Assembly: GCA_002840765.1 (NCBI GenBank) | Contig: PHCE01000002.1 | Coordinates: 558,001-622,000, forward strand | Length of the DNA stretch: 64,000 nucleotides | Reading direction: 5' to 3' | DNA from: Betaproteobacteria bacterium HGW-Betaproteobacteria-7 | Lineage (GTDB): Bacteria > Pseudomonadota > Gammaproteobacteria > Burkholderiales > Rhodocyclaceae | Shown here: in pieces, positions 1-64,000 of the stretch | How the letters are laid out: each line of letters starts with the position of its first letter | Position numbering within the stretch: position 1 is the stretch's first letter | Program-made: the position numbers and the translations under genes | Notes under the pieces: model-generated | The model's database searches: none | The model's input: the letters and a program-made list of their open reading frames with translations, nothing else | What the model was told of the DNA's origin: nothing

Positions 1-54
1 CGGCGGCGAGGGCAGGAATGATGTCTTGGCTGAAGCTATCGGGCTGGGCAGGCA
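1..54 (-). CDS. 5' end of an unidentified gene, cut by the window edge
   Basis: An open frame begins with ATG at 54 and reads off the window (MPAQPDSFSQ...). Only about 18 residues are visible, so the product cannot be named. It lies downstream of the DUF3305/DUF3306 pair on the same strand, where other formate dehydrogenase accessory or structural genes are often found. That placement is the only hint of its job. The 145 bases between it and the DUF3306 stop hold no convincing gene. Confidence 0.4.
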
Positions 55-199
55 TGCAGGTTCTCGCAAATGGTCAGAACTTCTTGCAGGACTCGTGCCA
101 TCAAGCAGGCCGCGAAGCGGCGCTCATGGCAGCTGCAGGCCAGGAATAAAAAATTACGTTTAAGCCAATGATTTCATTGCGTCATGGAAGCCACGACGC

Positions 200-646
200 T
201 TAGGCCGGCGTTGCGGGCTTGTTTGGGGCGCTTATTGGCTTGCCAGCAGTTTCTTCGATGCTCGCTGGGACATTTTGTCCGGCGTTGGTCAAAATGTCGC
301 ACTCGCCTGCCGGCGGATCCTGCGCATCAGGCGGCTCCGGTGCCTCGAAGAGCAGTCCGCGCGCCTGATTCAGCGAGGCGAGCATCGCCGCCGGGATCGG
401 ATCAGGGAGCGAATAGTCATCGATGTACACATCGAGACCGTCCATGACATTGAAGCGCGGATCGGCGAACAGGGTTTTCATTGCCTGACGGCGCACGCTT
501 TCGCTGATTTCATCGCGCAGGAAGACGGCGAAGTCGCTGTCCGGGCCGAGATTGGCGAGCAAGGTCTCGGCATCCGGGATTTCCGCGGTTGACGCCTTGT
601 CGGCAGCCTTTTTCAGCCGCGACCAGCGCTCGAGGAAGCGGCTCAA
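200..646 (-). CDS. DUF3306 family protein (formate dehydrogenase-associated)
   Basis: The predicted 148-residue protein opens SRFLERWSRLKK, the basic start typical of DUF3306. A middle section (LANLGPDSDFAVFLRDEIS, then LFADPRFNVMDGLDVY) is family-like, and the tail is Pro/Ala-rich. I chose a TTG start at 646 because it overlaps the stop of the upstream DUF3305 gene as TTGA and begins exactly at the conserved N-terminus. The longer frame upstream only shadows DUF3305. DUF3306 is usually encoded beside formate dehydrogenase genes; its biochemical role is unknown. Confidence 0.8.
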   Translation of the reverse strand: MSRFLERWSRLKKAADKASTAEIPDAETLLANLGPDSDFAVFLRDEISESVRRQAMKTLFADPRFNVMDGLDVYIDDYSLPDPIPAAMLASLNQARGLLFEAPEPPDAQDPPAGECDILTNAGQNVPASIEETAGKPISAPNKPATPA

Positions 647-1107
647 GGCTGGCGCTCCGCAAATGGGTCGTTGCGCCTGATCTTCTTGCGCGGCGCCGGT
701 TTGTAGTGAGTATTGACGAAGTCGCCCAGCCATTCGGCGATCTCCGGCGGCATCGGGACGCCATCGCACTGTTCGCCGGAATCTAGCCAGCGGGCTGCCT
801 CGCCGTAGCTGACGGTGACTTCGCGCGGCTGGGCGAAGTCGTTCTCCAGCCGCCATTGGACGAAGACGCGCGGCTCCGGCGAGGTCAGGTTGAGATGGTA
901 GTTCTCGACCTCGTCGCGAAACAGTTCGAGGTCGTAGCGACCGACCAGGAAACGACGGCGTCGTTCATCGGCAAAAATCTGCCGTGTCGGTACATCGACG
1001 GCGGTCTCGAAGGCCGGGACGACGCCGATGGCCTCCCACTTTTCGCTGATCCAGCGATTGTCGAGACTCAGCTTTTCGATGATTACGGCGACGGGGAATT
1101 GTTTCAT
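643..1107 (-). CDS. DUF3305 family protein (formate dehydrogenase-associated)
   Basis: A 154-residue soluble protein that starts MKQFPVAVIIEK. It carries the DUF3305 pattern: a short beta-rich N-terminus naming a target strain (LDNRWISEKWEA), a YDLELFRDEVENYHLNL segment, and a C-terminal PPEIAEWLGDFVNTHY followed by a basic tail. The ATG at 1107 is preferred over 1146 because the conserved domain begins there. It is translationally coupled to DUF3306 and divergent from fdhD across 65 bp. The family co-occurs with formate dehydrogenases and is presumed to help assembly, but the mechanism is not known. Confidence 0.82.
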   Translation of the reverse strand: MKQFPVAVIIEKLSLDNRWISEKWEAIGVVPAFETAVDVPTRQIFADERRRRFLVGRYDLELFRDEVENYHLNLTSPEPRVFVQWRLENDFAQPREVTVSYGEAARWLDSGEQCDGVPMPPEIAEWLGDFVNTHYKPAPRKKIRRNDPFAERQP

Positions 1108-1172
1108 GGGGGTTTCCGGGAACGGTCTCTTGCAAGCATAGACCAAACCCCGGCGCGTGTAGAATCCCGCCG

Positions 1173-1976
1173 ATGAACCGCCCGCTCATGACCAAGGCCA
1201 GCCGGCCGCTGACGTTCGAGATTTCCGCCATCAATGAAAATGGCGAGCCCGTGCCGACCGCTATCGCCGGCGAACATCCGCTGACGCTGTACGTCGACAA
1301 ACAGGAAATCGTCACCCTGATGACCCTCGGTGCCGCGCCGGAAGCGCTGACCATCGGCTATCTGCGCAACCAGCGCTTGCTCGGTGGCCTCGACGAGATC
1401 GCAGCTGTCCAAGTCGACTGGGAGGTCAATGCGGTTTCGGTGACCACCCGCAGCGGCGCCGGCATAGCTGCCGGGCGCACCGAAAAGCGCACGGTGACCA
1501 CCGGCTGCGGTCAGGGCACGGTCTTCGGCGACCTGATGGCGGAGATCGACAACATCCGCCTGCCGGCCGCCGCCAGCCTGTCGCAGGCGACGCTCTACGG
1601 CTTGCTCGACGCGGTGCGCCAGCACGAGTCGATCTATAAGCAAGCCGGTGCCGTGCATGGCTGCGCCCTGGCCCGCGGCAACGAAATCCTGATGTTCGTC
1701 GAGGATGTCGGGCGGCACAACGCGGTCGATGCCATCGCTGGCCAGATGTGGCTGGATGGGCTGGACGGCGGCGACAAGATTTTCTACACCACCGGGCGGC
1801 TGACCTCGGAAATGGTCATCAAGACGGCACAGATGGGCATCCCCTTCCTCGTCTCGCGCTCCGGGCTGACGCAAATGGGCTGGGAAATCGCCCGCAAGCT
1901 CGGGATGACGATGATCGGGCGCGCCCAAGGCAAGCACTATCTCCTTTTCACCGGCGAAGAAAGATTCACGCGATGA
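1173..1976 (+). CDS. fdhD: Formate dehydrogenase accessory sulfurtransferase FdhD
   Basis: A 267-residue FdhD-family protein. FdhD passes sulfur from IscS to the molybdenum (bis-MGD) cofactor of formate dehydrogenase. Family blocks seen are GEHPLTLYVD near residue 30, a glycine loop TTGCGQGT near 110, VHGCALA near 165, EDVGRHNAVD near 180 and YTTGRLTSEM near 205. The mobile loop carries one cysteine instead of the CxxC pair described for the E. coli protein. Its stop overlaps the mobA start (ATGA), so the two cofactor genes are coupled. Confidence 0.95.
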   Translation: MNRPLMTKASRPLTFEISAINENGEPVPTAIAGEHPLTLYVDKQEIVTLMTLGAAPEALTIGYLRNQRLLGGLDEIAAVQVDWEVNAVSVTTRSGAGIAAGRTEKRTVTTGCGQGTVFGDLMAEIDNIRLPAAASLSQATLYGLLDAVRQHESIYKQAGAVHGCALARGNEILMFVEDVGRHNAVDAIAGQMWLDGLDGGDKIFYTTGRLTSEMVIKTAQMGIPFLVSRSGLTQMGWEIARKLGMTMIGRAQGKHYLLFTGEERFTR

Positions 1977-2566
1977 GCGACAAGATAACCGGCGTCATCC
2001 TGGCCGGCGGCCTCGGCCGGCGCATGGGCGGCATCGACAAGGGCCTGCAGGAACTGCGCGGCCAACCGATGGTGCATTGGGTGGTCGAACGGCTGGCCCC
2101 GCAGGTCGACGAACTGCTGATCAACGCCAACCAGAACGGCGAGCGCTATGCCGCTTTCGGCCACCGCGTTGTACCCGACCAGATTCCCGATTTTGCCGGC
2201 CCGCTGGCCGGCCTGCACGCCGCGCTGTCGGCGGCGGCGCATCCGCTGGTGGCAACGGCGCCTTGCGATTCGCCCTTCCTGCCGGCCGACCTGGTTTCCC
2301 GTCTGCACGCGGCCTTGACCGCTGAAGCCGCAGACCTGGCGGTGGCGCGCACCTTCGACCAGGCGCATCCGGTTTTCTGCCTGTGCCGGCGCGACGTGTT
2401 GCCGCACCTGACGGACTTTCTCGCTGCCGGCGGACGCAAGATCGACCGCTGGTATTCGACGCTGAAGATCGTCGAGGTCGCCTTCGATGACGAGGCCGAG
2501 GCCTTCGAGAACATCAACACACGCGACGATCTGTCGCGCTTTGAGGCACCGGCTTCAGGCCAGTGA
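1973..2566 (+). CDS. mobA: Molybdenum cofactor guanylyltransferase MobA
   Basis: The 197-residue protein attaches GMP from GTP to molybdopterin to form the guanine dinucleotide cofactor needed by formate dehydrogenase. The N-terminal nucleotidyltransferase signature LAGGLGRRMGG(I)DKG is at residues 9-24. The PCDSPFLPADL motif with a metal-binding Asp is near residue 98. The start at 1973 overlaps the fdhD stop, and the conserved motif follows directly, so the in-frame upstream extension inside fdhD is rejected. The 3' end converges on and overlaps mobB by 12 bp. Confidence 0.95.
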   Translation: MSDKITGVILAGGLGRRMGGIDKGLQELRGQPMVHWVVERLAPQVDELLINANQNGERYAAFGHRVVPDQIPDFAGPLAGLHAALSAAAHPLVATAPCDSPFLPADLVSRLHAALTAEAADLAVARTFDQAHPVFCLCRRDVLPHLTDFLAAGGRKIDRWYSTLKIVEVAFDDEAEAFENINTRDDLSRFEAPASGQ

Positions 2567-3049
2567 CAGTCTTTCCAGGATGAAGTCGGCGACTGCCGAC
2601 GGATCGTTCAGATCGAGCTGCGGCAGCGTCGTGGCGACCGGCCGGTCGCTGGCGATGGCGACGATGTGCGGGTCATTCGGGAACAGCAATGGCTTCCCGG
2701 TATCTCCGCGCCAGATTTCGATCTTTGGTATCGGCGCCCGCTTGAATCCTTCGACCAGCACGAGGTCGCACGGGGCCATCTGGGCCAGCGCTTCGTCAAG
2801 TGTCAGTTCGGCCCGGCCCCGCAGTTCGTGCATCACCGCCCAGCGGTTGGCCGAGGTGATCAGGACTTCCCGGCAGCCAGCGTGGCGGTGGCGATACGAG
2901 TCCTTGCCCGGATAGTCGATGTCGAATTCGTGGTGGGCATGCTTGATCAACGAAACCACCAGTCCGCGATTTTCGATCAGGCCGATCAGTCGCTCGACCA
3001 GTGTTGTCTTGCCGCTGCCGGACCAGCCGGCGAATCCAATGATTTTCAT
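2555..3049 (-). CDS. mobB: Molybdopterin-guanine dinucleotide biosynthesis protein B
   Basis: A 164-residue P-loop GTP-binding protein that assists MobA. The Walker A motif GWSGSGKTTL is at residues 8-17. LIKHAHHEFDIDYPGKDSYRHRHAG and DLVLVEGFKRAPIPKIE are standard MobB blocks. It converges on mobA with a 12-bp overlap of the two 3' ends, so the pair is adjacent but transcribed from opposite sides. Confidence 0.95.
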   Translation of the reverse strand: MKIIGFAGWSGSGKTTLVERLIGLIENRGLVVSLIKHAHHEFDIDYPGKDSYRHRHAGCREVLITSANRWAVMHELRGRAELTLDEALAQMAPCDLVLVEGFKRAPIPKIEIWRGDTGKPLLFPNDPHIVAIASDRPVATTLPQLDLNDPSAVADFILERLSLA

Positions 3050-3093
3050 GGAACTGAAGGACGAAAAAGGCCTGCATTATCCCCGATATCGGT

Positions 3094-3588
3094 TCAGGCC
3101 TTCGGCTCGGTGCGTTTCGAGCTCTTCTTGACGGCCCCGTGAGCAGTGTCGAAATGCACCATGAAGTAGGTTTCCTCGCTCGGCAACAGGCTTTCGATGC
3201 GCCATTCCCAGATTTCCTCGCGCAGGTTGTCGAACATCGTCCGCGAACCGGGAGTGCCGAGCAGTCGCCGGATGTCGTCCTTGCTCATGCCGGGACGGAC
3301 ACGAGCGTAGTACTCGTCGCCCAGCACCTGCTCAAGGCGGGCAACCACCTGCTGGCGGTCGAAACTGATCATGTAGCAATGGACGCCGGCCGGTTGCCGG
3401 CTGTATTCCCAGGTGGCCGTGCCGTCGTCGTTCCAGTGCCGAAAACCGGGTTCGCCCATGCGCTCGAGCACTTCCGTGGCCGTCGTGATGCCGGGCTTGA
3501 TCTGTGGCAGGTTGACGATGTCGCAGGCCGGCAGTAGCGCCGAGGCGAGGGCGGTGGCGAGGGTGGCGAGGAATCCGCTCTTGGTCAT
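3094..3588 (-). CDS. BamE/SmpA-like outer-membrane lipoprotein
   Basis: A 164-residue predicted lipoprotein. A hydrophobic signal ends in the lipobox LLPAC, with the lipidated Cys at 22. Two tandem BamE/SmpA-OmlA-like segments follow. Each has the family pattern IKPG(I/M)(T/S)...V/I..(L/R)GEPG or LLGTPG, then an aromatic strand (ATWEYSR; EEIWEWRI). It may help outer-membrane assembly like BamE, but the position beside mobB is not the usual bamE location. Annotation as a BamE-like paralogue is safer than bamE itself. Confidence 0.75.
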   Translation of the reverse strand: MTKSGFLATLATALASALLPACDIVNLPQIKPGITTATEVLERMGEPGFRHWNDDGTATWEYSRQPAGVHCYMISFDRQQVVARLEQVLGDEYYARVRPGMSKDDIRRLLGTPGSRTMFDNLREEIWEWRIESLLPSEETYFMVHFDTAHGAVKKSSKRTEPKA

Positions 3589-3718
3589 GGGGGGCTCCGG
3601 CGGGCGTAATGCGGCAACGGTATTGGTTTTGGGGAATAGCCTGAAAGCAACCTTTGGCGTTTGCCGTGCCCCAGGCTAGCTTTCATAATATCGGGAATCG
3701 CTAATCCACGGACCTATC

Positions 3719-4111
3719 ATGCACCATCTCGACCCCGTCGCTGCCCACGCCTTTCTCAAGGAGAATCCCCGGGCCGTGTTGATCGATTGCCGCACCGAGA
3801 TCGAGCACATGTATGTCGGTCATCCAATCGGCGCCGAACATGTGGCCTGGCAGGAAGCACCGGACTGGGATATTGATCCGCTGTTTGCCGACAAGGTGCG
3901 GCGCATGGTCGGCGGCGACCTTGAGCGGCCGGTGCTGCTCATCTGCCGCAGCGGCCATCGCTCGGTCTATGCCGGTGAAGCACTCGAGGCGGCGGGATTC
4001 AAAGCAGTTACCAACATTCTCGAAGGTTTCGAGGGGCCGCTCGACGACGACTATCATCGTGGCACCCTGGGCGGCTGGCGCCGCCGCGGCCTACCCTGGC
4101 AGCAGTCGTAA
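3719..4111 (+). CDS. Single-domain rhodanese-like protein
   Basis: A 130-residue cytoplasmic rhodanese domain without a signal peptide. LIDCRTEIEH near residue 21 is the first conserved block. The catalytic loop is CRSGHR, with the nucleophile Cys at 76, and a GFKAVTNILEGFEGP block follows. It could carry persulfide sulfur, but the acceptor is unknown. It sits alone between two minus-strand genes, and its end overlaps the 3' end of the drug exporter gene by 21 bp. Confidence 0.88.
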   Translation: MHHLDPVAAHAFLKENPRAVLIDCRTEIEHMYVGHPIGAEHVAWQEAPDWDIDPLFADKVRRMVGGDLERPVLLICRSGHRSVYAGEALEAAGFKAVTNILEGFEGPLDDDYHRGTLGGWRRRGLPWQQS

Positions 4112-5296
4112 CTTCTGGTGGGCGAGAGCGGCCAGGCCGCCGAGCAGCATCAGGCCGCCCATGCCAAGCGCCAGGCTGAGCGTCGAAGCCCAAAGCGCCG
4201 GGGCGATCAGTGCCGCGGCGAGGCTGTTGAAGCCGGACTGGAAGAAGGTCTGGCATGAGGCGGCGAGGCCGCGTTGGGCCGGGAAGGGGTCGAGGGCGAG
4301 AATGGTCAGGCAGGGCATCGCCAGCGCCATGCCGGTGGTGTACATGAATATCGGCAGCACGCTCCATGGCAGGCTCGGGGGTAGCGCCAGATTGAGGCCG
4401 ACGTTGACCGCGGCCGCAGTGATCATCAGCGCGTAGCCGCGGGCGATGGTCACGCTCAACGAGATTTTTCCGGCCAGCCGACCGGACAGCCAGGAGCCGC
4501 ACAACAGCCCGCCCATGGCTGGGCCGAACAGCCAGAGAAAGGCAGTTTCCGGCAGACCCAGATGCGTCATCAAGAACACCGGTGCCGACAGCACATAGAT
4601 GAAGAAGCCAGCGAAATTCAGCGACAGTGCGGCGCAGGCGAAGAGAAAGGCGGGCGAGGTCAGCACCTGCCAGTAAGTGCGGCCGAGATAGCCGGGGCGT
4701 AGCGACTGACGCTTGTGTGGCGGCAGCGTTTCCGGCAGCAGCTTCCAGCAGGCGAAGGCCAGAACGGCCGTCATCAGCACCAGAAAGGCGAACACCATGC
4801 GCCAGCCGAACAGGGTCTGCAGCCAGCCGCCGATGACCGGGGCAATGGCTGGGGCCAGTGCGAACATCATGGTGATCTTCGACATCAGGCGTTGTGCGTC
4901 GGCACCGTCGTAGAGGTCGCGGACGATGGCGCGGCTGATGACGATGCCGGCGCCAGCGGTGATCCCCTGCATGCAGCGCCAGAACCACAGCTGCTCAATG
5001 CTGCTGGCCAGGGAACAGCCGGCCGAGGCCAGGCCGAACAGGGCGAGGGCGGCGAGAATCACCCGGCGGCGACCGAAGCGGTCGGCAATCGCTCCGTGCC
5101 ACAAGGTCATCACGGCGAAGGAAAGCAGGTAGATGGACAGCGTCTGCTGGACTTCCAGCTGGCTGGCTCCGAGGCTGGCGGCGATGTCGGGGAAGGACGG
5201 CAGGTAGGCATCGATCGAGAACGGCCCGACGGCCGCCAGTGCAGCCAGCAACAGCGCGATGCCGCGGCTGCTGACGGGCTGCTCCCGGTCAGCCAC
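4091..5296 (-). CDS. Bcr/CflA family multidrug efflux MFS transporter
   Basis: A 401-residue inner-membrane protein with about 12 hydrophobic segments. PFSIDAYLPSFPDIAASLG near the start and the loop ADRFGRRRVI between TM2 and TM3 are diagnostic of the Bcr/CflA group of proton antiporters. I prefer the GTG start at 5296, which overlaps the comM stop by 8 bp and gives the usual family length. An ATG at 5332 inside comM is the alternative. Specific substrates cannot be predicted. Confidence 0.88.
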   Translation of the reverse strand: MADREQPVSSRGIALLLAALAAVGPFSIDAYLPSFPDIAASLGASQLEVQQTLSIYLLSFAVMTLWHGAIADRFGRRRVILAALALFGLASAGCSLASSIEQLWFWRCMQGITAGAGIVISRAIVRDLYDGADAQRLMSKITMMFALAPAIAPVIGGWLQTLFGWRMVFAFLVLMTAVLAFACWKLLPETLPPHKRQSLRPGYLGRTYWQVLTSPAFLFACAALSLNFAGFFIYVLSAPVFLMTHLGLPETAFLWLFGPAMGGLLCGSWLSGRLAGKISLSVTIARGYALMITAAAVNVGLNLALPPSLPWSVLPIFMYTTGMALAMPCLTILALDPFPAQRGLAASCQTFFQSGFNSLAAALIAPALWASTLSLALGMGGLMLLGGLAALAHQKLRLLPG

Positions 5297-6782
5297 GGGC
5301 GAAGCGCCGATACTGGATAGCCTCGGCGACATGGGCGGCGCCGACCGTGTCGCTGGCGGCGAGATCGGCGATGGTCCGGGCAACGCGCAGGATGCGGTGC
5401 CAGGCCCGGGCCGAAAGGTCTAGGCTGCTGCTGGCTTGCTTCAGCAGGCGGCTGCCGGCTTCGTCCGGGGTGCAGCAGGCGTCGACTTCGGCCGTCGCCA
5501 GACGGGCGTTGGGCTTGTTCTGGCGAGCCTGCTGCCGGGCGCGCGCAGCGCTGACGCGGATCCTGACGCTGGCCGAGGTTTCGCCCTCCGCCTTGCCGAG
5601 CAGCGCTTCGGCCGGCAGGCCGGGTACTTCGATCAACATGTCGAGGCGGTCGAGGAAAGGTCCGGACAGCTTGCCGCGATAACGGGCAATCAGGTCCGGC
5701 GTGCATCGGCACTTGCCAGTCGGAGCGCCGTGGTGACCGCAGGGACAGGGATTCATCGCCGCGATCAGCTGGAATTCGGCGGGAAATTCGGCCTGACGGG
5801 CCGCCCGGGCAATGTGGATGCGGCCGCTCTCCAGCGGCTCGCGGAGGGTTTCCAGCACCTTGCGGTCGAATTCCGGCAATTCGTCGAGGAACAGGATTCC
5901 CTGGTGGGCGAGACTGATCTCGCCCGGTCGTGGCGGATTGCCGCCGCCGACCATGGCGGCCGGTGAGGCGGTATGGTGTGGCTGGCGATAGGGGCGACGG
6001 CCGAAGCTTTCAGGTTGGAACTGGCCGACCAGCGACAGCACGGCGGCGGAGGCACGGGCCTCGTCCATGCCCAGGTCCGGCATCAGGCCGGGCAGGCGGG
6101 CGGCGAGCATCGACTTGCCGGCACCGGGTGGGCCGATCATCAATAGTGAATGATTGCCGGCAGCGGCGATTTCCAGCGCCCGCTTGGCCTGTGCTTGGCC
6201 GCGCACATCGGCAAGATCAGGGAACGGCGGAGCCGCCTCGCTGGCAGCGACAACGGCGGTGGCCAGCGTTTCGCGACCGCTCAGATGGGCGCAGACGGCA
6301 AGCAGGGAGTTGGCGGAGAGGATATCCCCGGCCCCGGTAAGCGCCGCTTCGCTGGCGCTCAGGGCTGGCATGACGAAGGCCTTGCCGTTGCCGACGGTCT
6401 GCAGGGCCATGGCCAACGCGCCGCGCACCGGGCGGAGGTCGCCGGACAAGGAGAGTTCGCCGGCAAATTCATAGTCGGCCAGTGACTTGAGCGGAATCTG
6501 GCCGCTGGCGGCGAGGATGCCGAGGGCGATCGGCAGATCGAAGCGTCCGGATTCCTTGGGCAGGTCGGCCGGTGCCAGATTGACGGTAATGCGCTTAGTG
6601 GGAAACTCGAAGCCGGAATTGACAATGGCAGCCCGCACGCGGTCACGGGCTTCCTTGACTTCAGTGTCGGGCAGGCCGACCAGGGTAAAACTCGGCAGGC
6701 CGCTGGCCAGATGGACCTCAACCGTGACCGGCGGCGCATTGAGGCCATCCAGCCCGCGGCTGTGAGCGATGGCCAGGGCCAT
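5289..6782 (-). CDS. comM: YifB/ComM family Mg-chelatase-like AAA+ ATPase
   Basis: A 497-residue protein of the ComM/YifB family, a hexameric branch-migration helicase that supports recombination during natural transformation. The N-terminal ChlI/LonC-like domain covers about 1-185. The Walker A motif GPPGAGKSM is at residues 217-225 and the Walker B ILFLDELPEF is near 295. A C-terminal domain has a zinc-like CPCGHHG..CRC stretch and ends with helix-rich LSARAWHRILRVARTIADL. It lies just downstream of ubiK with 6 bp between them. Confidence 0.93.
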   Translation of the reverse strand: MALAIAHSRGLDGLNAPPVTVEVHLASGLPSFTLVGLPDTEVKEARDRVRAAIVNSGFEFPTKRITVNLAPADLPKESGRFDLPIALGILAASGQIPLKSLADYEFAGELSLSGDLRPVRGALAMALQTVGNGKAFVMPALSASEAALTGAGDILSANSLLAVCAHLSGRETLATAVVAASEAAPPFPDLADVRGQAQAKRALEIAAAGNHSLLMIGPPGAGKSMLAARLPGLMPDLGMDEARASAAVLSLVGQFQPESFGRRPYRQPHHTASPAAMVGGGNPPRPGEISLAHQGILFLDELPEFDRKVLETLREPLESGRIHIARAARQAEFPAEFQLIAAMNPCPCGHHGAPTGKCRCTPDLIARYRGKLSGPFLDRLDMLIEVPGLPAEALLGKAEGETSASVRIRVSAARARQQARQNKPNARLATAEVDACCTPDEAGSRLLKQASSSLDLSARAWHRILRVARTIADLAASDTVGAAHVAEAIQYRRFARG

Positions 6783-6788
6783 GCCGGC

Positions 6789-7031
6789 TTACTGCCCGCT
6801 GCGCGCCTTCTCCAGCGCCTCGACGCGGGCTTCGAGATCCTTCAGCTTGTCGCGGGTGCGGGCCAGGACCTGCGCCTGGACGTCGAATTCCTCGCGGGTG
6901 ACCAGATCGAGCTTGGCGAAGGCACCGCTGACCAGCGCCTTGGTATTCTTCTCGATGTCCTTGACCGGTGAGTTGGCCAGCAGGGCGCTCATCTTGGCGC
7001 CGATTTCTTCCAGAAATTTAGGGTCGAGCAT
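6789..7031 (-). CDS. ubiK: Ubiquinone biosynthesis accessory factor UbiK (YqiC family)
   Basis: An 80-residue protein that begins MLDPKFLEEIGAK. Its C-terminal coiled coil (VLARTRDKLKDLEARVEALEKA) is typical of BMFP/YqiC proteins, which trimerise and assist aerobic ubiquinone synthesis at the membrane. The start at 7031 has a strong GGAGG site 6 bases upstream. The longer frame to 7100 lacks family similarity and is rejected. It is followed closely by comM on the same strand. Confidence 0.88.
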   Translation of the reverse strand: MLDPKFLEEIGAKMSALLANSPVKDIEKNTKALVSGAFAKLDLVTREEFDVQAQVLARTRDKLKDLEARVEALEKARSGQ

Positions 7032-7121
7032 GGTGTTCCTCCGTGGGGCGTCGAGTGTAGCACAACGGTATTTCCGCAACTTTTCGGGCTTGCTCGTCAC
7101 TGGTGCGTAACGGAGTGTAAC

Positions 7122-7150
7122 TGCACCGCGGTGGTGCGCTGACTTGGTGC
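7122..7150 (+). promoter_or_regulatory. NtrC-type enhancer sites (two overlapping)
   Basis: GCACC-GCGGT-GGTGC at 7123-7137 is a perfect dyad of the NtrC consensus GCACC-N5-GGTGC. A weaker second dyad GCGCT-GACTT-GGTGC lies at 7136-7150, shifted by 13 bp. They are centred about 85-100 bp upstream of the predicted start of transcription, a usual distance for a sigma-54 enhancer. The assignment is by consensus reading only. Confidence 0.75.
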
Positions 7151-7201
7151 GCGATTTCGATTGTTGCTGAAAAGTATATGATTTAAAGCAATAAAGTTAT
7201 C

Positions 7202-7217
7202 TGGCACGCGTTCTGCT
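7202..7217 (+). promoter_or_regulatory. Sigma-54 (RpoN) promoter for the torF-glnK-amtB operon
   Basis: TGGCACGCGTTCTGCT matches the sigma-54 consensus TGGCACG-N4-TTGCW at all fixed positions but one. GG and GC are spaced as required for -24/-12. It lies 57 bp upstream of the porin ATG, with an AT-rich leader and a GGAGAG ribosome-binding site in between. Together with the NtrC-type dyads it predicts induction under nitrogen limitation. Confidence 0.82.
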
Positions 7218-7273
7218 ATTGGTGTGCTACCAGTTTATTTTTTTGATTTTGAATCGCTTACAGGAGAGAAACC

Positions 7274-8065
7274 ATGAAGAAGTCCCTGATCGCCCTTGCC
7301 CTCGTTGGTGCCTTTGCTGCTCCGGCCATCGCCGAAGAGCCGGCCAGCCCGCACACACTGTCGGCCAACGTCGCTATTGCCACCGACTACATTTTCCGCG
7401 GTATCAGCCAGACCAATCACAAAGCGGCCATTCAGGGCGGCTTCGACTACAGCCATGCCAGCGGTTTCTACGCTGGCACCTGGGCTTCGAACGTTGATTG
7501 GGTTTCCCCGTTGTACAAGGACGACAACAGCATGGAGCTGGATGTCTATGGCGGTTATCGCGGTAGTTTTGCTGGTGATTTCACCTACGACGTCGGTGGC
7601 GCCTACTACTACTACACCGGCAAAAAGATCAGTGGCGTTGAGACGCCGGATTCTGCCGAACTTTACGCCGCCATTGGCTGGAAGTTCCTGACCCTGAAGT
7701 ATTCCCATACCGTTTCGCAGAACCTGTTCGGCTGGCAGGGTTACAGCTACAGCACCGGTGCCAACACCAAGGATTCGCGCGGTAGCGGCTACCTGGATCT
7801 GTCGGCGACCATTCCGGTTGCCGAGGGCCTGAACGTTATCGCCCACGTTGGTCGTCAGGAAATCAAGAACAACTCGGCTGCTTCCTACACCGACTGGAAG
7901 TTGGGCGTAACCAAGGATGTCGGTTTCGGCGTCGTTGGCCTGACCTACACCGATACCAATGCTCGCGGTTGCGGCAACACGCATGCCCAGTATTGCTGGG
8001 GTGCCAAGGGCAATGTCGATGTTGGTGACGGTCGCTTCGTGCTGTCGTTTGCCAAGTCGTTCTAA
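7274..8065 (+). CDS. TorF family putative outer-membrane porin
   Basis: A 263-residue secreted protein with a cleavable signal (cut near AFAAPAIA-EE). The mature part is a series of amphipathic beta strands starting LSANVAIATDYIFRGISQTN, the hallmark of TorF/TIGR02001 putative porins. It ends with an aromatic strand, RFVLSFAKSF, with the terminal Phe expected of outer-membrane barrels. It is the first gene of the operon behind the sigma-54 promoter and precedes glnK and amtB. It may therefore admit ammonium or another nitrogen source; this is inference. Confidence 0.85.
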   Translation: MKKSLIALALVGAFAAPAIAEEPASPHTLSANVAIATDYIFRGISQTNHKAAIQGGFDYSHASGFYAGTWASNVDWVSPLYKDDNSMELDVYGGYRGSFAGDFTYDVGGAYYYYTGKKISGVETPDSAELYAAIGWKFLTLKYSHTVSQNLFGWQGYSYSTGANTKDSRGSGYLDLSATIPVAEGLNVIAHVGRQEIKNNSAASYTDWKLGVTKDVGFGVVGLTYTDTNARGCGNTHAQYCWGAKGNVDVGDGRFVLSFAKSF

Positions 8066-8082
8066 GTCACCAGTCTAAAAAT

Positions 8083-8116
8083 CCCCCGCCAGTGTTCCGG
8101 CCGGTGCCGGCGGGGG
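8083..8116 (+). other. Intergenic hairpin between porin gene and glnK
   Basis: CCCCCGCC at 8083-8090 pairs with GGCGGGGG at 8109-8116 in the 83-bp gap before glnK. No T-run follows on the plus strand, so it is not a standard terminator. It may limit read-through or stabilise the upstream porin mRNA, giving unequal expression along the operon. Confidence 0.5.
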
Positions 8117-8130
8117 AAAACAAGTTTTAA

Positions 8131-8487
<357 letters not shown>

Positions 8488-8497
8488 GGAGCGACCC

Positions 8498-9988
8498 ATG
8501 AAACGTTTATTTGCATTGCTGGCTCTGGTCGGCGCCGTTTCCCTCGGTGCCCCCGTCTGGGCTCAGGACAAGGTTGCCGAACCGGCAGCTGTCACCGCGG
8601 AAGTCGCTGCGCCGGCCGCCGTCGAGGCCCCCGCTGCCGTTGAAGCCGCTCCGGCTGAAGCGGCGCCCGTCGCTGCACCGGTGCCGAACAAGGGCGACAA
8701 CGCCTGGATCATGGTCTGTGCCGCCTTCGTCATCCTGATGTCGATCCCCGGTCTGGCCCTGTTCTACGGTGGCCTGGTGCGTTCGAAGAACATGCTCTCG
8801 GTGCTCATGCAGGTCTTCGTCGTCTTCTGCCTGATCTCGGTGCTTTGGGTGGTCTATGGCTACTCGCTGGCCTTCACCGAGGGCAACGCCTTCTTCGGGA
8901 CGCTGGACAAGTTGTTCCTCAGCGGCGTGACCATAGAGTCCGTCGGCGCGACCTTCTCCAAGGGGGTGGTCATCTCGGAACTGATCTTCGTCATCTTCCA
9001 GGGAGCCTTCGCGGCGATTACCTGCGGCCTGATCGTTGGTGCCTTTGCTGAACGCGCCAAGTTCTCCGCCATCCTGGTTTTCATGGTGATCTGGTTTACG
9101 CTGGCCTACATCCCGATGGCACACATGGTCTGGTACTGGGCTGGCCCGGATGCCTATACCAGCGCTGAAGCTGGTGCCGCCGCCGGTGCTACCGCTGGCT
9201 TCCTGTTCCAGCATGGCGCCCTCGACTTTGCCGGCGGTACGGTTGTCCATATCAACGCCGCCATCGCTGGCCTGGTTGGTGCCTACATGATCGGCAAGCG
9301 TATCGGTTACGGTCGCGAAGCGATGGCTCCGCACTCCCTGACCTTCACCATGATCGGTGCCTCGCTGCTGTGGTTCGGCTGGTTCGGCTTCAACGCCGGC
9401 TCCGCTCTGGAAGCTTCCGGCGGTTCTGCCCTGGCCATGGTCAACACCTGGGTGGCAACGGCTGCCGCAGCCCTCTCCTGGATGTTCGCTGAATGGATCT
9501 TCAAGGGTAAGCCCTCGATGCTGGGTGCTGCCTCTGGTGCGGTCGCCGGTCTGGTCGCCATCACCCCGGCAGCTGGTTTCGTCGGTGTCATGGGCGCCAT
9601 CGTCCTCGGTCTGCTGGCTGGCATCATCTGCCTGTGGGGCGTCAATGGCCTGAAGAAGCTGCTGGGCGCTGACGACTCCCTGGACGTGTTCGGTGTCCAT
9701 GGTATCGGCGGCATCCTCGGTGCTCTGCTGGTCGCGGTCTTTGCCGATCCGGCCCTCGGCGGTACCGGGGTCTATGACTACGTGGCCAATGCGGTTGCTC
9801 CGTACGACATGGGCGCCCAGTTCATCGCTCAGGCCAAGGGCGTCGCCACCGTGATCGTCTGGTCGGGTGTGGTTTCCCTGGTCGGCTACAAGCTGGTCGA
9901 TATCATCATCGGTCTGCGTGTGCCGGAAGAAGAGGAACGTGAAGGTCTCGACCTGACGTCTCACGGCGAAACCGCCTACCACCACTAA
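8498..9988 (+). CDS. amtB: Ammonium transporter AmtB
   Basis: A 496-residue inner-membrane ammonium channel. A signal peptide (residues 1-23, ending VWAQ) is followed by an Ala/Pro/Glu-rich segment to about residue 65. Then come eleven predicted membrane helices beginning DNAWIMVCAAFVILMSIPGLALFYGG. The paired pore histidines are visible in TVVHINAAIAG and FGVHGIGG. The start at 8498 has an AAGGAG site; the earlier in-frame ATG lies inside glnK. The long linker between signal and TM1 is unusual but does not touch the pore. Confidence 0.95.
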   Translation: MKRLFALLALVGAVSLGAPVWAQDKVAEPAAVTAEVAAPAAVEAPAAVEAAPAEAAPVAAPVPNKGDNAWIMVCAAFVILMSIPGLALFYGGLVRSKNMLSVLMQVFVVFCLISVLWVVYGYSLAFTEGNAFFGTLDKLFLSGVTIESVGATFSKGVVISELIFVIFQGAFAAITCGLIVGAFAERAKFSAILVFMVIWFTLAYIPMAHMVWYWAGPDAYTSAEAGAAAGATAGFLFQHGALDFAGGTVVHINAAIAGLVGAYMIGKRIGYGREAMAPHSLTFTMIGASLLWFGWFGFNAGSALEASGGSALAMVNTWVATAAAALSWMFAEWIFKGKPSMLGAASGAVAGLVAITPAAGFVGVMGAIVLGLLAGIICLWGVNGLKKLLGADDSLDVFGVHGIGGILGALLVAVFADPALGGTGVYDYVANAVAPYDMGAQFIAQAKGVATVIVWSGVVSLVGYKLVDIIIGLRVPEEEEREGLDLTSHGETAYHH

Positions 9989-10016
9989 GATTTGATCTTG
10001 TAGTCTCTCTCCCTTC

Positions 10017-10043
10017 GGGCACCTTCGGGTGCCCGTTTTTTTT
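10017..10043 (+). terminator. Rho-independent terminator after amtB
   Basis: GGGCACC-TTCG-GGTGCCC is a 7-bp stem with a stable TTCG tetraloop, followed by G and eight T. It lies 28 bp after the amtB stop and closes the porin-glnK-amtB operon. It ends just before the next gene's start at 10059. Confidence 0.9.
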
Positions 10044-10058
10044 GCTAGGCTGGGCGGC

Positions 10059-10829
10059 ATGCGCATCGTCCAGCTTTCCGATCTCCACCTTCGTCCCGGC
10101 AGGCTTTACAGCGGCATCGATCCCTGGGCCGCCTGGGGTCTCGCCCTTGATCGCCTGGCGACGCTGGTTCCCGCCGCCGACCTGCTGTTGCTGACCGGCG
10201 ATCTGGCCGACGACGGTCATCCGGATACTTATCGCCAACTGGCCGAATCCCTGCTCGCCAGCCGCTTCCAGTTTGCGGTTCTGCCTGGCAACCACGACCA
10301 CCGCGCCGAGTTGCGCGCCGCCTTTGCCGGGCAGCCTTGGTCACATCCTGAGCTGGCTTGCCAGCGGGTCGATTGCGGCGAATTCACGCTCTTGCTGATC
10401 GACAGCATGATCCCCGGCGAGGAAGGGGGGGTATTCGCTGAGGGCCAGCTGGCCTGGCTGGACAGTCGTTGCCCGGGCGACCGTCGCGTCTTGCTGGCCA
10501 TGCATCATCCGCCGCTGGCCGTTGGCATCGCTGGCATGGATGCCATTGCCTGCGCTGGAGGCGAACGGCTGGCGGCCTGGCTGGCCGACTGGCCCAATGT
10601 CGAAGCTGTGCTCTGTGGTCATGTGCATCGTCTGGTGTTCGGCTCGCTGGCCGGCCGCCCGGTGATCACGGCGCCATCGACGGTGCATCAGGTCGCCCTG
10701 GGGGAGGGGCCGCTCGCCTACACCACGGAGCCGGGTGGTCTGTTGGTGCATGACTGGTTGCCGGGGCAGGCCTTGCGTACCCACTACCTGCCGCTGGCGG
10801 CGGCGCCGGTGGTTGTCTATCCGGCGTAG
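10059..10829 (+). CDS. CpdA-like metallophosphoesterase
   Basis: A 256-residue calcineurin-type phosphoesterase. Metal ligands appear in order: SDLHL near residue 6, TGDLADDG near 45, PGNHDHR near 80, MHHPP near 148 and GHVHR near 188. This is the class III cyclic-nucleotide phosphodiesterase/CpdA pattern, so cAMP or a related phosphodiester is a plausible substrate. The start at 10059 is chosen because the conserved MRIVQLSDLH begins there; an earlier ATG would lie inside the terminator. Confidence 0.85.
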   Translation: MRIVQLSDLHLRPGRLYSGIDPWAAWGLALDRLATLVPAADLLLLTGDLADDGHPDTYRQLAESLLASRFQFAVLPGNHDHRAELRAAFAGQPWSHPELACQRVDCGEFTLLLIDSMIPGEEGGVFAEGQLAWLDSRCPGDRRVLLAMHHPPLAVGIAGMDAIACAGGERLAAWLADWPNVEAVLCGHVHRLVFGSLAGRPVITAPSTVHQVALGEGPLAYTTEPGGLLVHDWLPGQALRTHYLPLAAAPVVVYPA

Positions 10830-10836
10830 GCAGCGC

Positions 10837-11379
10837 TTACTTGATCAGCGGCAGCAGCGAGCGGAATTCGTCGGTGCCGGCCTTGTGCAGCCATTCAAAG
10901 AGCACCATTTCGGTGGTGACGATATGCACGCCGACGGCGCGCAGGCGTTCGATGGCCGCATCGCGGTTGGCCGGGGTGCGCGACGAGGCGGCGTCGGCGA
11001 CAAGGAAGACCTGGAAACCAGCTTCGAGCAGGCCGCAAGCGGTTTGCAGCACGCAGACATGCGTCTCGGTGCCGCTCAGGATGACCTGACCGCGGCCAGC
11101 AGCGCGCAGCAGGTCAAGGACGCCCGGCTCGGCGGCGCAGGAGAAGTGGGTCTTCTCGAAGAAGCGGGCATGGCGCCCGGCTTCCTGGATGGCCTCGAGA
11201 CTGTGGCCGAGGCCGCGCACGTACTGTTCGGAGACGAAGGCCGGGACTGCCAGCTGGTCTGACGCGCTGATCAGGCGCACGGCATTGGCGGTGACGCTGT
11301 CTGCCGCGAAAATGGCCGGCGCCAGTTTCGCCTGGATATCGACAATCAACAGCAGGGAGTGCTCGCGGGAAATCAGCAT
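10837..11379 (-). CDS. Isochorismatase-family cysteine hydrolase (YcaC-like)
   Basis: A 180-residue alpha/beta hydrolase. The catalytic triad candidates are Asp14 (LLLIVDIQ), Lys in FEKTHFS and the Cys in GTETHVCVLQTA. This arrangement and length fit the YcaC-like group, whose physiological substrates are mostly unknown. It is the last gene of a minus-strand run thrH-purU-this gene; 6 bp separate it from purU. Confidence 0.85.
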   Translation of the reverse strand: MLISREHSLLLIVDIQAKLAPAIFAADSVTANAVRLISASDQLAVPAFVSEQYVRGLGHSLEAIQEAGRHARFFEKTHFSCAAEPGVLDLLRAAGRGQVILSGTETHVCVLQTACGLLEAGFQVFLVADAASSRTPANRDAAIERLRAVGVHIVTTEMVLFEWLHKAGTDEFRSLLPLIK

Positions 11380-11385
11380 GATTGT

Positions 11386-12249
11386 TTACCGGAAGACGAC
11401 CGTCTTGTTGCCATGGACCAGCACCCGGTCTTCCAGGTGGTAGCGCAGGCCGCGGGCGAGCACTGTCTTCTCGATATCCTTGCCGTAGCGGACCATGTCT
11501 TCCGGTGAATCGGAATGGTCGATGCGGATCACATCCTGCTCGATGATCGGGCCGGCATCCAGTTCGCTGGTCACGTAATGGCAGGTGGCGCCGATCAGCT
11601 TGACGCCGCGCACATAGGCCTGGTGGTAGGGCTTGGCGCCGGCAAAGCTGGGCAGGAAGCTGTGGTGGATATTGATGATCTTGCCAGCCAGTGCAGCGCA
11701 CAGTTCCGGCGAGAGGATCTGCATGTAGCGGGCGAGGACCATGGTGTCGCCGCGCACATCGTCAAAAATTCGGCGGATCTCGGCGTAGGCGCCCTTCTTG
11801 TTGTCGGTGTTGACCGGCACATGGTGGAAGGGAATGCCGTGCCATTCGACGAAGCCGCGGAAGGTGTCGTGGTTGGAGATGACGCAGGGAATCTCGATAT
11901 CGAGTTCCTTGGCCTGCCAGCGCGCCAGCAGGTCGTACAGGCAATGTTCCTGCTTGGAAACGAGGACGACGACGCGCTTCTTGACCGCGCTGTCGTTGAT
12001 CGTCCAAGTCATCGACAGGGGTTTGGCGACTTCGTTGGCGAACCGTTCGCGGAATTCGGCGAGCAGGAAGGGCAGCGAATCGGCCTTGATCTCAATGCGC
12101 ATGAAATAGCGACTGGTCAGCACGTCCGAATGGAAACTCGACTCGAGAATCCAGCCACCGTGGGCGGCAATGAAGCCGGACACTCGCGCGATGATGCCGA
12201 CCTGGTCGGGACAGGAGGCGGAGAGCGTGTAGAAACGGTCGCTATGCAT
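11386..12249 (-). CDS. purU: Formyltetrahydrofolate deformylase
   Basis: A 287-residue enzyme that hydrolyses 10-formyl-THF to THF and formate. The N-terminal ACT domain covers residues 1-85 (YTLSASCPDQVGIIARVSGFIAAHGG). The formyltransferase-fold domain contains CVISNHDTFRGFVEW and the active-site block NIHHSFLPSFAGAKPYHQA. The Asp in HYVTSELDAGPIIEQD is the expected catalytic one. It is co-directional with thrH, 10 bp apart. Confidence 0.95.
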   Translation of the reverse strand: MHSDRFYTLSASCPDQVGIIARVSGFIAAHGGWILESSFHSDVLTSRYFMRIEIKADSLPFLLAEFRERFANEVAKPLSMTWTINDSAVKKRVVVLVSKQEHCLYDLLARWQAKELDIEIPCVISNHDTFRGFVEWHGIPFHHVPVNTDNKKGAYAEIRRIFDDVRGDTMVLARYMQILSPELCAALAGKIINIHHSFLPSFAGAKPYHQAYVRGVKLIGATCHYVTSELDAGPIIEQDVIRIDHSDSPEDMVRYGKDIEKTVLARGLRYHLEDRVLVHGNKTVVFR

Positions 12250-12259
12250 GGGTTTGAGT

Positions 12260-12871
12260 TCAGGCTACCTTGGCGAAAGCCTTGTCGATCTCGCTGCGCA
12301 GGTCGTCATAGTTGTAAACCACCGGATACTGCGGGAATTCGCGGATGACGTTTTCCGGCGGGTGAAACAGGATGCCGCCGTGGGCTTCGCCGAGCATCGC
12401 CGTGTCGTTGTACGAATCGCCAGCGGCGACGATCTTGAACTTCAGTTCCTTGAAGCGCTTGACCGCCTCGCGCTTCTGGTCCGGCATACGCAGGTGGTAG
12501 TTGACCAGCATGCCGGCGGCGTCGGCTTCCAGCGAATGGCAGAACAGCGTCGGCCAGCCGAGCTGGCGCATCAGCGGATGGGCGAATTCGTAGAAGGTGT
12601 CGGAGAGGATGACCACCTGGTAATCCTCGCGCAGCTGGTCGAGGAAGGCGCGGGCGCCCGGCATCGGCCCCATTTCGCCGATCACCTTCTGGATGTCCGG
12701 CAGGCCGAGCTTGTGCTCGCGCAGGATGTTCAGGCGGTAGGTCATCAGCTTGTCGTAGTCCGGCTCGTCGCGCGTCGTGCGCATCAGTTCGGGAATGCCC
12801 GTGCGCTTGGAAAATTCGATCCAGATTTCGGGGACGAGGACCCCTTCGAGGTCAAGGCAGACGATTTGCAC
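12260..12871 (-). CDS. thrH: Phosphoserine phosphatase / homoserine phosphotransferase ThrH
   Basis: A 203-residue HAD-fold protein. The first HAD motif reads DLEGVLVPE, the ThrH variant of DxDxT. VVILSDTFYEF is motif II and AAGDSYNDTAMLGEA is the metal-binding motif IV. ThrH dephosphorylates phosphoserine and can transfer the phosphate to homoserine. The length and the DLEG motif separate it from SerB. Confidence 0.93.
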   Translation of the reverse strand: MQIVCLDLEGVLVPEIWIEFSKRTGIPELMRTTRDEPDYDKLMTYRLNILREHKLGLPDIQKVIGEMGPMPGARAFLDQLREDYQVVILSDTFYEFAHPLMRQLGWPTLFCHSLEADAAGMLVNYHLRMPDQKREAVKRFKELKFKIVAAGDSYNDTAMLGEAHGGILFHPPENVIREFPQYPVVYNYDDLRSEIDKAFAKVA

Positions 12872-13032
12872 GTTAGGCTCCAGCGCGGAAAGCGGAAAAG
12901 CGCTGATTTTACCTTATGGTGCGGCAATCTCGCCGCCACCTCCCGCCAGCGCCGGGCAACAGCGGAAAAACATCGAGCCGGAGCGCTTTGGCGATACTGC
13001 TAGACTGAGCCTTTTCCCGCGGAGACCTGCCC

Positions 13033-13731
13033 ATGAAATCCCTCCTGGCGATATGCCTCATCCTGGCTGCCCCCTTCGTTGTTGCCGCCGACAAGGGCGC
13101 TGTTGCGCCGGCGGCCGACGACGTCGTACGCGGTGTCGTGCTCGAAGTGAAGGATGTCGAAAGCTACACCTATCTCCGTCTGAAGACGAAGAGCGGCGAA
13201 ACCTGGGCGGCAGTGGAAAAGACGCCGCTGAAGAAAGGCGCCGAAGTGACCATCGAGCACGCCATGGTGATGAAGAACTTCGAGAGCGTCGCCCTGAAGC
13301 GCCGCTTCGACAGCATTGTTTTCGGGCAGCTGGCAGGGGCGGCGGGCGTTGCGCCGGCCGCCGCACCGCACGGCGGAATGGCGAAGGCCCCGGTCAATGT
13401 GGCCAACATCAAGGTCGACAAGGCGGCCGGCGCCAATGCCCGGACGGTTGCGGAAATCATCGGGCGGGCTGGCCAATTGAAGGACAAGCCGGTGTTGGTG
13501 CGTGGTCAGATCGTCAAGTACAACGCAGGCATCATGGGCAAGAACTGGCTGCACCTGCGCGACGGCACGGGCAGCGACAAGGATGGCAGCAACGACCTGC
13601 TGGTGACGACCCTCAACGAGGCCAGCCCCGGTGAAGTGGTGACGGTGAAGGGCACCGTGCGTACCGACAAGGATTTCGGTTCCGGCTACGTCTACAAGGT
13701 CATGGTCGACGAAGCGACGTTACAGAAGTAG
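13033..13731 (+). CDS. Secreted OB-fold (NrfJ-like) protein of unknown function
   Basis: A 232-residue protein with a clear signal peptide (cut near VVAA-DKG). It has an N-terminal beta-rich half with TYLRLKTKSGETWAAVEKTPLKKG, a low-complexity Ala/Pro linker near residue 100-120, then an OB-fold half: VLVRGQIVKYN..MGKNWLHLRDGTGS...VTVKGTVRTDKDFGSGY. Such tandem OB-like domains occur in NrfJ-related periplasmic proteins. It stands alone between convergent neighbours; no partner is evident. Confidence 0.75.
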   Translation: MKSLLAICLILAAPFVVAADKGAVAPAADDVVRGVVLEVKDVESYTYLRLKTKSGETWAAVEKTPLKKGAEVTIEHAMVMKNFESVALKRRFDSIVFGQLAGAAGVAPAAAPHGGMAKAPVNVANIKVDKAAGANARTVAEIIGRAGQLKDKPVLVRGQIVKYNAGIMGKNWLHLRDGTGSDKDGSNDLLVTTLNEASPGEVVTVKGTVRTDKDFGSGYVYKVMVDEATLQK

Positions 13732-13795
13732 CGCACAGACCGTCGCCTGCCGGGGCGAGGGGCGCTACCGCGGGTAGCCTCCCGATTCCGGCCAG

Positions 13796-15703
<1,908 letters not shown>

Positions 15704-15767
15704 GAGGGAGCCGATTATAGCGGCGGCGATGCGCTAGAATCCGGGAGATTCGCCACTCAATGACACC

Positions 15768-16973
15768 ATGATCAAGCAGATTCGCACCGACCAGCTCAAG
15801 CCGGGCATGTTCATCCACGATCTGAACTGTGGTTGGCTGGACCATCCGTTCCTGTCCAACGCCTTCAAGGTGCATGACCAGGCGACGGTGGACAAGATCG
15901 TCAATCTCGGCATCCGCGAGCTGTACATCGATACGCTCAAGGGTGCCGATGTCTGGGCGGCGCGCACGCAGCAGGAAGTCAGCGCCGATCTCGACCGGCA
16001 GATGCAGGAGATCGCCCGCAAGGAACCAGAGAAGCCGGTTGCCGCGGCGCTCAAGGACGAGGCGGCGCGCGCCCGGCGCCTGCACGGCGAGGCCAACAAG
16101 GTCGTTCGCCACATGATGGACGACATCCGCCTCGGTCAGCAGATTCAGGTCGAACGCGTCGAGCCGCTGGTCGAGAACATGGTCGAGTCGATCTTCCGCA
16201 ACCAGGACGCGCTGCTCCCGCTGGCTCGGCTGAAGAACCACGACGACTACACCTTCGAACACTCGGTCGGCGTCTGTGCCCTGCTCGTCGCCTTTGGTCG
16301 TGGCCTCAAGCTCGACAAGGCGGTGATCAAGGACATGGCGCTCGGCGGCCTGCTGCACGACGTCGGCAAGGCGCGCATCCCCGATGCCATCCTCAACAAA
16401 CCCGGCAAGCTGGACGAGGACGAGTTCGAGCGCATGAAGTCGCACGTCGACCAGGGCGTGCAACTGCTGCGCCAGACCCCCGGCGTCAGTGACATCGCCC
16501 TGCAGGTCACCGCCCAGCACCACGAGCGTTTCGACGGTACCGGCTATCCGGGTCGGCTGACTGGCGCCGGCATCAGTCTCTATGGCCAGATGGCGGCCAT
16601 TGTCGATGTCTATGACGCCATTTCCTCTGACCGCATCTATCACAAGGGCATGCCGGCGACGCAGGCGCTGAAGAAGCTGCTCGAATGGAGCAGTCACCAC
16701 TTCGACCCGCAACTCGTCCAGTCCTTCATCCGCGCCATTGGCATCTATCCGACCGGCGTGCTGGTCCAGCTGGAAAGCAAGCGGCTCGGCGTCGTCGTCG
16801 AGCAGAACGAGAAGAGCCTGCTCGAACCGGTCGTCCGCATCTTCTACCATGCCGGCCAGCAGTACTACATTCCGCCGGAAATCGTTGATCTCGCCAAGTC
16901 GCAGGATCGCATCGCCAGTTTCGAAAGCTTCGACAAGTGGAAAATCGACCCCTACCAATGGCTGCCCGCCTGA
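15768..16973 (+). CDS. HD-GYP cyclic-di-GMP phosphodiesterase with DUF3391 domain (intact copy)
   Basis: A 401-residue cytoplasmic protein: DUF3391 over about 1-130 (IRTDQLKPGMFIHDLNCGWLDHPF), then an HD-GYP domain at about 150-345. Active-site residues look complete: EHSVGVCALL, LLHDVGKARIP, KSHVDQG, QHHERFDGTGYP and DVYDAISSDR. The product is predicted to hydrolyse c-di-GMP. The last 16 bases overlap the start of the coiled-coil gene, and a degenerate paralogue lies two genes on, so the three form one operon. Confidence 0.93.
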   Translation: MIKQIRTDQLKPGMFIHDLNCGWLDHPFLSNAFKVHDQATVDKIVNLGIRELYIDTLKGADVWAARTQQEVSADLDRQMQEIARKEPEKPVAAALKDEAARARRLHGEANKVVRHMMDDIRLGQQIQVERVEPLVENMVESIFRNQDALLPLARLKNHDDYTFEHSVGVCALLVAFGRGLKLDKAVIKDMALGGLLHDVGKARIPDAILNKPGKLDEDEFERMKSHVDQGVQLLRQTPGVSDIALQVTAQHHERFDGTGYPGRLTGAGISLYGQMAAIVDVYDAISSDRIYHKGMPATQALKKLLEWSSHHFDPQLVQSFIRAIGIYPTGVLVQLESKRLGVVVEQNEKSLLEPVVRIFYHAGQQYYIPPEIVDLAKSQDRIASFESFDKWKIDPYQWLPA

Positions 16974-17509
16974 TCGCGCTGCTGCTCTGCAGCCTGCCGG
17001 TCCTGGCGCTTGCCGAAGAAGCGGCCGGCGACCGCCAGCAGCGTCAGGAACGGGCAACGGCCCTGCAGGACGAGGCGCAGGCCCGCCGGCAGCAGGCTGA
17101 TGACCTGTTCGAAAGCCGGCAGAAGGCCTGCGCCGACAAGTTTTTCGTCAATTCCTGTGTCGAAGATGCGCGCAGCGAGCACCTGGCGACCATCCGCGAA
17201 GCCCGCCGCCTGGAGAACGAAGGCGCTGCCCTGGAGCGCGTGGTGAGGGAGGAAGAAGCGCAAGCGGCCGAGCTCGTCCGCCAGGAAAAGGCGCGTCAGA
17301 AGGAAGCCGAACTGGCCGTCCGCCAGGCGGAAACGACCGCCGCCCGACAGGCCGATGAAGCCGCCATTGGCGCCCGCCTGACCGACAAGGAGCGCAAGGC
17401 GGCCGAAGGGGCTCAGCGCAAGGCGGCCGAGGCCGAAAAGCAGCGCCAGAAACAGGCCCGCCACGCTGCCAAGCTGGAAAAGAAGAAGCAGCAGGCGGCT
17501 GGACAATAG
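16958..17509 (+). CDS. Secreted coiled-coil protein between two HD-GYP genes
   Basis: A 183-residue protein. A signal peptide (residues 1-20, ending ALAEE) is followed by an almost entirely helical sequence rich in Ala, Glu, Lys, Gln and Arg, with two cysteines (KACADKFFVNSCVEDAR) that could form a periplasmic disulfide. I do not recognise a family with a known function. The ATG at 16958 overlaps the upstream HD-GYP stop, so translation is probably coupled. Coupling to two c-di-GMP-type proteins suggests an envelope role; this is inference. Confidence 0.8.
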   Translation: MAARLIALLLCSLPVLALAEEAAGDRQQRQERATALQDEAQARRQQADDLFESRQKACADKFFVNSCVEDARSEHLATIREARRLENEGAALERVVREEEAQAAELVRQEKARQKEAELAVRQAETTAARQADEAAIGARLTDKERKAAEGAQRKAAEAEKQRQKQARHAAKLEKKKQQAAGQ

Positions 17510-17522
17510 GCGCCGGCGCGAG

Positions 17523-18743
17523 ATGATCCGCAAACTCTCCATCGACCAGTTGCAGCCCGGCATGTTTGTCGTGGATTTGCACCGGAAATGGCTGGAACAC
17601 TCCTTCTGGCGGCAGAAGTTTTCTGTTCGCGACGCCGAGCAGATCGCCCGTCTGGTCGAGGAGGGCATCACCGAAGTCAGTATCGACACGGAAAAGGGCA
17701 GCGACCTGCCGCCGCCCGAACCGCCGCCCGTTTATCGTAACCACGAAATCGAACAGCACTTCATCGGCCGCCTGCAGCGTCTCAAGGCCAAGCCGGCGAC
17801 AGTTTCCCTGGGTGAAGAGCGCCGCCGTTCGGCGCGCCTGATCGGCGAGGCGGCCACTACCGTCGCCGAGTTGATGCTGGCGGCGCGCAGCGGGCGCGAG
17901 GTGGATGCGGCGCGTCTTGAACCCGTGGTCGCCAAGATGATCGAATCGGTGCTGCGCAACCCGGATGCGCTGGCCCCGCTGGCCCGCCTGAAGCGCCAGG
18001 ATGCCTATGCCACGGAGCACGCCGTGGCGACGGCAGCGCTGATCATCGCCCTCGGCCGGCAACTTGAATTACCGGAAGCGGAGCTGGAGAAGCTCGCCCT
18101 CGGCACCATGGTCAAGGACATCGGCCAGTCGGCCATGGATGCCCGGCTGATCACCAAGCCCGGCATGTTGTCGCAGTCGGAGTACGAAGTCGTCCAGAGC
18201 CACGTCGAGGAGGGTCTTTCCGTGCTGCAGGCGACGGTTCGCCTGCCTGAAACCTCGGTCGCCGTCGTCCTCGAACACCACGAGCGTTACAACGGCTGCG
18301 GCTACCCCTATCGCATGGCCGGCGACGAAATCTCGCTGGCCGGACGCATGGCCGCCGTCGTCGACACCTACGACGCGATGACCTCGGACCGCCCCTACCG
18401 GCCGGCCATTTCACCGTCGCTGGCGCTGCGCCAGCTCTACGACCAGGGCGGCAGTCAGTTCGACCCTGAACTGGTCGCTGCCTTCGTGCGCACCATCGGC
18501 GTCTATCCGGTCGGCACCCTGGTACTCCTGGAGAGCGGCCATCTGGCGGTGGTCGAGGAACTGCACCACGAGAGCATCCTCAGCCCGGTCGTCCGCGTCA
18601 TCTTCCATACCGGGCGGCGGCAATACGTCGAGCCGGTCCGCGTCGACCTGGCGCGCGTTGTCGGCAACCACTACGGGCAGATCGTTCGCGCCGAAACCTA
18701 CGAGCGCTGGGGACTTAGTCCGCTGCGCTGGCAACCTGCCTGA
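17523..18743 (+). CDS. Degenerate HD-GYP domain protein (probably inactive paralogue)
   Basis: A 406-residue paralogue of the protein at 15768-16973 with the same DUF3391 plus HD-GYP layout. The HD signature is altered: HDVGK is replaced by KDIGQ, losing the metal-binding His and the catalytic Lys. The HHERxDGTGYP block becomes HHERYNGCGYP. Other ligands (EHAV, QSHVEEG, VVDTYDAM) remain. It is likely a c-di-GMP binding or regulatory partner rather than a phosphodiesterase. Its end overlaps mutY by 29 bp on the opposite strand. Confidence 0.9.
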   Translation: MIRKLSIDQLQPGMFVVDLHRKWLEHSFWRQKFSVRDAEQIARLVEEGITEVSIDTEKGSDLPPPEPPPVYRNHEIEQHFIGRLQRLKAKPATVSLGEERRRSARLIGEAATTVAELMLAARSGREVDAARLEPVVAKMIESVLRNPDALAPLARLKRQDAYATEHAVATAALIIALGRQLELPEAELEKLALGTMVKDIGQSAMDARLITKPGMLSQSEYEVVQSHVEEGLSVLQATVRLPETSVAVVLEHHERYNGCGYPYRMAGDEISLAGRMAAVVDTYDAMTSDRPYRPAISPSLALRQLYDQGGSQFDPELVAAFVRTIGVYPVGTLVLLESGHLAVVEELHHESILSPVVRVIFHTGRRQYVEPVRVDLARVVGNHYGQIVRAETYERWGLSPLRWQPA

Positions 18744-19782
18744 GCAGCTTGCCGATTGGCGTTGGCACTGCCGCCGTCGCCGCCTGCGCCAGTTCGACCC
18801 ATTCCAGGCCGGGTTCGGCGACAAAGCAGCTTTCCGGCACCTCGCACAACACCGGTTCCAGGGTCAGGCGGAAATGCGTGAAGGCATGGCGCAGCGGCGG
18901 CAAGGCCTGCTGGCTGAGCGCCTGTAGGCCAAGCCGGGCAAGGACCGCTTCCGGGCGCCCCTCCGGCGGCACCAGCAATCCCCCCCAGAGGCCGCTCGGC
19001 GGCCGCCGTTCGAGCAGTACGCGTTGCCCCTGGCGAATCAGCACGAAACCCGTACTGCGCTCCGGCACTGCGGCGCGCGGCCGGGCCTCCGGCAAGGCTG
19101 CCTGCAGCCCCTGCTGGCGCGCCAGGCAAGTGGAGGTCAGCGGGCAGCGAGCACAGGCCGGGCGGCTACGCGTGCAGGTGCCGGCGCCGAGATCCATCAG
19201 GCCCTGCGTGTACGCCTCGATATCGCCCTCCGGCAGCAGACTTTCCGCCAGTTCCCAGAGCTGCTGATGTACCTTGGCGGCATCGGGAAAACCGGGCACA
19301 GCAAATTGCCGACAGAGCACCCGCTTGACGTTGCCATCGAGAATCGCCGCCCGTTCGCCGAAGGCGAAGGCAGCCACCGCCGCCGCCGTCGACCGGCCGA
19401 TGCCCGGCAAAGCCTCCAGTTCCGCCGCACTGCCGGGGAAGCGTCCGCCATGCGCCGCCACCACCTGCTGCGCGCAGCGGTGCAGGTTGCGCGCCCGGGC
19501 GTAATAACCGAGTCCTGCCCAATGCTCCATCACCATCTCCACCGGCGCCGCGGCCAGCGCCCCGACGTCGGGAAAGGAGGCGAGGAAACGCTGGTAATAA
19601 GGGATCACCGTCGCCACCTGGGTCTGCTGCAACATGATCTCGGAAAGCCAGATGCGGTAAGGGTCACGGGTGTTCTGCCAAGGCAGGTCGTGGCGTCCGG
19701 CGGACTTCTGCCAGGCAATCAGGACTTCGGCAAAGGAGGTGGGGGCGGTCAAATTCTGCCTCGACGCGGGCTGCGGGACCAC
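18715..19782 (-). CDS. mutY: A/G-specific adenine glycosylase MutY
   Basis: A 355-residue base-excision enzyme that removes adenine opposite 8-oxoguanine. SEIMLQQTQVATVIPYYQRF contains the catalytic Glu, and ALPGIGRSTAAAV is the helix-hairpin-helix. The catalytic Asp is in ILDGNVKRVL. The iron-sulfur loop C-x6-C-x2-C-x5-C is complete at CTRSRPACARCPLTSTC. A C-terminal NUDIX-like domain (from about 230) reads 8-oxoG. It overlaps the degenerate HD-GYP gene tail to tail. Confidence 0.96.
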   Translation of the reverse strand: MVPQPASRQNLTAPTSFAEVLIAWQKSAGRHDLPWQNTRDPYRIWLSEIMLQQTQVATVIPYYQRFLASFPDVGALAAAPVEMVMEHWAGLGYYARARNLHRCAQQVVAAHGGRFPGSAAELEALPGIGRSTAAAVAAFAFGERAAILDGNVKRVLCRQFAVPGFPDAAKVHQQLWELAESLLPEGDIEAYTQGLMDLGAGTCTRSRPACARCPLTSTCLARQQGLQAALPEARPRAAVPERSTGFVLIRQGQRVLLERRPPSGLWGGLLVPPEGRPEAVLARLGLQALSQQALPPLRHAFTHFRLTLEPVLCEVPESCFVAEPGLEWVELAQAATAAVPTPIGKLLRQVASAAD

Positions 19783-19826
19783 GGATAATACGGCGTTTTT
19801 CGCCGTCCCCGACCCCGCCGATCGCC

Positions 19827-20327
19827 ATGACCCAAGTTCCCAACGACACCCGCGCCCTGCGCAACGCCCTCGGGCGCTTCGCCACCGGGGTCGCCATCGT
19901 CACGGCCCTCGATCCCGACGGCAGGCCGATCGGCCTCACCGTCAATTCCTTCTCCGCTGTCTCGCTCGAACCGGCCCTGGTCCTCTGGTGCCTGGACAAC
20001 AATTCGCACAGCCTGGAAGCCTTCCGCCGCGCCAGCCACCACGTTGTCAACATTCTCTCTGCACAGCAGATGGACCTCTCCAACCGCTTCGCCACCTGGC
20101 CCGCCGACCGCTTCGTCGGCCTCCCCTGGCAACCCGGCAGCGGCGGCGCCCCGGTCTTCCCCGGCTGCTGCGCCGTCTTCGAAGTCGCCAACGAAACCGC
20201 CCACGCTGGCGGCGACCACACCATCTTCATCGGCCGCGTCGAACGCTTCAGCGAAACCCCCGACCTCGCCCCGCTGCTATTCCACGCCGGCCGCTACCGC
20301 GAACTGGCCGACCAGCAGGACGATTGA
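19827..20327 (+). CDS. Flavin reductase family protein
   Basis: A 166-residue FMN-binding split-barrel protein. The opening RNALGRFATGVAIVTA, then GLTVNSFSAVSLEPALVLWCL and VNILSAQQMDLSNRFA are the flavin reductase (HpaC/ActVB) signatures. Such proteins supply reduced flavin to monooxygenases, but no oxygenase partner is encoded nearby. It ends 42 bp before tRNA-Gly. Confidence 0.88.
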   Translation: MTQVPNDTRALRNALGRFATGVAIVTALDPDGRPIGLTVNSFSAVSLEPALVLWCLDNNSHSLEAFRRASHHVVNILSAQQMDLSNRFATWPADRFVGLPWQPGSGGAPVFPGCCAVFEVANETAHAGGDHTIFIGRVERFSETPDLAPLLFHAGRYRELADQQDD

Positions 20328-20369
20328 ACGCGCCGGCATCTGCGTTAGAATGCCGACCTGAAGCCCAGA

Positions 20370-20443
20370 GCGGGCGTCGTATAATGGTAATACCCTAGCT
20401 TCCCAAGCTAGAGCCGTGGGTTCGATTCCCATCGCCCGCTCCA
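20370..20443 (+). tRNA. tRNA-Gly(CCC)
   Basis: A 74-nt cloverleaf. The acceptor GCGGGCG pairs with CGCCCGC. The D arm contains ATAATGGTAAT. The anticodon stem CTAGC/GCTAG encloses loop TTCCCAA, giving anticodon CCC. The T arm is TGGG-TTCGATT-CCCA. The 3' CCA is encoded. Its 3' end is the insertion point of a small toxin-antitoxin island, because the last ~24 nt recur at 22351. Confidence 0.95.
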
Positions 20444-20445
20444 CA
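20420..20445 (+). repeat. Direct repeat copy 1 (att-like, tRNA-Gly 3' end)
   Basis: These 26 bases cover the T-arm, acceptor and CCA of tRNA-Gly plus two flanking bases. They are identical to 22351-22376. Similarity continues without gaps through the following terminator (about 80 of 88 bases match). This is the pattern left by site-specific integration into a tRNA 3' end, or by duplication of a tRNA-terminator unit. Confidence 0.85.
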
Positions 20446-20478
20446 TCGAATTCGGGCAGGTCGTTGATCTGCAAAAGC

Positions 20479-20508
20479 AAAAGCCAACCGAGTCCGGTTG
20501 GCTTTTTT
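20479..20508 (+). terminator. Terminator after tRNA-Gly
   Basis: AAGCCAACCG-AGTC-CGGTTGGCTT forms a 10-bp stem with a T-run. It terminates the tRNA transcript. The same hairpin recurs at 22409-22440. Confidence 0.9.
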
Positions 20509-20564
20509 GTTGGCTGGTCGATGTCTGGTCAAAACTTAATTTCCTACTCTCCGCTAGCGTTACC

Positions 20565-21050
20565 CTACTGCCACTGTTGCAGGCGCTGATGGCATTCAGC
20601 TTGGGGTAAGCGGGCGCCATGCTTAAGCATGGCGCGCAGTGCATCAGCCGCCCGGACTGGCGTAATGATGGCGTGAGCAACAAACTGGTCCAGTAGCCAG
20701 AGTACGCCGAACACTTGAATGCCATCCTTGGTCGCTTGTTTCCGCAGCTTGCCATCGCCCGTAAGCAATGGGTGACCGGTTTGCTGAGCCAAGTAGTAGC
20801 AGGACACATCGGCCAGCGAGCTATTCCGATGCGCGCCCATCAACGTGAAAAGTTGGGCGACCGCGCCCTCATTCAGCGTTTCGACTTGTAGCCCCTGTTC
20901 CACAAGCAATTCCTGCGGCAAATCGGTCAGCTCGTTCATCACAAAGTCAGTCGAGCACAATGTCAGTGGGAGCTGGAACAGCTCCGCCAGCAGGTCCGCG
21001 TTGCGAAAATCGATCCAGATGTTCGTGTCGCTGATGTAAACCTTGGTCAT
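20565..21050 (-). CDS. PIN-domain protein, probable toxin
   Basis: A 161-residue PIN-like protein. Likely metal-binding acids are Asp8 (YISDTNIWIDF), Glu40 (MNEL), Asp81 (SSLADVSCYYLA) and Asp99 (LLTGDGKLRK), the usual PIN quartet. PIN toxins are Mg-dependent ribonucleases. The ATG overlaps the stop of the upstream HTH-ImmA gene by 4 bp, so the two are coupled. Base composition is visibly less GC-rich than that of flanking genes, and the pair lies between tRNA repeats, which suggests acquisition by transfer. Confidence 0.82.
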   Translation of the reverse strand: MTKVYISDTNIWIDFRNADLLAELFQLPLTLCSTDFVMNELTDLPQELLVEQGLQVETLNEGAVAQLFTLMGAHRNSSLADVSCYYLAQQTGHPLLTGDGKLRKQATKDGIQVFGVLWLLDQFVAHAIITPVRAADALRAMLKHGARLPQAECHQRLQQWQ

Positions 21051-22105
21051 TGAATCCCCAGCGGACCAGTCAGGCTCGGATCGAGAGCACTCAGCGGTTG
21101 CTGTAGAAATTCAGCTGCCCTGGACTTACTGAAAAAATCTTCTGCCAGCCCCCAGAACACCAGTGACTCAAAGCGCCGGGGAGTTTCCGCGGGAAGTGCT
21201 TCCGGCTCTTCTTTTCTCCAACCATTCTTGCTGAACTGAATCGAGCTGTACTGATAGCCCGCATCACTCAACAAGGACAGATCTTTCAGGCGACGCAATA
21301 CAGCGGCCATCGACAGACCGTAATGCTGCTTGGCAATTAGAAGTTCGCGGGGGTGGACCCGTGAGCGGGGGTGCCCGCCGAAATCGGCAGTCACACAAGA
21401 GGCCGGATACAGAAACGCGCCGGCAAAGCGGTGGCAACAGGTTTCGACGTCCTTTTCGCTCATGTCGTCTGGGAACTTCATGACCCAGTGCCCCAGTTCG
21501 TGTGCAGCAGTAAAGCGCATACGTTCACCAGGACGTTCTGCATTCAAGGCGATCAAAACGTGCTGGCCATCCTGAGTGGCAGCGCAAGCCCCGTCAAAGT
21601 CCTCCGGACCATGCAGCAGCGCGACTTTGATGCCGCGCTCTTCCAGCAACTCAGTGAGATTGGCAATAGCGTCTTCGCCGATTTGCCAATGGTTGCGAAG
21701 CTGATTAGCCGCTGCTTCGGCTTCGTCAAACGAAGACACGGCCAGCATTCCCTGCGGGGTGAGCGGAGTATCGATATCAGCGTGCTCGAAGCAGTTTTCT
21801 AGGGCGATATAGCGCTCCAGATGTTCCCGGATACGTTCGGTCACTTGCTCTTGCCGATACTTCGGCATCTTGGCGAGCTTACGGAATTCGAGTGGGGCTA
21901 ACTCGACCAAATCTGCCCGGAAAAAATACTCCGGACTCAGCTCCAATGCCTTCGCGAGCTGCAGCAATCTGGTGGAATTGGGCGCGGTTTGACCGCTTTC
22001 AAACTTGCTGAGGGCCTGCTTGGTGATGTCACCGATGCGCTGGGCAAGGGCTTCCAGGGTGTAACCCTTGAGCACACGCGCTCGCCTGATGCGATCATGA
22101 ATCAT
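21047..22105 (-). CDS. HTH-XRE and ImmA/IrrE metallopeptidase protein, probable antitoxin/regulator
   Basis: A predicted 352-residue protein. The N-terminal XRE helix-turn-helix (RIRRARVLKGYTLEALAQRI, then KQALSKFESGQ) covers about residues 1-60. The C-terminal ImmA/IrrE (COG2856) domain has an intact zinc motif HELGH at 202-206. The start at 22105 has GGGGA 7 bases upstream; a longer frame to 22156 would run into the operator. Such proteins commonly pair with toxins or control mobile elements. Here the gene directly precedes and overlaps the PIN toxin gene. Confidence 0.85.
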   Translation of the reverse strand: MIHDRIRRARVLKGYTLEALAQRIGDITKQALSKFESGQTAPNSTRLLQLAKALELSPEYFFRADLVELAPLEFRKLAKMPKYRQEQVTERIREHLERYIALENCFEHADIDTPLTPQGMLAVSSFDEAEAAANQLRNHWQIGEDAIANLTELLEERGIKVALLHGPEDFDGACAATQDGQHVLIALNAERPGERMRFTAAHELGHWVMKFPDDMSEKDVETCCHRFAGAFLYPASCVTADFGGHPRSRVHPRELLIAKQHYGLSMAAVLRRLKDLSLLSDAGYQYSSIQFSKNGWRKEEPEALPAETPRRFESLVFWGLAEDFFSKSRAAEFLQQPLSALDPSLTGPLGIQ

Positions 22106-22118
22106 GGTCATTCCCCAA

Positions 22119-22153
22119 GTTGACAACGATCTAATTATAATATATTTGTCAAC
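22119..22153 (-). promoter_or_regulatory. Promoter/operator of the toxin-antitoxin pair
   Basis: Inverted repeat arms GTTGACAA (22119-22126) and TTGTCAAC (22146-22153) flank an AT-rich core with TATAAT-like bases, just upstream of the HTH-ImmA start. The position suggests autorepression by the HTH domain. Seen by eye only. Confidence 0.6.
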
Positions 22154-22156
22154 CAT

Positions 22157-22350
22157 TTGGTGATTGAGCTACCCTATTCTGTCTGCCGCTTTTCTGGTTC
22201 TTCTGGTCACAACGGAATCCAAGCCAGTCAAATTAGGTAGTAGATTAGTCTGATACGACTTGAAGCGTGTTCCTTTGATAAAACAAATACTGCTTAATTT
22301 TCATTTGGTTAGATGTAATACAGCTCGGGCTGATGTGCCTAGACCCACGT
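22157..22350. other. AT-rich gap of the island, no gene seen
   Basis: The gene-free stretch runs from the toxin-antitoxin operator to the second repeat, and on to the cytochrome b stop at 22483. It is clearly AT-rich. Near 22315-22350 there are scattered matches to tRNA-Gly (GTAATAC and CCTAGA). This could be the decayed 5' part of a second tRNA copy. I see no open frame, integrase remnant or promoter for the cytochrome genes here. Confidence 0.5.
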
Positions 22351-22376
22351 GTTCGATTCCCATCGCCCGCTCCACA
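22351..22376 (+). repeat. Direct repeat copy 2 (att-like, tRNA-Gly 3' end fragment)
   Basis: An exact 26-base copy of 20420-20445, 1931 bp away. It lacks a functional anticodon arm upstream, so it is not a second tRNA gene. The similarity continues into a matching terminator. It marks the far edge of the small island. Confidence 0.85.
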
Positions 22377-22408
22377 GCGAATTCAGGCTGGTTGTTGATC
22401 AGCAAATA

Positions 22409-22440
22409 AAAAAGCCAACCGAGTCCGGTTGGCTTTTCTT
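22409..22440. terminator. Second copy of the tRNA-Gly terminator
   Basis: AAAAGCCAACC...GGTTGGCTTTT is the same hairpin as at 20479. Flanking A and T runs let it act in both directions, so it probably now ends the minus-strand octaheme-cytochrome b transcript (stop at 22483). Confidence 0.8.
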
Positions 22441-22482
22441 CTTGCTGCCCGTTGCGGGCGTTGCCGGGGTGTTTGTGGCCGC

Positions 22483-23079
22483 TTAGTGCACTTCCTCCCA
22501 GCCGGTGATCATCGCCTTCAGGTGCGAGGAGACGGTGGCGCCGGCGGTGATCAGGTAGAGGTGGGCGATCAGGAAGATGAGCATGAAGAAGGCGCCGATG
22601 GTGTGGCCGATGGCGATCCATTCCAGGGACAGCCAGCCCAGTCCCCAGTCGCCGAGCGAGGCGTAGAAGAGCAGCAACCAGCCGGTGGTCCACAACAGCG
22701 GGCCGACAAAGGCGAGGATGAACAGGTATGCGAGGCGCTGCAGGGGGTTGTGCTTCTGCAGTTGCGTCTGGCGGTGCGGGTGCGGCGCGTTCTTGAAGAT
22801 GCCGGAAAGGTAGTAGCGGACCATGGCGATGACGTTGGTCGTGGTCGGTACGTATTGCCGCCATTCGCCGGTGGTCAGGTGCCAGAAGATGGCGAAGACC
22901 CACAGGCCGACCAGGGTCCAGGCGGCGGCGCGGTGATAGATGACGGCATCGGCGAAGCCGAAGATGGTCATGGTGCCGTGCAGGTCCAGGGCGGTGATCA
23001 TCAGGAAGATGATGAGGGCGGCCTGGGACCAGTGCCAGAAGCGTTCAAAGCGCTTGAAGATGTAGATTTTTTGGGTCAT
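22483..23079 (-). CDS. Cytochrome b561-type membrane subunit of the octaheme cluster
   Basis: A 198-residue inner-membrane protein with four to five hydrophobic helices. Histidines placed for b-heme ligation are in ERFWHWSQAALI, VIYHRAAAW, IFWHLTTGEW and GHTIGAFFMLIFLIAHLY. This is the cytochrome b/Ni-Fe hydrogenase b-subunit-like fold, which usually connects the quinone pool to periplasmic cytochromes. The start at 23079 has GAGGAG upstream. It follows the octaheme cytochrome gene by 10 bp, so it is its likely quinol-oxidising electron donor. Confidence 0.88.
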   Translation of the reverse strand: MTQKIYIFKRFERFWHWSQAALIIFLMITALDLHGTMTIFGFADAVIYHRAAAWTLVGLWVFAIFWHLTTGEWRQYVPTTTNVIAMVRYYLSGIFKNAPHPHRQTQLQKHNPLQRLAYLFILAFVGPLLWTTGWLLLFYASLGDWGLGWLSLEWIAIGHTIGAFFMLIFLIAHLYLITAGATVSSHLKAMITGWEEVH

Positions 23080-23089
23080 TTCCGACTCC

Positions 23090-24694
23090 TCAGGATTTCT
23101 TGCTGGCGACAATGCGGATCAGGCCGTGGCCGATCACGCCGAGCAGGGTGAGCAATGCGAGTGTCCAGCCGATGGTGTCCACCCAGCGATTGTTGTCCTG
23201 GCCAATCAGGTAGATGCCGTCGATGCCGGCGAGACGGCCTTCCTTGGCGTGACATTCGGTGCAGGCGAGCGCCTTGTCCTTGGGGGCGACCATGTGGGTG
23301 ATCGGCCAGTACATTTCGGTGGATACGAAGTCGTATTTGCCGGAGAAGGGCTTGCCGGACTCCTTCATGCCGCTTTCGATGGCCTTGCCCCAGTTGAGGT
23401 TCTTCCAGTAGCCATAATCGTCGTTGCCGGCGGTGTGCGGCGTCACCAGGTTCATGTTGGCGGCGTCGTAGGGCTGCTTGCCGCGCATGATCTTCATTGG
23501 CCAGATCAGCGATTTGCCGTCGCTGGCGCTGCCGTTGATGCGATTGATGCCGATCGGCTGATGCGTCGGGTCGATCTTGTCATCGAGCAGGGTGTAGGTG
23601 ATTTCGCCGTTGAACCAGCGGTATTCGGGCTTGACGTTGGTGGCGATGATGAAATCGCCCTTGCGCGATTCATAGGTGATCTTGCCCTTGTTGTCCTTGC
23701 GCACGATCTGCTTGCCGTTGGCGTCGACTTCGCCGGCGGTAGACCAGTCCCATACCATCTTGGTCGGCACGCCGCCGCGGGCGAATTCGGGGATGTGGCA
23801 GGTCTGGCAGGCGACCTTGGCCGAATGGTGGTTCAGGCGTTCGGCATGGTCGCCGGTCTTGTGCGGTGTGGTGTCGTGACAGGCGACGCAAGTGGCCGGA
23901 TTGCCGCCTTCGACCTGCTTGCCGCGCATGTGGGCACCGCCCTTGTCCTTGGCGGTCGGCGTGTAGCGGCTGCCCGGGACATCGTGGCTGGAGGTGGCGT
24001 GGCAGGTGCCGCAGGTGAAGTCGAGGCCGAGGGCGTCCATGTGGACGTCAAGATCGGTGTCCGGCACGGCCATCGAGCTGTCGAGGTCGCCGTGTTTTAC
24101 ACCGTCGCCACCGCCGCCGTAGAAGTGGCAGGAGCCGCAGGTGTCGCGACTGCTCTTGCCGACCTTGCGGGCGACCATGCCGAGATCCACACCCTTGACG
24201 ATGCGGCCCGAGCCGGGAGGCAGTTCCATATCCTTGCCGAAGGCCATGCCACCGGTGCCGGGAACCTTCTTGTAGGTGCCGGTAGTGTCGTGGCAGACGA
24301 GACAGTCGACGTTTTCCTGGGAGGAGAAGTCGAAGTTGCTGTCCTTCCAGCCATAACCCACGTGGCAGGTGGTGCAGAAGGGGGTGTTTTGCGGGATTGA
24401 GATGCAGAAGTTGTTGAGCACGTTTTTCTTGCCCAGTTTCTGGTTGTTCTCGGTGTTGATGAACTCCCAGGTCCAGTGCTTGGTGCTGTGCACCTGTTTG
24501 GCGGCCTCGGTGTGGCAGCCCAGGCAGGCTTTGGTGACTTCCGGGCCGGTGCCAAAACCGCCCTGCAATTCCTTGAACTTGCCGTGGTCGGCAGTCGTGG
24601 TTTTTGGCAGCGCCGCTTCTGCTGGGCTGTTGCCCGCCAGGAAGAGCCAACCGGCAAAAAGTGCGGTGGCAATTAAGCTTATGGTTGAGTGCAT
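23090..24694 (-). CDS. Octaheme c-type cytochrome, tetrathionate reductase (OTR) family
   Basis: A 534-residue secreted multiheme cytochrome. A signal peptide (residues 1-28) is followed by eight CxxCH motifs: CLGCH, CTTCH, CLVCH, CGSCH, CGTCH, CVACH, CQTCH and CTECH. A C-terminal membrane helix (WTLALLTLLGVIGHGLI) anchors it. The eight-motif pattern and KHWTWEF block match the octaheme tetrathionate reductase family, known to reduce tetrathionate, nitrite and hydroxylamine in vitro. The start at 24694 has GGGGA upstream. The gene precedes cytochrome b and is divergent from the sensor kinase. Confidence 0.9.
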   Translation of the reverse strand: MHSTISLIATALFAGWLFLAGNSPAEAALPKTTTADHGKFKELQGGFGTGPEVTKACLGCHTEAAKQVHSTKHWTWEFINTENNQKLGKKNVLNNFCISIPQNTPFCTTCHVGYGWKDSNFDFSSQENVDCLVCHDTTGTYKKVPGTGGMAFGKDMELPPGSGRIVKGVDLGMVARKVGKSSRDTCGSCHFYGGGGDGVKHGDLDSSMAVPDTDLDVHMDALGLDFTCGTCHATSSHDVPGSRYTPTAKDKGGAHMRGKQVEGGNPATCVACHDTTPHKTGDHAERLNHHSAKVACQTCHIPEFARGGVPTKMVWDWSTAGEVDANGKQIVRKDNKGKITYESRKGDFIIATNVKPEYRWFNGEITYTLLDDKIDPTHQPIGINRINGSASDGKSLIWPMKIMRGKQPYDAANMNLVTPHTAGNDDYGYWKNLNWGKAIESGMKESGKPFSGKYDFVSTEMYWPITHMVAPKDKALACTECHAKEGRLAGIDGIYLIGQDNNRWVDTIGWTLALLTLLGVIGHGLIRIVASKKS

Positions 24695-24726
24695 AATATT
24701 CCCCATTTGATGACCCAGCGAAGGGC

Positions 24727-24789
24727 AGTCTAGGCGTCGGCAAGATGGCGCGAAATAGCACGCTTGTGCCATGCGCCTAATCGGAATCG
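24727..24789 (-). promoter_or_regulatory. Predicted regulated promoter of the octaheme cytochrome gene (motif copy A)
   Basis: On the minus strand, GATTCCGATTAGGCGC then ATGGCACAA (24764-24789) is followed 31 bp later by TAGACT at 24732-24727. The same block with the same 31-bp spacing occurs at 27791-27853 upstream of the monoheme cytochrome gene. The block is likely the response-regulator site and TAGACT a -10 element. It overlaps the first possible ATG (24771) of the sensor kinase, one reason to start that gene at 24822. Confidence 0.7.
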
Positions 24790-24821
24790 GTTATCACCCC
24801 GCCAATCCTGCCCAGCATCGA

Positions 24822-26651
24822 ATGAATTCAGCCTGGCTTTTCGCGGTACGCCGCCATCTCTTCGCTGCCGTCATCGGCCTGTTCTCGTGCCTGCTACTGG
24901 CGGGCATGCCGGGCAGGGTGCTGGCCACTGAAGTGCGCATTGGCGTACTCGCCTGGTTCGGCAATCAGTCGGCCGAGGAGCAATGGCGCGGCCTCGACAA
25001 AGCGCTGCAGAGCCAGATGCCGGGCCACCCGGTAAGCCTGCATTACTACGACATGGCCGGGCTGGAGAAGGCCGTGGTTGCTGGCGATGTGGACTTCATC
25101 ATCACCAACCCAGGGCACTATGTGGCGCTCGAAGCCCGGCACGGCGTGACGCGGATTGCCACCCAGAAGATCACGCCGGGTCAGGATTCGATGTTTGCCG
25201 TGGGTTCGGCGGTGATTGTCCGCACTGAGCGCGCCGATCTGCACTCGCTCGACGATCTGCGCGGCAAGCGGCTGGCGGCGACGGTGGCGGAAGGTTTCAG
25301 CGGCTGGCAGGTGATCTGGGCGGAACTCAAGGCGCGCGACATCGATCCGGAGGCGGGTGATGTCGAGCCATTGTTCACGGGTTTTCCGATGACGCGGATC
25401 ATCGATGCGGTGGATAGTGGCCAGAGCGATGCCGGCATTTTGCGCGGCTGCCTGCTGGAGCACTTGATCCGTCAGGGCGCTGTGCCAGCGGGCCGTTACC
25501 GCGTGCTGTCGGTGCGCGACGAGGGCGCTCCCTGCCTGATGACGTCACCGGTCTATCCTGGCTGGGCTTTCGCCGCCGCGCGGCAGACGCCGGAAGTGTT
25601 GGCACGCACGGTGCTGATCGCGCTGTTGTCGCTGAAAGGCACTGAAGCGGTGCTCAGGTGGAATGTGCCGGCTGACTATTACCCGGTGCACGAGATGCTG
25701 CGCAGCCTGCATGTGGAGCCCTATGCGTTCCTGCGCGAACAGCGCCTGGCGGCGCAGATCCGGCGTTACTGGCCGGTGGCCGCTGGTGTCGTCGTGCTGT
25801 TCCTGCTCTGGCTCCTCTATACCCTGCGTGTCGAGGTGCTGATGCTGCGCCGCGGCCGCGAGTTGTCGGCGGCGCTGACGGCACGTCAGGAGCTCGAGGA
25901 GAACATTCAGGTGCAACGCCAGAAGATGGAGCACCTGTCGCGCTTGTCCATTCTTGGCGAGTTGTCGTGCACGCTGGCCCATGAGTTGAACCAGCCGCTG
26001 GCGACCATCGGCAACTATGCCCGCAGCCTGACGCGCCGCCTGCAGAGCGGCAAGCTTTCCGATGATGCGATCAGCCAGGCGGCGCATGAAATTAGCGAGC
26101 AATCGGAGCGTGCTGCCGCGATTCTCCAGGGGATTCGCGATTTTTCCCGCAAACGCCCCCGTCAGCGCGAGGACTGCGATGCCGGGATGATGCTCGGCGA
26201 GATCGTCGCGCTCTTTCGCGGCATGGTGGCGCGCGCGCCGGCGATTCGGGTCATTGATCGCCTGCCGGCGGAAGAGCAGAGCATTCATGTCGATCGGCTG
26301 CAGATACAGCAGGTCATGCTCAATCTGCTGAAGAACGCGTATGACGCCCACAGTGCCGGCGGGCAGACGAATCTGCCCATCGAGATCATTCTCGAAGCTG
26401 CCGACGAGCGGGTGCGCATCGCCGTTCGCGATCACGGCCCGGGTCTGGCTGCCGAAGACCGGGCGCGGCTGTTCGAGCCTTTCTTCACGACCAAGCCAGA
26501 CGGCATGGGGCTTGGCCTTTCCATCTGCAAGAGCATCGTCGAAGCACACGGCGGCCAACTGGTTGCCGAATCCCCGGCCGATGGCGACGGGCTCTGCTTC
26601 TCCTTCACTCTGCCTCACGGGTCTACACGCCATGATCAACAACAAGACTGA
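24822..26651 (+). CDS. PhnD-domain sensor histidine kinase (TtrS-like)
   Basis: A 609-residue membrane kinase. A signal/anchor segment lies at about 10-35. A periplasmic PhnD-type binding domain follows at about 38-290 ([37 protein letters not shown]), then a membrane helix near 316-336. HisKA has phospho-His 387 in [18 protein letters not shown]. HATPase has [12 protein letters not shown] and [18 protein letters not shown]. The layout matches TtrS, which senses tetrathionate/thiosulfate-type ligands. It is divergent from the octaheme gene and overlaps the regulator gene by 20 bp. Confidence 0.88.
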
Positions 26652-27273
26652 GCCGGCCATCCACGTCATTGATGACGAGGCGCCTTTCCGGCGCTCCTTG
26701 CTCTTCCTGCTCGAATCGGCTGGCTGGACGGCATCCGGACATGAGTCGGCGGAAGCCTTTCTGGCCGAAATGCCGAGCATGCCGGTGGATGGGGGCTGTC
26801 TGGTCCTCGATATCCGCATGCCACGCATCAGCGGCCTCGAACTGCAGCGTCGCCTGACGGCGCTGGCCTCGCCCTGGCCGATTATCTTCATGACCGGTCA
26901 TGGCGATGTCGAACTGGCCGTTCAGGTGATGAAGGAGGGGGCGATCGATTTCTTGCAGAAGCCGTTCAAGGACCATGCCTTCCTCGAAACTATCGAACGC
27001 GCGGTACAGTTGAGCCGGGCTCAGCAGCAAATCAGCCGGCGCTGCGCCGAGGCTCGCGCCTTGCTCGACCGCCTGAGCCCGCGCGAGGCGGAAGTTGCCC
27101 GCTGCCTGGCCCGGGGGCTGGCCAACAAGGAAATCGCCCGTGAATTGTCGATCAGCGACAACACCGTGCATGTCCATCGCCAGCACGTGATGGAGAAGAC
27201 GGGAACCGGCAGCGCTGCCGATCTCGCCCGGTTGATCCTGCGCGCCGACCCGAACGGCCTCGACGAGGACTAA
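26632..27273 (+). CDS. FixJ/TtrR-type response regulator
   Basis: A 213-residue regulator. The receiver domain (1-125) has acidic pair Asp14-Asp15, phosphoacceptor Asp60 in [12 protein letters not shown] and Lys in LQKPFKD. A LuxR-type helix-turn-helix (about 145-205) has [40 protein letters not shown]-type residues. The ATG at 26632 overlaps the kinase gene, so the pair is coupled. It is the prime candidate to bind the motif shared by the two cytochrome promoters. Confidence 0.92.
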
Positions 27274-27287
27274 TCGTTTTCGATTAG
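27270..27287. promoter_or_regulatory. CTAATCG palindrome, possible regulator site
   Basis: CTAATCG-TTTT-CGATTAG is a perfect inverted repeat that overlaps the response-regulator stop codon. The right arm and following bases (TTTCGATTAGTGCGATG) resemble the block conserved in both cytochrome promoters (TTTCGATTAGGCGGATG). It could be an operator for the downstream receiver-only gene or a weak terminator. Confidence 0.5.
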
Positions 27288-27397
27288 TGCGATGACTTAC
27301 GCTGGCTATGGGCGGCGTTCGTCGTGGAGTATATCGTTGCCGTGTTCGCGCGGCTGCCGTTCAGGCCGCAACCTGCCGGGTGCCCTGAGTAGCCACG

Positions 27398-27793
27398 ATG
27401 ACGTCCATGCCTTCCGAAGCGGTTATCCATGTCGTCGACGACGAGGCGGCTTTTCGCCGTTCGCTCATCTTCCTGCTCGAATCCGCCGGTTGGCTGGTGA
27501 TTGGCCACCCGTCGGCTGAATCCTTCCTGGCGGCGGCGCCGGCCTTGCCGGAAAAGGGGGGCTGCCTGCTGCTCGACGTTCGCATGCCGTGCATGAGCGG
27601 TTTCGAGTTGCAGCGCCAATTGCTCGCCGGTGGCCCACCCTGGCCGATTGTTTTCATGACCGGCCACGGCGATGAAGAAATGGCGGCGCATGCGTTGCAG
27701 GCCGGTGCCTGCGATTTTCTGCACAAGCCGTTTGCCGATCAGGTGGTGCTTGATGCCGTGGAGAGGGCCATCCGGCAAAGCCGGGTTAACTGA
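27398..27793 (+). CDS. Receiver-only response regulator (truncated paralogue)
   Basis: A 131-residue stand-alone receiver domain. It aligns with the first 130 residues of the upstream regulator with the same numbering: Asp14-Asp15, Asp60 in LLLDVRMPCMSG, FMTGHGD and LHKPFAD. It then stops without any DNA-binding domain. It probably competes for phosphate from the PhnD-domain kinase, or acts as a phosphate sink. Start options are the ATG at 27398 or MPSEA three codons later. Confidence 0.88.
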   Translation: MTSMPSEAVIHVVDDEAAFRRSLIFLLESAGWLVIGHPSAESFLAAAPALPEKGGCLLLDVRMPCMSGFELQRQLLAGGPPWPIVFMTGHGDEEMAAHALQAGACDFLHKPFADQVVLDAVERAIRQSRVN

Positions 27794-27853
27794 TTTCGAT
27801 TAGGCGGATGGCACAAACAAATAATGTTCAAGCCATACGTGCCTGCCTAGACT
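27791..27853 (+). promoter_or_regulatory. Predicted regulated promoter of the monoheme cytochrome gene (motif copy B)
   Basis: GATTTCGATTAGGCGG then ATGGCACAA (27792-27816) is followed by 31 bp and TAGACT at 27848-27853, then about 50 bp of leader to the cytochrome c ATG. It matches motif copy A at 24764-24789 in sequence and spacing. It begins at the stop codon of the receiver-only gene. Confidence 0.7.
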
Positions 27854-27902
27854 TTGTCGGGTGGAAATCCAACTGACCGATACCCCTGAAGAGGAATAGA
27901 TC

Positions 27903-28289
27903 ATGAAACTCGCCCTCGTCCTGCCCCTGGTCGCCGCCGCCACGCTGAGCTCCGCCCCGGTCCTTGCCTACGATGCCGACTGGAAGCGCGGCCGGATCTA
28001 TTACCGTGCCATCTGTTCGTCCTGCCATACGACCACGCCGAACGGGGTGATCCAGCCGAACGGCCGCACCAAGGGGGAGTGGATGGCCTACCTGAAGGCC
28101 GACAAGCACGACAAGGGCAAGGAGCCGGTCGCGAAATACTTCAGCAAGGAGTATCTGAGCAGCATCAAGGCCACTAACAAGGCTGCTGATCGCTTCTTCA
28201 GCGTACCGACCGATCAGTTGCTCCAGGATGTTCAGTTGTTCCTGCAGCGCAGTGCCAAGGATGGCGAAGCGCCGGCCAGCTGCAACTGA
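27903..28289 (+). CDS. Periplasmic monoheme cytochrome c
   Basis: A 128-residue secreted protein with a signal peptide (cut near VLA-YDAD). One heme-binding motif, CSSCH, lies near residue 39-43. A single Met after the heme (GEWMAYL) is the main candidate for the sixth ligand. The protein is Lys-rich, suiting electron transfer to an acidic partner. It has its own motif-B promoter and precedes the triple-rhodanese gene by 105 bp. It may deliver or accept electrons for the octaheme cytochrome. Confidence 0.88.
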   Translation: MKLALVLPLVAAATLSSAPVLAYDADWKRGRIYYRAICSSCHTTTPNGVIQPNGRTKGEWMAYLKADKHDKGKEPVAKYFSKEYLSSIKATNKAADRFFSVPTDQLLQDVQLFLQRSAKDGEAPASCN

Positions 28290-28394
28290 TCAGCCGCCAC
28301 GCCCGCTCACCCTGGCTGGCCGTTCGCCGGTCGGACAATGAACGTGGCCGGGAAGCGCACTCCATTTCCATCTTATCGAGCCCGGGAGCCATTC

Positions 28395-29555
28395 ATGAAC
28401 ATCAAGTTACTTGTCGCCGCCGTTGCCCTCGCCTTTGTCGCCGGTCATCCGGCCGCCCAGACAGCGGCGCCGGTCTCCGAACCGCAGGCCAGTGAGTCGC
28501 CGCTGGTGCGCTATCAGAAGGTTGTCGATTTTGACTATGTGAAGCCGCTTGCCACCTTGCCGCGCAAGATCGAGGAGGGCGCCCTGATCATCGATTCGCG
28601 CCCCAAGGCCCGGCGTTTCGATATCGGCCATATTCCCGGGGCGATCAACCTTCCGGATACCCAGTTCGAGAAAATGGTTCATCTGCTGCCGCAGGACAAG
28701 GCGCGCGAGCTCATCTTCTATTGCCAAGGGGCGACCTGCGATCTCTCGGCGAAATCCGCCCTGAAGGCCGAAAAGCTCGGCTACACCAACATCAAGGTCT
28801 ATGAAGGCGGGATCCCGGATTGGGAAGCACGCGGCGAGAACACCGCCGTCAGTCTGGACTTCATTCTCAAGGCGCTGAAGGAGAAGGCCGATATCGTCCT
28901 CATCGATGCCCGTCCGGCACGCCGGGTCGCCAACGAAGGAACGATTCCCGGTGCGATCAACATTTCGGACACCAATTTCGACAAGGAAACTGCCAAGCTT
29001 CCGGCCGACAAAAACACGGAAATCATCTTTTTCTGCCAGGGCTTTGCTTGTGACCTCTCGGAGAAGTCCGCCAAGAAGGCCAAGGCGCTCGGGTACACCA
29101 AGGTCCGTACTTTCCCCGACGGCCATCCGGCCTACGTGGCGGCGACCAGTGGCGCTCAGGGGGCTGCTGCGGCTCCGGCCGGGGGACGCAGCGAACCCGC
29201 TGTCGCCGCTCCGACGCTTGAGCCAGGCAAGGAGAAGGGCAGCATCACCACCGCCTCGTTCGAGCGCATCCTGAAGGAAAGTCCGGGCTCGATGCTGATC
29301 GTCGATGTGCGCGACGCCAAGGACATCAAGGCCGGCACCTTCCCTGGTGCGGTCAATATCCCGGTCGGCGAGGTCGAAAAGCGTATCGGCGAGTTGCCGA
29401 AGGACAAGCCCGCAGTCTTCGTCTGCACCACCGGAGCGCGTTCCGGCGAGGCTTATGACATGGTGAAGCTGATCGATGCCAGCTTGCCCGTCTATTTCCT
29501 CGATGCCGAGGTCGCCTTTGCCGGCGGCGGCGCATACAAGATCAAGGCGCGCTGA
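28395..29555 (+). CDS. Periplasmic triple-rhodanese protein
   Basis: A 386-residue secreted protein. After a signal peptide (residues 1-22) come three rhodanese domains at about 35-140, 145-250 and 285-380. Domains 1 and 2 have near-identical loops, CQGATCD and CQGFACD. Domain 3 has CTTGARS. The DxR-type entry motifs (IIDSRPKARRFDIGHIPGA; LIDARPARR; IVDVRDAKDIKAGTFPGA) are intact. Such domains carry sulfane sulfur. Location beside the octaheme cytochrome suggests handling of thiosulfate or polythionate sulfur; this is inference. The start at 28395 has GGGAG upstream. Confidence 0.9.
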   Translation: MNIKLLVAAVALAFVAGHPAAQTAAPVSEPQASESPLVRYQKVVDFDYVKPLATLPRKIEEGALIIDSRPKARRFDIGHIPGAINLPDTQFEKMVHLLPQDKARELIFYCQGATCDLSAKSALKAEKLGYTNIKVYEGGIPDWEARGENTAVSLDFILKALKEKADIVLIDARPARRVANEGTIPGAINISDTNFDKETAKLPADKNTEIIFFCQGFACDLSEKSAKKAKALGYTKVRTFPDGHPAYVAATSGAQGAAAAPAGGRSEPAVAAPTLEPGKEKGSITTASFERILKESPGSMLIVDVRDAKDIKAGTFPGAVNIPVGEVEKRIGELPKDKPAVFVCTTGARSGEAYDMVKLIDASLPVYFLDAEVAFAGGGAYKIKAR

Positions 29556-29564
29556 TCCGCTGGT

Positions 29565-30719
29565 TCAGCAAAAAAGCGGCAGTTCTGCTTGCCTGATATC
29601 CGCGGCCATGTTGGCCGCGGTTTCTTTTTGCAGCCCGCCGGCCCGCACCCCAAGCAGCCGGATGCGTTGTTCCAGCGGGATGCGCTTGAGGCACTCGCCG
29701 GCGGCCCGACGGATGGTGGCGGCGTCGGCGGTGGCGACGGGCAGGGTGAGGTCGCGGGTGACGGCGTGGAAGTCGGCGAAGCGCAGTTTGATGCCGATGG
29801 TGCGGCTGGTGTAGCCCTTGCGTTGCAGGTCGTCGGCGACACGGTGGCAGAGGCCGGTGAAGATTTCCGAGAGTTCGGCGCGGTCCTGGCGCGGGTGCAG
29901 GTCGCGGTCAAAAGTGCTTTCGCGGCTGATCGACTTGGTTTCGTGTTCGACGATGACGGGGCGCTCGTCAAGGCCGTGGGCGACGCGGTGCAGCCAGTGG
30001 CCGTAGCGCTGGCCGAAGTGGCGGACGAGCAGTTCGAGCGGTGTCGCCGCCAGCTGGCCGATGCTCTGGATGCCAAGCTCGGCCAGGCGGGCGTCGGCTT
30101 TCGGGCCGATGCCGTTGATCTTGCGTGCCGGCAGCGGCCAGATGCGGGTGGGGATGTCGTCCATGGCGAGCAGGGTGATGCCGTCCGGTTTGTCGAGGTC
30201 GGAGGCGATCTTGGCCAGCAGCTTGTTGGGGGTGATGCCGATGGAGCAGCTGAGGCCGGTGGCGTCACCGACGGCCTGCTTGATCTGCCGGGCGAGGCTG
30301 AGGCTGTCGCCGGGGAGGGCGCTGAGGTCGATGTAGATTTCGTCGATGCCGCGATCCTCGATCTGCGGCGCGATGCGGGCGACGGCGGCCTTGAAACGGC
30401 GCGAGCAGTCGCGATAGGCGTCGAAATTGGCGGGCAGCAGGATGGCCTCGGGGGCGAGCTGGGCGGCCTTCATCAGGCCCATGCCGGAAAAGACGCCGAG
30501 CGCCCGCGCTTCGTAGGTGGAGGTGGTGATGACGCCGCGCCCGGCATAGTCGCGCAGGCGGGAGAACTGGCGGCGACCGTCGGCGCCGGTTTGCGGCCGG
30601 TCCACCCGGCGGCCGCCGACGACGACCGGCTGGCCGCGCAATTCCGGGTAGGCCAGCAGCTCGACGGAGGCGAAAAAGGCATCCATGTCGAGGTGAGCGA
30701 TGCGTCGATTACTGTTCAT
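29565..30719 (-). CDS. dinB: DNA polymerase IV (Y-family, DinB)
   Basis: A 384-residue translesion polymerase. Catalytic residues are in IAHLDMDAFFASVE (Asp10/Asp12 region) and DRGIDEIYIDLS (Asp-Glu). HhH/thumb region INGIGPKADARLAELGI and the little-finger domain (ETKSISRESTFDRDL) follow. It ends in a possible clamp-binding motif, QAELPLFC. The ATG at 30719 lies inside a LexA box, and a TATACT element sits 6 bases upstream, so the mRNA may be leaderless. It converges on the rhodanese gene 9 bp away. Confidence 0.95.
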   Translation of the reverse strand: MNSNRRIAHLDMDAFFASVELLAYPELRGQPVVVGGRRVDRPQTGADGRRQFSRLRDYAGRGVITTSTYEARALGVFSGMGLMKAAQLAPEAILLPANFDAYRDCSRRFKAAVARIAPQIEDRGIDEIYIDLSALPGDSLSLARQIKQAVGDATGLSCSIGITPNKLLAKIASDLDKPDGITLLAMDDIPTRIWPLPARKINGIGPKADARLAELGIQSIGQLAATPLELLVRHFGQRYGHWLHRVAHGLDERPVIVEHETKSISRESTFDRDLHPRQDRAELSEIFTGLCHRVADDLQRKGYTSRTIGIKLRFADFHAVTRDLTLPVATADAATIRRAAGECLKRIPLEQRIRLLGVRAGGLQKETAANMAADIRQAELPLFC

Positions 30720-30731
30720 CTGAACAGTATA
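30712..30731 (-). promoter_or_regulatory. LexA box and -10 element of dinB
   Basis: CTGT-TCATCTGA-ACAG (30712-30727) is a perfect CTGT-N8-ACAG LexA box. It covers the dinB start codon (30719-30717) and overlaps the -10-like TATACT (30731-30726). LexA bound here would block the promoter directly, placing dinB in the SOS regulon. Confidence 0.85.
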
Positions 30732-30929
30732 ATGCCTGCCGCCGGGTAACCGTTTATCCCCGGTTCCTGTGGACAAGTCTGTGGGTTGCCTCTGGGCCGT
30801 TGCGCCAGGCCTCTGACGCAACGGCGTTTTTCTTGCCTTGCCAAAAAAATGGGCAACCGGCGAAAGCCTTGGTGGCGAAGGCATCCAGCCGGACAATGGG
30901 GTTGTCTCATCGTTGATGGTAAGGAGCGC

Positions 30930-31415
30930 ATGGCAATGAATATTTATCTGGCTGGTCCTGATGTCTTTCGCCCGGATGCCCTGGCCTGGGCCGAGTCGGC
31001 GCGTCGCTTGCTGGCGGCGGCCGGGCATCGGGCGCTGATTCCCCTGGATAACGAGGAGACGACGGCGGCCGGCATCTACCGGGCCAATATTGCGTTGATC
31101 GGCGAGGCCGATGCGCTGCTCGCCAATCTCGATCCGTTTCGCGGCCGTGAGCCGGATTCGGGCACCTGTTTCGAGATCGGCTATGCCGTGGCTCTGGGCA
31201 AGCCGGTGGTCGGTTACCTGAGCGATGGCCGAACGCAGGCCGACAAACTCTCTGCACACTATGGCGAGCGCCGGCTGCGCCAGGACGGGCGGCCGGTTGA
31301 TCCGCAGGGCATGGCGATCGAGGATTTCGCCCTGCCGGTGAACCTGATGCTGGGCGTTTCCTGCCGGATCGTCGCGGGTGACCTCGGGCGGGCGCTGGCG
31401 GAACTGACGGGCTGA
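30930..31415 (+). CDS. Nucleoside 2-deoxyribosyltransferase-like protein
   Basis: A 161-residue protein. MNIYLAGPDVFRPDA and the DPFRGREPDSGTCFEIGYAVALGKPVVGY block with the catalytic Glu are characteristic of the Nuc_deoxyrib_tr family. These act on deoxynucleoside N-glycosidic bonds. An AAGGAG site 6 bases before 30930 fixes the start; earlier ATGs lack support. It is followed by a GIY-YIG gene 4 bp later. The true substrate is uncertain. Confidence 0.85.
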   Translation: MAMNIYLAGPDVFRPDALAWAESARRLLAAAGHRALIPLDNEETTAAGIYRANIALIGEADALLANLDPFRGREPDSGTCFEIGYAVALGKPVVGYLSDGRTQADKLSAHYGERRLRQDGRPVDPQGMAIEDFALPVNLMLGVSCRIVAGDLGRALAELTG

Positions 31416-31419
31416 GCCG

Positions 31420-31725
31420 GTGAAGCCCTGGTTCCTCTATTTGATCGAATGTGCCGACGGCAGCATCTACACCGGCATCACCACCGATGTGGCGGCGCGC
31501 TATGCCGCGCATCAACGTGGGGTCGGCGCCCGCTACACGCGTTCGCACCCGCCGCAGCGCCTGCTCGGCGTCGAAGTCCATGCCGACCGCGCCAGCGCCT
31601 CGCGCGCCGAATACCGGGTCAAGCAACTGACGCCGGCGGCCAAGCGGGACTATGCGGCACGCCTGGCGGCGGGAAACGTGGGTCTTGCCGGCAGCCCTGA
31701 GTCAGTATTGGGTAAATTCGTTTGA
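31420..31725 (+). CDS. GIY-YIG nuclease family protein (YhbQ-like)
   Basis: A 101-residue single-domain GIY-YIG protein with a GTG start at 31420. FLYLIECADGSIYTGITTDVAARYAAHQRG carries the paired Tyr motif (here YLI...YTG) and the catalytic Arg. SRAEYRVKQLTPAAKRDY carries the Glu. This is the YhbQ/UPF0213 group, some of which nick DNA. It is coupled to the deoxyribosyltransferase-like gene. Confidence 0.88.
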   Translation: MKPWFLYLIECADGSIYTGITTDVAARYAAHQRGVGARYTRSHPPQRLLGVEVHADRASASRAEYRVKQLTPAAKRDYAARLAAGNVGLAGSPESVLGKFV

Positions 31726-31802
31726 CAATGTGTAATCGCCGGAAACTTTTCTCCGACTGGCCCGGTCTGTCCACGAGCTCAACCACCCTGAAGGAATCAG
31801 CC

Positions 31803-32243
31803 ATGCCGAATCGTGCAGTGATCAAGGTCATCCAGAACCGTGATTTCCTGGTTTCGACGCCGGAGAAAAGTGTCCGCGCTGTCGCTGTTCACATGAAACA
31901 GAATGCGGCAGCGGCGACTCTCGTCGTCGATGCCAAAAAAGGCCGGCTGATCGGGATCTGCACCGAGCGCGATCTGGCGTTCAAGGTCCTGGCGGAAGGT
32001 CTCGATCCGCTGACCACCCCGGTCAGCGCGGTGATGACTGAAGATCCGCAGAGCGTCGGGCCGGAAATGCTCTTCGGTCATGCCCTGCATCTGATGTACG
32101 AAGGCGGTTTCCGGCATATGCCGGTGGTCGATCCGATTGGTCGGCCGATCGGACTGATCTCCGCGCGCGACGCGCTGGGTCTGGAAATGCTGGGTTTCTG
32201 CCAGGAACTGGAGCAGCGCGAGACGCTGACGGAGATTATGTAA
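31803..32243 (+). CDS. Tandem CBS-domain protein
   Basis: A 146-residue protein made of two CBS domains: residues 10-70 (VSTPEKSVRAVAVHMKQN...GRLIGICTERDLAFKVL) and 76-135 (MTEDPQSVGPEMLFGHALHLMYEGGFRHMPVVD). CBS pairs bind adenosine nucleotides. No attached catalytic domain exists, so it probably regulates another protein. GAAGGAA precedes the start at 31803. Confidence 0.88.
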   Translation: MPNRAVIKVIQNRDFLVSTPEKSVRAVAVHMKQNAAAATLVVDAKKGRLIGICTERDLAFKVLAEGLDPLTTPVSAVMTEDPQSVGPEMLFGHALHLMYEGGFRHMPVVDPIGRPIGLISARDALGLEMLGFCQELEQRETLTEIM

Positions 32244-32271
32244 GCGCTCGGGGCCGCTACGCCGGCCCGGC

Positions 32272-32904
32272 TCAGCCGAGCAGCTTGCGCTGGTCGAGGA
32301 AGGTTTCGAGAATTTCCAGCCGCGCCAGCGCATCGTCCAGTTCCAGCAGCTTCTGTTTGGCCAGGTTCTGGATGGGTAGCACTTCGGTGATCCGGTAGCC
32401 AACCCATTCGGCGTCGTCGAAACGATGCGGCTCCGGCATGCGCTGCGGGCCAAGGTCGTTGACGATGCGCTGGAGCAGCGGCAGCAGGCGCTGGCGTTCC
32501 ACCGGGACGCCGGTCGGTTCGCCGACGGCCAGCAGTTCCACCGTGCCTTCAAGCAGGTTGTCGGCGTTGCTGTGCGTTTCGATGATACGGAAGCGCCGGC
32601 CGCCGCGGGTGGTGATCTGCAGGATGCCGAGCTGTTCCATCTCCCAGTCGCCGATGGTGGCCAGCGTGCCGACCGGGTGCGGCTCGGCAGCCTTGCCGGT
32701 TTCGTTGCCGCTGGCGATCAGGCAGATGCCGAAGGGGCTGTTGTCCTTCATGCAGGCGGCGGCCATGTCCAGGTAGCGCTGCTCGAAAACCTTCAGCGGC
32801 TGCACGCCGCCGGGAAAGAGCACGGTGTTCAGCGGAAAAATCGGCAGGCGCAGGGTCTCTATCGTGGTACCGGAGGGGGCGCGGTTGAAATCGAACCAGC
32901 CCAT
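32272..32904 (-). CDS. Lon-substrate-binding-domain protein (LON N-terminal family)
   Basis: A 210-residue protein similar to the N-terminal domain of Lon, without ATPase or protease parts. TLRLPIFPLNTVLFPGGVQPLKVFEQRYLDM is the family signature, with FGICLIASGNETG and a helical C-terminus. Function is unknown; it could bind unfolded polypeptides. The start at 32904 abuts the ubiX stop, so the two are coupled. Confidence 0.88.
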   Translation of the reverse strand: MGWFDFNRAPSGTTIETLRLPIFPLNTVLFPGGVQPLKVFEQRYLDMAAACMKDNSPFGICLIASGNETGKAAEPHPVGTLATIGDWEMEQLGILQITTRGGRRFRIIETHSNADNLLEGTVELLAVGEPTGVPVERQRLLPLLQRIVNDLGPQRMPEPHRFDDAEWVGYRITEVLPIQNLAKQKLLELDDALARLEILETFLDQRKLLG

Positions 32905-33509
32905 CAGGCGCCCCAGCGCTGCATCAGTTGATGCGGCACGCGCAACTGGTCGAGGATGCGGGCGACGACGAAATCGACCAGGTCCTGCACCTGCTGCGGG
33001 TGATGGTAGAAGCCCGGGCTGGGCGGCAGGATGACGGCGCCGGCGCGTGACAGGCGCAGCATGTTTTCCAGGTGGATGGCCGAGAACGGCGTTTCACGTG
33101 GAACCAGCACCAGTTGGCGGCCTTCCTTGAGCACCACATCGGCGGCCCGGCCGATCAGATTGTTGGCCAGGCCTTGGGCGATGGCCGCCAGCGTGCCCAT
33201 CGAGCACGGGCAGACGACCATGGCGTCGGGCGGATTGGAGCCGGAAGCCACCGGGGCGAACCATTCCTCGCGGCCATAAACGGCCAGTAACTCGGGATCG
33301 GCCGGCTGCAGGCGGGCGAGCAGGGTGGCGCGGGCGTCGGCGGGGCGCGACGGCAGTTCGAAATCCATCTCCTGCCGGGCAACGATCTGGGCCGCCTGCG
33401 AATACAGCAACTGCACGCGACAGCCGGCCGCCAGCAGGCATTCCAGCAAGCGCAGCCCGTAGGGCATGCCGGAAGCACCGGTCAGGGCGAGGCAGACGGT
33501 TTGGGACAT
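32904..33509 (-). CDS. ubiX: UbiX flavin prenyltransferase
   Basis: A 201-residue flavoprotein that prenylates FMN to make the cofactor of UbiD decarboxylases. ALTGASGMPYGLRLLECL is the N-terminal FMN loop. VVCPCSMGTLAAIAQGLANNLIGRAADV and LVPRETPFSAIHLENMLRLSRAGAVI are core UbiX blocks. It overlaps the Gx transporter gene by 28 bp upstream and touches the LON-domain gene downstream. Confidence 0.95.
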   Translation of the reverse strand: MSQTVCLALTGASGMPYGLRLLECLLAAGCRVQLLYSQAAQIVARQEMDFELPSRPADARATLLARLQPADPELLAVYGREEWFAPVASGSNPPDAMVVCPCSMGTLAAIAQGLANNLIGRAADVVLKEGRQLVLVPRETPFSAIHLENMLRLSRAGAVILPPSPGFYHHPQQVQDLVDFVVARILDQLRVPHQLMQRWGA

Positions 33510-34078
33510 GGCGGATCTTCCGATGATTCAGCCAGCAGTTTAGCCGCGATCATGCCGTTGATGGTGCCGAAGACAAGGGCGGCAGCGGCGAATAGCGGGG
33601 TCAGCAGGAACACCCCATCATGCGGGATCAGCCAGGCGCGGGCGAGCAGCAACTGGCCGCCGATATGGGCGAAGGCGGCGAAGACGGAGAGCGTCACCGG
33701 GCCGAACCAGCGCCGCGGCAGATGCATGGCCAGACCAAGGGTGAGCAGGCTGAGCGTGGTCCCGGTCAGCGAAAGGAAGAAGCCAGGGGCGAGGAAATGG
33801 CCAAGCAGCAGGCTGCCGGCCAGCACGCGCAGGACGCTGACCCAGACGGCGGTGCCCCAGCCGTAGCGCATCAGCACGACCAGGGTGACGATGTTGGCCA
33901 GGCCCGGCTTGACGCCGGGCAGCGGCGACGGAATGGCGGCATCGATCAGCGACAGGCCAACCGCTGCCGTGGCTAGCCAGGCGACGCGACGGTCCTCGGC
34001 GCTGACCGTCAGTTGCGTTACCCCGGGCTGCGGTCCGGGGCTGGCGCTCGACTCGTGGTCAGTAACTGATCGAGTCAT
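33482..34078 (-). CDS. Gx transporter family protein (Hpre_diP_synt_I)
   Basis: A 198-residue membrane protein with about five or six helices. PSPLPGVKPGLANIVTLVVL and SLTGTTLSLLTLGLAMHL are typical of the family once called heptaprenyl diphosphate synthase component I, now viewed as a small-molecule uptake component. The partner is the NusG-II protein directly upstream, with which it overlaps by 20 bp. I chose the ATG at 34078; a GTG two codons earlier is possible. Confidence 0.85.
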   Translation of the reverse strand: MTRSVTDHESSASPGPQPGVTQLTVSAEDRRVAWLATAAVGLSLIDAAIPSPLPGVKPGLANIVTLVVLMRYGWGTAVWVSVLRVLAGSLLLGHFLAPGFFLSLTGTTLSLLTLGLAMHLPRRWFGPVTLSVFAAFAHIGGQLLLARAWLIPHDGVFLLTPLFAAAALVFGTINGMIAAKLLAESSEDPPCPKPSASP

Positions 34079-34436
34079 AGACACGGGTGCGGCCGGCGAT
34101 TTGCAGGCTGACGCGGTTGGGGGCGCAAATGGCGATTTCGCCGGGGCGCATCAGCCAGCCCTGGCGCACGCAGTACTGGCGCGGCCCGGGATCGCTGACG
34201 ACACGGGCGCGGCCCGGCTCGACAGCGATCAGCGTGACGCCGAGCGGGCCGCTGACTTCCAGTTGGCGTTTGGTGCGCAAGTCGACTTCGGCAAATACCT
34301 TGCCTTCCTGGCGGATGATGGCGCGATCGGCCAAGCCGCCCTGCCAGAACATGGGGATGCTCAGACCGACGAGCAGGGCGCCACCGAGGACGACCAGCCA
34401 GTCGCCCGGCTGGAGCAGGGCCAGCCAGGGTTTCAA
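34059..34436 (-). CDS. NusG domain II-containing membrane-anchored protein
   Basis: A predicted 125-residue protein: an N-terminal membrane helix (WLVVLGGALLVGLSIPMFW) and a beta-rich NusG-II-like domain (EVSGPLGVTLIAVEPGRARVVSDPGPRQYCVRQGW, then ICAPNRVSLQIAG). The TTG start at 34436 overlaps the rapZ stop as TTGA and opens right before the helix. The longer frame only shadows rapZ. In many genomes this family sits next to Gx transporters and flavin-transfer (ApbE) genes. Confidence 0.8.
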   Translation of the reverse strand: MKPWLALLQPGDWLVVLGGALLVGLSIPMFWQGGLADRAIIRQEGKVFAEVDLRTKRQLEVSGPLGVTLIAVEPGRARVVSDPGPRQYCVRQGWLMRPGEIAICAPNRVSLQIAGRTRVYDSISY

Positions 34437-35278
34437 GAGCCGGCCAGGGTCCGGTGGCGAACCAGCACGCGGGCATGCCGGGCGAATTCGCGGCCGAGCC
34501 ACTCGGCGATGTATACCGAGCGGTGCTGGCCGCCGGTGCAGCCGATGGCCACCGTCAGGTAGCTGCGATTGTCGCGGATATAGGCCGGAAGCCAGCTGGC
34601 GACGAAGTTGGCGATGTCGTCGCGCATGCGCACGACTTCAGATTCGGCTTCAAGGAAATCGATGACCGATTTGTCGCGTCCGGTGAGCGGCCGCAGGGCG
34701 GTGTCGTAATGTGGATTGGGCAGGCAGCGGACGTCGAAGACCAGGTCGGCATCGAGCGGAATGCCGTGCTTGAAGCCGAAGGACTCGAACATCAGGGTCA
34801 GGCCCTGGCCCGGTTCGGCTTCGATGAACTGGCGCACCCATTCGCGCAGGGCGTTGGCCTTCAGGCCGCTGGTGTCAATGCGGTGGCCGAGGCCGGATAT
34901 CGGTTGCAGCAGTTCGCGCTCGGCACGGATGGTTTCTTCCAGCGACTGGCCCGGCGCGGCCAGCGGATGCCGGCGGCGCGATTCGGAATAGCGCTTGAGC
35001 AGCGTTTCTTCGTTCGCATGCAGGAAGAGGAAGGTCGGCGAGACGCCATCCTCGGCCAGTTTGGCCAGCTTTTCCGGCAGCAGTTCGATGCCGTGGCCGG
35101 AACGGCCATCGATGGCTACCGCCACCTTCTGCGTTTCCTCGCCCTTGAGCATGCGGACCAGCACGGTCAGCATTACCACCGGCAGATTGTCGACGCAGTA
35201 ATAGCCGGAATCTTCCAGAAGGTTGAGGGCCACGGACTTGCCGGAACCGGAAAGGCCGCTGATCAGCACGAGTTGCAT
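34433..35278 (-). CDS. rapZ: RNase adapter protein RapZ
   Basis: A 281-residue P-loop protein that, in enterobacteria, presents the sRNA GlmZ to RNase E and controls glucosamine-6-phosphate synthesis. Walker A GLSGSGKSVAL lies near residue 8, FLHANEETLLKRYSESRRRHPL in the middle, and the C-terminal GCTGGQHRSVYIAEWLGR is the phosphoamino-sugar-binding region. The start at 35278 (MQLVLISG) is chosen because the domain begins there. Confidence 0.95.
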   Translation of the reverse strand: MQLVLISGLSGSGKSVALNLLEDSGYYCVDNLPVVMLTVLVRMLKGEETQKVAVAIDGRSGHGIELLPEKLAKLAEDGVSPTFLFLHANEETLLKRYSESRRRHPLAAPGQSLEETIRAERELLQPISGLGHRIDTSGLKANALREWVRQFIEAEPGQGLTLMFESFGFKHGIPLDADLVFDVRCLPNPHYDTALRPLTGRDKSVIDFLEAESEVVRMRDDIANFVASWLPAYIRDNRSYLTVAIGCTGGQHRSVYIAEWLGREFARHARVLVRHRTLAGS

Positions 35279-35434
35279 GCGACGCAGCATAATCAAGGCG
35301 GCGCCCCGTAGCAAGCCGCGGCATAATGGCAGGCCGACCGGCGCAGCGGAGAACACGCCTGCTTTGCCAACAGGCCGACGCGCGGGAACAAGCCGCCCCC
35401 TGGCCGGTCAATAAGCCATCAACAGGAGACGAAC

Positions 35435-36610
35435 ATGCCCGCGACCCCGCCCTTGCTCGAATTGCCTTTTCTTGCCGAACTGACGGCGCAGCGGCGAGAT
35501 ATCCATGCCCATCCGGAACTGGCCTTCGACGAATACCGTACCGCTGACATGGTCGCCCGTGAACTGGAGCGTTACGGCCTGGAAGTGCATCGCGGTATCG
35601 CCCGCACCGGCGTTGTCGGCGTGCTGCGCGCCGGTGACTCGAGCAAGATGATTGGCCTGCGCGCCGACATGGATGCCTTGCCGCTCGCCGAAATGAACGA
35701 ATTCCCGCATCACTCGAAGCACCAGGGGAAGATGCACGCCTGTGGTCATGACGGCCACACTGCCATTCTGCTCGGCGCCGCCCGCTACCTGGCGACGCAT
35801 CGCGATTTTGACGGCACTGTCGTGTTCATCTTCCAGCCGGCCGAGGAGTCCGAAGGCGGGGCAGCGGTGATGATCGAGGACGGCCTGTTCGACCGCTTTC
35901 CGGTCGACGCGGTGTTCGGCCTGCACAACTGGCCGGGCATCCCGGTCGGCGAGATGATGGTGATGGCCGGCCCGGTAATGGCCGGCACCTGCGCCTTCGA
36001 GATCATCGTCCGCGGCCACGGCTGCCATGCGGCGATGCCGCACCAGGGTGTCGATTCCATCGTCGCCGGGTCGCAACTGGTGCAGGCCCTGCAGACCGTG
36101 GTCAGCCGCACGCTGCATCCCTGCGAATCGGCGGTGGTCAGCGTCACCCAGTTTCATGCCGGCGAGGCCTGGAACATCATTCCCGAGGAAGTGGTGCTGC
36201 GCGGCACCATCCGCAGCTTCAAGCCGGAAGTCCAGGAAAACGTCGAGCGCGCCATCGAGCGCCTGTGCAGCGGCATTGCCGCGGCCAATGGCGCGCAGAT
36301 CAGTGTCCGCTTCGACCACCGCTATCCGCCGACGGTCAACAGCGTGGCCGAAGCCAGTTTCTGTCAGGGAGTCGCGGCCTCGATCTTTGGTGAGGAGCAA
36401 GTGCTCACTGACGTTCTGCCGTCAATGGGCGCCGAGGACTTCGCCTACATGCTGCGCGAGAAGCCAGGCTGCTACGTGTGGCTCGGCAACGGCCCGGGGA
36501 CCGGTGGCTGCACTCTGCACAATCCGCACTACGACTTCAACGATGAATTGCTGACCCTCGGCGTCAGCTACTGGGTCAAGCTGGTCGAGCAGGCCCTGCC
36601 CAGGGTCTGA
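35435..36610 (+). CDS. M20 family amidohydrolase (hippurate hydrolase-like)
   Basis: A 391-residue zinc-dependent amidohydrolase. Metal-binding blocks are HACGHDGHTAILLGAARYL, FQPAEESEGGAAVMIEDGLF and FGLHNWPGIPVG. A dimerisation domain lies between, and LPSMGAEDFAYMLREKPGCYVWLGNG is the C-terminal block. It belongs to the hippurate hydrolase / N-acyl-amino-acid amidohydrolase group; the acyl substrate cannot be told. GGAGAC precedes the start. Confidence 0.92.
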   Translation: MPATPPLLELPFLAELTAQRRDIHAHPELAFDEYRTADMVARELERYGLEVHRGIARTGVVGVLRAGDSSKMIGLRADMDALPLAEMNEFPHHSKHQGKMHACGHDGHTAILLGAARYLATHRDFDGTVVFIFQPAEESEGGAAVMIEDGLFDRFPVDAVFGLHNWPGIPVGEMMVMAGPVMAGTCAFEIIVRGHGCHAAMPHQGVDSIVAGSQLVQALQTVVSRTLHPCESAVVSVTQFHAGEAWNIIPEEVVLRGTIRSFKPEVQENVERAIERLCSGIAAANGAQISVRFDHRYPPTVNSVAEASFCQGVAASIFGEEQVLTDVLPSMGAEDFAYMLREKPGCYVWLGNGPGTGGCTLHNPHYDFNDELLTLGVSYWVKLVEQALPRV

Positions 36611-36613
36611 GGC

Positions 36614-36922
36614 TCAGCCGGTGCGGCCGACGACGGCCAGCGCCGGCCGTTCGCCGATGCCTTTCTTCAGCGTCAGGTAGCGCAGGCAGGAGACGCGCAG
36701 GAAGGAGGCGAAATTGTCGATTTCGCCGCGATATTCGAGCAACTCGTCGTACAACTTGGCGATCAGCTGGTTGGTCGTATACCCATCGCTGGCCGCCAGT
36801 TCGGCGAGGATGTCCCAGAACAGGTTTTCCAGGCGGATCTTGGTGACGCAGCCGTGAATGCGCAGAGAGCGCGAGCGTGACTCGTAGAGGATGGGGTCAG
36901 CCTTGACGTAAAGCTCGCACAT
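36614..36922 (-). CDS. Ribbon-helix-helix domain protein
   Basis: A 102-residue protein that resembles RHH_4-type proteins: a short strand (RSRSLRIHGCVTKIRLENLFWDILAELA) then helices (GYTTNQLIAKLYDEL). It may bind DNA or act as a small regulator. Its end is 4 bp from the M20 gene on the opposite strand. Confidence 0.75.
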   Translation of the reverse strand: MCELYVKADPILYESRSRSLRIHGCVTKIRLENLFWDILAELAASDGYTTNQLIAKLYDELLEYRGEIDNFASFLRVSCLRYLTLKKGIGERPALAVVGRTG

Positions 36923-36974
36923 GGTGCTCTCCCGGAGGCGATGGGCGGCCGGGACCGGCCGCCCAATTCCGACA

Positions 36975-37556
36975 TCAGGCGTCGATGCGTGTTCCCAAAA
37001 CCTTCAGGAACTTGGCCAGCCAGTCTGGATGCGCCGGCCAGGCGGGGGCGGAGACCAGATTGCCGTCGACGTGGGCCTGGTCGACCGGGATCTCGGCATA
37101 GCGGCCGCCGGCGGCCGTGACTTCCGGTGAACAGGCTGGATAGGCGCTGCACGATCGGCCCTCGAGCACGCCGGCAGCGGCGAGCAACTGGGCGCCGTGG
37201 CAGATGGCGGCGATCGGTTTGTTGGCCTTGGCGAAGTGCTGCACGGCGGTGATCACCTGGGGATTCAGGCGCAGGTATTCCGGGGCGCGGCCGCCGGGAA
37301 TCACCAGGGCGTCGTAGCTGGCGACGTCCAGTTCGTCGAAGCTGGCATTGAGCGTGAAATTGTGCCCCGGCTTCTCGGTATAGGTCTGGTCGCCCTCGAA
37401 GTCGTGGATTGCCGTGCGCACCTGCTCGCCGGCCTTCTTGCCCGGACAGGCGGCATGTACCGTGTGGCCAACCATCAGCAGCGCCTGGAAGGGCACCATG
37501 GTCTCGTAGTCTTCGGTGTAGTCGCCGGTGAGCATCAGGATTTTCTTGATAGCCAT
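36975..37556 (-). CDS. DJ-1/PfpI family protein
   Basis: A 193-residue class-I glutamine-amidotransferase-like protein. The nucleophile elbow is [13 protein letters not shown], with the reactive Cys followed by His. [18 protein letters not shown] supplies the acidic partner near residue 16. These proteins act as chaperones, deglycases or hydratases; the exact role is unresolved. It lies 71 bp after the MBL gene on the same strand. Confidence 0.88.
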
Positions 37557-37627
37557 GTTTGTCTCCGTTGTGGGTGTGGAGCGGCTATCTTGGACCTGTT
37601 GCCGGCCCGCCGGGTAGCAGCCCGGTG

Positions 37628-38542
37628 CTACGGCGCGCAGATCCAGCCGTCGTCGCGGCGCAGGGCGTTGACCAGCAGCAGGTCGCGTTCGACGCGGGCA
37701 ACCAGGGTTTCCTCGTCGAGGCCGAGATAGCGCTGGTTGACGTCAATGGCGAAGGGCAGGCTGCGGACGAAGCTGCGGAAAGTTTCGGCCGGCAGACGTC
37801 GGCGTTCGAGCATGGCGAAGGAAACCATGACCTTGATCGCATGCCAGGCCAGTTTGTCGATGTCGGCGGTGAACATGTCGAGGCGGCGGAAAGCCAGTTC
37901 GAGTGCGGCATCGACATCGGCGAAGGGGCTGCCGTGGCCGGGAATGACGATGTCGACGGGGAGGGCGGCGAGCATCTGCAGCGTGGCGCGGGTGCTCGCC
38001 AGGCCGTCGGCCTCGCCCAGCAGCTCCGGGAAAATGACGCCGAAGCCGTTCTGCCACAAGGCGTCGCCGGAAATCAGCAGGCGTTTTTCCGGGTTGTAGT
38101 AGGCCAGCGCCTCCATGTCGTGGCCGGGCACGGCCAGCGCCTGCCAGACCAGGCCGCCCATCTCGATCTCGTCGCCGGCGGCGATCAGGTCGTCGTGCTG
38201 AAAGCGCGCCGCCTGCTGGCCGAGCGGCGAAAGCAGCAAGGCGTCTTCATCCCAGTCGGCGATGCTGGCATGCAGCCCGGCCGGCACCGTGATCGAACAG
38301 CCGAAGGCCGCTTGCAGCGCGGCGTTGCCGCCGATGTGGTCGGAGTGCGAGTGGGTATTGAGCAGGCGCTTGAGGCTGCGGCCGTCAAGTGCCTGGCGAA
38401 CCAGGGCGACGGTTTGCTCGGCATGGGTGACGTAACCGCTGTCGACCAATGTCGCGCCGTCGCTTTCGCGGAAAAGGATGTTGTTCGCCGAGAGCCAGCC
38501 ACGTTCGAGGACGACCAGCGAGTCGGGTAGTTTGAGGCTCAT
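37628..38542 (-). CDS. MBL-fold metallo-hydrolase
   Basis: A 304-residue beta-lactamase-fold hydrolase. Zinc ligands: HSHSDHIGG near residue 62, VPGHDMEAL near 140, [10 protein letters not shown] near 155 and VIPGHGSPF near 200. The helical C-terminal half resembles quinoprotein relay system/glyoxalase II-like members; the substrate is unknown. Its ATG overlaps the stop of the DUF1289 gene upstream (ATGA), so the two are coupled. Confidence 0.88.
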
Positions 38543-38718
38543 TCCGGGTGATCCGGATCGTGTGTGGCGTAAGCCGGTTGCTGCACCGGCGCTGCTTCCT
38601 CGGCGACGATCAGCGGGCTGTCGAGCGGCGGCCGGCCGCAGCCGAGGCAGTAGCCGGAATCGGGATCGGCCATGCAGATGCCGACGCAGGGGTAGATGTC
38701 TTCGTCCGGGGTGTCCAT
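38539..38718 (-). CDS. Small DUF1289-like protein A (59 aa)
   Basis: A short gene read directly from the sequence: it starts MDTPDEDIYPCVGICMADPD and continues with SGYCLGCGRPP. The pattern Cys-x3-Cys-x8-Cys-x2-Cys is a zinc-type DUF1289 signature. The C-terminal tail is Pro/Ala-rich and extends past the usual domain. The stop overlaps the MBL gene start. Nine bases upstream lies a second DUF1289 gene. Confidence 0.8.
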   Translation of the reverse strand: MDTPDEDIYPCVGICMADPDSGYCLGCGRPPLDSPLIVAEEAAPVQQPAYATHDPDHPE

Positions 38719-38727
38719 GGAGCTGCT

Positions 38728-38925
38728 TCAGGCTCCCGGCCTGGTGGCGGGCAGTGTGGAGGCGGCCAGGGCGCGGCGGGCGGCAATGGCAGCCAGGACG
38801 GCGTCGCGTCGACGGTCGTCGAACCCGGACCAGGCGGCGATTTCATCAAGGGTGCGATAGCAGCCGGCACAGAGTCCGCTGGTCGGGTCCATCTTGCACA
38901 GGTTGATGCAGGGGGAGGGCGTCAT
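38728..38925 (-). CDS. Small DUF1289 protein B (65 aa)
   Basis: A canonical DUF1289 protein: SPCINLCKMDPTSGLCAGCYRTLDEIAAWSGFDD with the Cys-x3-Cys-x8-Cys-x2-Cys set, then a helical tail. Function of the family is unknown; a metal-binding role is inferred from the cysteines. It forms a tandem pair with the 59-residue DUF1289 protein just downstream. Confidence 0.88.
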   Translation of the reverse strand: MTPSPCINLCKMDPTSGLCAGCYRTLDEIAAWSGFDDRRRDAVLAAIAARRALAASTLPATRPGA

Positions 38926-39912
38926 TTAAATAAGCATGAAACGGTGTTGTTGGTCGCGCACGGTCTCGACGGCCTCAAGCGCCTCATCGCGGCTGATGCG
39001 AGCGAGCATGGCCAGATGAAGACGCTTGTCGCGGGTACTTAGTTCCGGGAAATAGAGCGTATGGACGCTACTGTCGTCTACTTTCTCGCGAACCACGCCC
39101 AAGCCGTCTACGGTGATGCTGAAGGGCGACAGGTGCAGTGCCGGTTCCGGGGCACTGAGGAAATCGCCGAGGGCGTCGAGCAGTGGATCGGGCATCAGCG
39201 ATTCGGCGATCGCGCGCAGGCGGGTATCCAGTTCCGCCAGATGACGGGTATGCACTTCATACTCGCGGCCGGGCGTGCTGCCACGGAGCACGGTCAGGTG
39301 AGCGCGTTCGACCGAGACATCGGCGCGCAGGCCTTCGCGCTCGTTGCGCAGGGCGTCCAGGTGTTCCTGGAAGGTTTGCAGCAGACTGTCCAGCGCCCGG
39401 CAGCGCAGCCGCTCACGGGTCAAGGCGAGATCGCAGCATGGTTCGATCAGGGTCTGGTCGGAGAAATAGAGCACCAGTTGCGGTACGTCGTTCTCGATCA
39501 CGTCGCCGTGCCGGGCCATGCCGAGTTGCTTCTTCTGCTGGCGACGGGCAACCAACATGGCGTAAAAGTGATCGGCCTCCCAGCAGGCCGGGTTGGCCAG
39601 GAAGTCGCGCACCGCCTGGCTGCGCCCGAGCATCTGCTCGATGTCGCCGGCGGTGGCAAACAGGGCATGGACCAGCGGATCGCGGGAAAAGGCCTGGCGG
39701 TCGATATTGATCGGGCCGGGCAGGGCGGCGACCAGTCCATCGCAGTAGCCGAGCGCATGTTGCAAGGGCGCCGCCAGGCGGCTGTCAAAATGTGAGGCGG
39801 TGCGCAGCACCGGGTCGGCGAGGCCGGCGACGTGCGCCAGGGCGCGCGCCAATTGGGGATCGGGCGGGGGAGCAGGCTTGAGGAAATCGGTGACGGCGGA
39901 GAGCAGGCTCAC
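38926..39912 (-). CDS. Conserved-looking protein of unknown function (328 aa)
   Basis: I do not recognise a named domain. The protein is soluble, without a signal peptide, mostly helical, with a coiled-coil stretch near 175-260 ([22 protein letters not shown], then [18 protein letters not shown]). The beta-rich part from about 275 includes [15 protein letters not shown] and [30 protein letters not shown]. The start overlaps the HMG-CoA lyase stop by 4 bp, and the DUF1289 gene follows directly, so it belongs to the same transcript. Confidence 0.7.
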
Positions 39913-40817
39913 TCGGTGGCTTTGGCGCAGAGGGCCCGGCCGGCCTTGGCACCGTTCGGGCGGTTGATGGCACTGGAGATCCAGTCGCCGATAGCCGCCA
40001 GTTTAGCCAGATCGATGCCGGTTTCAATGCCCAGGCCGTGCAACAGGTACACCACGTCCTCGCTGGCCACGTTGCCGGAGGCGCCACGGGCATAGGGACA
40101 GCCGCCGAGACCGGCGACGGAGGCGTCGAAGGTGGCGATGCCAAGTTCGAGCGAGGCGTAGATGTTGGCGATCGCCATGCCGTAGGTGTCGTGGTAGTGG
40201 CCGGCCAGGCGCTTGGCCGGCAGTTGGCGCAGGCAGGCTTCGAGCAGGCGACGGATCGAGGCCGGGGTGCCGACACCGATGGTGTCGCCCAGCGATACCT
40301 CGTAACAGCCCATGTCAGCCAGCGTGCGGGCAACGGTGGCGGCCGCGGCGGGATCGATCTCGCCCTCGTAGGGGCAGCCAACGACACAGGAAACGTAGCC
40401 GCGCACCGGAATTTCCAGGGCGCTGGCGGCGGAAATTACCGGTTCGAAGCGTTTCAGGCTCTCGGCGATCGAGCAATTGATGTTCTTGCGCGAAAAACTC
40501 TCCGAGGCGGCGGCGAAGATGGCCACTTCCGTGGCGCCAGCCTGCATGGCACTGTCGAAACCCTGCAGATTGGGGGTGAGTACCGGGTAGGCGGTACCCG
40601 GACGGCGGCGGATGCCTTGCAGGACGGCGCTGTTGTCGGCCATCTGCGGCACCCATTTGGGCGAAACGAAGGAAGTCGCCTCGATGCCGGGCAGGCCGGC
40701 AGCGCTCAGGCGGTCGATCAATTCGATTTTGACGGCGGTCGGAACGACCTGTTTTTCATTCTGCAGCCCGTCACGCGGGCCGACTTCGACGATTTTGACT
40801 TGGCAGGGCAGGGGCAT
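39909..40817 (-). CDS. liuE: Hydroxymethylglutaryl-CoA lyase
   Basis: A 302-residue TIM-barrel lyase that splits HMG-CoA into acetyl-CoA and acetoacetate, the last step of leucine degradation. [12 protein letters not shown] at residue 12 is the catalytic N-terminal motif. [13 protein letters not shown] and the C-terminal [19 protein letters not shown] loop with the active-site Cys are intact. It lies downstream of the liuDCB genes with the STAS-like gene between. Confidence 0.93.
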
Positions 40818-40884
40818 GGCGAAGGAGCCTCGGATGAAGGCGGCAATACGGTAGCGGCAGGTTGAAGCGGCGGCTGGAAGCCGG

Positions 40885-41301
40885 TTAGCGAACCCGGAAA
40901 CCCATGATGTTGCTCATCTGGTGCAGTTGCGGCTGACTGTCCAGCCAGTCACGGGCATCGGTCACCGTCGGCCAGGTGGCGACCTCGTAGGAGGCCATCT
41001 CGGGTGCCATCAGGATAGCGAGAAGCTGGCCGGCGAGCACCTCGTCGGTGGTCACGTAGATGATCCGACAGTTCGGCTGGGAGGCATAGGCCCCGTAATT
41101 GATTGCCGATAGTTCGCGCAAGACTTCATCAGACAGATGATGCTCGGTGATGGCGGAAAGGTCGTTGATGACGTAGCGAGATTCGTCGAAGCGGGAGTCA
41201 GCCTGCACTTGCCGGGTCGAATGAATGAGTTCCGGGGCAGTCAGGCTGCCAGAGAACTGAACTAGAACCCCATCGGGTTCCCAGACAAGCGAATAGGGCA
41301 T
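40885..41301 (-). CDS. STAS/SpoIIAA-like domain protein
   Basis: A 138-residue single-domain protein beginning [18 protein letters not shown]. It alternates strands and helices ([37 protein letters not shown]) as in SpoIIAA-like/STAS proteins with unknown ligands. The frame extends upstream to 41529, but that part only shadows liuD, so the ATG at 41301 is used. It lies inside the leucine gene series but has no evident enzymatic link. Confidence 0.72.
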
Positions 41302-41462
41302 GAATTGTCTTTTCTGCGAAAAAGGAGAAAAACCGGTCTCTGCGCTGCAGCTGATTCCGTTGGTATATTGACCAATCCTACGCCGAAAGGTTGCCGAGTG
41401 GCACCTAGGATAAGCACCGGACTTGGAGAATGTGGCCGGGCCGAAGGTGGCCGAAGTGGTGT

Positions 41463-43463
41463 TCATGCCTCGCCCTCGAATTCGACCAAAGCCGCGCCGT
41501 CGCCGACCTGTTCGCCGGCGGCGTAGCAAAAGGCCTTGACGATGCCGGCGGCGGGGGCGGTGATGGTGTGCTCCATCTTCATCGCTTCGAGAATCAGTAG
41601 CGGCGTGCCTTTCTCCACCTTCTGACCGGGCTGGGCGAGCAGGGCGACGACCTTGCCGGGCATCGGCGCAGTCAGGCCGCCGCCGTGGCTGTCACCAGCA
41701 TCGACACGGTGCAGCGGGTCGTCGCGCAGAAGTGAGTACGTGCTCCCCTGGAAAAAGACGCTGCGCTTGTCATCGACCGCAACGACGCTGGCGATCAGCC
41801 GGCGGTCATCCAGTTCGACGGCGAAGCGGTCGCCATCGAGCTTCTTGCCGCGCGCTATGGTGGTTGTGCCGGCGATGCTGATTTCCCAGTGTTCGTGGCG
41901 GTAGCGTACGCGGGCATCGACCAGCGCCTCGCCATCCCGGAAGCTGATGGTGCGCGCCGACGACAGGTTCATCCGCCAGCCGTCGCGGGCATGCCAGGGC
42001 GACCACGGGTCGCCGCTGGCCTGGGCCACCTGGCGGGCGGCATGCTGTTCCCAGAGCAGTTCGCCGACCGTCGCCACCAGCAGCGCGTCGCGCGGCACTG
42101 GCTGGGCGGCCGGGAAGAGGAAGTCCTGCTGCCGTTCGATCAGGCCGGTGTCGAGATCGGCGCCGGCGAAGGCCGGGCAGGCGACCAGGCGCGACAGGAA
42201 GTCGATATTGGTGGTCAGCCCGGCCACCTGGTAGTCGGCCAGGGCCTTGCGCATGCGGGCCAGCGCTGCGTCACGGGTCTCGTCCCAGACGATCAGCTTG
42301 GCAATCATCGGGTCGTACCAGGGGGTGATCTCGTCGCCCTGCTCGACGCCGGTATCAACGCGCACGTTCAGCGTTTCGGCGGGCGGCAGCAGACGCACCA
42401 GGCGTCCGGTGGCGGGCAGGAAGCCCTTGTTGGCGTCTTCGGCGTAGATGCGCGCTTCCAGCGCATGGCCGCGGATCGCCAGTTGTTCCTGGCGCAGCGG
42501 CAGCGGCTGGCCGGCGGCGACGCGCAATTGCCATTCGACCAGGTCCTGGCCGGTGATCATTTCGGTGACCGGATGCTCGACTTGCAGCCGGGTGTTCATT
42601 TCCATGAAGTAGAACGAACCGTCCTGATTGGCGATGAACTCGACCGTACCGGCGCCGACATAGCCTACTGCCTTGGCCGCGGCGACGGCGGCGTCGCCCA
42701 TCTGCCGGCGGCGCTCGGCGGTCATGCCCGGGGCCGGGGCTTCTTCCAGCACCTTCTGGTGGCGGCGCTGCACCGAGCAGTCACGCTCGAACAGATAGAC
42801 GCAGTTGCCCAAGGTGTCGGCAAAGACCTGGATCTCGATGTGGCGCGGCCGGGTGATGTATTTCTCGATCAGTACATGATCGTTGCCGAAGCTGGAAATC
42901 GCCTCGCGCTTGCAGGACGCAAGCGCATCGGGGAAATCGGCCGACTGTTCGACCAGACGCATGCCCTTGCCACCACCACCGGCGGCGGCCTTGATCAGCA
43001 CCGGATAGCCGATGACGTCGGCTTCCCGATGCAGGAGGACCGGGTCCTGGTCGTCGCCATGGTAGCCCGGGGTTAGCGGCACGGCGGCGGCGCCCATCAG
43101 CTTCTTGGCCTCGGATTTGGAACCCATGGCGCGAATGGCCGAGGCTGGCGGGCCGATGAAGGCGATGCCGTTGGCGGCCAGCGCATCAGCGAAGTCGGCA
43201 TTCTCGGACAGGAATCCGTAACCCGGATGCACGGCCTGGGCGCCGGTGCGCTGGCAGGCCTCGACGATTTTCTCGGCAACGAGGTAGGACTCGCGGGCGG
43301 CGGCCGGACCGAGCAGCACCGCCTCGTCGGCCAGGCGAACATGGCGGGCATTGGCATCGGCCTCGGAATAGACGGCAACGGTGCGGATGCCCATGCGGCG
43401 CGCGGTCTTGATGACGCGGCAGGCAATTTCTCCACGGTTGGCGATGAGGATCTTGTTGAACAT
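41463..43463 (-). CDS. liuD: Methylcrotonyl-CoA carboxylase biotin-containing subunit
   Basis: A 666-residue acyl-CoA carboxylase alpha subunit. Biotin carboxylase covers about 1-445 (FNKILIANRGEIACRVI; GGGGKGMRLV ATP-grasp loop; EMNTRLQVEHPVTEMITGQDLV). A linker domain follows, and the C-terminal biotinyl domain carries the modified Lys in LEAMKMEHT. Context with liuB and liuC marks it as the leucine-pathway methylcrotonyl enzyme rather than propionyl-CoA carboxylase. It starts 3 bp after liuC. Confidence 0.94.
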   Translation of the reverse strand: MFNKILIANRGEIACRVIKTARRMGIRTVAVYSEADANARHVRLADEAVLLGPAAARESYLVAEKIVEACQRTGAQAVHPGYGFLSENADFADALAANGIAFIGPPASAIRAMGSKSEAKKLMGAAAVPLTPGYHGDDQDPVLLHREADVIGYPVLIKAAAGGGGKGMRLVEQSADFPDALASCKREAISSFGNDHVLIEKYITRPRHIEIQVFADTLGNCVYLFERDCSVQRRHQKVLEEAPAPGMTAERRRQMGDAAVAAAKAVGYVGAGTVEFIANQDGSFYFMEMNTRLQVEHPVTEMITGQDLVEWQLRVAAGQPLPLRQEQLAIRGHALEARIYAEDANKGFLPATGRLVRLLPPAETLNVRVDTGVEQGDEITPWYDPMIAKLIVWDETRDAALARMRKALADYQVAGLTTNIDFLSRLVACPAFAGADLDTGLIERQQDFLFPAAQPVPRDALLVATVGELLWEQHAARQVAQASGDPWSPWHARDGWRMNLSSARTISFRDGEALVDARVRYRHEHWEISIAGTTTIARGKKLDGDRFAVELDDRRLIASVVAVDDKRSVFFQGSTYSLLRDDPLHRVDAGDSHGGGLTAPMPGKVVALLAQPGQKVEKGTPLLILEAMKMEHTITAPAAGIVKAFCYAAGEQVGDGAALVEFEGEA

Positions 43464-43466
43464 GGC

Positions 43467-44255
43467 TTATTCCCCAATCCAGGCGGGTGAACGTTTGTCG
43501 AGGAAGGCAGCGATGCCTTCGCGAGCTTCCGGCGTGGCGCGCAGGTGGGCGATGCGGTGGGCGGTATCCTCGACCAGCGTATGGTTGATCGGCTGGTTGG
43601 CGACGGCGCGGATCAGCTGCTTGGCCGCCGCCTGAGCGCCGGGGCCACCAGTCAGCAGCGCGGCAACGACTTCCTGCACCCTGGCATCGAGTTGTTCCGG
43701 CTCGACCGTCTCATGCACCAGGCCGATCTCACGGGCGCGGGCAGCATCGATGCGCTCGGCCGACTGGAAGTAGCGATAGGCCTGGCGGGCGCCGATGGCG
43801 CGCAGCACATAGGGTGAAATGGCCGAGGGGATGATGCCGAACTTGACTTCGGAGGTGGCGAACACCGCCTTGCTCGAGGCGACGGCAATGTCGCAGGCCG
43901 CGGCCAGGCCCATGCCGCCACCCAACGCGGCGCCCTGGATGCGGGCGATGGTCGGCTTCTGCATCTCGGCCAGCGTGCGCAGCATGCCGGCCAGGGCGCG
44001 GGCGTCGTTGAGGTTGTCATCGAGACCGTTGTTGGCGGCGCGTTTCATCCAGTTCAGATCGGCGCCGGCGGAGAAGCTCTTGCCGCGACCGGCCAGAACG
44101 ACGACGCGGACGTCCTGGTCTTCGTCGAGGGCGATACAGGCGGCGGTCAGTTCGGCGATGAGGATTTCGTCGAAGGCGTTGTGCAGGTCGGGGCGGTTCA
44201 TCCAGATCGTGGCGATCTGACCGGTGAGCTCGATTTCTAGAGTTGTGAAGGGCAT
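43467..44255 (-). CDS. liuC: Methylglutaconyl-CoA hydratase (enoyl-CoA hydratase family)
   Basis: A 262-residue crotonase. The oxyanion-hole blocks are GRGKSFSAGADLNWM and IQGAALGGGMGLAAACDIAV, with FGIIPSAISPYVLRAIG. The N-terminal TIWMNRPDLHNAFD is standard. Adjacent biotin carboxylase genes imply hydration of 3-methylglutaconyl-CoA in leucine breakdown. A ~545-bp repeat element separates it from liuB upstream, so it may depend on read-through or its own promoter. Confidence 0.92.
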   Translation of the reverse strand: MPFTTLEIELTGQIATIWMNRPDLHNAFDEILIAELTAACIALDEDQDVRVVVLAGRGKSFSAGADLNWMKRAANNGLDDNLNDARALAGMLRTLAEMQKPTIARIQGAALGGGMGLAAACDIAVASSKAVFATSEVKFGIIPSAISPYVLRAIGARQAYRYFQSAERIDAARAREIGLVHETVEPEQLDARVQEVVAALLTGGPGAQAAAKQLIRAVANQPINHTLVEDTAHRIAHLRATPEAREGIAAFLDKRSPAWIGE

Positions 44256-44292
44256 GGGTTTGTCTCCTGTTGTTTTTTGTTTGTGTCAGCGG

Positions 44293-44838
44293 GGGTTCCG
44301 CGCTTGCGGCGCGGGCGTACTTTCTTTTGCTTCGCCAAAAGAAAGTAGCCAAAGAAAAGGCGACCCCAGGCTACGCGGTCGGCGTTGCCGACTCCCCTGC
44401 GCTACTCGAAGTGCCGGGCGGCTACGGAACTCGGGGCTGCGCCCCTCAGACAGTCCTCGCCGACTACTCCCGGCCCTTCTCCGTTGCTCGGCGCTCCACA
44501 TGGGGACCCCGAAAAACATCCGTATGCAGCCGCCGGTGGTTGAATCTGCAATTGCGTTCGCGCTACGGTGGGTTTGCCGGGCCCCTTGGGAGGCGCCGAG
44601 CAACGCAGCCGTTGGCGGAAAAAGGGCGAGGACTGTCTGAGCCGCGCAGCGGCGAGTTCCGCAGCGCCCTGAACGATGCGCAGCATCGTGAGGAAGTACC
44701 CTTGGGGTGCCCCCGCCAACGGCGAGTAGCGCAGGGGACCGGGCGTAGCCCGGCGCCGACCCAGGGGTGGCTTTTTCTTTGGCTACTTTCTTTTTGCCAT
44801 CAAAAAGAAAGTACGCCCGCGCGTCAGGCGCGGAACCC
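44293..44838. repeat. ~545-bp palindromic repeat element between liuB and liuC
   Basis: The ends form 75-bp terminal inverted repeats with about 65 matches: GGGTTCCGCG at 44293 and CGCGGAACCC ending at 44838. Each end contains its own hairpin (TACTTTCTTTTG at 44318 with its complement; a variant at 44784-44813). Interior segments are also inverted, for example CAGACAGTCCTCGCC near 44450 and its complement near 44627. No transposase is encoded. Frames across it are low-complexity products of the palindrome, not genes. Confidence 0.85.
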
Positions 44839-44869
44839 GGCGGTTGAACAGGGAAAATGCGCATCCCCA

Positions 44870-46477
44870 TCACATCCGGAAAATACCGAACTTCGTTTCC
44901 TCAGCCGGCGCATTCATCGCCGCCGACAGCCCCAAACCCAACACCCGCCGCGTATCCGCTGGATCAATAATCCCGTCGTCCCACAGGCGCGCCGACGCGT
45001 AATAGGGATGCCCCTGCGTCTCGTACTGCTCGCGAATCGGCGCCTTGAACGCCGCTTCCTCTTCGGCCGACCAATTCTTACCGGCCGCTTCCATGCCGTC
45101 ACGTTTGACGGTAGCCAGCACGCCGGCCGCCTGTTCGCCGCCCATCACCGAAATGCGCGCATTCGGCCACATCCACAGGAAGCGCGGCGAGTAGGCGCGA
45201 CCGCACATGCCGTAGTTGCCGGCGCCGAACGAACCGCCGATGACGACGGTGAATTTCGGCACCTTGGCGGTAGCCACGGCAGTGACCATCTTGGCGCCGT
45301 CGCGGGCAATGCCGCCGTTTTCGTACTTCTTGCCGACCATGAAGCCGGTGATGTTCTGCAGGAAGACAAGCGGGATGCCGCGCTGGGCGCAAAGTTCGAT
45401 GAAGTGGGCGCCCTTCAGCGCCGACTCCGAGAAAAGGATGCCGTTGTTGGCGACGATGCCGACCGGGTAGCCATGGATGCGGGCGAAGCCGCAGACCAGC
45501 GTGGTGCCGTAGCGCGCCTTGAACTCGTCGAAGTCGGAGCCGTCGACGACACGGGCGATGATCTCGCGCACGTCGAAGGGTTTCTTGCTGTCGGTCGGGA
45601 TGACGCCGTACAGCTCCTCGGTGGCGTAGGCGGGGGCGGCTGGGGCGCTCAGCGTCACCGGCGGCTGCTTCTGCCAGTTCAGATCCTTGACGATGCGCCG
45701 GGCGATGGCCAGCGCATGCGCGTCGTTCTCGGCCAGATGATCGACGACGCCGGAGATGCGCGTATGGACTTCGGCGCCGCCGAGGTCTTCGGCACTGACC
45801 ACTTCGCCGGTCGCCGCCTTGACCAGCGGCGGGCCGCCCAAAAAGATCGTGCCCTGGTCCTTGACGATGATCGATTCGTCGCACATCGCCGGCACGTAGG
45901 CGCCGCCAGCGGTACATGAACCCATGACGGCGGCGATCTGCGGGATGCCGGCGGCCGAGAGGTTGGCCTGGTTGAAGAAGATACGCCCGAAATGCTCCTT
46001 GTCCGGGAAGACTTCGTCCTGCATCGGCAGGAAAGCGCCGCCGGAATCGACAAGGTAGACGCAGGGCAGCCGGTTTTCCAGCGCGATTTCCTGAGCCCGC
46101 AGGTGCTTCTTGACGGTCAGCGGGTAATAGGTGCCGCCCTTCACCGTGGCATCGTTGGCGACGACCATGCATTCGATGCCCTGCACACGGCCGATGCCGG
46201 CGATCACCGAGGCCGCCGGCACGTCGCCGCCGTACATGCCGTAGGCGGCGAACTGGCCGATTTCAAGGAAGGGCGTGCCGGGATCGAGCAGGCCGTTGAC
46301 CCGCTCGCGCGGCAGCAGCTTGCCGCGCGCCAGATGCTTCTGGCGCGCTGCTTCCGGGCCGCCGAGGGCGATCTTGTCGACCTTGTCGTGCAGGTCGGTG
46401 ACGACCGCCTGCATCGCCGCGGCATTGGCCTGGAACTCGGCCGAGCGCGGGTTGAGTTGGGATTTCAGGATGGTCAT
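44870..46477 (-). CDS. liuB: Methylcrotonyl-CoA carboxylase carboxyltransferase subunit
   Basis: A 535-residue carboxyltransferase. Both crotonase-like halves are present: [54 protein letters not shown] in the N-half, then [58 protein letters not shown] in the C-half. This pattern is characteristic of MCC beta rather than propionyl-CoA carboxylase. It forms a holoenzyme with the biotin subunit encoded at 41463-43463. Confidence 0.94.
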
Positions 46478-46528
46478 GTCTCCTCGCTTCTTTTATGTGT
46501 GCGTTACCTGAATAAATGATGCCCAGTG

Positions 46529-47127
<599 letters not shown>

Positions 47128-47128
<1 letters not shown>

Positions 47129-47955
47129 CAGGATCCCTTATTTGAAAGTTTCAGGACGACGGTTTCCGGCGGGCAGTTGAAGCGGACGGGCAGGATGCTG
47201 GTGCCGACCCCGGCGGTGACGAAGGTCGGCGCCGGGACATCAGGAATCCAGCCGTAGGCATGCTGGCGCGGCGCCCGGCCCGGCGTCAGCAGAGCGCCGT
47301 AGAAGGGCAAGCGCACCTGGCCGCCGTGCGTGTGGCCGGCAAAGGCGACCAGGGTGCCGGCGGGCAAGGCGGGGGCGTTGGCCGGGTCGTGCATCATGAC
47401 GATCAGCCGGGCCGCGGCCGGGACGCCGGCGAAGGCTTTTTCCGGCCGCGCGTTACCGGTCATGTCGTCGCCGATGCCGACCAGCCACAATGGGCCGGCC
47501 GTCGTCGGCAACGGCACCGCAGCGTTTTCCAGCACGGTGATGCCGGCGTCGGTGAGCGCCTGGCGCACCTGCTCGCCGTCGTGCCACCAGTCGTGATTAC
47601 CGAGCGTCGCAAAGACGCCGAGCGGTGCCTTGAGGCGGGCCAGTTCGGCAGCGATGGTGGCGGGAGCGACCGGCTCGCCGCCGAGCACGCCCTGGATGAC
47701 GAAATCGCCGGGCAGCAGGATCAGGTCTGGCTGGCTGGCATTCAGCTGGTCGACGACCTTTTTCAGCATTGCCAGCCCGGAATGCGGGGCGCCGACGTGC
47801 AGGTCGGCGGCGACGGCGATGGTTAGCGGCGCACCGGCCCAATCGGCAGCAGGCAGCGTCAGCTGACGCTGCTGCAGCCAGCCCGGCTCGACGCCGAAGC
47901 TCCAGCCGGTCAGGCCGAGCAGCGTGGCCCAGACGAGCAGGCGCAGGCGTTTCAT
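47128..47955 (-). CDS. Membrane-anchored metallophosphoesterase (YaeI-like)
   Basis: A 275-residue calcineurin-type phosphoesterase with an N-terminal hydrophobic anchor (LLVWATLLGLTGWSFG). Metal-binding motifs: VAADLHVGAPHSG, LLPGDFVIQG, TLGNHDWWHDGEQV, MMHDPAN and AFAGHTHGGQVRLP. The last is typical of YaeI/YkuE-type proteins acting near the membrane. The substrate is unknown. It is co-directional and overlapping with the LOG gene. Confidence 0.88.
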
Positions 47956-47962
47956 GGGGCGC

Positions 47963-48574
47963 TCAGAAACCGCCGGTTTCGAGCCAGCGCTCGATCTGCG
48001 GCAGGCGGTCGGCGCCGAAGAAATGTTCGCCGTCGACGATCACGTGCGGCGAGCCGAAGACGCCGGCAGCCAGCGCCCGGTCGACTTCCGCCTTCAATCG
48101 CGCCTTGACTTCCGGGGTTTGCAGCGCGGTGGCCAGCTGCTGGCGGTCGATGCCGAGGTCGGCGGCAATGTCGAGCACGGTGTCGGGCGAGGAGATATCC
48201 CGGTCGTCGACGAAAAAGGCGCGATAGACGGCCAGCGCGAAGCGGCGGGCCAGCGCGCAATCCTGGCCATGCAGCCAGTAGTAGGCGCGGGCGGCGTTTT
48301 GCGTCGGCAGCGGAAAGCGGCTGGGTGGGTTGTAGGGCAGGCCGTGGAAGCGCGCCGAGCGGTGGAAGTCGTTGGCGACGTAGCGGGCCTTGGCGCTGTC
48401 CCCATCGGTCGGCGGGCGCGAGCCGGTGGCCTGGAAAATCACGCCGAGCAGGATCGGGTGCCAGCGTACCTTGCGGCCGTGCTGGGCGGCAACGGTGTCA
48501 ATCTTCTCGGCCATCAGGTAGCCGTAAGGGCTGGAAAAATCGAACCAGAAATCGATCGGGGTTGGGTCGTTCAT
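47963..48574 (-). CDS. 2-Hydroxychromene-2-carboxylate isomerase family protein
   Basis: A 203-residue DsbA-fold (kappa-class GST-like) protein. The opening PIDFWFDFSSPYGYLMAEKID, with the active Ser in FSSPYGY, and the C-terminal GVFGSPHVIVDGEHFFGADRLPQIERWL are diagnostic. Members isomerise aromatic intermediates of naphthalene breakdown, but many serve unknown glutathione-linked reactions. No aromatic pathway is seen here, so the role is open. Confidence 0.88.
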   Translation of the reverse strand: MNDPTPIDFWFDFSSPYGYLMAEKIDTVAAQHGRKVRWHPILLGVIFQATGSRPPTDGDSAKARYVANDFHRSARFHGLPYNPPSRFPLPTQNAARAYYWLHGQDCALARRFALAVYRAFFVDDRDISSPDTVLDIAADLGIDRQQLATALQTPEVKARLKAEVDRALAAGVFGSPHVIVDGEHFFGADRLPQIERWLETGGF

Positions 48575-48641
48575 TTTTGTCTCCTCGTCGGGGCAGTCGC
48601 GGGCCGTTGTTATGCTTGGCCCGTCGACCGCTGGGTAAGTG

Positions 48642-49778
48642 TTACTCGCTGGCGATGCTGCGTCCGATCACCAGCCGCTGGATATCGTTGGCGCCTTCGT
48701 AGATCTGGCAGATGCGCACGTCACGGTAGATGCGCTCAACCGGGAAGTCGCTGGTGTAGCCGACGCCGCCGTGAATCTGGATGGCGTCCGAGGCGATCTT
48801 TTCGGCAGCTTCCGAGGCGAACATCTTGGCCATCGAGGCTTCCTTCAGGCAGGGCTTGCCCGCGTCCTTCAACTGGGCGGCGCGCCAGACCATCAGGCGG
48901 GCGGCGTCGAGCAGGGTGTTCATGTCGGCCAGGCGGAAATTGACCGCCTGGTGTTCGATGATTGGCTGGCCGAAAGTGATGCGTTCCCTGGCGTAGCGCA
49001 CGGCGGCTTCAAACGCGGCGCGGGCCATGCCGACCGACTGGGCGGCGATGCCGATGCGCCCGGCTTCAAGATTGGACAGCGCGATCTTGTAGCCTTCGCC
49101 TTCCTTGCCGAGCAGCGCCGAAGCCGGCACGCGGCAGTTTTCCAGGATGATCTGCACGGTATCGGAGGCGTGCTGGCCCATCTTCTCTTCGGTGCGGCCG
49201 ACGATGAAGCCGGGTGTCGCGGTCGGCACCAGAAAGCAGGAAATGCCCTTCTTGCCAGCTGCCTTGTCGGTCACGGCGAAGACAATGGCCATGTGGGCGT
49301 GCTTGCCGGTGGTGATGAACTGCTTGACGCCGTTGAGCACGAAATGGTCGCCGTCGCGCTCGGCGCGGGTGGTGATCGCTGCGGCGTCCGACCCGGTGTG
49401 CGGCTCGGTCAGGCAGAAGCAGCCGAGCTTTTCGCCGCGGGCCAGCGGCTTCAGCCATTCTTCCTTCTGGTTGTCGCTGCCGTACTTCATCGTGATGCCG
49501 CAGGCCAGCGAGTTCTGCACCGAGACGATGGTCGAGGTGGCGCCGTCGCCGGCGGCGATTTCTTCCAGGGTCAGCACCAGGCTCATGTAATCCATGCCGG
49601 CACCGCCCCATTCCTCGGGTACGACCATGCCCATGGCGCCGAGTTCGGCCAGTTCCTTCAGGGCCTCGGCCGGGAAGGTGTGGTTCTTGTCCCATTGCGC
49701 GGCAAAGGGTGCCAGGCGCTCCTGGGCAAAGCTGCGCATCGCGTCGCGGATCATTTCCTGTTCTTGCGTCAGAATCAT
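48642..49778 (-). CDS. Acyl-CoA dehydrogenase (short/branched chain)
   Basis: A 378-residue FAD-dependent dehydrogenase. CFCLTEPHTGSDAAAITTRA and NGVKQFITTGKHAHMAIVFA are FAD-binding blocks. The C-terminal QIHGGVGYTSDFPVERIYRDVRICQIYEGANDIQRLVIGR is complete. The ATG at 49778 has a TGGAGA site. It overlaps the DMT transporter gene by 4 bp. Placement with leucine genes suggests a branched or short acyl-CoA substrate, separate from the isovaleryl-CoA enzyme at 53118. Confidence 0.92.
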   Translation of the reverse strand: MILTQEQEMIRDAMRSFAQERLAPFAAQWDKNHTFPAEALKELAELGAMGMVVPEEWGGAGMDYMSLVLTLEEIAAGDGATSTIVSVQNSLACGITMKYGSDNQKEEWLKPLARGEKLGCFCLTEPHTGSDAAAITTRAERDGDHFVLNGVKQFITTGKHAHMAIVFAVTDKAAGKKGISCFLVPTATPGFIVGRTEEKMGQHASDTVQIILENCRVPASALLGKEGEGYKIALSNLEAGRIGIAAQSVGMARAAFEAAVRYARERITFGQPIIEHQAVNFRLADMNTLLDAARLMVWRAAQLKDAGKPCLKEASMAKMFASEAAEKIASDAIQIHGGVGYTSDFPVERIYRDVRICQIYEGANDIQRLVIGRSIASE

Positions 49779-50689
49779 GCTGTTTTCTCCAGAGTTGTTT
49801 TTTGTAGGGTGGTCAGCCAGACGCCAGCGATCACCAGCAGGCCGCCGAAGAGGACCGGCAGGCCAAGGCGCTCGTCCAGCAGTACGGCCGCCTGCAGCAC
49901 GGCGAAGACCGGCACCAGGTTGATGAAGATCGAGGCGTGGCCGGCGCCGAGTTGCTGCACGGCGGCGGTGAACCAGGTGTAGGCGATGGCGGTACCGAAC
50001 ACAGCGAGGAACAGCATGCTGCTCCATACCCGCCACGACCAGTCGGCCGGCGCGATATCGCCCTGCAGCAGCGCCGCCAGGCCAAGCAGCGTGGCACCGG
50101 TCAGGCTGCCGTAGAAGGTCGTCGCCAGCGCCGAGAAGCGGCCGGTAGCGCGCCAGCCGATGAAGGTGTACGCCGCCCAGCTGGCGACGCAGCCGAGGAT
50201 CAGCCATTCGCCGACCCCGACTTCGCCCTGCAGCAAGGCCAGCGGGTCGCCGTTGCCGATCACCGTCAGGCAGCCAGCCAGGGCGATGGCGCTGCCCAGC
50301 GCCTTGCGCGGATTCATGCTTTCCTTGCCGGCCAGCCAGGCGATCAGCACGATGACCACCGGGTTGAGAGCGACGACCAGCGCGCCGCGCCCGGCCGGGA
50401 TGTGCTGCAGGCCGAAAAAGAAGCACAGGCCGTAGAGGAAGATGCCGAAAAAGCCCAGGGCCCAGACCAGACCCCAGTCACGCCCGCCCTGCGGTAGCGG
50501 GATGCCGTTGCCGGAGGCGAGCATGACGCCGGCGACGACCAGTCCGGCCACCACGAAGCGCAAGGAAGCAACGGCCAGCGGCGCCGTCAGTTCCTGGGCG
50601 ATGACCCGCCCGGCGATCCAGGTGCCGCCCCACATGGCCATCGCGGCCACCAGCTTGGCATAGGTCAGCGAGCGGACCGGTTGGGTCAC
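49775..50689 (-). CDS. EamA/DMT-family transporter
   Basis: A 304-residue inner-membrane protein with ten predicted helices in two EamA repeats. Repeat 1 starts LVAAMAMWGGTWIAGRVIAQELTAPLAVASLRFVVAG. Repeat 2 has GAGHASIFINLVPVFAVLQAAVLLDERLGLPVLFGGLLVIAGVWL. These export amino acids or metabolites; substrate not predictable. It starts immediately after the thiolase stop and overlaps the dehydrogenase start, so it is within the operon. Confidence 0.9.
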   Translation of the reverse strand: MTQPVRSLTYAKLVAAMAMWGGTWIAGRVIAQELTAPLAVASLRFVVAGLVVAGVMLASGNGIPLPQGGRDWGLVWALGFFGIFLYGLCFFFGLQHIPAGRGALVVALNPVVIVLIAWLAGKESMNPRKALGSAIALAGCLTVIGNGDPLALLQGEVGVGEWLILGCVASWAAYTFIGWRATGRFSALATTFYGSLTGATLLGLAALLQGDIAPADWSWRVWSSMLFLAVFGTAIAYTWFTAAVQQLGAGHASIFINLVPVFAVLQAAVLLDERLGLPVLFGGLLVIAGVWLTTLQKTTLEKTA

Positions 50690-51880
50690 TTAGAGCATTT
50701 CCACCGCGAGTGCCGTGGCTTCGCCGCCACCGATGCACAGCGAGGCGACGCCGCGCTTGCCGCCGCTCTTCTTCAGCGCGCCGAGCAGCGTGACGACGAT
50801 GCGGGCGCCGGAAGCGCCGATCGGATGGCCCAGGGCGCAGGCGCCGCCGTGGATGTTGACCTTGGCCGGGTCGAGCTTGAGATCGTGCAGCGCGGCCATG
50901 GTGACCACGGCGAAGGCTTCGTTGATCTCGTACAGATCGACCGATTCGGCGGTCCAGCCGGTCTTGGCGAACAGCTTCTGCATGGCGCCGACCGGCGCCG
51001 ACGGGAACAGCGCCGGCGTGCCGGCATTGGTCGTGTGGCCGACGATACGGGCGATCGGGGCGAGACCCAGTTTGTCGGCCTGCGAGGCGCGCATCAGCAC
51101 CAGGGCGGCGGCGCCGTCGGAAATCGATGAGGAGTTGGCGGCGGTGACCGTGCCGTCCTTCCTGAAGGCCGGCTTCAGTGTCGGAATTTTTTCGACATTG
51201 ACGGCGAACGGGCCTTCATCCTTGTCGATGACGACATCGCCCTTGCGGCCGGCGACGGTGGTCGGGGCGATTTCCCAGGCGAAGCTGCCGTCGTTGCTGG
51301 CAGCAATGGCGCGGGTCGTCGAGCGGACGGCGAACTCGTCCTGGGCTTCGCGGGTGAAACCGTAGCTGCTGGCGCATTCCTCGGCGAAGGTGCCCATCAG
51401 ACGGCCGCGGTTTTCCTTGGAGTAGGCGTCTTCCAGGCCGTCCATGAACATGTGGTCGATGACCTGACCGTGGCCGAGGCGATAGCCGCCACGCGCCTTG
51501 GGCAGCAGGTAGGGGGCGTTGGTCATCGACTCCATACCGCCGACCACGGCGACGCCGTAGGAGCCGGCGAGGATGCCGTCGTGGCCAAGCATGGTGGCCT
51601 TCATCGCCGAACCGCAGACCTTGTGGATAGTGGCGCAGCCGGCGGTGATCGGCAGCCCGGCCTGCAGCGCTGCCTGGCGGGCCGGAGCCTGGCCCTGGCC
51701 GGCTTGCAGGACGCAGCCCATCAGCACTTCGTCGATCAGGTTGGCATCGATGCCGGCGCGCTCGACGGCGGCCTTGATGGCGACGGCGCCGAGATTGGCG
51801 GCGGTCAGGCTGGAAAAGCCGCCCTGGAACGAGCCCATGGCAGTACGGGCGGCGGAAACGATAACGATTGGGTCTTGCAT
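50690..51880 (-). CDS. Acetyl-CoA C-acyltransferase (thiolase)
   Basis: A 396-residue thiolase. The nucleophile Cys is in IHKVCGSAMKATMLG near residue 88. NIHGGACALGHPIGASGARI holds the catalytic His, and GVASLCIGGGEATALAVE holds the second Cys. It can cleave 3-ketoacyl-CoA or condense acetyl-CoA. In this series it could process acetoacetyl-CoA from leucine or feed polyhydroxyalkanoate synthesis (phaC is at 56 kb). Confidence 0.93.
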   Translation of the reverse strand: MQDPIVIVSAARTAMGSFQGGFSSLTAANLGAVAIKAAVERAGIDANLIDEVLMGCVLQAGQGQAPARQAALQAGLPITAGCATIHKVCGSAMKATMLGHDGILAGSYGVAVVGGMESMTNAPYLLPKARGGYRLGHGQVIDHMFMDGLEDAYSKENRGRLMGTFAEECASSYGFTREAQDEFAVRSTTRAIAASNDGSFAWEIAPTTVAGRKGDVVIDKDEGPFAVNVEKIPTLKPAFRKDGTVTAANSSSISDGAAALVLMRASQADKLGLAPIARIVGHTTNAGTPALFPSAPVGAMQKLFAKTGWTAESVDLYEINEAFAVVTMAALHDLKLDPAKVNIHGGACALGHPIGASGARIVVTLLGALKKSGGKRGVASLCIGGGEATALAVEML

Positions 51881-51921
51881 GCTGTGTTTCTCCTTGCGTT
51901 GCTTGTTATTGGAAAACGTTG

Positions 51922-53064
51922 TCAGGCGTCGAGCGCCTTGAGTGCTGCGTCGTAACGCGCCGGCAGGTCGCCGAGCGTGTCCACGGTGATGCCGAGGTCG
52001 TGCATGTGGCCGTCCTTGAGGCCGTAGATCCAGCCGTGCACCGTCAGTTGCTGGCCGCGCTGCCAGGCATCCTGGACCACGGTGTTGTGGCAGACATTGA
52101 CCACCTGCTCAAGGACATTCAGTTCGCACAGTCGGTCGTGGCGCTTGTCGGCCGGCAGGTTGTCCACATTGGTGAAATGCTTGTTGTGCACGTCATGGAC
52201 ATGGCGCAGCCACAGGTCGACGACGCCGACGCGGGCACGGTTGAGGGCGGCAAGCACGCCGCCGCAGCCGTAGTGGCCGACGACCATGATGTGCTTGACC
52301 CTGAGGACATCGACGGCGTACTGGATCACTGACAGGCAGTTGAGGTCGGTATGGACGACGACGTTGGCGACATTACGGTGCACGAAAACTTCGCCCGGCA
52401 GCAGGCCGACGATCTGGTTGGCCGGCACGCGCGAGTCGGAACAGCCGATCCACAGGAATTCCGGAGACTGCAGGTGAGCCAACTTGTCGAAGTAGTTGGG
52501 GTCGATTTCCTGCATCTGCTTGGCCCAGGCCCGGTTGTAGTCGAACAGGTGGGACAGGTTTTCGTTGCGGATTTCCTCTTCCGACCAGTTGTCGAGATCG
52601 AGGGCGAGGAAAATGGTGTTCTCGACCGGCGTCGGGTAGTAGGCCGGCACTTCGTTGAAGCCCAATTCGCGGTACAGCTTCACGGCCATGCGCATGTTGG
52701 GCAGCGTGTCGAGCAGCAGGCGCTTGTAGCCGATTTCCTTGGCCGCCTTGATCGCCGCCAGCGCCAGTGCGCGGCCGACGCCGTTGCCGCGTTCGGCTGG
52801 ATCGACGTAAAGGCGCTTCATTTCGCAAATGCCCTCGGAGAAGGCGCGGACGCCGACACAGCCAGCCGGCCGGCCATCGACTTCGGCGAAGAACAGGCGG
52901 CCTTCCGGGGCGACATAGGTGCCGGGCAGCGAGGCCATTTCCTGGTCGAAGTTCTGGTACGACAGGTCGACGCCCAGCCAGGCCGCGTAATTGCGGAAAT
53001 ACTGGCGGACCTGCTCGATGGTTTCGGTGTCGTTGGCGGTGAGGGTGCGAAGGGTGATATTCAT
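51922..53064 (-). CDS. Fusion of GNAT acetyltransferase and beta-carbonic anhydrase
   Basis: A 380-residue two-domain protein in one uninterrupted frame. Residues 1-158 are a GNAT domain with the acetyl-CoA loop EMKRLYVDPAERGNGVGRALALAAI. Residues about 165-380 are a beta-class carbonic anhydrase: zinc ligands Cys and Asp in WIGCSDSRVPANQIVGLLPGEVFVHRNVAN, His and Cys in VVGHYGCGGVLAAL. The anhydrase half resembles the Can type. A join between these two families is uncommon, and the acetylation target is unknown. Confidence 0.92.
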   Translation of the reverse strand: MNITLRTLTANDTETIEQVRQYFRNYAAWLGVDLSYQNFDQEMASLPGTYVAPEGRLFFAEVDGRPAGCVGVRAFSEGICEMKRLYVDPAERGNGVGRALALAAIKAAKEIGYKRLLLDTLPNMRMAVKLYRELGFNEVPAYYPTPVENTIFLALDLDNWSEEEIRNENLSHLFDYNRAWAKQMQEIDPNYFDKLAHLQSPEFLWIGCSDSRVPANQIVGLLPGEVFVHRNVANVVVHTDLNCLSVIQYAVDVLRVKHIMVVGHYGCGGVLAALNRARVGVVDLWLRHVHDVHNKHFTNVDNLPADKRHDRLCELNVLEQVVNVCHNTVVQDAWQRGQQLTVHGWIYGLKDGHMHDLGITVDTLGDLPARYDAALKALDA

Positions 53065-53117
53065 GTCTGTTCTGCTCCGGTAGCCGGGCTCCCGTCCGGA
53101 GGCCGGCGGGAGCGTGT

Positions 53118-54290
53118 TTATGCGGTTTCCGCGAAAAGTTCGCGACCGATCAGCATTCTACGGATTTCGGAAGTGCCGGCACCGATCTCATAGAGCTTGG
53201 CATCGCGCCACAAACGGCCCGCCGGGTACTCGTTGGTATAGCCGACGCCGCCCAATGTCTGGATTGCCTCGCCGGCCATCCAGGTGGCCTTTTCGGCGGA
53301 ATAGAGGATGGCGCCGGCGGCATCCTTGCGCAGCGTCCGGCTGTGGTCGGTGGTGTCGCAGGCGCGGCCCAGCGCATAGACGTAGGCGCGGGTGGCCTGC
53401 CAGGTCGAGTACATATCGGCGACCTTGCCCTGCATCAGTTGAAACTCGCCGATGGCTTGGCCGAACTGCTTGCGCTCATGCAGGAAGGGCACGACCACGT
53501 CCATGCACGCCGCCATGATGCCGAGCGGGCCGCCGCAGAGCACGGCGCGTTCGTAATCGAGGCCGGACATCAGCACCTTGGTGCCGCTGCCGACGCCGCC
53601 GAGGACGTTTTCCTCCGGAACTTCGCAATCGTCGAAGAACAGCGGGAAGGTGTTGGAGCCGCGCATGCCCAGCTTGTCGAGGTGAGTGCCGTGGGAGAAG
53701 CCGTTCATGCCCTTCTCGACGATGAAGGCGGTCATGCCGCGGGCGCCGGCCGCCATGTCGGTCTTGGCGTAGACCACCAGGGTGTCGGCATCGCCGCCGT
53801 TGGTGATCCACATCTTCGAGCCATTGAGCACGTAGCGGTCGCCCTTCTTGTCGGCGCGCAGCTTCATCGAGACGACGTCGGAACCGGCGCCCGGTTCGGA
53901 CATCGCCAAGGCGCCGACGTGCTCACCGGAAATCAGCTTGGGCAGGTACTTCTGCCGTTGGGCTTCCGTGCCGTTGCGGCGGATCTGGTTGACGCACAGA
54001 TTCGAGTGGGCGCCGTAGGACAGACCGACCGAGGCCGAGGCACGGGAGATTTCCTCGAGCGCAACGATATGCGCCAGGTAGCCCAGGCCAGTGCCGCCGT
54101 ACTCTTCGCCGGCGGTCATGCCGAGCAGGCCCATGTCGCCGAATTTGCGCCAGAGGTCGGCGGGGAATTCGTTGACGCGGTCAATCTCCGCTGCGCGCGG
54201 CGCGATTTCGGCGTCGGCAAAAGCCTTCACCGCATCGCGCAATATATTGATGTCTTCGCCGAGGCCGAAGTCGAGGCTGGGAATATTCAT
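53118..54290 (-). CDS. liuA: Isovaleryl-CoA dehydrogenase
   Basis: A 390-residue acyl-CoA dehydrogenase that oxidises isovaleryl-CoA to 3-methylcrotonyl-CoA. [58 protein letters not shown], then [22 protein letters not shown] and [41 protein letters not shown]-type blocks are visible. It is the first gene after liuR and its operator, so it is directly under LiuR control. Confidence 0.95.
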
Positions 54291-54400
54291 TGGTTTGTCT
54301 CCGTCTAGCTGCTAGTTGTTGGTGGCTTGAGTTGCGAGTTGGGTTGCTAACAACTCAAGCCCTTAGGCAACTCGATCCTGCTTCTCCCTCTGGTCTGGCG

Positions 54401-54429
54401 ATTGTATTTACGTTGACGTTAACGTCAAC
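54401..54429 (-). promoter_or_regulatory. LiuR operator and liuA promoter
   Basis: GTTGACGTTAACGTCAAC (54412-54429) is a perfect 18-bp palindrome upstream of liuA and after the liuR stop. On the minus strand it covers TTGACG (-35) and is followed 16 bp later by TACAAT (54406-54401). MerR-type LiuR regulators are known to bind ACGTNNACGT-like dyads before branched-chain amino acid genes. Confidence 0.82.
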
Positions 54430-54443
54430 TGGTTGGTGAGAAA

Positions 54444-54866
54444 TTATTTGCCCACGTTGCGACGGGCCAGCTCCTGCTGGCACTGGAGCTCGAACTGGGC
54501 AATTTCAGCGAGCATCGCCTCGATATCCTCGCGCTGCTGTTCCAGGGCTTCCCGGCGTTTCGACATGACCCGCACGCATTCGAGCAACTGCGGCGTTTCG
54601 TCCTCGGTCGACGCGTACATGCCGATCAGGTCCTTGATTTCCGCCAGGCTCAAACCGAGGCGCTTGCCGCGCAGGGCCATCTTCAGGCGGGCGCGGTCGC
54701 GGCGAGTGAACACCCGCTTGCTGCCTTCGCGTTGCGGCGACAGGATGCCCTGGTCTTCCCAGAAGCGGATGGTGCGCGGTGTGATGCCGAACTCGCGGGC
54801 GAGGTCGGAAATGGCGAAGATGACGGCCTGCTGGTTCACTCGGCGATCCTTGAAAAGTTCGCCCAA
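54444..54866 (-). CDS. liuR: MerR-family regulator LiuR
   Basis: A 140-residue regulator. The N-terminal winged helix reads FAISDLAREFGITPRTIRFWEDQGILSPQREG, followed by RVFTRRDRARLKMALRGKRLGLSLAEIKDLIGMY and a C-terminal coiled coil. The MerR-type short effector end and position next to liuA and its operator identify LiuR, which controls leucine/isovalerate catabolism genes. It is divergent from the MBL hydrolase at 54942. Confidence 0.9.
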   Translation of the reverse strand: MGELFKDRRVNQQAVIFAISDLAREFGITPRTIRFWEDQGILSPQREGSKRVFTRRDRARLKMALRGKRLGLSLAEIKDLIGMYASTEDETPQLLECVRVMSKRREALEQQREDIEAMLAEIAQFELQCQQELARRNVGK

Positions 54867-54941
54867 GTAAATCAGAGAAAAGGGGTTTTTTCAATCCGCT
54901 ACCGTATGGTAACTTGCGCCTCCTGCATTGAAGATCGTCCC

Positions 54942-55982
54942 ATGTCCCAGCGTTATCCCCACGCCCAGCTGCCGCTCGCCGGTGAGCGCATCGAAGTCGC
55001 TCCCGGCGTATTCTGGCTGCGCATGCCACTACCTTTCCAACTCGATCACATCAACCTGTGGCTGCTGCGCGATGGTGATGGGTGGACCATTATCGACACC
55101 GGCTTTCCCGATGACGGCGTACGCGCTAGCTGGCGCCAGGTCATCGCCGGGCTGGACGGCCCGGTCCGCCGCCTGATCGTTACCCATTTCCATCCCGATC
55201 ACCTCGGCCTGGCCACCTGGCTGCAGGAAGAAACCGGCGCCGAATTGTCGATGACCAGCGGCGAGTTCCTGACCGCCCACGCGGTTTGGCACGAAGTCGG
55301 CGGCCATGGCGCCCGTTTCATGGTCGAGCAGTTCCGCCAGCACGGCCTGGATGAAGAGCGTCTGGCCAAGTTCGCCCAGCGCGGCTCCGGCTACCGCAAG
55401 GCGGTACCGGCCTTGCCCGAGCATTACCGGCGGTTGCTGGACGGCGAGGTCGTGCTTGTTGACGGCAAGGGCTGGCAAATAATGGTGGGTCACGGCCACG
55501 CGCCGGAACATATCTCGCTTTACTGCGCCGAACTCGGCGTGTTAATTTCAGGCGACATGCTTTTGCCGAAAATTTCCACAAATATCAGTGTCTTCGCGGC
55601 GACGCCGGATGCAGATGCCCTGCGCTGGTATCTTGATTCGCTGGACCAACTGAATCGGGAAATTCCGGATGAAACTCTGGTACTGCCTTCGCATGGTTTG
55701 CCCTTCTTCGGAGTGGCTGCCCGTGTGCAGGCGTTGCATGCCCACCACGCCGAACGCCTGCGTGCACTGGAGGATAGTTGTCAAGACGCGCCACAGAGCG
55801 CGGCCGGGTTGCTCGACGTGCTGTTTCAGCGGGCTCTCGATACGCATCAAACAATGTTCGCGATGGGCGAAGCAATCGCCCATCTGAACTATCTTGAACA
55901 AGCCGGGCGGCTGTCACGCAGTGTCGACGCCGACGGGGCGATTCGATATTTGCGGCTGCAGCAACAGACCGCCGCGCACTGA
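54942..55982 (+). CDS. MBL-fold metallo-hydrolase with helical C-terminal domain
   Basis: A 346-residue metallo-beta-lactamase-fold protein. Zinc ligands: THFHPDHLGLA near residue 85, VGHGHAPEHISLY near 185, LISGDMLLPKIS near 205 and VLPSHGLPFFG near 250. A helical C-terminal region follows (about 265-346). Substrate unknown; thioester or lactone hydrolysis is possible. The start at 54942 is the first ATG that includes only the domain. It precedes phaC by 17 bp, so the two are probably co-transcribed. Confidence 0.88.
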   Translation: MSQRYPHAQLPLAGERIEVAPGVFWLRMPLPFQLDHINLWLLRDGDGWTIIDTGFPDDGVRASWRQVIAGLDGPVRRLIVTHFHPDHLGLATWLQEETGAELSMTSGEFLTAHAVWHEVGGHGARFMVEQFRQHGLDEERLAKFAQRGSGYRKAVPALPEHYRRLLDGEVVLVDGKGWQIMVGHGHAPEHISLYCAELGVLISGDMLLPKISTNISVFAATPDADALRWYLDSLDQLNREIPDETLVLPSHGLPFFGVAARVQALHAHHAERLRALEDSCQDAPQSAAGLLDVLFQRALDTHQTMFAMGEAIAHLNYLEQAGRLSRSVDADGAIRYLRLQQQTAAH

Positions 55983-55999
55983 CAGAGGGAGTTTCACGT

Positions 56000-57835
56000 A
56001 TGTCGCAGCAAACCGAAGAACAGGGCTTGAATATGCCCAACCCGGCCGAGATGGCCAAGACCTATGCCGAAGTCGCCCAGCGTGCCTCGCGGGTGATCAC
56101 CCAGTTCATGGAAAAGAAGGCGAAGGATGGCGTCAATGCACCGAGCGATGAACTCGGCGTCGCCAAGGCCTTCATGGACCTGTCGTCCCGCCTGATGGCC
56201 AATCCGTACAAGATGGCACAGACCCAGATGAACATGATGTGGGACTACTTCTCGCTGTGGCAGAACACGTCGATGAAGATGATGGGCGTCCCGGTGCATG
56301 GACCGGTGGCCACACCGAAGAAGGGCGACAACCGCTTCAAGGACGAGGAATGGGAGCAGCATTTCCTCTTCGACTTCGTCAAGCAGTCCTACCTGATCAC
56401 TGCCCGCCACCTGCACGACACCGTCGCCGGCACCGAAGGTCTGGACGATGCGACCCAGCAAAAGGTCAACTTCTTCACCCGTCAGTACATCGATGCGCTG
56501 TCGCCGTCCAACTTTGCCCTGACCAATCCGGAAGTCTTCCGCGAAACGGTCAAGAGCCACGGCCAGAACCTGATCAAGGGCCTGAACAATCTGCTGCACG
56601 ACGTCGAGTCCGGCGATGGCCAATTGCGCATCCGGATGACCGACACCTCGGCCTTCGAGATGGGCAAGAACGTCGCCACGACGCCAGGCAAGGTGATCTT
56701 CCAGAATGAATTGTTCCAGCTGATCCAGTACGATCCGAAGACGCCGGACCAGTACAAGAAGCCGTTACTGATTGTGCCGCCGTGGATCAACAAGTACTAC
56801 ATTCTCGACCTGCGCGAGAAGAATTCGCTGGTCAACTGGGCGACCAACCAGGGCCACACCACCTTCATCATGTCCTGGGTCAATCCGGACGAGAAGCTGG
56901 CTTTGAAGTCCTTCGAGAACTACCTGCTGGAAGGTTCGCTGGAAGCCATCAACCAGGTCTGCGCCCACACCGGCGAGGACAGCGTCAATCTTGCCGGCTA
57001 TTGCCTGGGCGGTACGCTGACCATGACCACGCTGGCCTACATGGCCGCCAAGAAGGACAAGCGCGCTGCTTCGGCGACCTTCTTCACGACCATGCTCGAC
57101 TTCTCCGAGCCGGGCGAACTGGGCATCTTCCTCGACGAAGGCGCTGTTTCCGGTCTGGAAAAGCGCATGAACGAGCGCGGTTACCTCGAAGGTTCGGAAA
57201 TGGCCGGCACCTTCAATATGCTGCGGGCCAACGATCTGATCTGGTCCTTCGTGGTCAACAACTACCTGATGGGCAAGGATCCGTTCCCCTTCGACCTGCT
57301 CTACTGGAACTCCGACTCCACCCGCATGCCGGCCGCCATGCACAGCTTCTACCTGCGCAACATGTACCTGGCCAACCTGCTCAAGGAACCGGGCGGCATC
57401 ACGCTCGGCGGAGTCAAGATCGACCTGTCCAAGGTCAAGACCCCGTGCTATTTCATCTCGACGATCGAAGACCACATCGCCCCGTGGAAGAGCACCTACA
57501 TGGGTGCCCGTTTGCCCTCCGGCAACACCAAGTTCGTCCTCGGCGGTTCCGGCCACATTGCCGGCATCGTCAATCCGCCGGTGGCCAACAAGTATGGCTA
57601 CTGGACCAACGACGTCACCGACGGCAACCTGCCGGAAAGCCCGGAAGATTTCCTGGCTGGCGCCACGCAGAACGCCGGCTCGTGGTGGACGCACTGGGAT
57701 CAGTGGGTGACCAGCCTGCCGGGCGGTTCGGCCAAGGTCAAGGCACGCACGCCGGAGGCCGGGACGTTGAAGGTCATCGAGGAGGCCCCGGGCAGTTACG
57801 TCAAGTTCCGCCTGGACACCCAGAAGAAGGGCTGA
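56000..57835 (+). CDS. phaC: Class I poly(3-hydroxyalkanoate) synthase
   Basis: A 611-residue synthase that polymerises 3-hydroxyacyl-CoA into storage granules. The N-terminal PhaC_N region ends near 250. The lipase-like box GYCLGGTL carries the catalytic Cys; Asp in ISTIEDHIAPW and His in GGSGHIAGIVNPP complete the triad. PPWINKYYILDLREKNSLVNW is a class I signature. No phaA/phaB follows, though a thiolase is encoded at 50.7 kb. A terminator closes the transcript. Confidence 0.96.
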   Translation: MSQQTEEQGLNMPNPAEMAKTYAEVAQRASRVITQFMEKKAKDGVNAPSDELGVAKAFMDLSSRLMANPYKMAQTQMNMMWDYFSLWQNTSMKMMGVPVHGPVATPKKGDNRFKDEEWEQHFLFDFVKQSYLITARHLHDTVAGTEGLDDATQQKVNFFTRQYIDALSPSNFALTNPEVFRETVKSHGQNLIKGLNNLLHDVESGDGQLRIRMTDTSAFEMGKNVATTPGKVIFQNELFQLIQYDPKTPDQYKKPLLIVPPWINKYYILDLREKNSLVNWATNQGHTTFIMSWVNPDEKLALKSFENYLLEGSLEAINQVCAHTGEDSVNLAGYCLGGTLTMTTLAYMAAKKDKRAASATFFTTMLDFSEPGELGIFLDEGAVSGLEKRMNERGYLEGSEMAGTFNMLRANDLIWSFVVNNYLMGKDPFPFDLLYWNSDSTRMPAAMHSFYLRNMYLANLLKEPGGITLGGVKIDLSKVKTPCYFISTIEDHIAPWKSTYMGARLPSGNTKFVLGGSGHIAGIVNPPVANKYGYWTNDVTDGNLPESPEDFLAGATQNAGSWWTHWDQWVTSLPGGSAKVKARTPEAGTLKVIEEAPGSYVKFRLDTQKKG

Positions 57836-57854
57836 TCGCCACGCTTCTGTCAGC

Positions 57855-57885
57855 AAAACGGGAGGCTGCGGCCTCCCGTTTTTTT
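57855..57885 (+). terminator. Rho-independent terminator after phaC
   Basis: ACGGGAGGC-TGCG-GCCTCCCGT (57858-57879) is a 9-bp GC-rich stem preceded by A and followed by a run of T. It ends the MBL-phaC transcript 20 bp after the phaC stop. Confidence 0.92.
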
Positions 57886-57940
57886 CGAACTCGTTCCGGA
57901 CCGGGCTGTCCTACAGGCGCTACCTGAAAGGAGGCGCATC

Positions 57941-58480
57941 ATGCTCAGCGAAGCTCCGGTCGTTACGGTACACATTCCGCACGCCTTGCGTCGCTACACG
58001 GCTGGCCACGAGGAAGTGATGGCCAGCGGGGAAACCGTGGGCGAAGTATTGCAGGCCATCGGCCGCGAATATCCGGCCTTCGGGGCGCGTCTGCTGCTGC
58101 CCGATGGCAGCTTGCGGCCGGGGCTGGCCGTCTATCTCGGCCCGACCAGCGTCCGCGATTTGCAGGGACTGGCGACGCCGGTGGCGCTTGAGGAACTGGT
58201 CAGCATCGTGCCGACCGGTGAATTGCCCGAAATTTCAGTGGCTGGCCAGGGGCAGACGCGGCAGGCGGGGCCATTCAACTGCGTCGAGCATGTTCTTGAC
58301 GATCAGGCCAAGCTCGGTGTCGCCGGTGATCTCCAGCTCGCGGTTGAAGAACAGCGTGTCGGGGTCCTCCTGGCGGGCAAGCAACTGCAGGTAGGCGGAC
58401 AGGTTGGCGGCAAAGGCGAGGTCGGGCTCGCGGGTGGGCCGGAAAACCGGACGGAACATGCCATCTCGATAGGTGTATGA
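57941..58480 (+). CDS. MoaD/ThiS-like beta-grasp protein with abnormal C-terminus
   Basis: A 179-codon frame with AAAGGAGG upstream. Residues 1-95 look like a MoaD/ThiS beta-grasp domain (VTVHIPHALRRYTAGHEEV, ETVGEVLQAIGREYPAF, VAVYLGPTSVRDLQGL, LEELVSIVP). Where such proteins end in Gly-Gly, this frame continues for about 80 residues, and from 58235 it runs antisense to ubiT. Either the real protein lacks the thiocarboxylate GG tail, or a frameshift removed the stop. The domain call is fair; the end is doubtful. Confidence 0.55.
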   Translation: MLSEAPVVTVHIPHALRRYTAGHEEVMASGETVGEVLQAIGREYPAFGARLLLPDGSLRPGLAVYLGPTSVRDLQGLATPVALEELVSIVPTGELPEISVAGQGQTRQAGPFNCVEHVLDDQAKLGVAGDLQLAVEEQRVGVLLAGKQLQVGGQVGGKGEVGLAGGPENRTEHAISIGV

Positions 58481-58687
58481 GGCCTCGCCGCCAGTATCGT
58501 TGATGCGCACGCGGAACAGCTTGTCTTCAAGCAGTTCCAGTTCCCTTTCCGGCAGCAGTTTCATCTTCAGCGCCGCGTTCAGGCCGGCGACCAAGGCCAG
58601 CGCGTGCGGCCATTGCGGCAGTTTGTGGCCAAGACTGGCGACGAAAGCCGGCAGGCGGAACTTGGGGATGGTGAAGTTGGCGTTCAT
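58235..58687 (-). CDS. ubiT: UbiT, SCP2-like accessory factor of O2-independent ubiquinone synthesis
   Basis: A 150-residue SCP2-domain protein. RLPAFVASLGHKLPQWPHALALVAGLNAAL opens the lipid-binding fold, followed by DLAFAANLSAYLQLLARQEDPDTLFFNRELEITGDTELGL. UbiT works with UbiU and UbiV to hydroxylate ubiquinone precursors without oxygen. It is the last gene of the ubiU-ubiV-ubiT series, 2 bp after ubiV. Confidence 0.92.
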   Translation of the reverse strand: MNANFTIPKFRLPAFVASLGHKLPQWPHALALVAGLNAALKMKLLPERELELLEDKLFRVRINDTGGEASYTYRDGMFRPVFRPTREPDLAFAANLSAYLQLLARQEDPDTLFFNRELEITGDTELGLIVKNMLDAVEWPRLPRLPLASH

Positions 58688-58689
58688 GG

Positions 58690-59592
58690 TCAGGCTCCCA
58701 GTTGGGCGAGGGCTTGTGTGTGGTGCTGGACGATGCCTGCATCACCGAACCAGTAGCCGTCCACCAGGCCGCTGGCATTCCAGCCGGTGGTGTCGGCGGT
58801 GACCTCTTCGCCGCGTCGGGCGGCGTCAAAGGCGGCGACGATGGCTGTCATGTGCTGCTGCTGCGGACTGAGGCGGACAATGTCGATATCCATGGTCAGC
58901 ATGTCGGGAATTTCGTGCAGCAGATTGTAGCTCTGTGCTGACATGGTCTGGATGCCATTGATGGTCAGGAAGTCCTGGCCTTCACGCGTTTTCAGCGTCA
59001 GTCCCTCGCTGTGGTCGAGACACTTGAACTGGCAGTCGTCCTTGTTCAGGTCGTAATGGCGGGCGGTGAAGCAGCGTGCGGAGAAGGCCAGGGCGATCTT
59101 GCCGAAGGCAAAGACTTCAGTCTCGACGCCGGTCGGCCGACTACGGTGCAGCGTTTCGATCAGCGTGCGCGACGCTTCCAGCGGCGGCACCCAGCGCTTC
59201 ATGCCGTAGCGGGCGAAGGTGGCCAGCGTTGCCTCGTTGTAGATGTTGATGTGCGGACCGGCGACGAAATCGCGGCCCTGTACCAGATTGACGGCGCCGA
59301 GGTCGTTGGCTTCGACCATGCAGCCGGCCTCGTCGATCAGCCGGCGCAGCGCCTTCAGATCGCTTTCCGATTCGAGCAGCGCCTGGGCCGAAACGACCAC
59401 TTGCTTGCCGGCATCGGTCAGGTCGCGGGCCAGTCCGATCCAGTCGCTGGTGCGCAATTGCTGGCGGCGCGAACAGACGACTTCGCCGACGTAGATGATG
59501 TCGAGTGCCGGGTTCTGCGCCATCTCGGCATAGAACTCCATGACCTCGGCCTTGGGCCAGAAGTAGAGCAGGGGGCCTAACGAGAGTTTCAT
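58690..59592 (-). CDS. ubiV: UbiV, O2-independent ubiquinone hydroxylation U32 protein
   Basis: A 300-residue peptidase-U32-family protein. Four cysteines for a 4Fe-4S cluster are seen: Cys40 in [10 protein letters not shown], then Cys-x12-Cys-x3-Cys in [20 protein letters not shown], the spacing described for UbiV. It forms a complex with UbiU. The start at 59592 ([11 protein letters not shown]) has GAAGGA upstream; the extension to 59724 shadows ubiU. Confidence 0.94.
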
Positions 59593-59602
59593 CGGATGTC
59601 CT

Positions 59603-60610
59603 TCAGCGCCACGGCCGGTTGTAGGCGCCGAGCGTCGCCTGGCTGCCCTCGGAGACCTTGGCCAGTTCGGCCTGCCAGGCCGGCTTGACGTGGAAGCGTT
59701 CGCTGCCATCGCGCAGCGAATCAAGGGCAGCGCGCAGCGTGCGCGTCACTTGCGTAACGTAGGCCGGGCTGCGCTGGCGGCCTTCGACCTTGATCGCCCG
59801 GACGCCAATCTTGATGATTTCCGGCAGGATCGGCAGCACGTTCAGGCTGGTCGGTTCCTCCAGCGCGTAATAGGTCTCGCCCTGGACTTCGAAGCGGCCC
59901 TTGCACAGCGTCGGGTAGCCGGCCGGCTCGTCGTCGCCGAAGCGGTCGATGAGGACGCCGTTCAACCGCGTCTCCATGGCCCCCGGCTGCTTGTCCCACT
60001 TGACGTACTTGGCCGGCGAGCAGGCGCCGACGGTGTTCGGCGACTCGCCGCAGGCATACGAGGACAGCCAGCAGCGGCCCTCGTTCATCACGCACAGGCT
60101 GCCGAAGCCGAACACCTCGATCTCGACCGTGGTGTTCTTGATCACGTGTTCGACCTGGGCCAGCGTCAGCACGCGCGGCAACACCGCCCGGCGCACGCCG
60201 AACTCACGCTGGCAGAAATTGATCGCCTCGTAGCTGGTAGCCGAGCCCTGCACCGACAGGTGCAGGCGCTGTTGCGGATGGCGGTTGCGGGCGTAATCGA
60301 GCAGCCCGACGTCGGCCAGAATGATCGCGTCCACGCCCTGGTCCACCGCGGCATCGACCGCCTTCTGCCAGTCGGCGACGCGCCCGGCCTGGGCGAAGGT
60401 GTTGATCGCCAGCAGCACTTCGCGGCCTTTGGCACGGGCGTAGCGGATGCCCTCGGCCATGGTCTTGGCATCGAAATTGAGGCCGGCAAAATTGCGCGCG
60501 TTGGTGTCGTTCTTGTAGCCGAGATAGACGGCATCGGCGCCGTTATCCACGGCGGCCTTGAGCGCCGGCAGGCTGCCGGCCGGGCAGATGAGATCGGGCA
60601 GCTGACTCAT
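59603..60610 (-). CDS. ubiU: UbiU, O2-independent ubiquinone hydroxylation U32 protein
   Basis: A 335-residue U32-family protein. Cluster cysteines occur as Cys-x6-Cys-x16-Cys ([11 protein letters not shown] to TVGAC), then a fourth in YPTLCKGRF, as in Ubi[35 protein letters not shown] is the N-terminal family block. It heads the operon behind an FNR/ANR box, so expression under low oxygen is expected. Confidence 0.95.
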
Positions 60611-60637
60611 GAGAGCGTCCGGAATGTCGAGCAGGGC

Positions 60638-60678
60638 AGTATAGCCAGCCCGCTCCGGGGGCCATTGATCCTGGTCAA
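60638..60678 (-). promoter_or_regulatory. FNR/ANR box and -10 element of the ubiUVT operon
   Basis: TTGATCCTGGTCAA (60665-60678) fits TTGAT-N4-ATCAA with one change. On the minus strand, TATACT lies at 60643-60638. The predicted start of transcription near 60631 puts the box centre about -41, the class II activation position. It supports anaerobic induction of ubiU-ubiV-ubiT. Confidence 0.8.
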
Positions 60679-60692
60679 ACCCCCGTGTCGGG

Positions 60693-61676
60693 TCAGCGGG
60701 TGATGACGGTTGGCCGTTGGCCGAGGGTGGTGCGGATCTTCTCGGCGATCAGTTCGGCATCGCTGCGGCTGGCATAGGGACCGAGGTGCAGGCGATGGAT
60801 GCCGCCGCCGCTGCGAATGCGCAGCGGCTCGTTCAGCCAGTCGAGTTCGCGCACCAGATGATTGCGCATGTTCTCGGCGTTGTCGGGATTGCCGAAGGCG
60901 CCGAGCTGCAGATAGATGCCGGGGGCGTTGTCGTCGGGGGTGGTGATGGCCGCTGCCGATTGCACCGGGCGTTCTTCGCGTTCCATCTGCCGGCTGAGGT
61001 TGGCGATTTCGTCACGCTCGATGGCCGGCGGGGCGACCTGGGCGTAGGCCGTGCCGGTGGCTTCGCCGGGCAGGATGGACTCGACTTCGACGTGGCCGCT
61101 GCCGCCGTTGACCAGACCAAGCTTGTAGGCGGCGGTGTACGAGAGATCGATGATGCGCCCGGCGTGGAAGGGGCCGCGGTCATTGACCCGAACGATCACC
61201 GATTTGCCGCTGTGCAGGCTGGTGACGCGGACGTAGGAGGGCAGGACCAGCGTCGGGTGAGCGGCGGTCATGGCGAACATGTCGTAGATTTCGCCGTTCG
61301 AGGTCTTCTGGCCGTGGAATTTCTTGCCGTACCAGGAGGCAATACCACGCGCCTTGTATGGCTTCAGCGCCGTGTTCGGCACGTATTCCTTGCCGAGCAC
61401 GACGTAGGGGCGGGTGGCAGGCTTGTGCAGTGGTTCCCACTTCGGTTCGGCATCGGGGATGTCGTCGAGGCCGTCGGGAATCTCGTCGCCGGGGCCGTCA
61501 TCCTTGTAGAAGCCGCCACCGCGCTTCAACGTCACCGTCGGCTTGCGTGTTGGCGTCGGCGTCCGGGCCGTCGTTGCTGGCTCGACTGTGGATTCGTCAC
61601 TCGGCAGCGAGGTCGTGCCGCAGGCGGCGAGTAGCAGGGCGGGCAGGGCGATGGCAAGCGAACGGATCAGCATCAT
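60693..61676 (-). CDS. rlpA: Septal ring lytic transglycosylase RlpA (lipoprotein)
   Basis: A 327-residue lipoprotein with lipobox LLLAACG near residue 19. A Pro/Thr-rich linker precedes the double-psi beta-barrel domain: ARGIASWYGKKFHGQKTSNGE, MTAAHPTLVLPSYVRVTSLHSGKSVIVRVNDRGPF. The C-terminal SPOR domain (about 250-327, YLQLGAFGNPDNAENMRNHL) binds denuded septal glycan. The ATG at 61676 overlaps the rodA stop; the longer frame shadows rodA. Confidence 0.94.
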   Translation of the reverse strand: MMLIRSLAIALPALLLAACGTTSLPSDESTVEPATTARTPTPTRKPTVTLKRGGGFYKDDGPGDEIPDGLDDIPDAEPKWEPLHKPATRPYVVLGKEYVPNTALKPYKARGIASWYGKKFHGQKTSNGEIYDMFAMTAAHPTLVLPSYVRVTSLHSGKSVIVRVNDRGPFHAGRIIDLSYTAAYKLGLVNGGSGHVEVESILPGEATGTAYAQVAPPAIERDEIANLSRQMEREERPVQSAAAITTPDDNAPGIYLQLGAFGNPDNAENMRNHLVRELDWLNEPLRIRSGGGIHRLHLGPYASRSDAELIAEKIRTTLGQRPTVITR

Positions 61677-62776
61677 TTCTTGACCAGCATGCGGTGGGTC
61701 TGGATCGACATCAGGATGCCGATGCCGAGCATCAGCGTGACCAGGGCGGTGCCGCCATAGCTGATGAAGGGCAACGGCACGCCAACGACCGGCAGGATAC
61801 CCGAGACCATGCCCATGTTGACGAAGGCGTAGATGAAGAAGACCAGGGTGATGGCTGCGGCCAGCAGGCGCGAGAACATGGTTGGGGCGGCGGCGGCGAT
61901 CATCAGGCCGCGGGCGATGAGCAGGGTGAACAGGACGAGCAGGATGCCGTTGCCGAGCAGTCCCCATTCCTCGGAGAAGACGGCGAAGATGAAGTCGGTG
62001 TGCTTTTCCGGGATGAATTCGAGATGGGTCTGGCTGCCGTTGAGGTAGCCCTTGCCCAGCCCGCCGCCGGAACCGATGGCAATGGTGGACTGGATGATGT
62101 GGTAACCGGCGCCAAGCGGGTCGGAGGTCGGATCGAGCAGGGTCATCACGCGCCGTCGCTGGTAGTCGTGCATCAACGACCAGGCGAAGGGCAGGGCGGC
62201 GCCACCGACGGCGCCGAGGCCGAGCATGATCTTCCATGGCAGGCCGGCAAAGAAAATCACGAAGAAGCCGGAGGCACCGATGAGTAGCGAGGTGCCGAGG
62301 TCCGGTTGCTTGAGGATGAAGCCGATGGGTATGACCAGGATGAGACCGGCAATGAGGAAGTGGCGTAACTTGAGCAGCGACTCATGCTTGTGGAAATACC
62401 AGGCGAGCATCAGCGGCATGGCGATCTTCATGATCTCGGACGGCTGGATGCGGACAAGGCCGAGCGACAGCCAGCGCCGCGAGCCATTGACGACGATGCC
62501 GAAAAGCGCCACACCGAGCAGCAGGATGACGCCGGTGATGTAAAGCGGCACGGCGAAGCGCATCAGGGTCTGTGGCGGAGTGCGGGCGACCAGCAGCATG
62601 ATGGCCGTCGACACCGCCATGTTGATCAGCTGCTTGTCGAGTTTCTCGAAACCGTCGCTGGAAGTGGCCGAGAAGACCGTCAGCAGGCCGACGCCCATCA
62701 GCGCCAGGACGATCAGGAATAGCGGCATGTCGAGATGGTCGACGATGGCCCGGAAGAAGCGCTTAATCAGCTTCAT
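61673..62776 (-). CDS. rodA: Rod shape-determining peptidoglycan glycosyltransferase RodA
   Basis: A 367-residue SEDS-family polymerase with about ten helices. VNGSRRWLSLGLVRIQPSEIMKIAMPLMLAWYF, KQPDLGTSLLIGASGFF, EKHTDFIFAVFSEEWGLLGNG and GVPLPFISYGGTALVTLMLGIGILMSI are the SEDS signatures, with the catalytic Asp in QPDLGT/EWGL region. It works with PBP2, whose gene lies directly upstream and overlaps by 14 bp. Confidence 0.96.
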   Translation of the reverse strand: MKLIKRFFRAIVDHLDMPLFLIVLALMGVGLLTVFSATSSDGFEKLDKQLINMAVSTAIMLLVARTPPQTLMRFAVPLYITGVILLLGVALFGIVVNGSRRWLSLGLVRIQPSEIMKIAMPLMLAWYFHKHESLLKLRHFLIAGLILVIPIGFILKQPDLGTSLLIGASGFFVIFFAGLPWKIMLGLGAVGGAALPFAWSLMHDYQRRRVMTLLDPTSDPLGAGYHIIQSTIAIGSGGGLGKGYLNGSQTHLEFIPEKHTDFIFAVFSEEWGLLGNGILLVLFTLLIARGLMIAAAAPTMFSRLLAAAITLVFFIYAFVNMGMVSGILPVVGVPLPFISYGGTALVTLMLGIGILMSIQTHRMLVKK

Positions 62777-64000
62777 GGGCGTCCTCCTCGATCAACGGAC
62801 CGTCTGTGGCATCTTCCGGCGCCTCGGTTTCCGGAGCCGGTCCGCCTGGGGTCTGGCCGGTCAGGTAGTAATCGAAGACCTGGCGGGTGATCGGCGCTGC
62901 CGACTGGGCGCCGAAACCGCCGTTTTCGACCATCACGGCAACGACGATCTTCGGTTTGTCCGCCGGGGCGAAGGCGACGTACCAGGAGTGATCGCGCAGC
63001 CGTTCCTTGACCTGCCCGGCGACGTAGCGGCCACCCTTCAGGCTGTAGACCTGGGCGGTGCCAGTCTTGCCGCCGGACTCGTAGGTCGCTCCGGCAAAGG
63101 CGCGGGCGCCGGTACCTTCCTTGACGACCCCGGCCATGGCGCGTTTGATCAGGTCCACATGCTCGGTCTTTAACGATATCTGGCGTACCGGTTCGGCTTC
63201 GACGGTGCGCACCTCGCCAGTGTTCGGGTTGGTGATGGTATTGACCAAGTGCGGGCGGAAGACTTTACCGTAGTTGAGCACGTTGGCCAGGGCGTGCGCC
63301 ATGTGCAGCGTCGAGTAGGCGTTGTAGCCCTGGCCGATGCCGACCGAGATGGTTTCGCCGGCATACCACTTCTGCTGTTCCTTCTTCTTGAAGCGCTGCT
63401 GCTTCCATTCCTGCGAGGGCAGGATGCCGGTCGCTTCGCCGGGAATGTCGATGCCGGTCTTCTTGCCGAGGCCGAGATCGCCCATGACGCGGGCGATGTT
63501 GTCGATGCCCATGTCGTTGGCCAGGACGTAGTAATAGGTGTTGCACGAAACGACGATGGACTTGTACATGTCCACCATGCCGTGACCGCCGACCTTGTCG
63601 TCCATGAAGCGACGGTTACCGAAATTGAAATAACCGGGATCGGCGATGGCCTGACCCGGGGTGCGTTTGCCGACGGTCAGGGCACTGAGCGCCATCAGCG
63701 GCTTGAAGGTCGAGCCGGGCGGATGCGTGCTGTAGATGGCGCGGTTGAGCATCGGCTTGTCGGGGTTGTTGTTCAGTTCGTCCCAATCATCGAAACGGAT
63801 GCCGTCGACGAACATATTGGGGTCGAAGGCCGGCGAGGAAACCAGGGCGAGGACCGCGCCATTGCTCGGGTCGATCGCGGCAAGGGAGCCGCGGCGACCG
63901 CCAAATGCCTGCTCGGCGACTTTCTGCAGCTGGCTGTCGAGGGTCAGCGTCAGATTGTTGCCGGGAATCGGCGCCGTCCGCGAAAGTACGCGCACCGCGC
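62763..64000 (-). CDS. mrdA: Penicillin-binding protein 2 (3' part; 5' end outside window)
   Basis: About 412 residues of the transpeptidase half. Active-site motifs: PGSTFKPLMAL (Ser), VSCNTYYY (SxN) and GGKTGTAQVY (KTG). LTLDSQLQKVAEQAF precedes the domain and VLSRTAPIPGNN is the end of the linker. The Pro/Glu/Asp-rich tail is normal. It runs off the window at 64000; the N-terminal anchor and dimerisation domain are not seen. PBP2 is the transpeptidase partner of RodA. Confidence 0.95.
   Translation of the reverse strand, partial: AVRVLSRTAPIPGNNLTLTLDSQLQKVAEQAFGGRRGSLAAIDPSNGAVLALVSSPAFDPNMFVDGIRFDDWDELNNNPDKPMLNRAIYSTHPPGSTFKPLMALSALTVGKRTPGQAIADPGYFNFGNRRFMDDKVGGHGMVDMYKSIVVSCNTYYYVLANDMGIDNIARVMGDLGLGKKTGIDIPGEATGILPSQEWKQQRFKKKEQQKWYAGETISVGIGQGYNAYSTLHMAHALANVLNYGKVFRPHLVNTITNPNTGEVRTVEAEPVRQISLKTEHVDLIKRAMAGVVKEGTGARAFAGATYESGGKTGTAQVYSLKGGRYVAGQVKERLRDHSWYVAFAPADKPKIVVAVMVENGGFGAQSAAPITRQVFDYYLTGQTPGGPAPETEAPEDATDGPLIEEDAHEAD

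Follow-up and report, generated by a model that had tools for sequence, protein, structure and literature searches.

Genes and operator-like sites at the locus

The locus considered here lies within a 64,000-nucleotide stretch of DNA, the whole of which is referred to as the window. A sequence-only reading had claimed seven adjacent genes; all seven are real and lie at the coordinates it gave. Domains and families of the seven products were assigned by Pfam and NCBIfam profile scans. Two of the genes are on the reverse strand. The first (22483..23079, -) encodes a cytochrome b561-type membrane subunit of 198 aa (PF01292, 1.8e-20), which scores 111.7 bits against the PhsC-like model PRK15006, below the cut-off of 204. 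The second (23090..24694, -), which starts with the Met at 24694, encodes a 534-aa octaheme cytochrome with eight CxxCH motifs and a hydrophobic C-terminal anchor segment; at 625 bits against TIGR04315 it exceeds the curated cut-off of 375 bits and is therefore a member of the OTR family.

This protein matches the Shewanella oneidensis OTR (PDB 1sp3) at E 2.8e-115. Both have eight CxxCH motifs, fall under the same family model and carry Cys, Asp and Lys at 1sp3 positions 64, 150 and 153 (chain positions counted from the alignment of the two), which correspond to C97, D197 and K200 of the window protein, counted from its Met at 24694. We take Cys64, Asp150 and Lys153 of 1sp3 to be active-site residues of OTR; a literature search found no paper that gives these residue numbers. 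The three residues are invariant in 20 aligned rows, and one other row from the module loci described below (L138) has Asn at the position of the conserved Asp. The window protein differs from it in its cognate cytochrome b and its C-terminal anchor; for the Shewanella protein, the available parts of the literature mention no cytochrome c or rhodanese partner, nor a YeeE partner such as relatives of the window have.

The remaining five genes are on the forward strand. A sensor histidine kinase (24822..26651, +) has a periplasmic PhnD-type domain (PF12974, 6.1e-33) together with HisKA and HATPase domains (PF00512, PF02518); the sensor domain has no sequence match in PDB. Its reading frame is open from 24771, but a start at 24822 is more likely because a conserved operator-like site occupies 24777-24793. 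The gene for a FixJ/TtrR-like response regulator with a receiver domain and a LuxR-type HTH (26632..27273, +) overlaps the 3' end of the kinase gene. Scores of both proteins lie below the respective cut-offs: 304 bits against 750 for the kinase with the TtrS model, and 211.5 against 255 (FixJ) and 153.3 against 290 (TtrR) for the regulator. A receiver-only protein (27398..27793, +), matching PF00072 only, is a paralogue of the regulator's receiver domain. It is followed by a monoheme CSSCH cytochrome c (27903..28289, +) and a triple-domain rhodanese (28395..29555, +) that matches PF00581 in three stretches.

At E 0.001 the window cytochrome c has no match among the Pfam and NCBIfam families, and three of its relatives give weak c-type matches in these collections. 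Assignment to a known family was rejected: the best PDB profile match is 8yts (E 3.8e-4) and the best Foldseek match has E 0.38. In an alignment of 29 rows, of which L132 duplicates L015, His69 is conserved, no Met beyond the heme site is conserved, and the penultimate residue, Cys127, is invariant; the C-terminal tail that carries it is unordered in the structure model. The active loops of the rhodanese are CxGxxC, CxGxxC and CTTGAR, and C110, C115, C214, C219 and C344 are invariant in 18 rows. The rhodanese is probably periplasmic, judging by eye from its signal-peptide-like start. In L011 the rhodanese is called as two pieces.

Three copies of a 17-bp operator-like site accompany these genes. 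Site 1 (TAACCGATTCCGATTAG; 24777..24793, -) lies in the divergent kinase/OTR promoter and is conserved in two relatives, L006 and L007; a -10-like TAGACT starts 44 nt past it, towards OTR. Site 2 (TAATCGTTTTCGATTAG; 27271..27287, +) belongs to the perfect inverted repeat CTAATCG-tttt-CGATTAG and has no TAGACT within 150 nt. Site 3 (TAACTGATTTCGATTAG; 27787..27803, +) has TAGACT 44 nt on, towards cytochrome c. The distance is the same 44 nt in all six promoters compared, those of OTR and cytochrome c at three loci. With up to two mismatches allowed, the three copies are the only ones in the 4.4-Mb genome; at exactly three mismatches there are 18 further matches, outside the cluster, and a reversed control gives 6 at up to three. 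A looser pattern (TAATCGNNNNCGNTTA) is not striking, with 12 matches against 6.6 expected and 6 of 100 shuffles reaching as many; the genome-wide mismatch search is the stronger test. A sigma-54 promoter was rejected, since the spacing of TGGCACAA...TGC is, by eye, one base short. Three dedicated operator-like sites thus seem to tie the two-component system to both transcription units; they indicate that the regulators control the module in this genome, and the module appears to share one dedicated on/off switch here.

Conservation of the gene set and origin of its regulators

To follow the gene set beyond this genome, we used 250 genomes of the order, in each of which scoring was confined to the few best first-look candidates (7 in one search), and 80 named loci of relatives. 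The two sets overlap: L015 and L132 are one contig, as are L032 and L133, so that two of the former set's seven module genomes recur in the latter. L015 is from Sulfurisoma sediminicola BSN1, a relative in culture. OTR is present in 23 of the 250 genomes. The cytochrome c (>140 bits) occurs in exactly the 7 that have the top-scoring OTR subfamily, and the full-length triple rhodanese (>500 bits) occurs in 6 of those 7 and in none else of the 250. In one genome, G067, the rhodanese is on another contig. A 99-row tree of OTR proteins has one clade of 40 rows that contains 36 of the 39 module rows, its remaining 4 rows being truncated by contig ends. Note that L133 and L109 were removed beforehand, as they occupy the same places as L032 and L139, that L080 yielded no row, and that the tree is without any copy from G014 and without the second OTR of G043, G067 and G248. 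The cytochrome b gene adjoins OTR in 29 of 30 module loci, which supports its proposed place as quinol-side partner; we infer that it works on the quinol/quinone side. Gene order and orientation within the module differ among relatives.

As judged by the co-occurrence and the tree, the window genes belong together beyond chance, the regulators excepted. OTR, cytochrome b, monoheme cytochrome c and triple rhodanese form a co-inherited unit, and the relatives' loci agree with the co-occurrence and the tree in identifying rhodanese and cytochrome c as genuine OTR partners, as the sequence-only reading had held. That reading had also expected both the rhodanese and the regulator genes to be conserved with the octaheme gene; the rhodanese is, whereas only 2 of 80 relatives (L006 and L007) have the two-component system. 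The system was accordingly rejected as a conserved module member and is younger than the rest, although the operators point to its control of the module here. The receiver-only protein is likewise found in L006 and L007.

The gene context of kinase homologues fits the kinship with tetrathionate-type kinases of the TtrS kind that had been proposed. We viewed 16 neighbourhoods, namely those of the best 11 homologues outside the cluster and of five lower-scoring ones; because two of these five (G024 and G154) were chosen with the knowledge that soxB is near, only the first 11 provide an unpicked count. A gene of the TtrA-like, TsdA or PhsA-like kind lies near six of the 11, and no sulfur-anion enzyme was seen near the other five (neighbours mostly read by eye). 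This context supports placing the kinase with thiosulfate/tetrathionate systems. Its closest paralogue in the same genome (44% over 586 aa) is beside TtrBCA-like genes on contig C24, where TtrB-TtrC-TtrA-like genes and a TtrSR-like pair are found, all below the equivalog cut-offs (1170 bits against 1750 for the TtrA-like protein). The genes of the window cluster include no TtrA molybdoenzyme, and the module had been suggested as an alternative to the Ttr system. That idea does not fit a genome that holds TtrBCA-like genes, and since the kinase's closest in-genome paralogue adjoins them, replacement of Ttr by the module was rejected.

The arrangement is nevertheless similar to known sulfur-sensing systems. 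As in TtrSR and ThsSR, a PhnD-type sensor and an adjacent FixJ-like regulator occur with inverted-repeat sites at the target promoters, and despite their scores below the cut-offs the window pair may function like TtrSR. As in TtrBCA-TtrSR, the pair adjoins a candidate reductase; unlike that system, the module has no molybdoenzyme, both systems reside in one genome, and kinase and regulator fall short of the TtrS and TtrR cut-offs. ThsSR of Shewanella halifaxensis also combines a PhnD-type sensor with a FixJ-like regulator, and its 18-bp operator has a short inverted repeat; the operator sequences differ from ours, however, and its target is a predicted thiosulfate reductase (PMC5408782, available portion). 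In two intergenic stretches near the TtrBCA-like cluster, a scripted search gave no copy of the operator site and no perfect inverted repeat having arms of 6 nt.

Sulfur genes that accompany the module

A YeeE/YedE transporter (PF04143) is encoded in 20 of 30 module loci. None is present in the window cluster, and the rest of that genome has distant homologues only. The subfamily occurs in 8 of the 250 genomes, in all 8 at most 1.4 kb from an OTR gene, and it is a separate subfamily tied to OTR. The gene dsrA is found in 19 of 20 module genomes with YeeE versus 0 of 10 without. For this comparison L017 and L020, cut contigs that are both dsrA-positive, were excluded, and the YeeE of L036, cut by a contig end, was counted as present; L009 has YeeE but dsrA only as fragments, and is dsrA-absent in the sign test. 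The concordance holds in 4 of 4 independent contrasts (sign test p 0.125), where draft genomes can mimic absence.

Because weak dsrA and soxB signals appear in many genomes, we counted only matches over the cut-off; the dsrA model, TIGR02064, does not separate oxidative from reductive Dsr. In the 250-genome sample, soxB is present in 22 of the 23 genomes with OTR and in 97 of the 227 others; for dsrA the counts are 18 of 23 and 30 of 227. The window's genome has SoxB and SoxC and no dsrA over the cut-off. Of 33 module genomes, 5 have soxC over the cut-off, the window's among them, and none of the 5 carries YeeE; in 6 of the 11 YeeE-less module genomes neither dsrA nor soxC exceeds the cut-off. 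Near the module in L032/L133 there are, by eye, SoxYZ-like and flavocytochrome-c-like proteins.

These conserved sulfur genes of relatives uphold the proposed sulfur link of the module. Since it co-travels with sulfur-handling genes in sulfur-oxidising relatives, its role would seem to be in sulfur rather than nitrogen metabolism. Given the YeeE of relatives and the association with soxB, dsrA and soxC, the main purpose of the module is more likely support of sulfur oxidation than respiration. Known transporters and operons offer partial parallels. The SoxT/TsuA YeeE-YedE proteins import sulfur, and a PF04143 transporter, found together with dsrA, is likewise part of the relatives' modules; unlike SoxT/TsuA, however, this YeeE is a separate subfamily tied to OTR, and the window genome has distant homologues only (PMC11582611, in part). 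In lucinid symbionts, otr adjoins soxY-S3, so that there, too, sulfur oxidisers have OTR next to a gene for a sulfur carrier; the portion of that report at hand does not mention the set of cytochrome c, triple rhodanese and YeeE (PMC11237559). In the accessible parts of the open-licence literature we found no published description of the set of cytochrome c, rhodanese, YeeE and OTR.

Proposed reaction and alternative explanations

The best explanation of the whole, in which our confidence is evenly balanced, is quinol-linked reduction of tetrathionate-class compounds that feeds sulfane sulfur into sulfur oxidation; the substrate, reaction and direction are our interpretation of the genes. Electrons would pass from quinol through cytochrome b to OTR, which would cleave the S-S bond of tetrathionate, or else of another polythionate of this kind or of sulfur bound to protein, giving thiosulfate-level sulfur. 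The rhodanese, possibly together with the cysteine-tailed cytochrome, would take the sulfane sulfur. In relatives YeeE would import it for a Dsr pathway run oxidatively, and in the window organism it would be handed to the periplasmic Sox system, SoxC included. The PhnD-type kinase would sense thiosulfate or tetrathionate. That a sulfur compound is the substrate seems quite probable; the reductive direction of OTR is only slightly favoured.

The main competitor, which we consider rather unlikely, is the same module run in reverse: OTR would oxidise thiosulfate, or a persulfide carried by the rhodanese or by the cytochrome's Cys, with electrons passing to cytochrome b and quinone or through cytochrome c to an oxidase. 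The association with sulfur oxidisers fits this direction too, as OTR carriers of the order are mostly soxB- and dsrA-positive, and so do the SoxYZ-like and flavocytochrome-c-like proteins of L032/L133. Electron transfer from thiosulfate to ubiquinone, however, is unfavourable. The reductase cluster around the in-genome kinase paralogue also argues for reduction, and the available literature describes OTR as a reductase.

Improbable, in our estimate, is a role of OTR in reducing or detoxifying nitrite, hydroxylamine or NO, with the sulfur genes as mere neighbours in denitrifying sulfur oxidisers that need both. For the Shewanella enzyme, the text available reports nitrite and hydroxylamine reduction in addition to that of tetrathionate (PMC4484225), a sigma-54 activator adjoins OTR in L134 and the C31 paralogue (NorR 257.8 and 289.9 bits, far below the cut-off of 476), and about 3 kb beyond the module in L133 there is a protein that, by eye, is NapC/NirT-like. 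The rhodanese, YeeE and kinase-homologue contexts, however, are sulfur parts; all 8 YeeE genes adjoin OTR, and among the 25 recurrent clusters listed for 30 module loci no nitrogen enzyme was recognised by eye. Selenium or another chalcogen oxyanion as the substrate is very improbable: the best NCBIfam match of the L007 transporter is the selenium-related YedE/FdhT (115.9 bits, cut-off 350), and a 2026 review names, in its available part, OTR, YeeE/YedE and rhodanese among the families with selenocysteine members (PMC13188914), but across genomes the association is with sox and dsr genes. Chance neighbourhood without a functional link, for which the variable gene order and the separate rhodanese contig of G067 might speak, can practically be dismissed given the exact co-occurrence in 250 genomes, retention across the OTR clade and operator-like sites common to both transcription units.

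Returning to the sulfur reading, we give even odds that this is a periplasmic module for sulfur, conserved among sulfur-oxidising betaproteobacteria. A bolder and distinctly speculative version puts the OTR subfamily at the catalytic centre of a sulfane-sulfur route of sulfur oxidisers that has yet to be described. Here the cytochrome c with its Cys tail would be redox-active and carry sulfur between OTR, the triple rhodanese and the dedicated YeeE importer, as a heme-bearing counterpart of the cysteine arm of SoxY. If so, OTR would gain a physiological role beyond tetrathionate or nitrite respiration. OTR is annotated as tetrathionate reductase, yet the literature, as far as available, gives both sulfur and nitrogen substrates. 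Should the sulfur reading hold, surveys in which otr stands for respiratory reduction of tetrathionate (or nitrite) would misread the gene in sulfur oxidisers. The co-inherited sulfur gene set, the dsrA-tied transporter and the defined operator make the role of OTR directly testable.

Composition of the cluster and its octaheme protein

All seven genes of the cluster (22483-29555), as predicted by the sequence-only reading, were confirmed in their places. The cluster encodes a b561-type cytochrome b, and model score (625 bits vs. a cut-off of 375) assigns the octaheme protein to the OTR family (TIGR04315). Its sole relative in the PDB is 1sp3 (E 2.8e-115). The residues aligned to Cys64, Asp150, and Lys153 of that structure, whose positions were recounted from the alignment and which we take to be functional residues, are invariant in a 20-row alignment of the OTR subfamily found in modules, that is, OTR with cytochrome b, the monoheme cytochrome c, and the triple rhodanese, with or without a YeeE/YedE gene. 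Across the larger set used for the tree, all 39 module rows have the Cys motif, as do 36 of the 60 other rows, and in one module row (L138) Asn replaces the conserved Asp. Among the 60 non-module OTR-like proteins, six contain 15 CxxCH motifs and one contains 12; these proteins are larger and may be fusions. The active loops of the rhodanese are CxGxxC (twice) and CTTGAR (once), and their five cysteines are invariant in an 18-row alignment. For the kinase gene, 24822 is the preferred start, given the operator-like site at 24777-24793.

Conservation and inheritance of the module

The sequence-only reading treated the seven genes as one functional unit. Among the best 80 of 299 OTR relatives retained from a scan of named genomes, this stood for the cytochrome c (31/80) and the triple rhodanese (26/80 at >200 bits) and failed for the PhnD-type sensor, which was found in only two loci (L006 and L007). 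In gene calls, a YeeE/YedE gene recurred in 20 of 30 chosen module loci; the protein was PF04143 in both members scanned.

We also searched a 250-genome sample of the order, with identical genome handles across all searches. OTR was found in 23 genomes, cytochrome c in seven (>140 bits; the remaining 14 matches scored <=30 bits), the full-length triple rhodanese in six (>500 bits), and the YeeE subfamily in eight, each gene lying <=1.4 kb from OTR. The seven cytochrome c genomes are precisely the seven with the top-scoring OTRs, and six of them have YeeE, the exception being the window's own genome. In the remaining YeeE genomes, G020 and G150, YeeE is divergent from OTR, without cytochrome c or rhodanese. 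In G067, rhodanese and OTR are on separate contigs. G218 has a two-domain rhodanese relative (339 bits, 46%) at L147 9903-10697, adjoining genes that by eye resemble an NAD-type hydrogenase operon.

A 99-row OTR tree, built with a rapid maximum-likelihood method, places 36 of 39 module rows in a single clade of 40 (support 89, not starred). In the other four rows of this clade (L010, L016, L019, and L030), the contig ends on the side where the nearest relatives carry the module. Just three module rows fall outside: L139 and L140, which have only YeeE, and L136_2, an additional OTR copy that flanks the G243 module. Sequence comparison shows the parts of the module, the fact that they are inherited jointly, and the operator-like sites that they share.

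Other proteins recur beside OTR. Small DUF302 proteins adjoin it at L004 (8043-8588) and L136 (14984-15478), both by Pfam, and similar proteins, judged by eye, lie beside it in L142-L145. Their OTR neighbours lie outside the module subfamily or, in G243, are the second copy, and the DUF302 protein is possibly the partner of another OTR branch. A DUF3373-type protein (by Pfam for L141, by eye for L139, L140, L038, L039, and L042) and a secreted-looking protein of ~105 aa recur near OTR at these six loci.

Among named genomes, those closest to the window's own (4.4 Mb) are MAGs with the labels Azoarcus sp. (OTR 91% identical) and Rhodocyclaceae, which suggests that its organism is a Rhodocyclaceae-like betaproteobacterium. 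This genome contains two further OTR-cytochrome b pairs, on contigs C22 and C31; the 20 kb around each yielded none of the module's cytochrome c, rhodanese, or kinase genes. Adjoining the module, 20370-22454 looks like a 1.9-kb integrated element: the final 24 nt of a tRNA-Gly(CCC) gene (20370-20443) recur exactly at 22351-22374, and both copies fall within direct repeats of 116 nt (20408-20523 and 22339-22454; 84%). The repeats enclose two genes, one for an HTH/M78-peptidase protein and one for a PIN-like protein, the PIN match being below the Pfam cut-off.

Regulation and kinase homologues

The two-component system is limited to a three-row clade comprising the window, L006, and L007 (support 100). 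One palindromic element, the putative operator, occurs in the kinase/OTR (24777-24793), regulator/receiver (27271-27287), and receiver/cytochrome c (27787-27803) intergenic stretches, and it recurs at the same three places in L006 and L007. Searched across the whole genome of the window, the 17-bp pattern matches these three cluster sites and nothing else at <=2 mismatches. At exactly three mismatches it has 18 matches outside the cluster, against six at <=3 for the reversed pattern used as a control. In 6/6 OTR and cytochrome c promoters of the three loci, 44 nt separate the end of the site from TAGACT; since the window and L006 are closely related, the six are not independent cases. With both strands counted, the window contains just four copies of TAGACT, and there is none at the middle site. 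The thiosulfate sensor ThsSR has the same plan: a PhnD-type sensor, a FixJ-like regulator, and an 18-bp inverted-repeat element (PMC5408782). Sigma-54 activators lie beside OTR at L005 7272-8537 (the C31 paralogue) and L134 12479-13813 (the G067 module; PAS domain by Pfam), so the OTR-adjacent regulator varies between lineages.

Sensor-domain relatives at E 1e-20 or better occur in 39/250 genomes. Among the 11 best kinase homologues outside the cluster, four have TtrA-like genes nearby (L182, in the own genome, L185, L186, and L191), one TsdA (L184), and one a PhsA-like protein (L189); near the other five, none of these enzymes was recognised. Two of five lower-listed homologues, L193 and L194, chosen with this proximity already known, adjoin soxB; no such enzyme was recognised near the other three. 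L182 (C24, 30287-37564) comprises TtrB-TtrC-TtrA-like genes and a TtrSR-like pair, the kinase being 44% identical to the window kinase over 586 residues. All three enzyme genes score best with their own Ttr models, below the equivalog cut-offs, and the TtrSR-like pair likewise scores below its cut-offs; TtrB (314.9 bits vs. 416) also exceeds the DsrO cut-off (219.1 vs. 200).

Sulfur oxidation genes and a proposed mechanism

Over the model cut-offs, soxB occurs in 22/23 OTR genomes vs. 97/227 others, and dsrA in 18/23 vs. 30/227; the Fisher tests on these counts ignore relatedness, and the dsrA model does not distinguish oxidative from reductive Dsr. In G014, dsrA is in pieces and below the cut-off. 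Each of the seven module genomes in the sample carries soxB. In the 32 genomes behind module loci, dsrA is found in 19/20 with YeeE (the exception, L009, has fragments only) vs. 0/10 without, and in both with a cut contig. YeeE and dsrA shift jointly in 4/4 independent pairs on the OTR tree (p 0.125, too few for significance). soxC is over cut-off in 5/33 module genomes, including the window's, all five lacking YeeE, and six of 11 YeeE-less module genomes have neither dsrA nor soxC. Therefore, dsrA accompanies YeeE, and soxC occurs only where both are absent.

The cytochrome c ends in P-A/T-x-C-x in all rows of alignments of 21 and of 29 (one duplicate), the second-last residue (Cys127) being its sole cysteine after CxxCH. 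His69 is conserved, and there is no conserved methionine beyond the heme site. The AlphaFold model has a mean pLDDT of 82.6, with the final three residues <50, and a structure search with it found no close fold. SoxY likewise has a C-terminal cysteine, and GGCGG appears in the name of a SoxY-related model matched. From this likeness, Cys127 may carry sulfur between OTR, the triple rhodanese, and YeeE.

The strongest rival to a reductive module is the same module run in the oxidative direction. We interpret the module as a quinol-linked unit for S-S cleavage, which would most likely convert tetrathionate to thiosulfate under a regulator that probably binds the palindromic sites. The sulfane sulfur product would pass to the rhodanese and, in relatives with dsrA, also to YeeE.
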